From Bacteroidales bacterium (GTDB taxonomy: Bacteria > Bacteroidota > Bacteroidia > Bacteroidales > UBA932): a stretch of DNA of 42,212 bases. Positions 1 through 42,212 of this stretch are shown piece after piece; the stretch's first letter is position 1; the number at the start of each line of letters is the position of its first letter. A model generated the notes under the pieces. It worked only from the letters and a program-made list of their open reading frames with translations, had not been told where the DNA came from and searched no databases. The stretch is taken from the NCBI GenBank assembly GCA_017848635.1, contig JAFIHK010000160.1, positions 1-42,212 on the forward strand. The letters run 5' to 3'. Position numbers and translations under genes: made by a program.

Positions 1-83
1 CTGGGCAACATGGGCGGCCGCATGAGCCGTTGCCTCGTGGCGGGCGGCACGCCGGTTCTGGGCTACGACAAGGACGAGGCGAT
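1..83 (+). other. Foreign GC-rich fragment (dehydrogenase N-terminus), probable chimeric join
   Basis: The first 80 bases contain 57 G or C, in sharp contrast to the AT-rich remainder. Frame 1 reads LGNMGGRMSRCLVAGGTPVL followed by GYDKDEAM, which looks like the NAD(P)-binding start (GxGxMGxxM...GYD) of the 6-phosphogluconate / 3-hydroxyisobutyrate dehydrogenase family. That frame runs into a TAG at 94-96. At about 81-86 the sequence changes to a ferredoxin in another frame. I infer that a read or contig end from a different organism has been joined here, rather than a biological fusion. A NotI site (14-21) lies inside it, but nothing resembles cloning vector. Confidence 0.7.
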
Positions 84-200
84 GAGTGTCCAGTAGAAGC
101 AATTTCTCCCGGCGATATTTACAAAATTGATCCTAACGTTTGTTCTGATTGTGGAACATGTGCCGATGTTTGCCCTGTAGGTGCAATAAGTCAGGCTTAA
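84..200 (+). CDS. 4Fe-4S ferredoxin, C-terminal fragment
   Basis: The reading frame ending at the TAA at 198-200 begins ECPVEAIS, the tail of a first cluster motif. It continues with a complete CxxCxxCxxxCP motif (CSDCGTCADVCP) and ends VGAISQA. This is the layout of a small bacterial 2[4Fe-4S] ferredoxin, a cytoplasmic electron carrier of about 55-60 residues, of which the last 38 or so remain. The 5' part, including the start codon and the first three cysteines of cluster 1, is replaced by the GC-rich sequence at 1-83. A strong terminator follows directly, so it was probably the last or only gene of its transcript. Confidence 0.8.
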   Translation, partial: ECPVEAISPGDIYKIDPNVCSDCGTCADVCPVGAISQA

Positions 201-219
201 TTCTTAATAATAATAAAGA

Positions 220-256
220 GAAGACCGGGCAGAAATTTCTGCCCGGTCTCTTTTTT
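220..256 (+). terminator. Rho-independent terminator after ferredoxin
   Basis: Bases 222-249 form a perfect 14+14 inverted repeat (AGACCGGGCAGAAA and its complement), followed by CTTTTTT at 250-256. It lies 20 bases downstream of the ferredoxin stop codon. The opposite strand lacks an uninterrupted T-run, so its use by the converging fimbrial operon is uncertain. The rest of 201-304 shows nothing recognisable. Confidence 0.9.
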
Positions 257-304
257 ATACTTTACTGCATTGTTTGGCAAATTTCTCCCAATGCCTGTTT
301 CTAT

Positions 305-2455
305 TTAAAATGTAATAGAGTAGTAGCAATTTGTTTGATTATTATACTGATGGTATGGATTAACTATGGCAACAGAAAATTCATAAAAATAACCACTATA
401 TTCCGTAGGAAGATTAGGATCTCTCCACATTATTCCGGGTTCCGGATTCCAATATTCAGTGCCACTTCTCCCAATGATTGATATTAGAGGCATATATCCG
501 GGCAGATGATTGAATGAGTGGTTGGCATATTCCGGGACGATACCATACTCCTCCTCTCCGGTTTCCGAAGATATCCATATTCCCCAGCTCAACTTAATAG
601 GAACACTCTCATATACCATTATTGTCGTACTGCTACTATAACCTGCATAGCTTGCCTTAAGCTTTATGGCACCCCTGTTTGTGAGAGTGTTAATCAAATC
701 TTTAGCGGTAACGGTAGTACTCAATCCCGATGTGCTGCTTAAACTGACAATAGAAGATGGATTATTTCCGGCACTTTCAAGACTCCAGTTTGCTTCGATA
801 TTCTGATTTGCATTCCAAGGGATTGCTCTTACCCTATAAACGCTGCTACCTCTTACCCCGGTCGACCTCCTGTGGTCCGTAATACTACTTTTTGCCGGAA
901 TAGTCACGCCTGTGACAGCATTATAACTCTCAATAATCTCAATTCCTTCACATTCGGCATAATTGACATTTATTACCGATGATGCCGTTTTTTCTGATCC
1001 GTCAGTTGAATATGCCGTAACATAGCAACTACCGGGGTTTACGGGAGTGACAACACCGTTTTGATCCACCGTTGCAATACTATTATCGGAACTTCTCCAC
1101 AGTAAGGTCTTGTTGGCTGCATCCGAAGGTAAAATCCATGCGGTAAGAGTTTTGGTCTCTCCACCATAGGTTAGGTTCAATATTGATGGAGATAAAGAGA
1201 TTGATGTTATATATTTAACAGGATCGCTATATACAACTGAAACCCGCATACTATCCTTTATCCCGGAGCCATCTTTGGCATATGCAAATATTTTACAATC
1301 CCCATATCCGTTTGATGTTACAGTACCGTTCTCAGACACTGAAGCAATCAATGGATTCGATGATAGCCAGGAAACCCTTTTGTCGGCCGCGCTTACCGGA
1401 AGTGCTGTACAGGTAAGAGCAAAGTTCTCATTAAGGTTGGTGAAGCTAAGCGATTCAGGAGAGATCTTCAGCGACTGAACCAAATCGGATAGTCCCTCTC
1501 TCTCAATTCTCCATGAGGTTTCATTTAGTGTGTTTCCCTTTAATTTAATAGTCAGTTTATACCAGGTATTCCGTTTTATGTCGAAATTGGTCGTCTCGTT
1601 ATTTCCTAAAAATATTCTGTACTTAACCGAGCCTGTTTTCTGTGGAGAACGGTATGTTGCCGAAATCTCCGCATAAGTACATAATCTGCCGCTCTCTTCG
1701 GGTAGAACCTTCATTGTCTGGTTACTATTGTTCGGCAATAGTTCTCCCTGCATATTTTCGGCAAGAATCAACTCCTGTGATGATTGGTGAGAGTCAGAGA
1801 GTGTAGGATTCTCTATACTGTAACCCTTCTGGGCTATATCATAAAGAGTTGTTGCTTTATAATCCTCAAACAGGCTGGTTTTAAGTGGAGTGTTTTTGAT
1901 CTCAATTTTAGTAACATCAATTGAAACATTTTTGTCCATTGATGACTTATCCAGTACTACAGTAAGTTTACTGTAACTCCTCTTCATCTCAAGAGGAACT
2001 ATTACTCCGCTGTAAACATATATGTTGCGGCATCTGCCAGTGAAAATCCTCCTGTTCTTAAGCTCTGCAGGGAGAGTAAAAAGAATCTTTTTCTGCTCCA
2101 GCTGCAGATCGCTCATAACATCGGATCCGAACATATTTGAGCCCCAGTTAGCAACCGCATAAACCGAAATATAATCGCAATTAACTGTTATTGAAGGACT
2201 CGAATAAATAGATGGCAGATACATATGTTGAGAGAATCTACCCTCCTGATCAAATATAAAGAGGTTAAGATCATTTATTTCCGACGTAAAATTGTCTTGG
2301 GAAATAACCTTCTCAAATGATGAAGAGTCGGATGAGAGTTTGATAACAATCTTTTTTCCTATAATACCTGACTCCTCCGGTTTTTCATCCTTTGCACAAA
2401 ATGTTAATAGCGGTAATAAGGCTGCAAATATTGCTGCCACAAATGCCTTTTTCAT
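305..2455 (-). CDS. Fimbrial lipoprotein with DUF4906-like region and two Big2 Ig-like domains
   Basis: Predicted surface lipoprotein of 716 residues. A signal peptide ends in the lipobox LLTFC (Cys20). Residues ~30-320 resemble Bacteroidales fimbrillin-like (DUF4906/Mfa-type) proteins, with the recurring pattern of a strand, FDIKRNTWYKLTIKLKG and a short linker at ~291-307. Two tandem Big2 domains follow (~327-408 and ~415-498), each with the SWxSSN/WRSSD, IAxV and NGxVT signatures typical of bacterial Ig-like group 2. The last ~215 residues are unassigned, apparently beta-rich and Ser/Tyr/Asn-rich. It starts two bases after the stop of the upstream fimbrillin gene, so the two are co-transcribed. 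Such accessory subunits sit at the tip or base of the fimbria. An adhesive role is inferred from the Big2 domains. A large adhesin unrelated to fimbriae is the alternative. Confidence 0.75.
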   Translation of the reverse strand: MKKAFVAAIFAALLPLLTFCAKDEKPEESGIIGKKIVIKLSSDSSSFEKVISQDNFTSEINDLNLFIFDQEGRFSQHMYLPSIYSSPSITVNCDYISVYAVANWGSNMFGSDVMSDLQLEQKKILFTLPAELKNRRIFTGRCRNIYVYSGVIVPLEMKRSYSKLTVVLDKSSMDKNVSIDVTKIEIKNTPLKTSLFEDYKATTLYDIAQKGYSIENPTLSDSHQSSQELILAENMQGELLPNNSNQTMKVLPEESGRLCTYAEISATYRSPQKTGSVKYRIFLGNNETTNFDIKRNTWYKLTIKLKGNTLNETSWRIEREGLSDLVQSLKISPESLSFTNLNENFALTCTALPVSAADKRVSWLSSNPLIASVSENGTVTSNGYGDCKIFAYAKDGSGIKDSMRVSVVYSDPVKYITSISLSPSILNLTYGGETKTLTAWILPSDAANKTLLWRSSDNSIATVDQNGVVTPVNPGSCYVTAYSTDGSEKTASSVINVNYAECEGIEIIESYNAVTGVTIPAKSSITDHRRSTGVRGSSVYRVRAIPWNANQNIEANWSLESAGNNPSSIVSLSSTSGLSTTVTAKDLINTLTNRGAIKLKASYAGYSSSTTIMVYESVPIKLSWGIWISSETGEEEYGIVPEYANHSFNHLPGYMPLISIIGRSGTEYWNPEPGIMWRDPNLPTEYSGYFYEFSVAIVNPYHQYNNQTNCYYSITF

Positions 2456-2457
2456 AA

Positions 2458-3528
2458 TCAGAATTCTACTTCGCCCATATTTTGATTGTCCCAGTCGGCG
2501 ATGGTGATTGATGTTATTACAGTCCCTTTCTCTACAAGCATTTCCGGAGATGAACTGCCGGGTCTCTTGATAATTACAGAGATATTATATACAGTATTTC
2601 TCTCTATACCGTTGTTTGTAGTTCCCCCGTATCCATCTCTGTTAATATTAACAGGGTAGTAGTATTTTACTCCGTTAAGCATGGCCTCTATTACAAGTCT
2701 GGTGAACTTTTGCCCTGAAGATTCCTGGGATATAGTATTTTCGTAAGTGTACAGATGGTGTTTTTCACTATAAGGAGTATCTGTTATGCTCCCGGCTATC
2801 TCATCATACACAAGCCCCGAAATTTTACAATCCGAGAAGGATGATGGCTGGAGAGAACCACTGTTTATAAAAAATGGATTTGTGGTTGTACCTCCTTCAA
2901 TGAAGGGCCTGATTTTAGGTACATTTGTCAGATATATTTTTACGCTTGTAAGAGAGATCCCCTGGTATGGAGTATTTGCAAAATCTGTCTTAATACTGTT
3001 TACAACAACTTTGGCAACTACTCTTTTGAGAGTCATATTTATTGTATTTGATTGACTGATTGAGGCATTGCTATATTTTCCGCTCATTGTAAAGTCTTTT
3101 AAACCCTCATTCTTTAAATTTGCCTCTTTGAGAAGAAAATCGGATTCATTAACAATTCCGGTCCATTGAGTGCTATCGTGAGAGTTTGCGACGACATAAA
3201 TATTTTTCAATCCGGTTGTGGATTGAAAGTTTATGTTGTTGAGAAGCTCCTGATTGCTGATTACAAAATATTTATAGGTTTCAAGCGTCTTAGCCGCATC
3301 GTTTTTAAATACAAATACGGCAAGATTATTTATTTGATTGTCATTGGACTGATTATTATGTGCAACTCCTGTCGATTTGGTAAGATTATTGATTCTTAAA
3401 ATGATGTTAGCCTGTTTTACCTTTTCAAGCTCATCCCCTGATGATGTTTCATCTTTTGAACATGAGGGTAGAGCTATTAACGCTAAAAGAGCACCCCACA
3501 ATCCTTTTCTTAAAATTCGCGTTTTCAT
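2458..3528 (-). CDS. FimA/Mfa1-type major fimbrillin lipoprotein
   Basis: Predicted 356-residue lipoprotein with signal peptide and lipobox ALPSC (Cys23). The region after ~40 matches the Bacteroidales fimbrillin plan: an N-terminal domain (VFVFKND..., LKNIYVVANS, MTLKRVVAKVVV), a second beta-sandwich, and the characteristic C-terminal run YYYPVNINRDG, GIERNTVYNISVIIKRPGS, ending with an ITIADWDNQ strand. In characterised members the precursor reaches the outer membrane as a lipoprotein, is cut by a protease, and polymerises by donor-strand exchange. That mechanism is family knowledge, not visible here. It is first in a two-gene operon with the Big2 protein. The upstream gap (3529-3708) is shared with divergent serS. 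I see no exact TAnnTTTG box on this strand, only TATTTTCG at 3591-3584. Confidence 0.8.
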   Translation of the reverse strand: MKTRILRKGLWGALLALIALPSCSKDETSSGDELEKVKQANIILRINNLTKSTGVAHNNQSNDNQINNLAVFVFKNDAAKTLETYKYFVISNQELLNNINFQSTTGLKNIYVVANSHDSTQWTGIVNESDFLLKEANLKNEGLKDFTMSGKYSNASISQSNTINMTLKRVVAKVVVNSIKTDFANTPYQGISLTSVKIYLTNVPKIRPFIEGGTTTNPFFINSGSLQPSSFSDCKISGLVYDEIAGSITDTPYSEKHHLYTYENTISQESSGQKFTRLVIEAMLNGVKYYYPVNINRDGYGGTTNNGIERNTVYNISVIIKRPGSSSPEMLVEKGTVITSITIADWDNQNMGEVEF

Positions 3529-3673
3529 GAATTGATTTTTTTAGATAGTTAGTAATTTGTTATTAAACCGGTTTAATTGATTGCGAAAATAGGTTTGCTA
3601 AAGATGCTTTGTACTCATAATTAGATATTTGTATGATATAATTAAATAATTATCTCTTTTTAAAAATTGTAAC

Positions 3674-3681
3674 TAAATTTG
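3674..3681 (+). promoter_or_regulatory. Bacteroidetes -7 box for serS
   Basis: TAAATTTG matches the TAnnTTTG consensus and lies 27 bases upstream of the serS ATG at 3709. No clear TTTG is found 19-21 bases upstream. The box overlaps the TTG codon at 3679 that would otherwise extend the reading frame by ten residues, which argues for the ATG start. Confidence 0.6.
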
Positions 3682-3708
3682 CATTTCGTAAATCGTAATA
3701 AATTAGCT

Positions 3709-4977
3709 ATGTTAACACTTAAACAACTGAGAGAGCAGCCGCAATTTGTAATCGACAGGCTGGCTGTAAAGAATTTCGATGCAAAGGAGATTCTGGAGAA
3801 AATTACCAATCTCGACCAGATTCGGAGAGAAACACAAACAGAACTGGATTCTTTGCTCTCCTCCCAGAATAACATGGCTAAGGAGATAGGTTCTCTAATG
3901 AAAGAGGGAAGAAAGAGTGAGGCAGATGAAGCAAAAAGAGCTGTAGCAGAGCTTAAAGAGAAATCGAAAGAGCTTGATGAGAAGATGGCTAAAGCCGTAT
4001 CTGAAATGAACGATCTGTTGGTGTTGCTTCCTAACTTGCCTCATAAAAGTGTTCCGACTGGTAAAACTGCCGAAGACAATATTATTGTAAGAGAGGGGGG
4101 TATTATTCCGGAATTGAATAATTCTATTCCTCACTGGGAACTGGCCAAGAAATACGATATCATCGATTTCGATCTTGGAGTAAAAATAACAGGCGCCGGC
4201 TTCCCGGTATATAAGGGTAAAGGTGCAAGAATTCAGAGAGCGTTAATCTCATATTTCCTGGATAGAAATACAAAGGCTGGTTATACCGAGGTTATGCCTC
4301 CCCATATGGTCAATGAGGCTTCGGGATTCGGTACAGGTCAGTTACCCGATAAAGGTGAGCAGATGTATTTTGTCGGATTGGATAATTTCTACTTAATACC
4401 AACCGCTGAGGTTCCGGTTACCAATATTTACAGAGATGTGATTCTTAACAACACAGAACTCCCCGTGAAGGTAACGGCATATACACCTTGTTTCAGAAGA
4501 GAGGCAGGTTCTTACGGAAAAGATGTTAGAGGATTAAACAGACTTCACCAGTTCGATAAAGTTGAAATTGTTCAGATCGCGAACCCTGATTCATCATATG
4601 AATCACTGGAGGAGATGGTTAAACATGTAGAGGGAATTGTTCAATCTCTTGAACTTCCATATAGAATATTAAGATTGTGCGGAGGTGATATGAGTTTTAC
4701 ATCGGCACTTACATACGATTTTGAAGTATACTCTGCAGCTCAGCAGCGCTGGCTTGAGGTAAGTTCTGTTTCAAATTTTGAAGCCTATCAGGCAAACAGA
4801 TTAAAGCTCAGATACAGAGATGAAGATGGAAAAACTCAGCTGGCTCATACACTGAACGGAAGTTCCCTTGCTTTGCCAAGAATACTGGCAGCTCTTTTGG
4901 AAAACAATCAATGTGAAAAGGGAATCAAAATTCCTGCTGTTTTGAGAGAGTACACAGGATTTGATTACATAGATTAA
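3709..4977 (+). CDS. serS: Seryl-tRNA synthetase
   Basis: Cytoplasmic class II aminoacyl-tRNA synthetase that charges tRNA-Ser (and tRNA-Sec where present) with serine. The 422-residue protein has the usual N-terminal two-helix coiled-coil arm (~27-110, rich in Lys/Glu with ETQTELDSLLSSQ) that contacts the tRNA. It is followed by the catalytic core: motif 2 (CFRREAGSYGKDVRGLNRLHQF) and the motif 3 region ending LNGSSLALPRILAALLENNQ. Length is normal for the family. I chose the ATG at 3709 (MLTLKQLREQ) over an in-frame TTG at 3679, because the latter lies in the promoter box and MLTLKQL is the usual start of bacterial SerRS. The ruvC start codon follows three bases after the stop, so the two genes form an operon. 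Confidence 0.97.
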   Translation: MLTLKQLREQPQFVIDRLAVKNFDAKEILEKITNLDQIRRETQTELDSLLSSQNNMAKEIGSLMKEGRKSEADEAKRAVAELKEKSKELDEKMAKAVSEMNDLLVLLPNLPHKSVPTGKTAEDNIIVREGGIIPELNNSIPHWELAKKYDIIDFDLGVKITGAGFPVYKGKGARIQRALISYFLDRNTKAGYTEVMPPHMVNEASGFGTGQLPDKGEQMYFVGLDNFYLIPTAEVPVTNIYRDVILNNTELPVKVTAYTPCFRREAGSYGKDVRGLNRLHQFDKVEIVQIANPDSSYESLEEMVKHVEGIVQSLELPYRILRLCGGDMSFTSALTYDFEVYSAAQQRWLEVSSVSNFEAYQANRLKLRYRDEDGKTQLAHTLNGSSLALPRILAALLENNQCEKGIKIPAVLREYTGFDYID

Positions 4978-4980
4978 TCA

Positions 4981-5535
4981 ATGCGTTCTAAAACAACGAT
5001 ACTTGGAATCGACCCCGGAACTCAAATTCTGGGGTTTGGTGTTATTTCTACCGATGGTATCTCTTTTAATTATATCACATCCGGTGTGCTTGACCTTAGA
5101 AAGATCGGGGATCCGTTTGAGAAGCTTATGCACATATCTAACAGAGTAAAAGAGTTGATAGGTGAGTATCACCCCGATATTATGGCCATTGAGGCTCCAT
5201 TTTACGGAAAGAATGTGCAATCTATGCTTAAACTGGGTAGGGCACAGGGAGCTGCAATTTCGTCGGCGCTTGTATTGAATGTGCCTGTTTTCGAGTATGC
5301 TCCAAGAAAAATCAAACTCTCTGTTACGGGAAAAGGTGCTGCTTCTAAGGAGCAGGTGGCATCATTACTCTCTTCGATTTTAAAAATAACAATCAATCAA
5401 AAATTCTTCGATTCAACAGATGCTCTGGCTGTTGCTTTTTGCCACGCAATTAACGGAGGAGTCACCAATTCTACTCATAAAAGTTCATCTACATGGGACT
5501 CTTTTGTGAAAAACAATCCGGGCCGGATAAAATAA
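4981..5535 (+). CDS. ruvC: Holliday junction resolvase RuvC
   Basis: Endonuclease that resolves four-way recombination junctions together with RuvAB. The 184-residue protein has the RNase H-like fold with the acidic catalytic residues in place: D11 in GIDPGT, E71 in AIEAPFYGKN, and D144/D147 in FDSTDALAVAFCHA. The conserved SMLKLGRAQG and YAPRKIK-SVTGKGAASKEQV segments are present. Length is typical. It begins three bases after the serS stop and has no separate promoter match, so it is likely translated from the serS transcript. ruvA and ruvB are not in the window. The C-terminal tail (~160-184, Ser/Asn/Lys-rich) is non-conserved. Confidence 0.96.
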   Translation: MRSKTTILGIDPGTQILGFGVISTDGISFNYITSGVLDLRKIGDPFEKLMHISNRVKELIGEYHPDIMAIEAPFYGKNVQSMLKLGRAQGAAISSALVLNVPVFEYAPRKIKLSVTGKGAASKEQVASLLSSILKITINQKFFDSTDALAVAFCHAINGGVTNSTHKSSSTWDSFVKNNPGRIK

Positions 5536-5648
5536 TTTTCTGCCAATTTAACTTTTCTTCCCCATTAAGTTCAAACTAAGGAATTTTTACGGTGTTATTA
5601 TGTGGTGTGAATACTGTAAAAACCTATATAACTTGAAATATAATATTT

Positions 5649-8444
5649 ATGAAATTTAAAATTAGAATCTTTTTGACACTATTAGTCTCTTTGTTAAGTG
5701 TCACAACTTTTGCTCAGCAGAACCTCTCTTTAAGGCTTGTTCTTGTTGACAGTACTTCAAGAAATCCTATTGAGTTTGCTACGGCATCGGTGACTCCGGT
5801 AGGGGCAACAACTCCATCAAAATACGGTCTTACGGATCAAAAGGGGAGCGTAACCATGACTGGACTCGCTGCTGGCAGCTATACCCTAAAAATTGAATTT
5901 ATGGGCTACGAGACCGTCAGCAAGTCAATTAAGCTTGGTGCACAAAAGGATACAGACCTTGGGCTTATTGGAATGAAAGAGCAGGTCAATACTCTTAGTT
6001 CGGTTACTGTGTCGGCGATCGGCAATCCTATAATGGTTAAAAAAGATACAATTGAGTATAACGCATCTTCATTTAAGACGACAGATGCAGATGTGCTTGA
6101 AAATCTTCTCAAAAAACTTCCCGGAATTGAGGTAGATGCCGATGGTAACATCACTGCAAATGGGAAAACCATTAATAAAATCATGATAGATGGTAAAACA
6201 TTTTTTCTTGATGACCCTCAGGTTGCATCCAAGAATCTGCCTGCTAAAATCATTGAAAAGGTGAGAGTTGTAGAGAGAAAATCTGAACAGGCTCAGTTTA
6301 CCGGTATTGACGATGGAAATGAGGAGACTGTAATCGATCTTGGAATTAAACAGGGAATGATGAATGGTGTAATTGGCAGCCTTTCAGGTGGTGTAGGAAC
6401 TCAGGAGAGATACCAGGTAAACGGTATGGCTGCTAAGTTTACTTCCAGCGAACAGCTTGCTGTGATTGTAAATGGAAATAATACCAATAACAGAGGTTTC
6501 TTCGACATGGCCGGTTCAATGATGTCAAGCGGCAGAGGAATCTCAAGTGGAGGTGGTATCAGAATAGGGGGGATGAACTTTGGTGGCAGCGGTCTTACCG
6601 ACTCCTGGATGGTTGGAGCAAACGTTAGAAAAGAGACATCCGATAAGAAGCTTAATATAGGATCGAATTATATGTACTCGAGTAACGACAATCTAACCGA
6701 GAACAGCAGATTAAGGCAGACATTCGTACAGGACAGCTCATTCTATTATAAATCGGAGAGTGTTTCCTCTACATGGTCGCAGGGTCACAGAGCCAATATA
6801 GATCTTGAGTATAAATTTAACGAGAACACATCTATATTATTCAGACCAAATGTCAGCATCGGAAATGGAACATTTGACTCTAGAAATAATTACCAGACAT
6901 ATGAAAATTACGGAGGTACCTACTCTGTGATTAACTCGGGAAATACAGCCTCATTCGGAGATAATAACAATCAGCAGGTGAATGGTAATTTACTTTTCAG
7001 GCAGAGACTGGGCAAACCAGGCAGAACATTCTCCGTAAACACTACATATAGCTACTCAAATAATGAGACAAACGGCTTTAACCAGTCTGAGACAACCATT
7101 TTACAGAATGCACCCAATATTATCGATCAAAGGTATGAAAATAACAGTCTCTCTTATGGAATAGGGGCAAGAGCCTCTTATACCGAGCCACTTGGAAAGA
7201 ATTTCTTTACGGAACTGGCATATAGTTACAATTTCAGAAAAACTGACTCCGATAAGACAACTTTCAACAAGACCTCTACAGGGTATGATGAGGTGGTGGA
7301 TGACTATACTACAAAATATGAGTATACTATAATCACTCAGCAGATTGAACTAAACCTCAGAAAAAATGAGGAGAAGTATAACTATGTGATCGGATTGAAT
7401 GCTCAGCCATCTTTTACAAAGAGTATCGGAACCAATCGCGACTACAGAAAAAATGTGGTTAATTTTTCACCATCTGCACGTTACGAATACAACTTCTCCG
7501 ATTTTAAAGTTCTTAGGCTGAATTACCGTGGTACAACAAATCAACCATCTATAAATCAGTTACAACCTATAGCCGATAACTCAAATCCGTTATACCAGGC
7601 AATTGGTAACCCTGACCTTCTTCCAGAGTTTAGACATAATCTCGAGGTAATGTACCGAAATACAAACCGTGAGATATTTAAAACCTACGAAGGCCGCTTT
7701 AACGCTACATATACTCAGGATAAGATCATAAATAAAACCTGGTATGAGAATGGTGTGCAGTATACTCAGCCTGTAAACGAACAGGGTGTCTTTACATCGG
7801 GTGGATATTTTATGTTTAGCACTCCTTTCAGCAGGACCTCTAAGTTCTTTATATCGAGCACTACAAATCTATCTCTCAATAAGGGTGTAAACTATCTGAA
7901 CAGTATTAGAAATAAAACGACATCGATGTCTGCTGGCGAGCAGATTCGTTTTATTTACAAAGGTACTTCAATGGAGTTAAATGTTGGTGCCAATACCTCT
8001 CATTCAAGAGCTTGGTACTCTGCACAGAGCTCATCAAATTCTGCTACATGGACAAACTCAATCATCGGAAGCATTAACTGGACGCTGCCAAAAGGATTCA
8101 ACCTGGTTTCCGATATTGATTACAAATTCTACACAGGGTTTGCAACATCGATAGATCCTACGGCTGTTTGGAACGCTGAACTTGCCAAGACAATTCTAAA
8201 AGGGACAGGAACTCTAAGAGTTAAGATTTATGATATTCTTCAACAGGCCAAGAATATCTCAAGAATTACAAACGATAGCTATATCGAGGATTCCGAGAGC
8301 AATATTTTGAGGCAATATGTTATGTTTAGTTTCTCAATTAGATTCGGAAAATTCTCAGGCCAAAAAGGGATGTTCCCTGGCGGAGGCGGATTCAGACCGG
8401 GTGGTGGTAACTACCATGGTGGCTACAGACCAGGCGGATTTTAA
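5649..8444 (+). CDS. TonB-receptor-like outer-membrane beta-barrel protein
   Basis: 931-residue outer-membrane protein. Signal peptide cleaves after ~A22 (TTFA/QQ). Residues ~28-110 form a carboxypeptidase-regulatory-like beta-sandwich (FATASVTPVG, GLAAGSYTLKIEFMGY). A plug-like region follows at ~115-235, with VKKDTIEYNASSFKTTDADV, LKKLPGIEVDADGNI and KTINKIMIDGKTFFLDDP. About 240-910 is a large barrel rich in Tyr/Asn/Ser strands. This order matches the Bacteroidetes outer-membrane beta-barrel family related to TonB-dependent receptors; members are often of unknown substrate. The usual aromatic terminal strand (FSFSIRFGKF) is followed by a ~22-residue Gly/Pro/Phe-rich tail. It stands alone between ruvC and convergent rluD, with no SusD partner. 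No exact promoter box is seen in 5536-5648. Confidence 0.85.
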   Translation: MKFKIRIFLTLLVSLLSVTTFAQQNLSLRLVLVDSTSRNPIEFATASVTPVGATTPSKYGLTDQKGSVTMTGLAAGSYTLKIEFMGYETVSKSIKLGAQKDTDLGLIGMKEQVNTLSSVTVSAIGNPIMVKKDTIEYNASSFKTTDADVLENLLKKLPGIEVDADGNITANGKTINKIMIDGKTFFLDDPQVASKNLPAKIIEKVRVVERKSEQAQFTGIDDGNEETVIDLGIKQGMMNGVIGSLSGGVGTQERYQVNGMAAKFTSSEQLAVIVNGNNTNNRGFFDMAGSMMSSGRGISSGGGIRIGGMNFGGSGLTDSWMVGANVRKETSDKKLNIGSNYMYSSNDNLTENSRLRQTFVQDSSFYYKSESVSSTWSQGHRANIDLEYKFNENTSILFRPNVSIGNGTFDSRNNYQTYENYGGTYSVINSGNTASFGDNNNQQVNGNLLFRQRLGKPGRTFSVNTTYSYSNNETNGFNQSETTILQNAPNIIDQRYENNSLSYGIGARASYTEPLGKNFFTELAYSYNFRKTDSDKTTFNKTSTGYDEVVDDYTTKYEYTIITQQIELNLRKNEEKYNYVIGLNAQPSFTKSIGTNRDYRKNVVNFSPSARYEYNFSDFKVLRLNYRGTTNQPSINQLQPIADNSNPLYQAIGNPDLLPEFRHNLEVMYRNTNREIFKTYEGRFNATYTQDKIINKTWYENGVQYTQPVNEQGVFTSGGYFMFSTPFSRTSKFFISSTTNLSLNKGVNYLNSIRNKTTSMSAGEQIRFIYKGTSMELNVGANTSHSRAWYSAQSSSNSATWTNSIIGSINWTLPKGFNLVSDIDYKFYTGFATSIDPTAVWNAELAKTILKGTGTLRVKIYDILQQAKNISRITNDSYIEDSESNILRQYVMFSFSIRFGKFSGQKGMFPGGGGFRPGGGNYHGGYRPGGF

Positions 8445-8463
8445 AAGTGATTTATTTGGAGAT

Positions 8464-9525
8464 CTACTCTTCGCCAGAAGAGGCTTTTGAGTAGGTTCTC
8501 CACTTTTCAATAACAGATCGGAAATCGGAAGGAATCTCATTCTCAAAGAATAGATTCCTTTTTGTTTTTGGATGAACAAAACCAAGGGTCTTGGCGTGAA
8601 GAGCGTGGCGAGGCATTAACTCAAAGCAGTTTTCGATAAATCTCTTATATTTTGTATAAAAAGTGCCTTTAACAATTCTGTCACCACCATAACGATCGTC
8701 ATTAAAAAGTGGGTGTCCGATATAATCCATATGGACCCTTATCTGATGTGTTCTGCCTGTCTCCAGTATACACTCTACCAGGGTTGTGTAACCAAACCTT
8801 TCAATAACTCTATAGTGCGTAACAGCATGTTTTCCTATAGATCCGTCAGGGAACACCTTAAATCGCATTCTGTCGTTCGGATCCCTCGCAATATGACCTG
8901 TAATAGTCCCCTCGTTCTCTTTTAGATTTCCCCAAACAAGCGCGATATACTTTCTCTCTATGGTATGATCAAAAAACTGTTTTGCAAGGAATAGCTGCGA
9001 TTCATCATTCTTTGCAACCAGCAGTAATCCCGATGTGTTCTTATCTATCCTGTGGACCAAAATACCCATCCTCTCATCCTCGGCATCGGCATCCTGAGTA
9101 ATGCCAAGATGAAATGCGAGCGCATTTATCAGTGTCCCTGAAAAGTGGCCGTGACCGGGATGAACCACCAACCCTGCAGGTTTATTGATAACCAGCAGAT
9201 CATCATCTTCATAAACAACATCGAGTGGAATGTTTTCCGGTCTAACCTCAAAACCTCTACGTTTATATGGTAGCTCGATAGTAACAACATCTAGCGGTTT
9301 TACAATGTAATTGGCTTTAACCACCTTCCCATTAACCAAGACATAGCCGGCTCCTATGGCAAGTTGAACCCTGTGCCTGGATGTCTTCTCCATTCTGTTG
9401 GTAATGAATTTGTCTACCCTTAGCTGGCTCTGTCCTTTATCGGAGACAAAACGAAAATGTTCAAACGAGGCTTCAGAGTCATCGTCCTGCATTTCGTCAT
9501 TAAGATCGAAATCCTCTTCTATCAT
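8464..9525 (-). CDS. rluD: RluD/RluA-family 23S rRNA pseudouridine synthase
   Basis: Isomerises specific uridines in large-subunit rRNA to pseudouridine. The 353-residue protein has an acidic N-terminus (~1-25), an S4 RNA-binding domain (~35-88) and a RluA catalytic domain. Catalytic Asp161 lies in HRIDKNTSGLLLVAKND, and conserved segments are INKPAGLVVHPGHGH, GRTHQIRVHMDYIGHPLFND and RHALHAKTLGF. RluD-type (23S positions 1911/1915/1917) is the best guess from the S4 domain and overall length, but other RluA paralogues cannot be excluded. Its ATG overlaps the stop of the PASTA gene (TAATG), implying translational coupling. It ends 19 bases from the convergent outer-membrane gene, with no hairpin visible between them. 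Confidence 0.9.
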   Translation of the reverse strand: MIEEDFDLNDEMQDDDSEASFEHFRFVSDKGQSQLRVDKFITNRMEKTSRHRVQLAIGAGYVLVNGKVVKANYIVKPLDVVTIELPYKRRGFEVRPENIPLDVVYEDDDLLVINKPAGLVVHPGHGHFSGTLINALAFHLGITQDADAEDERMGILVHRIDKNTSGLLLVAKNDESQLFLAKQFFDHTIERKYIALVWGNLKENEGTITGHIARDPNDRMRFKVFPDGSIGKHAVTHYRVIERFGYTTLVECILETGRTHQIRVHMDYIGHPLFNDDRYGGDRIVKGTFYTKYKRFIENCFELMPRHALHAKTLGFVHPKTKRNLFFENEIPSDFRSVIEKWRTYSKASSGEE

Positions 9526-10346
9526 TATTTTTTTGGAGGGTTTTGCTTTTCTAATTTAGATTTATCTATACTCAGCCACAGATTCACATTTGTACCTAAC
9601 TGAAATGAACTGAATTCAGATGCTTCGGGCTCCTGTTTAATTACAAATCCTACAAGACTGTCCGACGAGCTTCTTATAGATGCATCATAATACACCTTAC
9701 CGATGTTGAGAGAGTTATCAATCAACAGATCTTTTGCAGTTGAGATTGTCAGTCCCTTTACATTAGGAATGAATGTTGTCTCCATCTCAGAGCTGATTCC
9801 TACCTCAAGATCGATCTCACTTTCGGCATCAACCATCGTCCCGGAAGATATCCTCTTGCCGTTTATACTTTGAGAAAGGACATTGTTTGTAGCCATATCT
9901 CTTACATATATCAATCTGCCCACCTGGAGGTTTCTTACTATAAGTTCGGCTTTAGCCTGTCTTAAAGAGTATCCAATTACCGACGGCATAGGAACCTTTT
10001 TGGCTTCTACTGAGTTAATTGTAAGTAAAATCCGGCGATTCTTTTTTACAAGATTACCAGGAAGCGGACTCTGCCTGAAGATTGTACCCTTTGGTAATTT
10101 TGGCAAAAACATTGAGTCGGTGACCTCAACTTTCAAATGGGCAGCACGCGCTGCTTTTGTAGCATCCTCCACCGTGAGCCCCGAGAGGTCGGGAACTGTA
10201 ATCTCCTGATTGTGTCTTGTTATAAACTTGAGAGCTATTGTTACTGCAATAAGGAGAGCTATCCCGAACAGGGCAGCTTTTAAGATCTCCCTTACAAGCC
10301 AATGTTTTAAAATCGGCTGCTTTGTATTATTACCTGTTTTTGCCAT
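9525..10346 (-). CDS. PASTA-domain membrane protein
   Basis: 273-residue protein with a short cytoplasmic N-terminus, one transmembrane helix (~23-43, ILKAALFGIALLIAVTIAL) and an extracytoplasmic part of three PASTA repeats (~47-112, ~117-185, ~190-262). The repeats are marked by VPDLSGLTVEDA, MPSVIGYSLRQA and IPNVKGLTISTA. PASTA modules in penicillin-binding proteins and Ser/Thr kinases bind muropeptides or act as spacers. Here there is no kinase or transpeptidase domain, as is common in Bacteroidetes PASTA proteins, so a cell-envelope sensing or scaffold role is only inferred. It sits between mqnE and rluD in a minus-strand run. A TACATTTG box lies just before its ATG. Confidence 0.85.
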   Translation of the reverse strand: MAKTGNNTKQPILKHWLVREILKAALFGIALLIAVTIALKFITRHNQEITVPDLSGLTVEDATKAARAAHLKVEVTDSMFLPKLPKGTIFRQSPLPGNLVKKNRRILLTINSVEAKKVPMPSVIGYSLRQAKAELIVRNLQVGRLIYVRDMATNNVLSQSINGKRISSGTMVDAESEIDLEVGISSEMETTFIPNVKGLTISTAKDLLIDNSLNIGKVYYDASIRSSSDSLVGFVIKQEPEASEFSSFQLGTNVNLWLSIDKSKLEKQNPPKK

Positions 10347-10350
10347 AATA

Positions 10351-10358
10351 CAAATGTA
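10351..10358 (-). promoter_or_regulatory. Possible -7 box almost touching the PASTA start codon
   Basis: On the minus strand TACATTTG (TAnnTTTG) ends four bases before the PASTA ATG and starts immediately after the mqnE stop codon. A TTTT at 10382-10379 lies 20 bases upstream, in place of TTTG. If active, the mRNA would be leaderless or nearly so. A chance match is possible in this AT-rich junction. Confidence 0.35.
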
Positions 10359-11408
10359 CTATTTTTTTATTTCGTTGTAAAAGCTGTCGCGTTCAACTGC
10401 AACATATCCACATTTCGATGCCATATTGATAAGATCACCTGCTGTCATAACAGGCTTTTGTTCTGCAGAACCGGCCATACTGTATATTTTGGTTGAATCG
10501 TTTATGGTTCCGTCCATATCATCTGCACCATAAAGCAGAGCCAGTTGACTGTTCTCCCTTCCCAGCATAGGCCAGTACGCCTTAATATGAGGTATATTAT
10601 CGAGCACAATTCGGGATATAGCGTATGTTTTCAATACTTCGGTTATCTCGGCCTCCTTAATATAGGATAGCTCATTATTTGCTGTTTTAAAAAGTAGCGG
10701 AATAAATGCATCAAATCCATCTGTCTCATCCTGCAACTCTCTGAGTTGAAGCAGATGTCTGACTCTATGCTCTCTCTTCTCAAGATGGCCGAACAGCATA
10801 GTACTGTTTGTCCTTAACCCTATTGAGTGTGCAGTTCTGTGTACCTCGAGCCACTCCTGAGCATTACACTTATCAGGGCAGATAAGCGCTCTTATTTCGG
10901 GGTCAAAAATCTCTGCTCCTCCTCCGGGTATTGCAGATACACCTAGATTTGAAAGGTCAGTAAGAACCTCTTTAATGCTTTTTTGGGCCGATTTGGCCAT
11001 ATCGAAGATTTCGACTGCTGAGAATGCCTTTATTGCTACATAGTCCGGAAGTGATTTCCTGACAGTTTCAATCACATTGTAGTAATATGATATATCTCTG
11101 GAGGGGTCAACACTTCCTACAATATGCACTTCAGTCATATCGGGAGTGTATCTGGAGAGGCAATACTCCTTAATCTCATTAATCTCCATTGTCCAGGCTC
11201 CATCTTCAAAAATATTTCCTCTGCGGTAAGAGCAAAATCTACATTTATGAATGCAAACATTGCTTGGCTCCAGGTGAAAATTTTTATTGTAGAAGACCTT
11301 TTTGCCGTTGATCTCTTCTCTAATTTGTGTGGCAATCGACGACAAAATATTTAAATCACTCTCATTATAGAGAGCCATCGCTTCATCAAAGCCAATTCTA
11401 TTAATCAT
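10359..11408 (-). CDS. mqnE: Aminodeoxyfutalosine synthase MqnE
   Basis: Radical SAM enzyme that joins 3-[(1-carboxyvinyl)oxy]benzoate to the adenosyl radical, giving 6-amino-6-deoxyfutalosine. This is an early step of the futalosine route to menaquinone. The 349-residue protein carries the 4Fe-4S motif C52xxxC56xxC59 in LEPSNVCIHKCRFCSYRRG. It also has the segments AIPGGGAEIFDPEIR, CPDKCNAQEWLEVHRTAHS and GLRTNSTMLFGHLE, which separate MqnE from MqnC and CofH relatives. Length fits. It indicates that this organism makes menaquinone by the futalosine route rather than the classical Men pathway. The other mqn genes are elsewhere, except possibly the amidohydrolase at 28855-30042. It is first in a minus-strand run with the PASTA gene and rluD. 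Confidence 0.92.
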   Translation of the reverse strand: MINRIGFDEAMALYNESDLNILSSIATQIREEINGKKVFYNKNFHLEPSNVCIHKCRFCSYRRGNIFEDGAWTMEINEIKEYCLSRYTPDMTEVHIVGSVDPSRDISYYYNVIETVRKSLPDYVAIKAFSAVEIFDMAKSAQKSIKEVLTDLSNLGVSAIPGGGAEIFDPEIRALICPDKCNAQEWLEVHRTAHSIGLRTNSTMLFGHLEKREHRVRHLLQLRELQDETDGFDAFIPLLFKTANNELSYIKEAEITEVLKTYAISRIVLDNIPHIKAYWPMLGRENSQLALLYGADDMDGTINDSTKIYSMAGSAEQKPVMTAGDLINMASKCGYVAVERDSFYNEIKK

Positions 11409-11431
11409 ATTCTTACGGTCTTTATAAACGC

Positions 11432-11453
11432 AAAAAAGACGCCGGAGCGTCTT
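11432..11453 (-). terminator. Rho-independent terminator after rpmH
   Basis: On the minus strand AAGACGC, loop TCCG, GCGTCTT is followed by a T-run (complement of 11432-11437). The 7-bp stem sits 25 bases beyond the rpmH stop and separates rpmH from mqnE. Confidence 0.85.
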
Positions 11454-11477
11454 CTTAACTTCTTTAGTATATCCGGA

Positions 11478-11630
11478 TTAGAAACGATCTTCAGATGATA
11501 CTGTTAATTTTTTGCGCCCACGGCGGCGACGTGCAGCTAAAACGCGACGGCCGTTTGGTGTTGACATTCTCTCACGGAAGCCGTGCTTGTTACGGCGCTT
11601 GCGCTGTGATGGTTGAAAAGTGCGTTTCAT
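11478..11630 (-). CDS. rpmH: 50S ribosomal protein bL34
   Basis: A 50-residue, highly basic protein starting [18 protein letters not shown], continuing [20 protein letters not shown] and ending LTVSSEDRF. This is the standard bL34 sequence, a small constituent of the large ribosomal subunit near the exit tunnel. The gene has its own consensus promoter (11670-11700) and terminator (11432-11453). It is therefore likely a single-gene transcript despite lying 78 bases downstream of rsmG. The usual neighbours dnaA and rnpA are not adjacent. Confidence 0.97.
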
Positions 11631-11669
11631 TGTATGTTACTTCTTTAATATTATTCGCAAAAGGGAGTG

Positions 11670-11700
11670 CAAAGATAGATAAATTGTTATTAAAACCAAA
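11670..11700 (-). promoter_or_regulatory. Full Bacteroidetes promoter for rpmH
   Basis: On the minus strand TTTG (11700-11697), a 19-base spacer, then TATCTTTG (11677-11670): an exact match to the TTTG / TAnnTTTG pattern. The leader to the rpmH ATG would be about 35 bases. The -33 element lies just eight bases before the rsmG stop codon. Confidence 0.85.
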
Positions 11701-11708
11701 TAAATCTT

Positions 11709-12353
11709 TTATCGCGCGACAAATATAACCCTTTTTTCTTTAAAATAATCCTCATCGTAGAGTTCAGAGATCTCTGTAACCACTGGCTTGACATGCTTCG
11801 CAAGTAATTTATGAGGGATGGCAGAAATCTCTTCCGACAAATCTCCACCCTTTAATGCATATATTCCCCTTTTAATTCCATCAATCTCCCCCTCAAGAGT
11901 CTTCTCCCACACCCATGGCAAAAGCTCTCCCAGTTTCGCTACTGCTCTGGTAACCGCAAAATCAAATTTGCCGGGGAGCTCCTCTGCACGTATCTGAACT
12001 CCGGTCGCATTTTTAATACCTATAGCAGCAATAATTTCGTTTACAACCCTGATTTTCTTTCCAATAGAGTCGCAAAGTAAAAATTGAGATTCCGGGAACA
12101 TAATCGCAAGAGGGATCCCCGGAAATCCTCCACCTGTCCCTATATCAAGAATTTTTGATCCATTCGGAAAGCTTACGATTTTAGCTATCGCAAGTGAATG
12201 AAGCAGATGATGAACAAAAAAATTGTCCATATCTTTTCTGGAAATCACATTAATCCTCTCATTCCAATATTGATATAGATCCTGTAGCGCCAAAAGACGC
12301 TCTTTTTCAGGAGCAGATGTCTGGGGGAAATATTTATTAATTAACTCTTCCAT
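11709..12353 (-). CDS. rsmG: 16S rRNA (guanine-527-N7)-methyltransferase RsmG
   Basis: SAM-dependent enzyme that methylates N7 of G527 in 16S rRNA; loss in other bacteria gives low-level streptomycin resistance. The 214-residue protein has the N-terminal helical part with ERINVISRKDMDNFFVHHLLHSL and the SAM-binding glycine loop KILDIGTGGGFPGIPLAI (~68-84). It also has the acidic LLCDSIGKKIRVV segment and the FDFAVTRAVAKL motif. Length is typical. Its ATG lies 13 bases inside the end of the upstream sigma-factor gene, so it is the fourth gene of the queD-polA-sigma-rsmG operon. Confidence 0.95.
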   Translation of the reverse strand: MEELINKYFPQTSAPEKERLLALQDLYQYWNERINVISRKDMDNFFVHHLLHSLAIAKIVSFPNGSKILDIGTGGGFPGIPLAIMFPESQFLLCDSIGKKIRVVNEIIAAIGIKNATGVQIRAEELPGKFDFAVTRAVAKLGELLPWVWEKTLEGEIDGIKRGIYALKGGDLSEEISAIPHKLLAKHVKPVVTEISELYDEDYFKEKRVIFVAR

Positions 12354-12916
12354 TGTTTGATAATCTGTTCTTTAGCTCTCTTGACTCTCGTTCTTACAGT
12401 ATTTAGAGGAAGTCCGAGTTCCGAAGCGATCTCTTCGTAAGCAAACTCCTTTATAAATCTCATAATTGCCACCTCACGATATTTTTTATCGAGTGAATCG
12501 ATGGCGTGGATCAGGCTCTCTACCTCCTGTCCGTTTATAACACTCTCTTCGGGACTGGGTGCACCGGAACTCCAGTTATCTCCCTCCCCCCTTATCTCAC
12601 CCATCCCTATAGGAACAAATGAGAGTTTACTCTTTCTGAAATAATCGATACACAGGTTTTGTGCAATATTGAAAAGCCAGGTAGAGAAAGCATATTCACT
12701 ACGGTATGTTTCAAGGTTTCTGAATGCCTTATTGAAGCACTCCTGACAAAGATCTTCAGCATCTGCCGAAGAGTGAATGTAGGATGATATATATGAAAGT
12801 ATCTGCTCGCTGTACCTTTGTACGAGAGCACTAAAGGCCTTCTGATCATCTCTCAGGGCGCGCTCGACCAACTCTCTGTCTATGTTGGCATTCGTTTTCT
12901 CATCACTCTCCCTCAT
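12341..12916 (-). CDS. Sigma-70 family (ECF-type) RNA polymerase sigma factor
   Basis: 191-residue protein with the two-domain layout of extracytoplasmic-function sigma factors. Region 2 is at ~15-92 (AFSALVQRYSEQILSYISSY, DAEDLCQECFNKAFRNLETY, FSTWLFNIAQNLCIDYFRK). Region 4 is at ~128-185, with a helix-turn-helix (YEEIASELGLPLNTVRTRVKRAKEQI). An ~35-residue Gly/Ser/Glu linker joins them. I place the start at the ATG at 12916 (MRESDEK), one base after the polA TAA in the string TAAAATG. The upstream in-frame TTG at 12958 would overlap polA by 41 bases. No anti-sigma gene is adjacent, which is unusual for a classical ECF pair, so the controlling signal is unknown. Co-transcription with polA and queD is inferred from spacing. 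Confidence 0.9.
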   Translation of the reverse strand: MRESDEKTNANIDRELVERALRDDQKAFSALVQRYSEQILSYISSYIHSSADAEDLCQECFNKAFRNLETYRSEYAFSTWLFNIAQNLCIDYFRKSKLSFVPIGMGEIRGEGDNWSSGAPSPEESVINGQEVESLIHAIDSLDKKYREVAIMRFIKEFAYEEIASELGLPLNTVRTRVKRAKEQIIKQWKS

Positions 12917-12917
12917 T

Positions 12918-15569
12918 TTAGTGAGCCTCCAGCCAATTTTTTCCAAAGTCACACTCAACTGTTAGCGGAACAGAGAGTTTTATAACACCCTCCATCTCCT
13001 CCTTCACTATAGATGCCAGTTTTTGTGACTCTTCAGGTATTGTATCGAACACAAGCTCATCGTGAACCTGCAATATCATCCTGCTTTTCAGACCCTCATC
13101 CTGCATCCGTTTATGGATTTTTATCATTGCAGCTTTAATAATATCAGCTGCAGAGCCCTGAATTGGGGCATTAATTGCATTCCTCTCTGCCAGACCTCTT
13201 ACCACAGGATTTTTTGAATTGATATCCGGCAGATAGCGTCTTCTCCCGTAAATGGTCTCCACGTAACCGGCCTCTTTTGCCCCTGCTATTGAAGAGTTCA
13301 TATACTCTTTTACCTTGGGATATGATTCAAAATAGTCTTCTATCAATTTTTTTGATTCGGCTCTTGATATATTCAATCTCTGGGAGAGACCGAATGCAGA
13401 TATTCCATATATAATTCCAAAGTTTGCTGTTTTTGCCCGGCTTCTCTGCTCTTTGGTAACCTCATCTTCGCTTACTTTAAAGATTTTTGATGCTGTGGCA
13501 GAATGTATATCTTTACCCGAGTTGAAAGCCTCTATAAAGTCATAATCTCCGCTGAGGTGAGCCATCAGTCTTAATTCGATTTGAGAGTAGTCGGCCGAAA
13601 GCAGCATTCCGTTCTCAAAAGATGGAACAAATGCTTTTCTGATCTCCCTTCCCCGCTCTGTTCTTACAGGAATATTCTGCAGATTTGGTCTTATAGAACT
13701 CAATCGTCCGGTAGCTGTAAGAGCCTGATTGAAGGTTGTGTGAATTTTGCCCGTACGTGGGTCGATTAACGACGGAAGCGGGTCTATATATGTGGAAATT
13801 AATTTTTTAATATTACGGTACTCGAGAATTAAAGGAACAATCGGATGCTTGTCGTAAAATTCGTTGAGAGTCTCCTCATCGGTTGAGTAGTTCTTCTTGG
13901 AGGTGGTTTTAATTTTATCGGAGAGTTTTAGCTTCTCATATAGTATTACCCCCAGTTGTTTGGGAGACGAAATATTAAGTGTTTGATCGCCCGCAAGATC
14001 TCTTACATTTTTCTCAATCTCATCAAGCTCTTTTTTAAGATCGGAGCTATACTGGTTAAGCATAACCGGATCTATTTTGAATCCCTGCTCCTCGATATCG
14101 GCAAGTACATAAATAAGAGGCATCTCCATCTCCCGGTAGAGCGATAAAAGACCCGACGATTTTAACTCCTCCTCAATTTTATCGGAAATGCTTCTGTAGA
14201 TTGATACCTCTGAAAAGAGACGTCTATCTGTACCTGACTCATCCTCTTCAAGTGAGTCAAAAAGCGATGCTTGTACTTTTAAACTACTCTGTTCCAGCTC
14301 TATATCCAGATAACTTTTGCTAAGCAGTTCGATTTTGTGAGATCGCTCAGGCATAATCAGATAGTGCATCAACTCTATATCTGCCAGTTTTGCAAAGCAA
14401 CTGATTTTTACCGAAGAGAGTGTATGAAGGAGCGATTTCAGTTCATAGCCGTAAAGTGTGAAATCCCTGTTCGAAATGAGATCCTTTATTGCAGAGAGCT
14501 GCTCTAAATTACATTTGCAAACCAAATCTCCGGATGACAGATAAACTTTACCTGCCGCCTCCTTGACAGACAGGTATCCATTATCGGCAGCAAGTGATAT
14601 TATTTGGGAAATATCTGCCTCTCTGTATATTGCTTTTGATGATGATTTATCCTCTTCTGAATCTTTCGGATTAATACCGGGATTAATATTGAAAAGCGGC
14701 TCCAACTGCGATAGTGATCTGGAGAGTGATGAGAACTCATATTTTTCAAACAAACTTTTCAGATGCATGAAATCGGGAGCCTCCAGCTTTATCCTCTCCT
14801 GGTCAAAGTCAATTTCTACATTTGTATCAATTGTCACAAGTCTCTTACTCATATCCAGCCACTCTTTAGCTTCGATAAAAGCTGCCTGTTGTTTTTCCGG
14901 AAGTTCGGAGAGATGGTTATATATCTCCTCTACACTCTTATACTTTGCAATTAGTTTTTTTGAACCAACCTCTCCAACACCTCTCACTCCAGGAATATTG
15001 TCCGATGCATCTCCCCAGATGGTAAGGATATCAATAACCTGAGACGGATCGTCAATCCCGTATTGCTGGCAGATCTCTTTAGGACCTATGATCTCTGAGT
15101 CATTACCCCCTTTTGCCGGTTTATACTGAAATATATTATCGGATAACAACTGTACATAATCTGTATCGGGCGTTACCATGTATACGGTAAATCCCTTTGA
15201 TGATGCCTCTTTGGCAATCGTTCCTATTACATCATCGGCCTCGAAACCCTCCTTCATAAGTACCGGAACAGACATGGCGTGAACTATCTCAATAAGAGGA
15301 TCAAGCGCACTTTTTATCTGCTCGGGTGTCTCACTTCTGTTTGCTTTATACGCATCATACATTTCGTGACGAAATGTCTTGGCAGGCGGATCAAATGCTA
15401 CTGCAAGATGAGTAGGGCGCTCCTTTTGAATAAGCTCAATTAGAGTCTTGGTAAAGCCGTAAAGAATAGAGGTATCGTTCCCTTTTGAGTTTATCATAGG
15501 GCGACGAAGAAATGCATAGTAAGTCCTGAATATCAGCGCATGGCCGTCTATTAAAATGAGCTTCTTCAT
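12918..15569 (-). CDS. polA: DNA polymerase I, apparently without proofreading motifs
   Basis: Fills gaps and removes RNA primers during repair and lagging-strand synthesis. 883 residues: 5'-3' exonuclease/flap domain (~1-290; LILIDGHALIF, LAVAFDPP, FEADDVIG, TPDTDYVQL, WGDASDNIPGVRGVG), a middle domain (~315-480), and the polymerase. Motif A is ADYSQIELR with D660. Motif B is RAKTANFGIIYG with K713 and F717. Motif C is QVHDELV with D837. The middle domain has no DxE where FDTET is expected and no recognisable acidic residues of ExoII or ExoIII, so 3'-5' proofreading is probably absent. The start is the ATG at 15569 (MKKLILIDG), one base after the queD stop; a longer TTG start at 15605 would lie inside queD. 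Confidence 0.96.
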   Translation of the reverse strand: MKKLILIDGHALIFRTYYAFLRRPMINSKGNDTSILYGFTKTLIELIQKERPTHLAVAFDPPAKTFRHEMYDAYKANRSETPEQIKSALDPLIEIVHAMSVPVLMKEGFEADDVIGTIAKEASSKGFTVYMVTPDTDYVQLLSDNIFQYKPAKGGNDSEIIGPKEICQQYGIDDPSQVIDILTIWGDASDNIPGVRGVGEVGSKKLIAKYKSVEEIYNHLSELPEKQQAAFIEAKEWLDMSKRLVTIDTNVEIDFDQERIKLEAPDFMHLKSLFEKYEFSSLSRSLSQLEPLFNINPGINPKDSEEDKSSSKAIYREADISQIISLAADNGYLSVKEAAGKVYLSSGDLVCKCNLEQLSAIKDLISNRDFTLYGYELKSLLHTLSSVKISCFAKLADIELMHYLIMPERSHKIELLSKSYLDIELEQSSLKVQASLFDSLEEDESGTDRRLFSEVSIYRSISDKIEEELKSSGLLSLYREMEMPLIYVLADIEEQGFKIDPVMLNQYSSDLKKELDEIEKNVRDLAGDQTLNISSPKQLGVILYEKLKLSDKIKTTSKKNYSTDEETLNEFYDKHPIVPLILEYRNIKKLISTYIDPLPSLIDPRTGKIHTTFNQALTATGRLSSIRPNLQNIPVRTERGREIRKAFVPSFENGMLLSADYSQIELRLMAHLSGDYDFIEAFNSGKDIHSATASKIFKVSEDEVTKEQRSRAKTANFGIIYGISAFGLSQRLNISRAESKKLIEDYFESYPKVKEYMNSSIAGAKEAGYVETIYGRRRYLPDINSKNPVVRGLAERNAINAPIQGSAADIIKAAMIKIHKRMQDEGLKSRMILQVHDELVFDTIPEESQKLASIVKEEMEGVIKLSVPLTVECDFGKNWLEAH

Positions 15570-15570
15570 T

Positions 15571-16017
15571 TTATTTGAGGTTGTCTTCGGCAAACCACTC
15601 AACAAACGAGGATGCTGTTTCGTGTAATCTTATGCTGAAAAGATTCAACCCCTCAGGTTGATTTGCAAGCAATATAGATGCGAAGTGTGCAGCAAGATTC
15701 TCACAGGTTGGCTGAAACTCAACAATAACAACATTACAGTATTGATCTTCGAGCTCTTTTGTCAGAGGAGAGTCATCTCTTAGAATAAGTGCGTGATCAA
15801 ATGGATCTATGATAAGTGTTTTAACCAGATTTTTTATCTCTGTGAAGTCTATGACCATTCCAGATTTTGGGTGATCTTTAAGCTTTGAGGTCTCTCCTTT
15901 ATATGTAACGAATAATCGGTACGAGTGTCCGTGAATATGTCTGCATTTCCCGTCGTATCCCTTGAGAGCGTGAGCTCCTTCAAAGCTGAACTCTTTGGTA
16001 ATCCGTATAATTGACAT
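15571..16017 (-). CDS. queD: 6-carboxy-5,6,7,8-tetrahydropterin synthase QueD
   Basis: Converts dihydroneopterin triphosphate to 6-carboxytetrahydropterin on the route to preQ0 and queuosine. The 148-residue protein keeps the zinc-binding histidines H16 (FEGAHAL), H29 and H31, and the catalytic cysteine C25 (C25-x3-HGH). It also has the PTCENLA motif and the closing HETASSFVEW. A 6-pyruvoyl-tetrahydropterin synthase with biopterin function is the alternative in this superfamily, but the CxxxHGH and PTxEN patterns favour QueD. It is the first gene of the queD-polA-sigma-rsmG run; its stop and the polA ATG form TAAAATG. Confidence 0.92.
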   Translation of the reverse strand: MSIIRITKEFSFEGAHALKGYDGKCRHIHGHSYRLFVTYKGETSKLKDHPKSGMVIDFTEIKNLVKTLIIDPFDHALILRDDSPLTKELEDQYCNVVIVEFQPTCENLAAHFASILLANQPEGLNLFSIRLHETASSFVEWFAEDNLK

Positions 16018-16028
16018 TCTTTTTTTTA

Positions 16029-16036
16029 CAAAAATA
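16029..16036 (-). promoter_or_regulatory. -7 box for the queD-polA operon
   Basis: On the minus strand TATTTTTG (TAnnTTTG) ends 11 bases before the queD ATG at 16017. No exact TTTG is visible 19-21 bases upstream. It would drive queD, polA, the sigma factor and rsmG. Confidence 0.55.
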
Positions 16037-16149
16037 TGAATTATTTTTCTTAGAGCTTGAATTATAGTTTTAATAATCGTTAGAATAAGGGCTTTAAATA
16101 TTAAAATTCATTAAAATATGAACGATTTTAAAATAAAATGTAATAAATC

Positions 16150-16180
16150 TTTGTATAATTATTACAAATTAGTATTTTTG
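16150..16180 (+). promoter_or_regulatory. Full Bacteroidetes promoter for aminotransferase
   Basis: TTTG (16150-16153), a 19-base spacer, then TATTTTTG (16173-16180): an exact consensus match. The ATG lies 16 bases further on, so the leader would be only about ten bases. The remaining divergent gap (16037-16149) is AT-rich, with nothing else convincing. Confidence 0.85.
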
Positions 16181-16196
16181 TAAAAAATCAGATAAT

Positions 16197-17411
16197 ATGT
16201 CAGTTAAAATTCACGAAATTATTTCGGCAAACGCCAAAAATATGAGGCGCTCAGCCATAAGGGATCTGCTTAGTGTCGCAAACAGGCCAGAAATAATATC
16301 ATTTGCCGGTGGTTTTCCAAATCCGAAAACTTTCCCGGTAGAGGAGTTAAAGGAGATTATGGCAGAAGTGCTCGAAAAAGAGAGCGTATCTGCACTTCAG
16401 TATGGAACAACCGAGGGTAATGACAATTTGCGCGATCAGCTCGCGGCAAAATACAGAGAGCTGGGGTTGAATATTACCAGAAAGAACATTCTTATAACTA
16501 CCTCTTCACAACAGGCAATCGATTTGACATCAAGAATTTTTCTGGATCCTGGAGATACTGTTCTCTGCGGATTGCCGTCTTATCTGGGTGCGCTGCAGTC
16601 ATTCTGGTCTTACCAGGCTGTCCCTGTAGGTGTAAAGAACGAGGAGGATACTCCTGCTATTATTGAGAAACTTATTTCGGAGGGTCGTAAACCTAAATTT
16701 ATATATGCTATTCCTGATTTTCAAAATCCATCGGGAGTTACAATGAATGTTGCCCAAAGAAAAGCATTGCTTGAGACAGCTTCAAAATATGATATATTGA
16801 TAATTGAAGACTCTCCATACAGAGAGATTCGTTTCGACGGAGAGGAGCAACCTCCGATCTACTCTCTTGACAAAGAGAACAGAGTAATTCTTTTAGGAAC
16901 ATTCTCAAAAACTTTTGTTCCGGGTTTCAGAATCGGGTGGGTAATTGCTCACGAAGAGGTAATTGAGAGACTGGTAGTGGCAAAACAATCTTCCGATTTA
17001 TGCACTCCTACATTCAATCAGGCCGTTGCTGCAAGATATCTTGCAAAGGGTCTCTTTGAAAAGAATCTGGCAAAAACAGTTGCCCTTTACCGCGAAAAGA
17101 GGGACCTTATGATCTCCTGCTTTGAAAAGTATATGCCTAAGGGTGTTACCTGGACAAATCCTGAGGGGGGACTCTTCCTGTTTGTAACACTGCCGGAGGG
17201 TTTTGATACAACAGAACTATTTAACATTGCCATAAAGGAGGATGTTACTTTTGTAATTGGAGAGGCTTTCCATTGCGACGGATCGGGAAAAAATACAATG
17301 AGAATAAACTTCTCATATATGGAGAACGATAAACTTGAAGAGGGTGTTAAGAGACTTTCCAGGTCAATTGAAACGCTTTTCAAAAAATATAACTGGAAAA
17401 CGGTTAGTTAA
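16197..17411 (+). CDS. PLP-dependent aminotransferase (2-aminoadipate/aromatic type)
   Basis: 404-residue fold-type I aminotransferase. PLP-binding features are LQYGTTEGNDNLRDQLA, ITTSSQQAIDL, the Asn/Pro stretch IPDFQNPSGVTM, the Asp/Tyr pair in IIEDSPYREIRF, and the Schiff-base Lys238 in GTFSKTFVPGFRIGW. The C-terminal small domain includes PEGGLFLFVTLP and a final substrate-binding Arg in MRINFSYM. The FAGGFPNPKTFP start and the IGEAFHCDGSG segment are typical of the LysN/kynurenine-aminotransferase-like group, which accepts aromatic amino acids or 2-aminoadipate. The exact substrate cannot be read from sequence. It is monocistronic, with its own consensus promoter. Its stop overlaps the convergent ABC ATPase stop by four bases (TTAA). 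Confidence 0.88.
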   Translation: MSVKIHEIISANAKNMRRSAIRDLLSVANRPEIISFAGGFPNPKTFPVEELKEIMAEVLEKESVSALQYGTTEGNDNLRDQLAAKYRELGLNITRKNILITTSSQQAIDLTSRIFLDPGDTVLCGLPSYLGALQSFWSYQAVPVGVKNEEDTPAIIEKLISEGRKPKFIYAIPDFQNPSGVTMNVAQRKALLETASKYDILIIEDSPYREIRFDGEEQPPIYSLDKENRVILLGTFSKTFVPGFRIGWVIAHEEVIERLVVAKQSSDLCTPTFNQAVAARYLAKGLFEKNLAKTVALYREKRDLMISCFEKYMPKGVTWTNPEGGLFLFVTLPEGFDTTELFNIAIKEDVTFVIGEAFHCDGSGKNTMRINFSYMENDKLEEGVKRLSRSIETLFKKYNWKTVS

Positions 17412-18166
17412 ATTAAAGTTAGTGCCTGTGGGTTGAACCTTAGACCGGAGTCTTTGAATATTTTATCAAAGGCTCCTTTTTTTATTAACTCCTCGGGACT
17501 CCCTTCGATAAATCCGTAATGACCCATAATCCATATTTTGTCACACATCTTAATTGCTAAAGGAAGATCGTGAGTTGAGAAGATTATTGTTTTACCCTCA
17601 TTAACAGAGATATCATGTAATAGTTTAGTAATGATTGCCTTGTTCTCAATATCCAGAAATGCAGTGGGTTCGTCAAGTAATATAATTCCGCTGTTTTGAA
17701 CAAGACTTCTGGCAATTGATGCTCTCTGATACTCTCCGTCACTAAGTTTGGATGAGTCGGTATCTCGCAAGTGAGAGATGCATAATCTCTCCATAATCCC
17801 GTTAATAAGGGCCTCTTCCGATTCAGGTATCTGCCCCAGCCAGTTTGTTCTGTTATAACTTCCTGTAGCAACCATATCGTAAAGTGAAAGATTGTGGGCC
17901 CTTGTACTCTGGGCAGGAACAAATGAGAGTATTGATGCCAGAGATTTGGCACTGTATCTTTTAAGATCTTTGCCAAATATGTCAATTGTGCCTGACATAG
18001 TCGAAATTAGGCCGGCTATGCTTTTTAAGAGAGTGCTCTTACCAGCACCGTTGGGACCAATGACTGAGATAAGCTCACCCTTTGCTGCAGATGCGGATAT
18101 TTCGCTATAGAGTGTTTTATTGTAACCAAGCGAGAGCTCTTTAAGTTCAATTACATTTTGACTCAT
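17408..18166 (-). CDS. ABC transporter ATP-binding protein (iron-siderophore/heme/cobalamin type)
   Basis: 252-residue ATPase that powers import through the adjacent FecCD permease. Walker A is GPNGAGKST (~37-45), the Q-loop is FVPAQS, the signature is LSDGEYQRASIARSLVQ, Walker B is GIILLDEPTAFLD, and the switch histidine is FSTHDL. It belongs to the FecE/BtuD/HmuV group by sequence pattern and by its partner. Its ATG overlaps the permease stop in ATGA, so translation is coupled. The substrate (ferric siderophore, heme or B12) cannot be decided, because no binding protein or receptor gene is adjacent. Confidence 0.93.
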   Translation of the reverse strand: MSQNVIELKELSLGYNKTLYSEISASAAKGELISVIGPNGAGKSTLLKSIAGLISTMSGTIDIFGKDLKRYSAKSLASILSFVPAQSTRAHNLSLYDMVATGSYNRTNWLGQIPESEEALINGIMERLCISHLRDTDSSKLSDGEYQRASIARSLVQNSGIILLDEPTAFLDIENKAIITKLLHDISVNEGKTIIFSTHDLPLAIKMCDKIWIMGHYGFIEGSPEELIKKGAFDKIFKDSGLRFNPQALTLI

Positions 18167-19185
18167 GATATTCTGCTCTTTAATATGATTACAATAATTA
18201 CAGGAACACCGATTATTGCACTGACTGTATTGATCGGTACTACGGCAGATTGACCCGGAAGCTGAGCCAAAGTGTCTGTGAAAAGCATGATTGCTGCCCC
18301 GAGAATTGCCGAAGCAGGAATCAGAATCTTATGATTGGCATTACGGAAAATCATTCTGGAGATATGCGGTACTGCTATTCCGATGAAGCCGATTGGTCCG
18401 CAAAATGCAGTTACACTTCCGGCAAGAAGCGTGGTTGCCGCAAGTATCCTCATTCTGGTATGTTTGAGATTAACTCCCAGACTTCTGGCGTAAGTTTCAC
18501 CGGTTAAAAGAGTATTTAAATCCTTAATATTATATATTGATATTGCAAAACCTGTCATTACAAGGGCAAACAATATCCACAGCTCTCCCGATTCTATACC
18601 AGAAAAACTCCCCAGTGTCCATAATACGAACACCTTTAGCGCAGATGAGTCAGATAGATACTGTAGCAGACTTATGAGTGCACTTAGTACACTCCCAAGC
18701 ATAATTCCGAATATCAGAATTGACAGATTATCTCTCAACCTTTCTGACACCAGCATAATGAGCATTGTTACTCCAAGAGCCCCAAGCCAGCCGGCGCCGG
18801 CAATTCCGAACTTTGATAAAACGGTACCGGAAATATCAATTCCAGCCGCTGAGAATCCCATGACGAAAAGCGCCACACCAAAGCCTGCGCCTGCGCTTAT
18901 CCCAAGTATATATGGTTCAGCAAGAGGGTTTCTAAAGAGAGTCTGCATTTGTAATCCTGAGACAGAGAGAGCAACCCCGGCCAACATTGCGGTCAGCGCC
19001 TTTGGGATTCTGAAGTTCCAGACAATATTATTTACAAAATCGGGTACATCGCTACCGGAGATAGCCCCGAATACATCTTTAAACGGAATTAATACTGACC
19101 CCAATAAAATGTCCATTACGGCAAAAAGCACAAATGCAGCAGAGATTATCAGGTATTTTGTAAAATGCCGTTTTTTTTGTGACAT
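18163..19185 (-). CDS. FecCD-family ABC transporter permease
   Basis: 340-residue integral inner-membrane protein of about ten transmembrane helices, forming the channel for ferric-chelate, heme or cobalamin uptake. Family markers are [11 protein letters not shown]-like [57 protein letters not shown] and [21 protein letters not shown] choose the ATG at 19185 ([12 protein letters not shown]), because the upstream ATG at 19245 lies above a good TACCTTTG promoter box at 19210-19203. The 4-base overlap with the ATPase gene and the absence of a periplasmic binding protein gene nearby are notable; that partner must be elsewhere. Confidence 0.92.
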
Positions 19186-19196
19186 ATATTGAAAAA

Positions 19197-19228
19197 TTTC
19201 CCCAAAGGTAGTTTTTTTTATATTTTTG
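19197..19228 (+). promoter_or_regulatory. Promoter for tpiA-prmA
   Basis: TTTC (19197-19200, one change from TTTG), a 20-base spacer, then TATTTTTG (19221-19228). The leader to the tpiA ATG is about 30 bases. It overlaps the divergent permease promoter on the other strand. Confidence 0.7.
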
Positions 19229-19235
19229 CCGCAAT
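19203..19235 (-). promoter_or_regulatory. Promoter for FecCD permease operon
   Basis: On the minus strand ATTG (19235-19232), a 21-base spacer, then TACCTTTG (19210-19203). The start codon at 19185 lies 17 bases beyond the box. It is interlocked with the tpiA promoter, so only one polymerase could occupy the site at a time. Confidence 0.65.
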
Positions 19236-19262
19236 TAAAAATCATCTAAATAACATAAGTAT

Positions 19263-20015
19263 ATGAGAAAGAAAATTGTAGCCGGTAACTGGAAGATGAA
19301 TACCACAATCTCCGAAGGTGAACTTTTAGTAAACCAGATTCTGACTCTTAAAAAAGAGTCCCAACCAGAGGCCGAACTGATCGTGGCTCCGCCATTTACT
19401 CATTTGGCAACAATTTCTAAACTTCTACAGGGTTCTGGAGTTGCTCTCTCTTCACAAAATTGTGCAGATGAGCTGTCTGGAGCATACACAGGTGAGGTTT
19501 CGGCATCTATGCTTAATGCTGTAGGTTGTGAGTATGTAATACTGGGCCACTCGGAAAGGAGAGAGTACTATGGCGAGACCAGCGCAAAGCTTGTTAAAAA
19601 GGTAAAACTTTCACTTGCCAACAATCTCACTCCAATCTTCTGTATAGGTGAGAAGCTCGAAGAGCGTGAGGCAAACAAACACTTTGAAGTAGTTGAAGAG
19701 CAAATTAAAGAGGTGTTATTCGGTCTTGATCCTGAAGATTTTGCAAAAATAGTGATAGCATATGAGCCTGTTTGGGCAATCGGTACAGGTAAAACTGCAA
19801 CATCTGCACAGGCACAGGAGATTCACAAATATATCAGAGAGGTTCTTGCAGGTAAATTCGGAGAACTTGCACAAAACACTCCGATTCTTTACGGTGGCAG
19901 TTGCAAACCTTCCAACGCAGCAGAGATTTTTGCTCAACCCGATGTGGATGGAGGACTTATTGGAGGTGCTTCATTGGTCGCTGCTGACTTTATCGCAATT
20001 GCAAAAGCATTTTAA
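19263..20015 (+). CDS. tpiA: Triosephosphate isomerase
   Basis: Interconverts dihydroxyacetone phosphate and glyceraldehyde 3-phosphate in glycolysis. The 250-residue TIM barrel has all catalytic residues: N9 and K11 (AGNWKMN), H96 (ILGHSERR) and E168 ([11 protein letters not shown]), with phosphate-loop segments [10 protein letters not shown] and GGLIGGASL. Length is normal. It is the first gene of a two-gene unit with prmA, whose ATG overlaps its stop (TAATG). The promoter is at 19197-19228. Confidence 0.98.
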
Positions 20016-20881
20016 TGAACTATATTGCAGTAAAAGTAGAGATCAATCCTTTTGACTCCGACTTGGCCGAGCAGATTATTGCCAACATTGAGGAGCTCGG
20101 TTATGAGAGTTTTGAGATTAATGATCCCTATTTGACAGCTTATATAAAGGAGGATCTATACTCCGAACGAAATTTTAGAATGACACTCTCCTTTTATGAC
20201 AATAGGAGAGATGTCATTTTAAATTTTAGCAGTGAATTTATCAAGGAGGAGAATTGGAATGCAGTTTGGGAATCCAATTTTCAACCCATAACAGTTGCAG
20301 GTATCTGTACTGTAAAGGCAGGATTTCATAAGAATCTGCCAAAGACTAAATATACAATAACTATCGATCCAAAAATGGCTTTTGGAACAGGCCATCACCA
20401 GACTACATCGTTAATGATGGAGGCTCTTCTGGATGAACAAATTAAGGGAAAATCTGTTTTAGATATGGGTTGTGGTACCGGAATACTTGCAATTCTGGCA
20501 TCAAAGAGAGGTGCGGCAGCTCCTCTTCATGCAATTGATATAGATCCTGTGGCTGCAGAATCTGCAATTGAGAATACAAAGAGGAACAGAGTATCCGGAA
20601 AAATAGTTGTTATGAACGGAGATGCCTCTCTGCTGCAGAAGAACAGATATGATTTAATTCTGGCCAACATAAACAGAAATATAATATTATCTGATATCAA
20701 GACCTATGTTTCATCCCTTAAAAGCGATGGAGTACTGCTCCTTAGCGGGTTTTATGAAGATGAAATTGAGATGATTAACAGAGCGGCTGAAAATGAGTCT
20801 TTGGAATTTGTAAAGAGTAAAAGTCTTGACAGGTGGGCGGTAATTAAATATAAAAAAGGTTGCTTGCCTCTTGGAGATTAG
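20015..20881 (+). CDS. prmA: Ribosomal protein L11 methyltransferase PrmA
   Basis: SAM-dependent enzyme that trimethylates lysines and the N-terminus of ribosomal protein uL11. The 288-residue protein has the N-terminal substrate-recognition domain (~1-95) and a Rossmann methyltransferase. Signatures are IDPKMAFGTGHHQTT (family motif), VLDMGCGTGILAILASKRGA (SAM glycine loop), IDIDPVAAESAIENTKRN, and the NPPY-like ILANINRNI. Length fits PrmA. It is translationally coupled to tpiA (TAATG). A tRNA-Leu promoter overlaps its last codons and stop. Confidence 0.94.
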   Translation: MNYIAVKVEINPFDSDLAEQIIANIEELGYESFEINDPYLTAYIKEDLYSERNFRMTLSFYDNRRDVILNFSSEFIKEENWNAVWESNFQPITVAGICTVKAGFHKNLPKTKYTITIDPKMAFGTGHHQTTSLMMEALLDEQIKGKSVLDMGCGTGILAILASKRGAAAPLHAIDIDPVAAESAIENTKRNRVSGKIVVMNGDASLLQKNRYDLILANINRNIILSDIKTYVSSLKSDGVLLLSGFYEDEIEMINRAAENESLEFVKSKSLDRWAVIKYKKGCLPLGD

Positions 20882-20900
20882 ATTTTTTCTGCTACCTTTG
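20870..20900 (+). promoter_or_regulatory. Promoter for tRNA-Leu
   Basis: CTTG (20870-20873, one change from TTTG), a 19-base spacer, then TACCTTTG (20893-20900). It lies across the prmA stop codon and 11 bases upstream of the mature tRNA 5' end. Confidence 0.7.
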
Positions 20901-20911
20901 CAGTCCCTTAA

Positions 20912-20993
20912 GCGGGCATGGCGTAATTGGTAGCCGCGCCAGACTTAGGATCTGGTGCCGTAAGGCGTGGGGGTTCGAGTCCCTTTGCCCGCA
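20912..20993 (+). tRNA. tRNA-Leu (anticodon UAG)
   Basis: An 82-base cloverleaf. The 7-bp acceptor stem GCGGGCA / TGCCCGC is followed by discriminator A. The anticodon stem-loop is CCAGA-CTTAGGA-TCTGG with anticodon TAG, which reads CUA (Leu). The long variable arm (TGCCGTAAGGCG) marks a class II tRNA, and the T arm contains GGTTCGAGTCC. CCA is not encoded. The Leu identity is supported by the long arm, the A discriminator and the anticodon. Confidence 0.96.
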
Positions 20994-20999
20994 CGATAA

Positions 21000-21030
21000 A
21001 GCAGATTCCTCACGGAGTTCTGCTTTTTTT
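21000..21030 (+). terminator. Terminator after tRNA-Leu
   Basis: AGCAGA (21000-21005) pairs with TCTGCT (21019-21024), with an inner TCC/GGA stem, a TCAC loop and a run of seven further T residues. It ends 25 bases before the trigger factor ATG and may only partly block read-through, since no separate promoter box is seen for tig. Confidence 0.8.
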
Positions 21031-21055
21031 GCTTAGTAAACAAATAATTCAAAAT

Positions 21056-22381
21056 ATGAAAGTTACACAGAAAAATGTTGACGAATTAACATTGACTATT
21101 TCGATTAACATCGACAAGAGCGATTATTCAGAAAAGAGTCGTAAAATTTTATCGGATTACAGAAAAAAAGCCGAGATCAAGGGTTTTCGTAAAGGTATGG
21201 CTCCTATGAGCCTTATTGAGAAGATGCATGGTCGCAGTGCGGTTCTGGATGCTGTTAATGAACTTATTTCGTCGGGGTTGAATGATCATATAAAGAACAA
21301 CAACCTTAACATTATCGGAGAACCACTTCCTAATGAGACAGAACAAAAAGAGATAAACTGGGATACCGATGAATCTTTCGAATTCCTCTTCGATGTGGCT
21401 TTGGCTCCAAAGGTAGATATCACAATAGATAACTCTATTGAAATCCCATACTATGAAGTTAAGGCCGATAAAAAATCTATCGAAGAGTATAAGAGTAATC
21501 TGCTTAAACAGTACGGCACCCTCAAACCGGCAGATATGGTTGAAGAGGAAGATTTTATAATTGCCGATCTCATTCAGGGTGATACAAGAGTAGAGGGTAC
21601 ATATATCTCTCTTAAAAATATTGAAGATGAGTCAGCTAAAAATCTGTTTATAGGAAGAAAAGCCGAAGACTCATTTGAAATCGATGTAAATAAGACCTTT
21701 AAAAACGAAACTGACAGAGCAGCGCTTTTAAAAGTTAAAAAAGAGGAGCTTGCAACAATTACTCCTGAGTACACCGTTGTTATTAAGGAGGTTAAGCGAT
21801 TTGCCGAAGCCGACGAGAATCAGGAGCTTTATGACAGACTCTTTGGAAAAGATAATGTAAAGACCGGAGAGGAGTTCCTTGCAAAAGTTTCAGAAAGAAT
21901 GGAGTCGGAGTATAAACTTGAGAGCGACTACCGTTTTATGATTGATGCAAGAAACAGTGTTGTGGAGAGAGCAGGGATAGTAATTCCGGAAGAGTTCCTT
22001 AAAAGATGGCTCTTTACAGCAAACGAAGGTAAATTCTCAAAAGAGGAGATTGAGAGAGATTTCCCGCTATTTGCTCAGGATTTCAAATGGCAATTGGTTC
22101 GTGAATTCATTATGAAGCAGCAGAAGATGCAGGTTACAAAAGAGATAATGATGGATCACGCCCGCAAGGTAGCCTCTTATCAATTCTCAATGTATGGCCT
22201 CTCAAATGTGCCTCAGGAGCAACTCGATAAATATGCGGAATCTCTTCTGGCAAATGAGAAAGAGGGTAGGAGAATCTTTGAAAAGGCCGAAGACGATATG
22301 GTAATCGAGTTTATCAAGAATTCGGTCTCTTTGAAAAACAAAAAGATATCATTTGAAGAGTTACAAAAACTAACAGCATAA
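21056..22381 (+). CDS. tig: Trigger factor (ribosome-associated chaperone)
   Basis: Binds nascent chains at the ribosomal exit tunnel. The 441-residue protein begins MKVTQKNVDEL and has the N-terminal ribosome-docking domain with the signature GFRKGMAP (~41-48). A middle FKBP-like region (~150-240) has lost most recognisable peptidyl-prolyl isomerase residues. A helical C-terminal SurA-like chaperone part is rich in Glu/Lys. Divergent PPIase domains are usual in Bacteroidetes homologues. I chose the ATG at 21056, because the open frame extends upstream only through the tRNA and terminator. It is followed by clpP four bases later, the widely conserved tig-clpP-clpX order. Confidence 0.93.
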   Translation: MKVTQKNVDELTLTISINIDKSDYSEKSRKILSDYRKKAEIKGFRKGMAPMSLIEKMHGRSAVLDAVNELISSGLNDHIKNNNLNIIGEPLPNETEQKEINWDTDESFEFLFDVALAPKVDITIDNSIEIPYYEVKADKKSIEEYKSNLLKQYGTLKPADMVEEEDFIIADLIQGDTRVEGTYISLKNIEDESAKNLFIGRKAEDSFEIDVNKTFKNETDRAALLKVKKEELATITPEYTVVIKEVKRFAEADENQELYDRLFGKDNVKTGEEFLAKVSERMESEYKLESDYRFMIDARNSVVERAGIVIPEEFLKRWLFTANEGKFSKEEIERDFPLFAQDFKWQLVREFIMKQQKMQVTKEIMMDHARKVASYQFSMYGLSNVPQEQLDKYAESLLANEKEGRRIFEKAEDDMVIEFIKNSVSLKNKKISFEELQKLTA

Positions 22382-22385
22382 TATC

Positions 22386-23057
22386 ATGGCTACAGATTTT
22401 GAAAAATATGCGCGCCTGCACAGAGGGATCAGTAGTATCTCTCTGCACAGGTTTAACTCGCTGATGGGTGCGTATATCAATCCTACAATTATTGAGGAGA
22501 GGCAGTTGAATGTTGCGGCAATGGATGTCTTTTCGAGATTGATGATGGATAGAATAATATTTCTCGGAGTGCCGATAAATGACGACGTTGCCAATATTAT
22601 CCAGGCTCAGCTCCTCTATCTTGACTCTACCGAGAGTAAGGCAGATATTCAGCTCTATATAAACTCTCCAGGTGGGTCGGTTTATGCAGGTCTAGGTATT
22701 TATGACACAATGCAACTTGTGTCATCCGATGTAGCAACTATCTGCACGGGAATGGCAGCCTCTATGTCTGCTGTTCTTCTTACTGCAGGAGCAACAGGAA
22801 AGAGATCTGCTCTTCCACACTCCAGGGTAATGATTCACCAACCAATGGGCGGAGCTGAAGGACAAGCTACAGATATTGAAATTACAGCCAGAGAGATTGT
22901 AAAGATTAAGAGAGAGTTATACGAAATTATTTCGCTCCACTCCGGAAAACCTGTTGAGCAGATAGAGAAAGATGCCGACAGAGATTACTGGATGACCTCA
23001 AAAGAGGCCAAAGAGTATGGAATGATAGATGAAATATTGGTAAAAGCTAAAAAATAG
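22386..23057 (+). CDS. clpP: ATP-dependent Clp protease proteolytic subunit
   Basis: Serine peptidase that forms the double-heptameric chamber working with ClpX or ClpA/C. The 223-residue protein has the catalytic triad S126 ([10 protein letters not shown]), H151 (MIHQPMGG) and D200 (DADRDYWM). Other conserved segments are [20 protein letters not shown] and [15 protein letters not shown]. The N-terminal ~30 residues before the usual RLMMDR region are longer than in E. coli and probably include a short processed propeptide, as commonly annotated in this phylum. It lies between tig (4-base gap) and clpX (1-base gap). Confidence 0.97.
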
Positions 23058-23058
23058 A

Positions 23059-24291
23059 ATGTCAGACATTTACGATGATTTTTGCTCTTTTTGCGGAAGA
23101 GGTAAAGAGGAGGTTGATGTACTTGTAAAGGGAGAGCTGGCCTCAATCTGTGGGGATTGTGCTCAAACGGCATTGGATTATTCCAAATCTGCTAAAAAAT
23201 CTGCAAAAAACAGGACCAGACCTTCGGGTTATAAACTGCTAAAACCAAAAGAGATAACAGCATTTCTTGATCAATATGTGATTGGACAGGAGGAGGCAAA
23301 GAAGTATCTTTCGGTAGCTGTCTATAATCACTATAAAAGGATTGAATCGAAAGCAGCTGACGATCTTGAACTCGAAAAGTCAAATATTTTACTGGTAGGT
23401 AGAACCGGTACCGGTAAGACATTATTAGCCAGGACTATTGCAAAAATGTTGCATGTGCCGTTTGCAATTGTTGATGCAACTGTTCTGACCGAAGCAGGCT
23501 ATGTGGGAGAGGATGTGGAGAGTATTTTGACCAGATTGCTTCAGGAGGCCGATTACGATGTGGAGCAGGCTCAGAGAGGGATTGTATTTATAGACGAAAT
23601 AGATAAAATAGCCAGAAAGAGCGATAACCCTTCAATTACCAGAGATGTCTCAGGAGAGGGGGTTCAGCAGGCTCTTCTCAAACTGCTCGAGGGAAGCGTT
23701 GTGAATGTTCCGCCTCAGGGAGGACGGAAGCACCCTGAACAGAGAATGATTGCAGTTGATACAAAAAACATTCTTTTTATCTGCGGAGGTGCTTTTGAAG
23801 GAATTGAAAAGAAGATATCCCAAAGATTAAATACTCAAATTGTCGGATATGGAGCTTCTAAAAAGACGGAACATATAGATCGGGAAAATCTTTTAAGGTA
23901 CATCGCTCCTCAGGACTTGAGATCTTATGGCTTAATCCCTGAAATTATCGGAAGATTACCCGTTCTTACCTATCTCAATCCGCTTGACAGAGAGGCTCTC
24001 AAAAACATCCTGACAAAACCTAAAAATGCCCTTATCAAGCAATATTTGAAGTTGTTTGAGATGGATGGTGTCAAGCTTAAGATCAATGTAGATGTGCTTG
24101 ATTACATAGTAGATACAGCTATTGAGTTTAAATTGGGAGCCAGGGGGCTTCGTTCAATTTGTGAGGCAATAATGCTTGACTATATGTACACAGTCCCTTC
24201 CGAAGATAAAAAAAATCTTACTATTACAATCGATTATGCCAAATCAAAAATTGATCGATTTGTGGGAACTTTAAGTTTTCATAAGGATTAA
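23059..24291 (+). CDS. clpX: ATP-dependent Clp protease ATP-binding subunit ClpX
   Basis: AAA+ unfoldase that recognises tagged substrates and feeds them into ClpP. 410 residues: an N-terminal zinc-binding domain with C9xxC12...C31xxC34, Walker [12 protein letters not shown], Walker [12 protein letters not shown], sensor region [15 protein letters not shown] with [11 protein letters not shown], the ClpP-contacting loop in [19 protein letters not shown], and sensor 2 [10 protein letters not shown]. The Walker A Pro of most bacteria is Arg here (GRTGTGKT), which I recall from other Bacteroidales ClpX proteins. One base separates it from clpP, and the operon ends at the long hairpin at 24302-24350. 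Confidence 0.97.
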
Positions 24292-24301
24292 TACTCTTTA
24301 A

Positions 24302-24350
24302 AATAATAAATGAGGGTGTCCGGTTATGGGCACCCTCATTTATTATTTTA
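24302..24350. terminator. Symmetrical bidirectional terminator between clpX and LysE gene
   Basis: A 17-base perfect inverted repeat (24302-24318 with 24331-24347, core ATGAGGGTG/CACCCTCAT) with a small inner stem and a GGTTAT loop. It is A-rich on the left and T-rich on the right, so it can end both the clpX transcript (plus) and the eight-gene run that stops at 24359 (minus). Confidence 0.9.
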
Positions 24351-24358
24351 TGATTGAT

Positions 24359-24964
24359 TTAAAAAGCCATTCGTAATCCGATTAATATGAATATCATTCC
24401 TTTGATAAAACCTATATAATCGGTAAAAAATACATTACTTTTAAGTTGGTTACTGAAATATCCTGCAAAGACTGAAACGGCAGAGAACACAATAATCGCC
24501 TGTAAGATAAATATAACTCCGAGAATCACCATCTGAATCTGTACATTGCCTGCCGAAGTATCTACAAATTGCGGGAGCAATGCAAGAAAGAAGAGGATTA
24601 CTTTAGGATTAAGGAGATTCATTATTATTCCCTGCTTGTAGAGAGAGGATAATTTTGGCCCATCTTTAAGACTACTATCTGCTCCTCCCTTCTCCCTGAA
24701 TGAGAGGTAAGCAAGGTAAAAGAGGTAAGCAGCACCACCAAACTTCAGTAAGTTAAAGAGGGTAGGTGACTCACTTATCAGAATCGAAAGACCAAATGCA
24801 ACCAGAGCAGTGTGTACAATAAGCCCGGTACAGAGCCCAAGTGCAGTATTAATTCCAGCCCATTTGCCCTTTGCGGCACTCTGAGTCATCACAAAGATTA
24901 TGTCCGGCCCCGGGGCAATAGTTAGAATAACCGATGCCGCAATAAATGATACTATATTATCCAC
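24359..24964 (-). CDS. LysE/RhtB-family amino-acid exporter
   Basis: 201-residue inner-membrane protein with about six hydrophobic segments. The family signature is at the start (ASVILTIAPGPDIIFVMTQSAAKGKWAG), with a second conserved block FGGAAYLFYLAYLSFREKG and GIIMNLLNPKVILFFLALLPQFV. Family members export lysine, arginine, threonine, homoserine or related metabolites; the substrate cannot be told from sequence. Its ATG lies eight bases inside the end of the dipeptidase gene, suggesting that peptide breakdown and amino-acid efflux are co-expressed. It is the last gene of the minus-strand run, ending at the shared hairpin. Confidence 0.9.
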   Translation of the reverse strand: MDNIVSFIAASVILTIAPGPDIIFVMTQSAAKGKWAGINTALGLCTGLIVHTALVAFGLSILISESPTLFNLLKFGGAAYLFYLAYLSFREKGGADSSLKDGPKLSSLYKQGIIMNLLNPKVILFFLALLPQFVDTSAGNVQIQMVILGVIFILQAIIVFSAVSVFAGYFSNQLKSNVFFTDYIGFIKGMIFILIGLRMAF

Positions 24965-26309
24965 AGTAATATTTATAGAATAGAGCTATTGATTCAATTC
25001 CTCTGAAAAACTGTGATAATAGGTAACTTTCGTTAGGAGAGTGAATTACATCTCTTTCCAGCCCAAATCCCATCAAAAGAGGGTTTGCTCCAAGAATATC
25101 CTTAAGATCGGCCAGAATAGGAATACTTCCTCCACCACGATTTGGAACAGGTTCAACACCATAAACGTCTGTAATAGCCTTTACAGCAGAGAGGTACATT
25201 TTAGAATCCATCGGGCATAAAAATCCCTGACCACCGTGGTGAGGGGTTACTTTAACCTTGACTCCCTTAGGCGCAAGGTTCATAAAATGTTTCTCAAAGA
25301 GAGCAGCTATCTTCTTATTATCCTGATTAGGGACAAGCCTCATTGAAATTTTTGCATACGCTTTGGACGGAATAACAGTTTTTGCTCCCTCTCCTGTATA
25401 ACCTCCCCATATTCCATTAACATCCAGACACGGTCTGATTCCGGTTCTCTCCATAGTCGAGTACCCATCCTCTCCCTTTACTTCGTCGATATTCAGGAAA
25501 CTTTTATACTCTTCAATATCGAACGGAGCTTTTGCCAACATTGCTCTCTCAGCTGCGCTGAGTTCTACAACATCGTCATAAAAGCCAGGGATGGTAATTT
25601 TTCCCTTCTCATCTATTAGCTTGTCTATCATCGAACAGAGCGTGTTTATAGGATTCGCAATCGCCCCTCCGTAGTGTCCAGAATGCAGGTCCTTATTCGG
25701 CCCCGTAACCTCTACTTCAACATACGATAGACCTCTCATCCCTACATTAAGAGACGGGATCTTCTCGTCGATCATTGTAGTATCTGAAACAAGAATTTCG
25801 TCACAAGAGAGCATCTCCTTATGTGCTGCAGCCCATTCCGGAAGGCTTGGAGAACCTATCTCCTCTTCGCCGTCTATAATGAACTTAACATTACACTTAA
25901 GTTCGCCGCTCTTTACAAGATACTCAAATGCTTTAATATGCATAAATCCTTGACCTTTGTCATCATTTGCCCCCCTAGCATAAATCGCTCCATCTCTAAT
26001 TACCGGCTCGAAAGGGGGAGAGCTCCACAGGTTGTCAGGATCGGATGGCTGTACATCGTAATGAGCATAAATCAAAACTGTCGGGAACTTTTTATCGATA
26101 ATTTTCTCTCCGAAAATTACAGGATGTCCTTTTGTTTCATATACATCTGCCCTGTCGGCCCCTGCATCCAGAAGCAATTTTTTGTAGAGTTCGGCTGCTC
26201 TGTACATATCGCTTTTATGAGCGGCAGATGCACTTATTGAGGGTATTCTTAAAAGGTCAAAAAGCTCCGATAAAAATCGCTCTCTGTTATCTTCTATATA
26301 TTGTTTCAT
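24957..26309 (-). CDS. M20-family metallo-dipeptidase
   Basis: 450-residue zinc peptidase of the M20 family (carnosine-dipeptidase-like group). Metal-site motifs are H83 and D85 in IYAHYDVQPSD, D116 in RGANDDKGQGF, the Glu pair at ~149-150 in IDGEEEIGSPSL, and a distal His in ERDVIHSPNESY. The dimerisation (lid) domain contains GLSYVEVEVTGPNKDLHSGHYGG. No signal peptide, so a cytoplasmic role in peptide or dipeptide breakdown is likely. It is 20 bases downstream of the small outer-membrane protein gene and overlaps the LysE exporter by eight bases. Confidence 0.93.
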   Translation of the reverse strand: MKQYIEDNRERFLSELFDLLRIPSISASAAHKSDMYRAAELYKKLLLDAGADRADVYETKGHPVIFGEKIIDKKFPTVLIYAHYDVQPSDPDNLWSSPPFEPVIRDGAIYARGANDDKGQGFMHIKAFEYLVKSGELKCNVKFIIDGEEEIGSPSLPEWAAAHKEMLSCDEILVSDTTMIDEKIPSLNVGMRGLSYVEVEVTGPNKDLHSGHYGGAIANPINTLCSMIDKLIDEKGKITIPGFYDDVVELSAAERAMLAKAPFDIEEYKSFLNIDEVKGEDGYSTMERTGIRPCLDVNGIWGGYTGEGAKTVIPSKAYAKISMRLVPNQDNKKIAALFEKHFMNLAPKGVKVKVTPHHGGQGFLCPMDSKMYLSAVKAITDVYGVEPVPNRGGGSIPILADLKDILGANPLLMGFGLERDVIHSPNESYLLSQFFRGIESIALFYKYYCG

Positions 26310-26329
26310 ATAATACTTGTTGTGTTTGT

Positions 26330-26791
26330 TTATCGAATAGAATACCTTACTGTGAGTCCGAAATTTGAAGGTTTAAAGCCTGCATTTGTAATTATCTGAA
26401 CCTTCGGATTCCAATCCAATGAGAGAGATACAGGTGAGTTTTTGATTTTGTATTCAACACCTGCCATTCCGTTTATTGCCAAAAGGACTCCGTTCTCGTC
26501 ACCCAGGTAAACACCGGCAGACAGACCAGGACCAGCGTAGAAATTCAGACCGGTAATATCGGTGTCGAACACGAACTGGTAAATTCCTGTAAGATTAAGT
26601 TTCATTACATTATCCTCAAATATATCAAGATCAAGAATACCCTCAAATGCTCTCTCAGTCGACATATATGTTTTATAACTTGCGCCAATGCTTGTTCCTA
26701 ATCTTAGACCCACCGAAGAGGAGTAGTTCTGAGCACTAAGTGCAGATACTCCAAATACAAATACCGATACAAGTGTGATGATTTTTTTCAT
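26330..26791 (-). CDS. Small outer-membrane beta-barrel protein
   Basis: 153-residue protein with a clear signal peptide (MKKIITLVSVFVFGVSALSA, cleaved before QNYSS). The remainder consists of short alternating hydrophobic strands with Gly/Tyr/Leu, ending in an R-Y-S-I-R strand, consistent with an eight-stranded outer-membrane barrel. No specific function is recognisable. It lies two bases after deoC and 20 before the dipeptidase in the eight-gene run. Confidence 0.75.
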   Translation of the reverse strand: MKKIITLVSVFVFGVSALSAQNYSSSVGLRLGTSIGASYKTYMSTERAFEGILDLDIFEDNVMKLNLTGIYQFVFDTDITGLNFYAGPGLSAGVYLGDENGVLLAINGMAGVEYKIKNSPVSLSLDWNPKVQIITNAGFKPSNFGLTVRYSIR

Positions 26792-26793
26792 AA

Positions 26794-27621
26794 TTAATAA
26801 TATTTAATAGTTGATTTATAGTAATCGCTAAGCAAATTATTTGCCAGCCTGCTTGCGCCTATCCTGAACAGACCAGGATTTAGCCACTCTCTTCCCAGAA
26901 TATATTCCACTATTGCATAATATAGAACTGCATCTTCAGAGGTTACTATACCGCCTGCCGGTTTAAAACCTCGTTTAATACCGGTCTTATTGTAGAACTC
27001 CTTTATCTCATTGCACATAATTACTGCTGCTTGAGGAGTTGCTGCCGGTTCTGTTTTGCCTGTTGAGGTTTTAATGAAATCTGCTCCTGCTTTAATAGAT
27101 AGTTCCGATGCCTCTTTTATAAGCTCTTCCGATGAGAGCATGCCGGATTCAAGAATAACCTTCAAATGGGCCTCTCCAATAGCCTCTTTTATTTTTGAGA
27201 TCTCTGAGGAGGCTACCTCTCTGTTATTACCAAGAAAATTATTCAAAGAGAGAACTATATCTACCTCATCGGCTCCGGATTGTACTGCCAATTTGCTCTC
27301 TAACACTTTAACCTCAGTAAAACTTTGCGAATTTGGAAACACACCTGCAACCACGGCAATTTTAATCCCCTCTCTTTTTAGATTCTCCTTTACCAGAGCG
27401 GCAAAATTAGGGTAGACACAAATAGCCGCAACTTCATTAAAATCGGGATAGTGTGAAGGGAATTCATTTACCCTGTTAACCATATCCAGAATTTTAGCCG
27501 GGGTGTCGTTTGTGTTTAGAGATGTTAAATCGATAAAGCTGAAGCAATCTTTTAAAACTTTTGGATTGTTCCAGGAATCGATATTCATCTGAATAAAATC
27601 TAATACTTCTTTTGTTTTCAT
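26794..27621 (-). CDS. deoC: Deoxyribose-phosphate aldolase
   Basis: Cleaves 2-deoxyribose 5-phosphate to acetaldehyde and glyceraldehyde 3-phosphate in deoxynucleoside salvage. The 275-residue TIM barrel has the Schiff-base lysine K184 in ADFIKTSTGKTEPAATP, the proton-relay K219 in RGFKPAGGI, and an Asp (~121) in GADEVDIVL. It is slightly longer than the ~220-residue short forms, matching the E. coli-like longer subclass. It begins three bases after the dtd stop. No other deo gene is visible here. Confidence 0.95.
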   Translation of the reverse strand: MKTKEVLDFIQMNIDSWNNPKVLKDCFSFIDLTSLNTNDTPAKILDMVNRVNEFPSHYPDFNEVAAICVYPNFAALVKENLKREGIKIAVVAGVFPNSQSFTEVKVLESKLAVQSGADEVDIVLSLNNFLGNNREVASSEISKIKEAIGEAHLKVILESGMLSSEELIKEASELSIKAGADFIKTSTGKTEPAATPQAAVIMCNEIKEFYNKTGIKRGFKPAGGIVTSEDAVLYYAIVEYILGREWLNPGLFRIGASRLANNLLSDYYKSTIKYY

Positions 27622-27624
27622 AAA

Positions 27625-28080
27625 TTAATATTGTCTCTCTTTTGAATCCATCCAAATTGTAACAGGTCCGTCATTGATAAGCGAGACCTTCATATCGGCA
27701 CCGAATACTCCTGTTCCGGGTTTTTTGCCGGTAATTTGCTCAATACTTTCGACGAATTTATTGTACAGAGGTACAGATATCTCAGGTTTTGCAGCCCTGA
27801 TGTAGGATGGCCTGTTACCCTTTCTGGTTTGTGCATGAAGTGTAAACTGGCTTACAATCAAAATCTCTCCGTTTATATCTAGTACAGATCTGTTCATTAC
27901 ACCATTATCATCGTCGAATATTCTCAGATTAACTATTTTATTTGCAATATAATCAATGTCTTCATTACTATCCTCATCTTCGAATCCGGCTAAAATGAGC
28001 AAACCATTTGAAACCGAAGAGACGACTCTTTCCTCAATAGTGACAGCAGCCTCAATTACACGTTGAATGACCACTCTCAT
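27625..28080 (-). CDS. dtd: D-aminoacyl-tRNA deacylase
   Basis: Removes D-amino acids (and mischarged glycine) from tRNA, a proofreading step in translation. The 151-residue protein has the signature segments VSQFTLHAQTRKGNRPSY and the C-terminal Gly-cisPro motif DGPVTIWMDS. The start is the ATG at 28080 (MRVVIQRV); the longer frame uses a TTG inside the preceding radical SAM gene. One base separates it from the radical SAM gene (TAGTATG) and three from deoC. Confidence 0.95.
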   Translation of the reverse strand: MRVVIQRVIEAAVTIEERVVSSVSNGLLILAGFEDEDSNEDIDYIANKIVNLRIFDDDNGVMNRSVLDINGEILIVSQFTLHAQTRKGNRPSYIRAAKPEISVPLYNKFVESIEQITGKKPGTGVFGADMKVSLINDGPVTIWMDSKERQY

Positions 28081-28081
28081 A

Positions 28082-28855
28082 CTATCCTGCAATTATTACC
28101 TTATACCCTTTAGAAACCAGCGGAGCGGCTATATTGTTCAGCTCCTGTTCGCTTATCTTCTCAACGCTTTGGGAAGGAGTATCCCTATCGGTTGTGTAAA
28201 CCATAATATCTCTTGGCCTGCTTTTATCAATAAAATCATACCAGGCCGTTAGCTCCTCCTTGGTCGTGTTGTCAAACTTAACACCATCAAAAATCCCTCT
28301 GATAAACATTGTTTGCAAAACAAAACGACCGGCAAATGGAGCCAGTTTGTTCATCACTTCACTTACCCTGTATTCAAATTGAGGTCTGTCGATCAAATTT
28401 GCAGTCTTATCATTAGCTGAGTCCAGTTTTATAACAGGATTATCAACCTTTAGCATTGCATTTTTTACATCCTCGCGATCGATTCTGCCTCCGTTCGATA
28501 GCACTGTTATTTTTGCTCCGGGCAGATATTTGTCTCTTAAATCGATTACATCATCAATAATGTCGGAAAATTGAGGATGAAGCGTAGGCTCTCCGTTTCC
28601 GGAAAAAGTAATTGAATCTACCGGAATATTTTCAGATACAATCTGTATAAGTTTTGACTCAAGAGAATCTCTGACAATCTCTTTAGCAGGCATCTCTCCT
28701 CCGTCACGTCCATCCTTATTCCAACCGCATTCACAATAGATGCAGTCGAAATTACATACTTTGCCGAACGCAGGCAGAAGGTTTACTCCAAGAGAGTTTC
28801 CAAGTCGTCTGCTTTTTATCGGACCAAATACTACTGTGTTAAATTGTAATGACAT
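28082..28855 (-). CDS. Radical SAM protein (COG0731-like)
   Basis: 257-residue radical SAM enzyme. The start FGPIKSRRLGNSLGVNLLP leads into the cluster motif C34xxxC38xxC41 (VCNFDCIYCECGW), followed by SAM-binding regions (TFSGNGEPTLHP, VLSNGGRI). This is the pattern of the widespread COG0731 family, related to wybutosine-type enzymes but of unassigned reaction in bacteria. Its ATG overlaps the end of the amidohydrolase gene (TAATG) and the dtd gene follows after one base, so it is embedded in the operon. I cannot assign a substrate. Confidence 0.85.
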   Translation of the reverse strand: MSLQFNTVVFGPIKSRRLGNSLGVNLLPAFGKVCNFDCIYCECGWNKDGRDGGEMPAKEIVRDSLESKLIQIVSENIPVDSITFSGNGEPTLHPQFSDIIDDVIDLRDKYLPGAKITVLSNGGRIDREDVKNAMLKVDNPVIKLDSANDKTANLIDRPQFEYRVSEVMNKLAPFAGRFVLQTMFIRGIFDGVKFDNTTKEELTAWYDFIDKSRPRDIMVYTTDRDTPSQSVEKISEQELNNIAAPLVSKGYKVIIAG

Positions 28856-30042
28856 TATACCAATCTTTTTGAAGTGCTCTTCTCTGTGAGTCTCAAATTT
28901 ACAAAATCTATATTATCAATTAAAACAATTCCCGGTTTTTTTCCGACCTCAATTGAGCCAAGTTTATCTTGAGCACCTATTGCAAGAGCACCGTTAATTG
29001 TCGCCCATTTTAAAACTGTTTCGAGTTCTATTTGAGGAAAATATCGGTGTATAGTTTTAATTTCATCTGCAATAGAGAGATTATCATTGCTGGATAGACT
29101 GTCGGTCCCGAGTGCAATTGTGGCACCCTCCTCAATCATCATATCGAGAGGGGGTAGCTCTCTATGAATAAATATATTGGAGAGAGGGCATATTACCCAG
29201 AAGGAATTTTTAAAATAATTTAGGGCCTCTCTCACCGATCTCCTGTTGGTACAGGTGTTATGAACCAACAGAACATTCTCATCCACCTTTTCCGGACGGA
29301 TCTCTTTTAGAACCTCTATAAAGTAAATCAAAGCCGAGTCTCCAGTTACCGGTGGGGTTGATAAACCTCTGCTTCTATACTCATCGGCAAGTGCGCCTGT
29401 TCCGGTTATAAGAAGCTCCTCCTCCTCCCTGCTCTCCTGATTGTGGTATGAGATATATCCGCTTTTTAGTCCCTCCCGGGCAGCCTCTCTGAGTAGCTCT
29501 CTGCTCATCGTGTAGCATGAGTGTGGAGTTGGAGCTGCTTCAATTCCAATTTTTCTAGCCTCCTTCTCAAGTTCAAGAACCCCTTTTATAACCTCCGGGG
29601 CATCTCCCGGTTCTGTCCCGAAAACCTCAAGGAAGGTGCGGGTCACCATCTTAGATTTGGATTTGAACCCGAAGCTTTCGTTACAATTTGAGATGTCTCC
29701 CATTCCGGAAACTCCCGATTCATAAAGATTATTTAACTCCATCTCTGCCCTCTCTATTCGCTCAGATTCATCTGTTGAATTGCGCAGACGGTTTATCTGC
29801 CTGATAAAGCCCGCCATTCCTGTATACTTTTCAAATGATCCCTGAAGGTGTGACAACTCTATGTGGCAGTGAGAATTTATAAATCCCGGAACTAAAATGC
29901 CATTGTAAAACTCGGTGCTTTCACACTCTTTATCGAGTTGGCCCATTTCCAGTACTGTTCCGCTGTCGTCTACCTTAACATATCCATTATAGATTGGTTC
30001 AGAGTTAATTGGATATAAAATTTGAGCTGCTATTTTTCTCAT
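28855..30042 (-). CDS. Amidohydrolase, possible aminodeoxyfutalosine deaminase
   Basis: 395-residue metal-dependent hydrolase of the amidohydrolase superfamily (cytosine-deaminase/ATZ-TRZ branch). Metal ligands are H58 and H60 (VPGFINSHCHIELSHL), H200 (ISYHNQESREEEEL) and D314 (LGTDSLSSND), with H174 (PTPHSCYTMS) and H261 (LLVHNT) nearby. The HxHxELSHL signature is, as far as I recall, characteristic of the MqnX-type deaminases that convert aminodeoxyfutalosine to futalosine. mqnE in the same window makes that plausible. Without comparison, other deaminases (for example of adenosine or guanine derivatives) remain possible. It overlaps the DUF4296 gene by 38 bases and the radical SAM gene by one. 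Confidence 0.8.
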   Translation of the reverse strand: MRKIAAQILYPINSEPIYNGYVKVDDSGTVLEMGQLDKECESTEFYNGILVPGFINSHCHIELSHLQGSFEKYTGMAGFIRQINRLRNSTDESERIERAEMELNNLYESGVSGMGDISNCNESFGFKSKSKMVTRTFLEVFGTEPGDAPEVIKGVLELEKEARKIGIEAAPTPHSCYTMSRELLREAAREGLKSGYISYHNQESREEEELLITGTGALADEYRSRGLSTPPVTGDSALIYFIEVLKEIRPEKVDENVLLVHNTCTNRRSVREALNYFKNSFWVICPLSNIFIHRELPPLDMMIEEGATIALGTDSLSSNDNLSIADEIKTIHRYFPQIELETVLKWATINGALAIGAQDKLGSIEVGKKPGIVLIDNIDFVNLRLTEKSTSKRLV

Positions 30043-30601
30043 TGATGTTATAATTGTGATTTTTTGGGGGGATACTGTTTACCCACCATTTAGCGAGAGC
30101 AGGCTCTTCAAATTGATTTTGAAGAGAGTCGGAGAGTGTCGCTCTCCAATGTATGAAACTTCTCGGATACGCCATCCACCTCATTGCTCTCTGATATCTG
30201 GTAATCTCAATACCCCTGTCAATTTTATAAATTATCTGCATTATCTCAGGAGATACAGAGTTCTCAGGCAGAACTGCCATATCTCTGTCTGCCTCCATCT
30301 GACCTAGTAAAAGAATCTCTTTTGCCCTCTGGTACACAATTTTAAGCTTTCCAGGCCTCTCGATCAGATCATCTATAGTCTTGGTGAACTGCTCAGGCGT
30401 ATATCCGTACTTTTTTATTACCACTTTGTAAACCTCTGCAGAATCGGCTTGAAGTACCTTTTTGTAGTCGGTATTTATGTAGCCGTCAGCAAGATACATA
30501 TCTGCTATAATTTTTGACATCTCACCGTAAGGGATAGTATCTTTTTTGCACGAAGATACCAAGAGTGCTGCTATTGCTATATATTTGACAAATCTGTTCA
30601 T
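30005..30601 (-). CDS. DUF4296-like lipoprotein
   Basis: 198-residue predicted lipoprotein. A short signal peptide ends in the lipobox LLVSSC (Cys18). The mature part holds the IADMYLADGYIN, KKYGYTPEQFTKTIDDLIERP segment typical of DUF4296 proteins, a Bacteroidetes family of unknown function. The C-terminal ~70 residues are divergent and low in conservation. It is the first gene of the eight-gene minus-strand run, and its 3' end overlaps the amidohydrolase gene by 38 bases. Confidence 0.75.
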   Translation of the reverse strand: MNRFVKYIAIAALLVSSCKKDTIPYGEMSKIIADMYLADGYINTDYKKVLQADSAEVYKVVIKKYGYTPEQFTKTIDDLIERPGKLKIVYQRAKEILLLGQMEADRDMAVLPENSVSPEIMQIIYKIDRGIEITRYQRAMRWMAYPRSFIHWRATLSDSLQNQFEEPALAKWWVNSIPPKNHNYNINEKNSSSNFISN

Positions 30602-30620
30602 ATGGCTCTGTTGCTACCTG

Positions 30621-30628
30621 CAAAGTTA
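30621..30628 (-). promoter_or_regulatory. -7 box for the eight-gene minus-strand run
   Basis: On the minus strand TAACTTTG (TAnnTTTG) lies 19 bases upstream of the DUF4296 ATG. No exact -33 element is seen. Confidence 0.5.
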
Positions 30629-30639
30629 ATTTTTATTAT

Positions 30640-30647
30640 TACTTTTG
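30640..30647 (+). promoter_or_regulatory. -7 box for the deacetylase-purD run
   Basis: TACTTTTG (TAnnTTTG) lies 18 bases upstream of the deacetylase ATG, and 11 bases from the divergent box at 30621-30628. The two -7 boxes are too close for simultaneous occupancy. Confidence 0.5.
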
Positions 30648-30665
30648 CCTAATTATCTGCATTAA

Positions 30666-31277
30666 ATGAGAATCCGACCTCCAAAAATCATTAAGAGACT
30701 CTTTCCTACACTGATCTGGAATTTTGAAAATGAGAAGGATGGGGTTTTTCTTACTTTTGACGATGGCCCGAGACCTGAGGTAACTCCCTGGGTTTTAGAC
30801 CAGCTGGATAAGTTCAATGCTAAGGCAACCTTCTTTTGTATCGGAAAAAATGTAGAACTTTTTCCAGATCTCTTCAATGAGATACTCTCAAGAGGACATG
30901 CCGTAGGGAACCACTCTTACAGTCATGTAAAGGGGTGGGGTGTTGACACCGGTACCTATGTCAGAGATGTTGATTTAGCTAATGATCTTATTCAGTCAAA
31001 CCTTTACCGTCCCCCATACGCCAGGATTTCACCTAATCAGGCCAGAGTACTGAGCGAGAGATTCAATATTATTATGTGGGATGTTATCAGCAGGGATTAT
31101 AACAGAGATCTTTCGGGCAGATCCTGTGTCAAAAATGTTGTTCCCTATCTTGAGCCAGGTTCTGTAGTCGTATTTCACGACTCAGTCAAAAGTTCCAAAA
31201 ACCTGTGGTATGCCCTTCCAAGGGTGCTTAGAGCCATAAATGATAAGGGGTTAAAATGTAAAAAAATCGAATTGTAA
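30666..31277 (+). CDS. Polysaccharide deacetylase (NodB-like)
   Basis: 203-residue carbohydrate esterase family 4-type protein. Motif 1 is FLTFDDGPRPE (D32, D33). The metal histidines are H83 and H87 in GNHSYSHV. Motif 3 is LYRPPYARISPNQ. Later motifs are MWDVISRDYNRD and the catalytic HDS in VVVFHDSVKS. The family removes N-acetyl groups from peptidoglycan, chitin or related polymers. No signal peptide is evident (the N-terminus is MRIRPPKIIKRLFPT), so it may act on a cytoplasmic or lipid-linked precursor, or be exported by other means. It is followed three bases later by purD. Confidence 0.88.
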   Translation: MRIRPPKIIKRLFPTLIWNFENEKDGVFLTFDDGPRPEVTPWVLDQLDKFNAKATFFCIGKNVELFPDLFNEILSRGHAVGNHSYSHVKGWGVDTGTYVRDVDLANDLIQSNLYRPPYARISPNQARVLSERFNIIMWDVISRDYNRDLSGRSCVKNVVPYLEPGSVVVFHDSVKSSKNLWYALPRVLRAINDKGLKCKKIEL

Positions 31278-31280
31278 TAA

Positions 31281-32561
31281 ATGAATGTATTGATTATTGG
31301 ATCCGGAGGAAGAGAACACGCTCTGGCACTTAAAATTTCAAAAAGCAATCTGCTTGATAAATTGTATTGTCTTCCCGGGAATCCTGGTACAGCTTCGGTT
31401 GCCGAAAATATAGAAACACCGGTATCCGATTTTGAATCAATCGGGAGGGTAGTTATTGATAAATCAGTTGATATGGTAATCTCCGGCCCCGAAGAGCCAC
31501 TGGTAAGGGGATTACGAGACTATTTTGAATCGGACGGACGCTTTGCTTCGCTCCGTTTTGTAGGTCCGGACAGTAGAGGTGCACAGTTAGAGGGCAGCAA
31601 GGATTTTGCAAAGGAGTTTATGAAAAAATATAATATTCCTACTGCTGCTTTCCAGACATTTACAAAAAATAGTATCGATGCTGCTTTTGACTTCTTAAAG
31701 GGGTTGAATCCACCATACGTACTTAAGGCAGATGGTTTGGCTGCAGGTAAAGGAGTTCTTATTATCAATGATATAGAAGAGGCAAAAAGGGAGCTTAAAG
31801 AGATTTTCGAGGGTAAATTCGGAAGTGCCGGGGAGAGAGTTGTTATTGAGGAGTATCTTGATGGAATCGAGATGAGCGCATTTGCTATTTCCGACGGTAA
31901 AGATTATCTTATTCTTCCCGAAGCAAAAGATTATAAACGAGCATTGGATGGTGATTGCGGGCTCAATACTGGAGGAATGGGTGCAGTCTCTCCTGTCCCG
32001 TTTGCTGACTCTCAATTTCTAAAAAAAGTGGAGGAGAGGGTTATCGCTCCAACAGTTAAAGGCTTTGAAAAAGAGGGTATTAAATATAATGGGTTCATTT
32101 TTGCCGGCTTAATGAACTGTAATGGCGATCCGTATGTCATAGAATATAATGTCAGAATGGGGGATCCCGAATCTGAGGTAGTATTGCCAAGGATAAAGAG
32201 TGACCTGCTTGCTCATCTGGTAGCTATGTGTGATGGAAAACTATCCGAAGAGAAATTGGAGATAGATACCAGAACGGCTCTAACCGTAATGTGTGTTTCA
32301 GGAGGATATCCTGGTATCTATGAAAAGGGTATTGAGATTACAGGGGCAGATAGTTGTGATGCAGAATCAGATACTACTCTATACCATGCAGGAACGGCAT
32401 TAAAGGTCAATAAACTTGTTACTGCCGGAGGTCGTGTCATTGCCGTAACCTCTTTTGCTGATAGCATAGAGATGGCCAGAGTAGAATCATACAAAAGGTT
32501 GAGTAAAATTGACTTTAAAGGTATTCATTACAGAAGAGATATCGGATTGGATTTAATTTAA
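31281..32561 (+). CDS. purD: Phosphoribosylamine-glycine ligase
   Basis: ATP-grasp enzyme that joins phosphoribosylamine and glycine to give GAR in de novo purine synthesis. The 426-residue protein has the N-terminal domain NVLIIGSGGREHALALKIS, the ATP-grasp core (PYVLKADGLAAGKGVLI, VVIEEYLDG, LPEAKDYKRALDGD), and the GGMGAVSPVP and EYNVRMGDPESEVVLP segments. It lies six bases before the DUF6427-like membrane gene. purM is nearby at 38528. Confidence 0.97.
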   Translation: MNVLIIGSGGREHALALKISKSNLLDKLYCLPGNPGTASVAENIETPVSDFESIGRVVIDKSVDMVISGPEEPLVRGLRDYFESDGRFASLRFVGPDSRGAQLEGSKDFAKEFMKKYNIPTAAFQTFTKNSIDAAFDFLKGLNPPYVLKADGLAAGKGVLIINDIEEAKRELKEIFEGKFGSAGERVVIEEYLDGIEMSAFAISDGKDYLILPEAKDYKRALDGDCGLNTGGMGAVSPVPFADSQFLKKVEERVIAPTVKGFEKEGIKYNGFIFAGLMNCNGDPYVIEYNVRMGDPESEVVLPRIKSDLLAHLVAMCDGKLSEEKLEIDTRTALTVMCVSGGYPGIYEKGIEITGADSCDAESDTTLYHAGTALKVNKLVTAGGRVIAVTSFADSIEMARVESYKRLSKIDFKGIHYRRDIGLDLI

Positions 32562-32567
32562 AAAGAG

Positions 32568-33551
32568 ATGGCATCCTCCTCTTTGAAAAAATATGATTTC
32601 ACCTCATCGGCTCTATTTCTGAGTCTATATTTCTCGGCAGCTTTTGCCGTTCTCCTTATACATACACCAAAACCATCAATAGGAGAGTGGGTCGGTAAAC
32701 TATTTTGGTTTATAAATTTTGACCATTTCGGGAAATTCTCACTATTAACCTTTATTACTGCAATTATTGCAATTAATGCTCTCCTCTTGCATAAAATAAA
32801 TTCAGGTATCCTTGGTATAGGTAAAGAGAAGCTCTTCTTACCATTACTCTACCTGATACTATGTGTTATTTCGCCTGGTTCTCTAAACGTATCCGGAGCT
32901 CTTCTGGCCTCTCCATTTTTTCTCTACTCAATACACAATACCCTGTATGCCCATAAGAGCGAAAGATCTCTCTTTTTAACCGGTATATTTCTGTCAGGTG
33001 CAATAGTTTTTGAACCACGCTTCATTTTACTCTCTATAGTTCCAATGATCTTTTTATTTACAACCAAGATGCTGAAATTTAGAGAGATTGTGATATTTGT
33101 AATATCATTCATAATACCATCGTTGACATATCTCTCCATATATCAGCTCCTAAATGGAGATTTTCTGCATCTTATTGTGGATTTTGGGCAGATGATTATC
33201 ACTCGTGAAGGATCGGCAATAATAGAAGAGACTCCTGTTGGATATGTTATTTTACTAGTCTATTTTTTGTTGGTGGTATCTGCTATGTTCAGGATAGTAC
33301 AGAGTATAAACAGAGTAAAAATAATAAAAGCAATGACCCTTTACAGAATCATTGCTCTTTTTATTGGAATCGTAATAATTTATTTAATCTATCCCAAAAT
33401 TCTCAGCGGTATCGCACCTCTGCTTGCTTTTCCTCTTTCGATAATAATCGGGGAGAGAGTTGCCTCCAGAGATACTGCCCCTTCATACAGGGTGCTCTTT
33501 TTCGTATTGCTGATATTGGTTTCGGTTAAATTTATTTACGAATTTATTTAA
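32568..33551 (+). CDS. Polytopic membrane protein (DUF6427-like)
   Basis: 327-residue, strongly hydrophobic protein with roughly nine membrane segments (for example ~16-34, 53-73, 88-105, 108-125, 133-152, 165-190, 222-245, 263-300, 308-325). It lacks a signal peptide. The pattern resembles DUF6427, a Bacteroidetes membrane family of unknown function; this is a recall-based match. No catalytic motif is visible. It follows purD after six bases. Its stop overlaps the convergent aminotransferase gene by eight bases. Confidence 0.7.
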   Translation: MASSSLKKYDFTSSALFLSLYFSAAFAVLLIHTPKPSIGEWVGKLFWFINFDHFGKFSLLTFITAIIAINALLLHKINSGILGIGKEKLFLPLLYLILCVISPGSLNVSGALLASPFFLYSIHNTLYAHKSERSLFLTGIFLSGAIVFEPRFILLSIVPMIFLFTTKMLKFREIVIFVISFIIPSLTYLSIYQLLNGDFLHLIVDFGQMIITREGSAIIEETPVGYVILLVYFLLVVSAMFRIVQSINRVKIIKAMTLYRIIALFIGIVIIYLIYPKILSGIAPLLAFPLSIIIGERVASRDTAPSYRVLFFVLLILVSVKFIYEFI

Positions 33552-34746
33552 TTGTCCTGCCGGGATACTGTTTTAGAGCAACCTCCAGACACTTCATTGC
33601 ATTTTTCAGGTCTTCAATTTTAAGAACATATGCAATTCTAACCTGAGTTTTTCCAAGTTCGTAATTCGAATAGAATCCACCTGCAGGTGCTACCATAACT
33701 GTCTGTTTTTCATATTCGAAATCTTCGAGAAGCCATTGAGCGAACTTTTCGCTATCATCTATAGGAAGAGCTGCCAGTACATAAAACGCGCCCATAGGAT
33801 TTGGACAGAATACACCCTCCATATTATTGAGAGCATTTACAGTAAAATCTCTTCTGTTAATGTACTCTGTTCTTACCATATCGAAATACTCTTTTGGTGT
33901 TGCAAGGGCACCTTCGGCTGCAATCTGCCCGTATGCAGGAGAGCAAAGACGTGCCTGTGCATATCTTAAAACAGCGTTCATTACAGCTTTATTTTTAGAG
34001 ACAATTGCTCCAATTCTAACTCCGCAGAGGCTGTATCTTTTTGATACCGAATCGAGTAATATAACATTGTCATCAACACCTTCCAGGTGCATACAAGAGA
34101 AATGTGGTTCGTCGGTATAACAGAACTCTCTGTAAACCTCATCGGCATAAAGGTAGATCTGATGTTTTTTTGCCAGTTTGCCGAGCTCCATAATTGCCTC
34201 TTTAGGATAGAGGGTTCCTGTTGGATTTCCAGGATTGGTTACGATTATTCCTTTGGTTTTTGGAGTAATATATTTTTCAAACTCGCTGATTGGAGGCAGT
34301 GCAAAGCCATCTTCGATCTTTGTGGGAATAGCTACAAATTTGACATCGTTTTGTACGGCGAATGAGTTGTAATTTGTGTAAAATGGTTCCATTACTATTA
34401 CCTCATCGTCTGGATTACAAGTTACTGCAAGAGCAATTTGTAATGCTTCGCTACCACCGGTGGTAATATTGATGTCCTGGTATGTAACATTAATCCCAAG
34501 ATCCTGATAGTACTTTGCAAGTCCTACTCTGTAAGATTCAATCCCTGCTGAATGTGGATAGGGAATATAATCGGGATTAGCATTTTTTACAGCATTCAGA
34601 GCCTCTTTTGGTGAAGCAACATCGGGCTGTCCAATGTTCAAATGGTACACTTTTACCCCTCTCTTCTTAGCCTCTTCCGAATATGGAATCAGTTTGCGGA
34701 TAGGTGACGCCGGCATAATTTCTGCCTTTCTTGATAGTGTTAACAT
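33544..34746 (-). CDS. Aspartate-type aminotransferase
   Basis: 400-residue fold-type I aminotransferase. Key segments are HLNIGQPDV near the start, YPHSAGIESYR, ITTGGSEALQIAL, VTNPGNPTGTLY, the PLP-ring contact YADEVYREF, Schiff-base Lys in LDSVSKRYSLCGVRIGAI, and the carboxylate-binding Arg in TQVRIAYVL. This matches the pyridoxal-dependent aspartate aminotransferase subgroup I-gamma. Aspartate/2-oxoglutarate is the likely pair, but alanine or aromatic substrates are possible. It starts 15 bases after the dacB stop and is probably co-transcribed with it. Confidence 0.88.
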   Translation of the reverse strand: MLTLSRKAEIMPASPIRKLIPYSEEAKKRGVKVYHLNIGQPDVASPKEALNAVKNANPDYIPYPHSAGIESYRVGLAKYYQDLGINVTYQDINITTGGSEALQIALAVTCNPDDEVIVMEPFYTNYNSFAVQNDVKFVAIPTKIEDGFALPPISEFEKYITPKTKGIIVTNPGNPTGTLYPKEAIMELGKLAKKHQIYLYADEVYREFCYTDEPHFSCMHLEGVDDNVILLDSVSKRYSLCGVRIGAIVSKNKAVMNAVLRYAQARLCSPAYGQIAAEGALATPKEYFDMVRTEYINRRDFTVNALNNMEGVFCPNPMGAFYVLAALPIDDSEKFAQWLLEDFEYEKQTVMVAPAGGFYSNYELGKTQVRIAYVLKIEDLKNAMKCLEVALKQYPGRTIK

Positions 34747-34761
34747 GTCTGTTTTTATATT

Positions 34762-36228
34762 TTAATTTATCAGTGTTTTCATAAATGCCTCAATTCCTTT
34801 CATAATTTCTGAGGTGGTCATTTGGTAATTGTTCGTGAGAATTGCAAAGACATACACTCCTCCTCTCTTTCTATCAACATATCCGGCGTAGCACTTCACG
34901 TTCGCCAGAGACCCGCTTTTGGCGTGTATTGCCGATTTTTTGAGAATATCGGTATCTGCCAGTACATTTTTAAGGGTTCCCGGGCCTCCAGGTTGGGGCA
35001 ATGAATTTAAAAACATAACAAAGTTAGTGCTTTCTTTCATTTTTAGGAAATAATTTCCGAAAAATCTGGGTGAAACATAGTTCTGTCTGGATAATCCGCT
35101 GCCATCCACAGAAGTAAAGCCTTTTGTCCCTACGTTCATGTCATTCAATATTCTCTTTACGGCAACAATAGATGAGTCGTATGAACCTACTCCCGTCACT
35201 CTCTTCCCAATCATTTTCAGAAGAGTCTCAGCATAGAAATTATTGCTTATTCTATTGGTAACATTTACGATTTTAAAGAGCTCTTTTGAGTATGTCTCAC
35301 CAATGAATTTAATTTCTGAATCTGTAACTTCGATATCAGAGTCGCTTGTAGAGAGAACATCGTTATTTGATTTAATCCCCTTATTCTCAAGATATTCTTT
35401 GAAGTGGTATGCGCAGCTTAAGGCTGGGAATTTATTAGATCCATTGATAATGAATGTATTACCATCCGAAGTGAGATCTCCTCTGAATTCGCCAACCCTG
35501 GATAGATCGCTTGTATAATAGGTCAAAGAATTGCCTTTCATTTTTTTACCAAATGTCTCTTTAAAAACATATTTCATATTTGGTATAACTGGATAAACCT
35601 CTTCTAATACAGCGTTTTCATTAAAGCTAATTGGTGCTTTTAATTTAAAAGTCTGAATATTTTCATTAAATGAGAGCCCTGAGGGCGCACTCCCATAAGA
35701 TGCACCGATATTGCTCCAGGACCAACTGTCGGGGATAGGCTCATTTTTTAAATATGAATCATCTCCTATAATTGATCCTTCAATTCTTTTAATTCCTTTA
35801 TCTTTAATAAAATAGTACCATTTTCCAAAAATATCTCCTATAGGGAAAGCCACTGTATCGGAAGATCCAAGAGTAGGATCTCCTCCTCCGTATATAATAA
35901 GGTCTCCGAATAGAGTTGAGTCTTTTATTTCGCCCCGGTAGCCGATTTTGGTCGTAAATTTAAAATCAGGTCCAAAAAGGTTCAATGCAATTCCGGTTGT
36001 GACAGTTTTCATTGTAGAGGCAGTCAACAGTGGCATATCCGGATTTAATGATGCGATGGTTTTTCCCATTTCATCGGCAACAAAAATTCCGATTACTGAG
36101 TTTTTGTAAGTTTGGTCTTTTGAAAAAATTTTGATGTTTTTTCTGATTTTAGACGCATTTTGTGCATTAATTTCTCCGAAAAATGCAAAAAATAGGAGTC
36201 CTAGGAGTAAAAAATGAGTTTTTTTCAT
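34762..36228 (-). CDS. dacB: D-alanyl-D-alanine carboxypeptidase/endopeptidase (PBP4, S13)
   Basis: Periplasmic penicillin-binding protein that trims or cleaves peptidoglycan cross-links. The 488-residue protein has a signal peptide (MKKTHFLLLGLLFFAFFGEINA/Q), catalytic SxxK at S71/K74 (TASTMKTVTTG), an SNN motif (NRISNNFYAET) and the KSG triad (IHAKSGSLANV). A family insert domain lies between the first and second motifs. The start is the ATG at 36228. An upstream TTG at 36255 lies inside the promoter box TAAATTTG and would spoil the signal peptide start. It heads a two-gene run with the aminotransferase. Confidence 0.93.
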   Translation of the reverse strand: MKKTHFLLLGLLFFAFFGEINAQNASKIRKNIKIFSKDQTYKNSVIGIFVADEMGKTIASLNPDMPLLTASTMKTVTTGIALNLFGPDFKFTTKIGYRGEIKDSTLFGDLIIYGGGDPTLGSSDTVAFPIGDIFGKWYYFIKDKGIKRIEGSIIGDDSYLKNEPIPDSWSWSNIGASYGSAPSGLSFNENIQTFKLKAPISFNENAVLEEVYPVIPNMKYVFKETFGKKMKGNSLTYYTSDLSRVGEFRGDLTSDGNTFIINGSNKFPALSCAYHFKEYLENKGIKSNNDVLSTSDSDIEVTDSEIKFIGETYSKELFKIVNVTNRISNNFYAETLLKMIGKRVTGVGSYDSSIVAVKRILNDMNVGTKGFTSVDGSGLSRQNYVSPRFFGNYFLKMKESTNFVMFLNSLPQPGGPGTLKNVLADTDILKKSAIHAKSGSLANVKCYAGYVDRKRGGVYVFAILTNNYQMTTSEIMKGIEAFMKTLIN

Positions 36229-36252
36229 AAAAAGATTAAAAAATTGTAAAAA

Positions 36253-36260
36253 CAAATTTA
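36253..36260 (-). promoter_or_regulatory. -7 box for dacB
   Basis: On the minus strand TAAATTTG (TAnnTTTG) ends 24 bases before the dacB ATG at 36228. It lies 31 bases from the divergent glnN box. No TTTG is seen at -33. Confidence 0.55.
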
Positions 36261-36291
36261 AAAAAGTTGTTTCATATCTTACACTTTTTTA

Positions 36292-36299
36292 TACATTTG
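36292..36299 (+). promoter_or_regulatory. -7 box for glnN
   Basis: TACATTTG (TAnnTTTG) lies 25 bases before the glnN ATG. A GTTG at 36266-36269 sits 22 bases upstream, one base beyond the usual spacing. Confidence 0.6.
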
Positions 36300-36324
36300 T
36301 CGCGGATATAAAATTAGTAAAAAA

Positions 36325-38505
36325 ATGAGTAGTTTCAGAAAAAGAGCTTTGGATGAATTTTCAAGCCACAAAGCCGAAAGGTTTTTTATGGAAGAGAGGC
36401 CTATCTCTCAATTTTTCGGACAAAAGGTATTCGATATGGAGAAGATGCGCAGGTATCTTTCTAATGAGGCATTTCAGGCAGTCCAGCTTGCTGTTACCGA
36501 GGGTGTAAAAATTGAAAGAAGAGTAGCCGATCAGATTGCTTCCGGAATGAAAACCTGGGCAGTTGAAAATGGTGCTACTCATTATACACACTGGTTTCAT
36601 CCGATGACAGATGCAACTGCAGAAAAACATGAAGCTTTTGTAGACCCTGTAAAAACAGGAGGAATGTTCGAAAATTTCAAAGGAGAAGCGCTGGTTCAGC
36701 AAGAGCCCGATGCCTCTAGTTTTCCAAACGGTGGTTTGAGAAACACATTTGAAGCGAGAGGATATACAGCCTGGGATCCATCGTCACCTGCGTTTATAAT
36801 GGATCAGACACTATGTATACCAACTGTATTTGTAGCGTATACAGGGGAGTCTCTGGATCAAAAAACTCCTCATTTAAAATCTCTCCATGCTTTAGATAAA
36901 GCAGCTCTGGAGATTGTCAGAATGTTTGACAAAGATACAAGAAGAGTAAATGCAATGTTGGGTGTTGAACAGGAGTATTTTCTTGTAGACGAAGCTCTAT
37001 ATAGAGCCAGACCCGATCTTATGCTTTGTAACCGCACAGTTGTAGGACACACAGCCGCCAAAGATCAACAGTTAGAAGACCACTACTTCGGTGCCATTCC
37101 TTCAAGAGTTATGGCATTTATGAAAGATTTCGAGACTGAGGCATATAAACTGGGTGTAACTCTTAAAACAAGACATAACGAAGTTGCTCCGAATCAGTTC
37201 GAGTGTGCTCCGGTTTATTCTGAGGCAAATCTTGCTGTAGATCACAATCTTATGCTAATGATTCTTATGAGAAAAATTGCAAAGAAACATAAACTTAAGG
37301 TTGTATTTCACGAAAAACCATTCGCCGGAGTCAACGGATCGGGCAAACACTGTAACTGGTCTATGGTTACCGATAAGGGAGTTAATCTACTCTCTCCCGG
37401 CAAAACACCTAAGAACAATCTGCTCTTCCTTGCATTCTTTACATCTGTAATAAAGGCTGTATATGAACATCACCATCTTCTGATGGCGGGGATCTCTAAT
37501 CTCAATAACTCATACCGGCTTGGCGGAAACGAAGCCCCTCCTGCAGTAATGTCAGTATTTTTGGGTAGTACTCTAACATCGGTACTTGATTCACTTGAGA
37601 ATTTTGACAAGGATACCGATATCCCGGTTCTCTCTGAACTGGATATAATTGGTAAGATTCCGTCGATCAGGCCCGATAATACCGATCGCAACAGAACATC
37701 TCCATTCGCTTTCACCGGAAACAGATTTGAATTCAGAGCGGTTGGCTCATCTTCAAATGTCGCCTCGGCAATGTTTATTCTGAATGCTGCTGTTACCGAA
37801 CAGCTTGTCGAGTTTAAGTCAATAGTCGATGAGCTTATTAAAGATGGTTATAAGAAAGAGGATGCATTTATGCATGTAATCAGAAAGTTTATCGCAGACT
37901 CCAAGAAAATCAGATTTGAGGGTAACGGTTACAGTGCTGAGTGGCAAAAGGAGGCTCACTCAAGAGGATTAAAGGGTGTAAACAATGTTCCCGTAGCGTA
38001 CAGAGCTTTTGTGGATAAAAAATCGGTTAAGCTCTTTTCAAAGACAGGTATCTTAAACGAACGTGAGGTTGAGGCTCGTTTTGAAGTACTGAACGAAACA
38101 TATGTGAAAAAGCTTCAGATTGAGGCTCGGGTACTTGGCGATTTGGCGACAAACCATATTATACCAACCGCTATCAAATTTCAAAATTCCCTTATTGACA
38201 ATGTTCTTGGTCTAAAAGAGCTGTTCGGAGAGGAGGAGTACAGAGCTCTTACCAGTGAGCAGATAGAGATAATTAAAAAGGTTTCGGGTTATATTCAAAA
38301 GCTTAGAGAGGATGTAAGAGGTATTAAAGATGCCAGAAAGAGAATAAATTCGATAGAGGATGTCGCCGAAAAGGCTGTAGCATATGCCGAAAACATCTAT
38401 CCGTATATGGAAAAACTAAGAATATCTGCCGATAAGCTGGAGATGTTGGTAGATGATGAGTTATGGCCTTTGCCTAAATACAGAGAGTTGCTTTTCCTCA
38501 GATAG
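36325..38505 (+). CDS. glnN: Glutamine synthetase type III
   Basis: Forms glutamine from glutamate, ammonia and ATP. The 726-residue length and sequence match the type III class (GlnN), common in Bacteroidetes and distinct from the ~470-residue GlnA. Conserved catalytic segments are MLGVEQEYFLVD (glutamate/metal site), RHNEVAPNQFECAPVYSEAN, HEKPFAGVNGSGKHCNWSM and RTSPFAFTGNRFEFRAVGSS. A long C-terminal helical region (~560-726) is also present, as expected. No adenylylation motif is evident, which is usual for this class. The purM promoter overlaps its last codons. Confidence 0.97.
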   Translation: MSSFRKRALDEFSSHKAERFFMEERPISQFFGQKVFDMEKMRRYLSNEAFQAVQLAVTEGVKIERRVADQIASGMKTWAVENGATHYTHWFHPMTDATAEKHEAFVDPVKTGGMFENFKGEALVQQEPDASSFPNGGLRNTFEARGYTAWDPSSPAFIMDQTLCIPTVFVAYTGESLDQKTPHLKSLHALDKAALEIVRMFDKDTRRVNAMLGVEQEYFLVDEALYRARPDLMLCNRTVVGHTAAKDQQLEDHYFGAIPSRVMAFMKDFETEAYKLGVTLKTRHNEVAPNQFECAPVYSEANLAVDHNLMLMILMRKIAKKHKLKVVFHEKPFAGVNGSGKHCNWSMVTDKGVNLLSPGKTPKNNLLFLAFFTSVIKAVYEHHHLLMAGISNLNNSYRLGGNEAPPAVMSVFLGSTLTSVLDSLENFDKDTDIPVLSELDIIGKIPSIRPDNTDRNRTSPFAFTGNRFEFRAVGSSSNVASAMFILNAAVTEQLVEFKSIVDELIKDGYKKEDAFMHVIRKFIADSKKIRFEGNGYSAEWQKEAHSRGLKGVNNVPVAYRAFVDKKSVKLFSKTGILNEREVEARFEVLNETYVKKLQIEARVLGDLATNHIIPTAIKFQNSLIDNVLGLKELFGEEEYRALTSEQIEIIKKVSGYIQKLREDVRGIKDARKRINSIEDVAEKAVAYAENIYPYMEKLRISADKLEMLVDDELWPLPKYRELLFLR

Positions 38506-38518
38506 AATTGTATATTTG
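38487..38518 (+). promoter_or_regulatory. Promoter for purM inside the glnN 3' end
   Basis: GTTG (38487-38490, one change from TTTG), a 20-base spacer, then TATATTTG (38511-38518), overlapping the last codons and stop of glnN. The purM ATG lies nine bases after the box, so the leader would be only a few bases. Confidence 0.65.
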
Positions 38519-38527
38519 CGCCGGATT

Positions 38528-39712
38528 ATGGAAAATCTGGATGCAGCAAAATACGCCAAGAGGGGAGTCTCGTCGGCTAAAGGAGATGTTCATAAAGCCA
38601 TCTCGGATATGGATAAGGGATTGTTTCCCGGTGCTTTTTGCAAAATAGTACCCGACTATCTATCCGGCGATAAAGACTACTGCCTGGTAATGCACGCAGA
38701 CGGAGCGGGGACAAAGTCCTCGCTCGCCTACGTTTATTGGAGAGAGACAGGAGATCTCTCTGTGTGGAGAGGCATCGCTCAGGATGCTATTGTCATGAAT
38801 ACTGACGACCTTCTCTGTGTCGGAGTAACCGATAATATAATGCTCTCTTCCACAATAGGAAGGAACAGAGGCAAGATTCCTGCAGATGTTATTGCATCAA
38901 TAATCGAAGGTTCATCTGTTTTTACAGAGGAGATGAAGAGGTATGGTATCAATATTCACCTGACAGGAGGAGAGACGGCCGATGTGGGAGATCTGGTTAA
39001 GACAATAATTGTTGATAGTACTGTAACTGCCAGAATAAGAAGGGACGAGGTTATTGATAACTCCAGAATCTCTGCCGGAAATGTAATTGTTGGTCTCAGC
39101 TCTTTTGGTAAAACCTCCTATGAGGCTGAATATAATGGTGGTACAGGGAGCAATGGCCTTACATCTGCCCGTCACGATGTGTTCTCAAAAATGGTTGCCA
39201 AAAAGTATCCAGAGTCGTATGATAATGATCTCTCCGACGATGTAGTCTATTGTGGATCCAAGTCCTTAACCGATCTGGATGAAAGAACAGGCCTTACCTT
39301 CGGTAAATTGGTCCTGTCACCTACTCGTACATATATGCCTGTAATCAAGGAGGTACTTGCAAAGTACAGAGGCGAGATATCAGGGATGATACACTGCTCA
39401 GGTGGCGGACAGACAAAAGTTCTTCATTTTGTTAATAATCTGCATATAATAAAGGATAATCTATTCTCGTTACCTCCGCTATTCGCAACAATTAAAGAGG
39501 AGTCTTCGGCCACATGGAGAGAGATGTACCAGGTATTCAATATGGGGCACAGAATGGAGTTGTATACCAACTCAAAAGTGGCGGCAGATATAATTGAGAT
39601 AAGCAGGAAATATAATCTCGATGCAAAAATAATCGGTAGGGTCGAGGCGGCTGATTCTGCATCTTTAACAATAAGATCGGAATATGGAGAATTTTATTAC
39701 ACAAAGGATTAG
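38528..39712 (+). CDS. purM: Phosphoribosylformylglycinamidine cyclo-ligase (AIR synthase)
   Basis: Closes the imidazole ring of 5-aminoimidazole ribotide in purine synthesis. 394 residues; the sequence closely matches the longer Bacteroidales PurM, with YAKRGVSSAKGDVHKAI, MHADGAGTKSSLAYVYW, MNTDDLLCVG, HLTGGETADVGDLVKT, SSFGKTSYEAEYNGG, VLSPTRTYMPVIK and HCSGGGQTKVLHF. I use the ATG at 38528 (MENLDAAKYAKRG); the longer open frame extends back into glnN. The lipoprotein racemase gene starts 29 bases inside its 3' end. Confidence 0.95.
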   Translation: MENLDAAKYAKRGVSSAKGDVHKAISDMDKGLFPGAFCKIVPDYLSGDKDYCLVMHADGAGTKSSLAYVYWRETGDLSVWRGIAQDAIVMNTDDLLCVGVTDNIMLSSTIGRNRGKIPADVIASIIEGSSVFTEEMKRYGINIHLTGGETADVGDLVKTIIVDSTVTARIRRDEVIDNSRISAGNVIVGLSSFGKTSYEAEYNGGTGSNGLTSARHDVFSKMVAKKYPESYDNDLSDDVVYCGSKSLTDLDERTGLTFGKLVLSPTRTYMPVIKEVLAKYRGEISGMIHCSGGGQTKVLHFVNNLHIIKDNLFSLPPLFATIKEESSATWREMYQVFNMGHRMELYTNSKVAADIIEISRKYNLDAKIIGRVEAADSASLTIRSEYGEFYYTKD

Positions 39713-41147
39713 CAGATTATTTATCTGCGCTGCAATAGGTGCAGCATCATCCTTGTTCATCTCATGTAAAACTGTTAATAAATCGGTCTCCGATTTGCCG
39801 GAGGTGGCGAAAAGGGCTCTCTATGACACCTCGTCAGTTTACTATGCAGATTACTCTAACTATCCAAAGGAGAGGAGATCTCTGCCTGTCGGCGTGTTTG
39901 ATTCCGGCACCGGTGGCTTGACTGTTCTGGAGGCAATTCTGGCATTGGATGAACATAATAACGCCACAGGTGAGAGTGGACCCGATGGCATTCCCGATTT
40001 TGAAAAGGAGTCATTTACATATCTTGCCGATCAGGCAAACATGCCCTATGGGAACTATTATTCTGAGGGAAAGGGTGATTATCTTAAAGAGCTGATTGTT
40101 AAAGATGCTCTCTTTCTTACTACCGGTGAAAATAAGAGTAAAGTTATAGTAGTTGCTTGTAATACGGCTACTGCATATGGTCTTGACATTATCAATACAA
40201 TGTTTGAGGAGGGTGGTACAGGTCTGAAGGCTATTGGCGTGATAAATGTCGCATCTAAGGCCGCTATTGAAAGTGTTGCCGAAGATGGAGATATTGCAAT
40301 CGGCGTTTTGGCAACAGTAGGTACAATCGCATCAGGCGGATATGACAGGACGATTAGAAAGATGAGCGAAGAGTATGAAGAGATAAATTCAGTTGAGGTA
40401 TTCAACCAGGGAGGGGCTGGTTTTGCTGAAGCTGTTGACAGTGATCCCGGATATATAGATCGTAAAGCAGTAGGGGTAAGGAGCTCTTACAGAGGTCCCA
40501 AATTAGGTACCGATTCTTTGTCTATAAAAGAGGATCTTTTAAATGTGTACAACTTTGATACTGTTTCATCTGCCCTTTTAACAAGTAGAATTTCAGGAAA
40601 ACTGAATGAGGTTCAGTTAAATTCTCCCGGAAACTACGCCAGGTTCCATCTTGTATCGCTAATGGAGAAGATCAGAAAGAGTGGTAAAAAAGTAAAGCTC
40701 GGTGCAATTATTCTTGGCTGTACTCACTATCCTTACTATACAGACACTCTGGAAAAGTGTCTGAAAGAGCTCATAAATTACAAGATTAATGGTGAGTATC
40801 CATATAAGGATTTGGTGTCAAATAACTTCCATTTTATAGACCCTTCGATCTTTGTTGCAAGAGAGCTTTATGATTATCTCAATGAGAATTCACTATTCTC
40901 AGGTTCACTAAATACTAATAAGGTAACTCCTTATATTTCAGTGCCTGCAGATAATGTTCCATCATCTGCACTTGATTCCGAAGGGTGGTTTAAATATGAA
41001 TTTAAATATGGCCGAAAAACGGGTGATGAGGGACAAAATGTTAAGATTCTGACATTTTCATCAAAAAATATTAACTCGGATAATCTAAACAGAATAAAAA
41101 ATAGATTACCTTTATCATACAGTTTCATTAAACAGTTCACCAATTAG
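39684..41147 (+). CDS. Lipoprotein glutamate/aspartate racemase homologue
   Basis: 487-residue protein that joins an export signal to a racemase core. The N-terminus has a basic segment, a hydrophobic stretch (FICAAIGAASSLF) and the lipobox LFISC (Cys28). The rest aligns with MurI-type Asp/Glu racemases: D73-S74 in VGVFDSGTGGLTVLEA, ADQANMPYGNYYSEG, first catalytic Cys159 in VVACNTATA, and second catalytic Cys346 with His348 in ILGCTHYP. Both catalytic cysteines are present, so activity is expected. It is far longer than MurI (~270), with inserts at ~90-110 and ~240-330 and a C-terminal extension. I infer a membrane-anchored periplasmic enzyme acting on free amino acids or wall-related substrates. 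A cytoplasmic MurI for wall synthesis should exist elsewhere. The start lies 29 bases inside purM. Confidence 0.85.
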   Translation: MENFITQRISRLFICAAIGAASSLFISCKTVNKSVSDLPEVAKRALYDTSSVYYADYSNYPKERRSLPVGVFDSGTGGLTVLEAILALDEHNNATGESGPDGIPDFEKESFTYLADQANMPYGNYYSEGKGDYLKELIVKDALFLTTGENKSKVIVVACNTATAYGLDIINTMFEEGGTGLKAIGVINVASKAAIESVAEDGDIAIGVLATVGTIASGGYDRTIRKMSEEYEEINSVEVFNQGGAGFAEAVDSDPGYIDRKAVGVRSSYRGPKLGTDSLSIKEDLLNVYNFDTVSSALLTSRISGKLNEVQLNSPGNYARFHLVSLMEKIRKSGKKVKLGAIILGCTHYPYYTDTLEKCLKELINYKINGEYPYKDLVSNNFHFIDPSIFVARELYDYLNENSLFSGSLNTNKVTPYISVPADNVPSSALDSEGWFKYEFKYGRKTGDEGQNVKILTFSSKNINSDNLNRIKNRLPLSYSFIKQFTN

Positions 41148-41762
41148 ATGATTTTTAAGTCGAAAATAACACCCGAAGAGATAGAGAGACTCGATCAGGC
41201 CGATTTTAAAGGAGAGGTTATTGTGGTTGATTCAGTCGGTCCGGATTATCAAAAAGCTATTGATTACCTTAAATCTCAGAAGGTATTAGGATTTGATACT
41301 GAAACAAAACCATCTTTTCACGCCAATGAAAGAAGAAACAGGGTTGCCCTTCTTCAGCTTTCGGGCAGGAGATGTGCCGTTCTTTTCAGACTGACCCATC
41401 TTGGCCTCACGCAGGAGATTGCAGATATTCTCTCTGATAGGAGAATAAAAAAAATTGGTGCTGCCGTACACGATGATATTAAAGGTCTTCAATTTTATAA
41501 AAAATTTAATGCAGCCGGATTTATTGATCTTCAGAATCTAGGTATCGATTGGGGTATCTCGGAAAAGAGCGTTCGAAAAATGGCTGCTATTATTCTAAAT
41601 CTGCGTGTCTCAAAATCGCAGCAGCTCTCTAACTGGGAATCTGCGCTACTCTCCCCGGGGCAGATTCATTACGCGGCTGTTGATGCCTGGGTGTGTCTGG
41701 AGATGTATCTGAAATTGAAAAAGACACCAAAAAAGGAGATAAACAAAGAGCCAAATGAGTAA
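41148..41762 (+). CDS. 3'-5' exonuclease (DEDD, RNase D-like)
   Basis: 204-residue stand-alone DnaQ/RNase D-type exonuclease domain. Catalytic acids are D50 and E52 in LGFDTETKP, an Asp in AAVHDDIKGL, and an Asp in IHYAAVDAWVCLEMY, completing the DEDDy set. The conserved KMAAIILNLRVSKSQQLSNWE segment matches the widespread 3'-5' exonuclease family. RNA or DNA as substrate cannot be decided. It starts immediately after the racemase stop (TAGATG), and the RlmI gene start overlaps its last eight bases, so all are co-transcribed. Confidence 0.9.
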   Translation: MIFKSKITPEEIERLDQADFKGEVIVVDSVGPDYQKAIDYLKSQKVLGFDTETKPSFHANERRNRVALLQLSGRRCAVLFRLTHLGLTQEIADILSDRRIKKIGAAVHDDIKGLQFYKKFNAAGFIDLQNLGIDWGISEKSVRKMAAIILNLRVSKSQQLSNWESALLSPGQIHYAAVDAWVCLEMYLKLKKTPKKEINKEPNE

Positions 41763-42036
41763 AGTATTTCTAAAAAAAGGAAAGGATGAGTCTGTAAAAA
41801 GATTCCATCCGTGGATATTTTCTGGTGCTATATTTAAAATGGATGGGAATCCGGAGGAGGGGGATCTTGTAGAGATATACAACTCTGATGGGGATTATGT
41901 AGGGTGTGGACACTATCAAAATGCAACAATTGCTGTGAGGGTCTTGTCTTTTGACAGAAGTGCTCTTAAAAGCGACTTTTGGTTCAAATCGCTTGAGGCT
42001 GCTTTCACTAAGCGTGAACACTTGGGTCTGACTTAA
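41755..42036 (+). CDS. rlmI: RlmI-type 23S rRNA methyltransferase, N-terminal part cut by a stop
   Basis: The 93 residues before the stop form the PUA RNA-binding domain of an RlmI (m5C1962, 23S rRNA) methyltransferase: FLKKGKDESVKRFHPWIFSG, GDLVEIYNSDGDYVGCGHY and NATIAVRVLSFD, then the linker to the catalytic domain. The TAA at 42034-42036 replaces a residue within KREHLGLT[16 protein letters not shown]. Homology continues in the same frame afterwards, so the gene is interrupted rather than naturally short. The start overlaps the exonuclease gene by eight bases. Confidence 0.75.
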   Translation: MSKVFLKKGKDESVKRFHPWIFSGAIFKMDGNPEEGDLVEIYNSDGDYVGCGHYQNATIAVRVLSFDRSALKSDFWFKSLEAAFTKREHLGLT

Positions 42037-42212
42037 GGGAACAGAACAAATTGTTACAGACTGGTACACGGAGAGGGGGATAATCTGCCCGGATTGATAA
42101 TAGATTATTATAACGAGAGAGCAGTAATCTACTGCTAAAGAAGAGCAATGTATAGTAACCGGGAAGATATCTGACAATCGTAAAAATAACTCTCTGGTGT
42201 TTCGTTAATCTA
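42037..42212 (+). pseudogene. In-frame continuation of rlmI with several stops (degraded or misread end)
   Basis: Reading on in the rlmI frame gives [20 protein letters not shown] then [13 protein letters not shown], a clear RlmI methyltransferase segment. Stops follow at 42136, 42172, 42181 and 42187, between fragments such as MYSNREDI that still look like the family. No frame change is needed, so base errors at a contig or clone end, or true decay, fit better than a frameshift. The full gene would run past the window. Confidence 0.6.

Follow-up and report, generated by a model that had tools for sequence, protein, structure and literature searches.

A fimbrillin and a Big_2-bearing lipoprotein in a Bacteroidales genome: a presumed shaft-tip pair, probably of a reduced type V fimbria

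The gene pair and its chromosomal site

The stretch of DNA analysed here, 42,212 nucleotides at full length and called the window below, carries on its minus strand two intact adjacent open reading frames, at 2458-3528 (356 residues, F356) and 305-2455 (716 residues, P716), with a spacer of 2 nt (TGA-TT-ATG as read on that strand). The initial annotation had read them as a FimA/Mfa1-type fimbrillin followed after two bases by a 716-residue lipoprotein, and reading frames, spacer and Pfam agree with this. Pfam matches of both proteins were judged against curated cut-offs and all exceed them, hence they are not due to chance. GC content is 37% for F356, 40% for P716 and 40% for the remainder of the window; these close values give no sign of a foreign origin of the pair. 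Both N-termini, read by eye, are lipoprotein-type signals (..LPSC/SKDE and ..LTFC/AKDE). An acidic stretch following the cysteine is a surface-export signal of Bacteroidetes lipoproteins. The locus displays the following features:

84..200, plus strand: 3' portion of the gene for a 2[4Fe-4S] ferredoxin, flanking the locus and conserved (resembles the ferredoxins at the L073, L118 and L150 site)
221..250, no strand assigned: terminator-like two-way hairpin between the P716 gene and the ferredoxin gene (consensus scan only)
305..2455, minus strand: P716 lipoprotein, presumed tip adhesin (Pfam, BLASTP, AF2, fold comparison)
308..607, minus strand: orphan C-terminal ~100 residues of P716 (pLDDT 28-37; no relative at its end among 398 genomes)
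608..949, minus strand: third, beta-rich domain of P716, residues 503-616 (AF2 block with pLDDT 52-82; weak relatives)
983..1207, minus strand: second Big_2 domain of P716 (PF02368, 56.2 bits; 7quz fold match)
1262..1480, minus strand: first Big_2 domain of P716 (PF02368, 36.9 bits)
1496..2356, minus strand: fimbrillin-fold module of P716, residues 34-320, DUF4906 within (AF2, fold comparison)
2309..2311, minus strand: Lys49 codon of P716, beta1-beta2 loop, FEK/VI (loop alignment)
2458..3528, minus strand: F356, FimA-type fimbrillin lipoprotein, presumed shaft (Pfam FimA, AF2 model)
2461..2520, minus strand: F356 residues 337-356, presumed donor strand (conserved columns, modelled strand)
3376..3378, minus strand: Lys51 codon of F356, basic site LTK/ST of the beta1-beta2 loop, where a protease presumably cuts (alignments)

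Matches to sigma-70-type promoters (17, versus 11.9 ± 3.1 in shuffled sequences) were set aside as evidence.

Gene order in the window is outer-membrane barrel protein, ruvC, serS, F356, P716 and ferredoxin. Three sister genomes of genus g11 (L073, L118 and L150) present the same chromosomal site as TonB-type protein, ruvC, serS, fimbrillin and ferredoxin, the tip gene being absent there and present in the window. F356 clusters with these g11 fimbrillins (support 99/96), that of L150 forming a long branch. The window begins about 300 bases beyond the end of the tip gene, yet truncation of the operon by the contig end was ruled out, since the ferredoxin of the sister-genome site follows the tip gene. 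The locus is thus whole, both conserved edges (serS and ferredoxin) being present as in the sister genomes. In the HGW-Bacteroidetes loci L077 and L079, another four lipoproteins, each some 300 residues long, lie on this serS side together with DUF3575, a TPR protein and a tip gene; the content of this site has therefore changed over time, by loss or gain.

Fold and domains of the two proteins

F356 matches Pfam P_gingi_FimA with 33.7 bits (cut-off 21.4) and, in a sequence search of the PDB, FimA (best E 0.002). It is 35-42% identical to fimbrillins of five-gene loci of the same family. Its AF2 model (pLDDT 79.7, pTM 0.77), built on a shallow alignment of 16 sequences, superposes on the FimA1 prepilin 6jzk (Z 22.5, 3.4 A, 286 residues aligned) and on the Parabacteroides structure 3liu (Z 23.5, 3.2 A, 284 residues). 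According to this model, F356 has the two-domain beta-sandwich fold of a type V pilin. The LPSC motif occupies residues 20-23, with Cys23 invariant in the aligned relatives. At the other end, the alignment displays an invariant Trp346 and a C-terminal Phe, and the model a strand at 337-345; residues 337-356 are presumed to be the donor strand.

The best NCBIfam match of F356 is FimD_tip_adhes, with 112 bits and under its cut-off of 170. That the nearest model for a presumed shaft is a tip model counts against the shaft reading.

P716 matches Pfam DUF4906 (39.7 bits, cut-off 27.7), Mfa2 (34.5 bits, cut-off 21.2) and Big_2 in two copies (84.5 bits, cut-off 22.8), which bears out the DUF4906-like fimbrillin region and the two Big2 domains annotated initially. 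Its AF2 model (mean pLDDT 74.3, pTM 0.50) was also built on a shallow alignment, of 23 sequences, and owing to the low pTM the relative placement of the domains is not fixed by it. Residues 30-320 had been proposed to adopt a fimbrillin fold, and the 31-320 module does model as a fimbrillin, with 4gpv as best match (Z 18.4, 3.7 A, 253 residues). It is followed by the tip Mfa3 (5nf4; Z 17.5, 3.0 A, 241 residues), FimA1 (Z 17.0), Mfa4 (Z 15.1) and the anchor Mfa2 (5nfi; Z 13.0). As modelled, the module is nearer to tip and shaft pilins (Mfa3, FimA) than to the anchor Mfa2.

Residues 325-500 form two Big_2 domains modelled with high confidence, the second of which superposes on 7quz (Z 15.3, 0.9 A, 86 residues). 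The whole protein likewise finds Big_2-type entries in a PDB sequence search (e.g. 7quz, E 7.6e-8), and Foldseek with the P716 model returns mainly generic Ig-chain matches of low TM-score. The C-terminal ~215 residues, first annotated as unassigned, turn out to be of two kinds. Residues ~503-616 are predicted with moderate AF2 confidence as a beta-rich domain, weakly matched in a few relatives (tips of G009 and G044), whereas ~617-716 remain orphan: AF2 gives no model (pLDDT under 40), and this end has no relative among the 398 genomes searched. The last 216 residues found no credible sequence match in the PDB (best E 0.055).

Across tips, the C-terminus is less conserved than the N-terminus in 145/207 pairs, which share members and are non-independent. 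In many tip pairs of the group g22, the C-terminus is equally or more conserved. A 'fast-changing head' as a general rule for tips was dropped, the g22 pairs contradicting it and the overall result being mixed. Could a diversity-generating retroelement be acting on the C-terminal end of P716? In gut metagenomes, proteins with Mfa2 and Big_2 domains are among the targets of such elements (PMC4159848). However, a reverse transcriptase search of the 85%-complete source genome gave no match while three controls were positive, so that this idea is largely refuted and we consider it extremely improbable.

Relatives and partner genes

When 40 related genomes were searched with P716, its best matches lay within the same Bacteroidales family, and the loci of the nine best-matching genomes (L025-L033) were examined with their surroundings. 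Most of them have the order DUF3575, TPR protein, fimbrillin, anchor-like lipoprotein (270-320 residues) and P716 relative; the latter carries DUF4906 and usually also Big_2 domains. By BLASTP, P716 matches the last (tip) gene of these loci with E 2e-66 to 3e-24, and the separate anchor genes of the relatives not at all at E 0.01. The gene-order profile included P716, whose score there is consequently circular, but the BLASTP comparison is independent of it. Judging from sequence, the gene of longer operons to which P716 is related is that of the tip, not that of the anchor. Its homologues also lie beside fimbrillins, as had been anticipated, in 8/9 of the loci L025-L033, L030 being without fimbrillin. 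In a further set of 34 loci of named relatives with the P716 module, including Candidatus Cryptobacteroides, Candidatus Coprenecus and HGW-Bacteroidetes genomes, a fimbrillin is nearby in 23, one of these matches being weak (14 bits). At least 7 of the 34 are bare fimbrillin-tip pairs (L075, L080, L081, L082, L084, L088 and L089; L081 begins at a contig end, its upstream side being outside the view).

The initial annotation had left the choice between a tip adhesin and an anchor for P716. As an anchor, P716 would stay uncut at the base, with its adhesin domains near the cell surface. Several features speak for this: its second gene position like that of mfa2/fimB, the Pfam Mfa2 match, and the fact that no other anchor was found in the 85%-complete source genome. 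Moreover, in its beta1-beta2 loop Lys49 stands in a Glu-Lys-Val context instead of the usual [TS][KR], and in the tips of the two-gene loci L027 and L035 the aligned loop lacks any basic residue. On the other hand, relatives of P716 share operons with separate anchors, its modelled fold is closer to Mfa3 and FimA than to Mfa2, its big C-terminal extension is a tip-type layout and Lys49 is still there. On BLASTP, gene order and fold comparison, the anchor was rejected as the main reading and appears distinctly unlikely, while the tip adhesin is retained on account of the relatives' tip genes and the fold.

With a fimbrillin profile, a match was found in 272/398 genomes of the family (E 1e-8). 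We assembled 90 loci, namely 80 picked down the listed matches, some being skipped, the nine best-matching ones and the window; 89 have a fimbrillin, L030 being left out of the count. An anchor gene lies downstream in 54 of the 89 (together with a tip in 35/54), the fimbrillin is followed by a tip without anchor in 27, and 8 have neither. Pairs of shaft and tip that lack an anchor gene are thus common in this family (27/89 loci).

The source genome is 85% complete, in 172 contigs. The claim that no other fimbrial subunit genes are present holds for the 34 window reading frames of at least 150 residues searched with Pfam, chosen by size from 38, the remaining ones being overlapping frames. It can be extended to the whole 85%-complete genome as regards FimA and Mfa2: a second match to either family was not found, the Mfa2 search returning only P716. 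Searches of this genome found no DUF3575, no anchor (profile built from the relatives' anchors, which P716 does not match either) and no TPR partner (profile search); the anchor and TPR profiles were positive in G009 and G003, which are weak controls as both genomes are within the profiles. A gingipain family search gave no match in the source genome, the controls being equally empty.

These searches bear on the view that the fimbria is an ordinary one whose anchor and accessory genes are elsewhere, in the missing 15% or too diverged to be detected. A distant anchor may indeed be missed in a genome of this completeness and contig number. Among other genomes with two-gene loci, an anchor match exists elsewhere in G005, G194 and five of g22 (G021, G272, G087, G133 and G363), and in G005 and G194 it is paired with a TPR gene. 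Against this view stand the empty searches of the source genome, P716 itself aside, and G055, 98% complete, whose two-gene locus comes without anchor or full-length TPR match. G252 also has no anchor match, and G200 only one of 15 bits. We hold this alternative to be very unlikely.

The cleavage loop and a model of assembly

According to Hall et al. (PMC5789003), shafts and tips that are cut have a long flexible beta1-beta2 loop, whereas that of the uncut anchor Mfa2 is rigid. This loop measures 21-37 residues in the 54 fimbrillins whose loci bear an anchor gene, and the basic-site pattern is present there in its loose form in 54/54 and in its strict form in 47/54. By contrast, the loop of the g22 two-gene fimbrillins is of 10-15 residues in 21/21, the strict pattern being found in 2/21. 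The loose pattern is also present in 6/21 of these short loops, so that the contrast resides in the length of the loop and not in the site pattern. The remaining six two-gene loci (the window; L027, L035 and L038; L072; L146) have loops of 20-23 residues, with the loose pattern in 6/6. As g22 is a single clade in the tree (support 100/100), its loop shortening is perhaps one event, and the counts are taken without correction for kinship. The shortened loop suggests that in this clade the shaft became the anchor. F356 itself has a loop of 22 residues with Lys51 as basic site, as in anchor-bearing loci, and is on these grounds predicted to be cuttable.

This contrast raises another possibility, that there is no fibre: F356 would be an uncut, lipid-held base exchanging one strand with P716, which makes a two-protein surface adhesin. 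The short g22 loops are what would be expected of uncut shafts, and the anchor Mfa2 has a rigid uncut loop (PMC5789003). Yet F356, unlike g22, keeps the long loop and Lys51, g22 is one clade and perhaps one event, and the g22 genomes checked have an anchor elsewhere (5/5). For the window, such an adhesin seems unlikely.

We favour the reading, which we regard as probable, that the locus is a reduced type V fimbria of the FimA/Mfa1 kind, composed of one shaft (F356) and one tip adhesin (P716) assembled by protease-triggered strand exchange. The 'minimal fimbria' of the initial annotation is supported, and the locus keeps only the presumed shaft and tip. In type V assembly as reviewed in PMC7616799, strands are exchanged under the action of a protease, FimB tethers the fibre and FimCDE sit at its tip. 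In the proposed model, F356 and P716 would reach the surface as lipoproteins, and a trypsin-like protease would cut F356 after Lys51, and perhaps P716 after Lys49, freeing the first strand. An adjacent shaft subunit would then fill the emptied groove with its C-terminal strand, and P716 would cap the far end of the fibre; there the Big_2 pair would act as a spacer for a putative binding head formed by the orphan C-terminal end. The anchorless fibre would probably be held by the lipid of the last uncut shaft subunit, or be easily shed. According to PMC12785474, P. gingivalis ATCC 33277 is FimB-negative and is the strain in which long FimA fimbriae are studied; thus an anchor seems dispensable for polymerisation. 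The same paper reports accessory tip proteins to be dispensable for polymerisation and cites a title on assembly by fimA alone.

A more speculative reading, which we hold to be less likely than not, is that type V fimbriae can dispense with a dedicated anchor, which would have been lost more than once in one Bacteroidales family, a remaining subunit taking the base. In g22 the shortened shaft loop would probably leave the subunit uncut, while the lineage of the window retained the site and may form a fibre that grows freely or is shed. How type V fimbriae start, are tethered and terminate is still debated. A system that in nature consists of a shaft and a tip gene alone would be the most compact one for testing strand exchange and anchoring. 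Whether shafts differ from anchors in having their first strand cut can be tested directly and cheaply with the contrast in loop length that separates loci having an anchor gene from those lacking one.

Neither type V fimbriae nor tips extended by C-terminal domains are new. The locus shares with the Mfa1 (Mfa1-5) and FimA (FimA-E) pili of P. gingivalis the two-domain beta-sandwich lipoprotein pilins, a basic site after beta1, here presumed to be cleaved, the C-terminal Trp strand and a tip gene in the operon. It differs from them by one tip gene instead of three, by the lack of an anchor gene with two genes in all, and by a tip extended with Big_2 domains. With the five-gene loci of the same family (e.g. 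L025, L028 and L029) it has in common a related fimbrillin and a tip combining fimbrillin module and Big_2, but not DUF3575, the TPR protein or the anchor. In the literature searched, which covered few subscription papers, we found no description of a shaft-tip pair without an anchor. Ffp1 of Porphyromonas is a type V fimbrillin for which no accessory proteins are known (PMC11316588); unlike F356, it has no tip partner. The nearest printed two-gene case that we found, also in PMC11316588, is B. thetaiotaomicron mfa1-mfa2, likewise a type V locus, which pairs a shaft with an anchor where the present locus pairs a presumed shaft with a presumed tip.

Loci without an anchor gene

In the anchorless loci of the g22 clade (L114-L133), which have only a shaft and a tip gene, the beta1-beta2 loop of the shaft, the loop with the presumed protease site in the shaft of the window, is shortened to 10-15 residues. 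Many tip C-termini in these loci are conserved at least as well as the N-terminal module, a feature that distinguishes them from many anchor-bearing loci.

Tip relatives in other settings and possible exchange of a fimbrial block

At the serS site in HGW-Bacteroidetes (L077, L079), four lipoproteins of ~300 aa are followed by DUF3575, TPR and tip genes. A close relative of F356, the fimbrillin of the window, is absent from both loci; they represent a different fimbrial set having the tip type in common with the window locus. Another tip relative stops directly after the fimbrillin module and is devoid of any adhesin domain:

L084:8845-9849, tip relative of 334 aa only

Two related genomes, L047 and L053, share 6.2 kb at 96.8% identity starting inside the tip gene, whereas identity is much lower for their fimbrillins (67%), anchors (54%) and tip N-terminal halves (47%). 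The fimbrial block looks to have been exchanged between near relatives.

Contig start and a gene start in the window

Roughly the first 83 positions of the window have a GC content of 70%, against ~40% for the remainder; by eye, they read as a piece of a dehydrogenase-like protein joined to the ferredoxin gene. The contig end here is probably chimeric, an assembly artefact.

Further along, a tRNA gene overlaps the listed start (20927) of the trigger-factor ORF, whose real start therefore probably lies downstream:

20912-20994, tRNA-Leu
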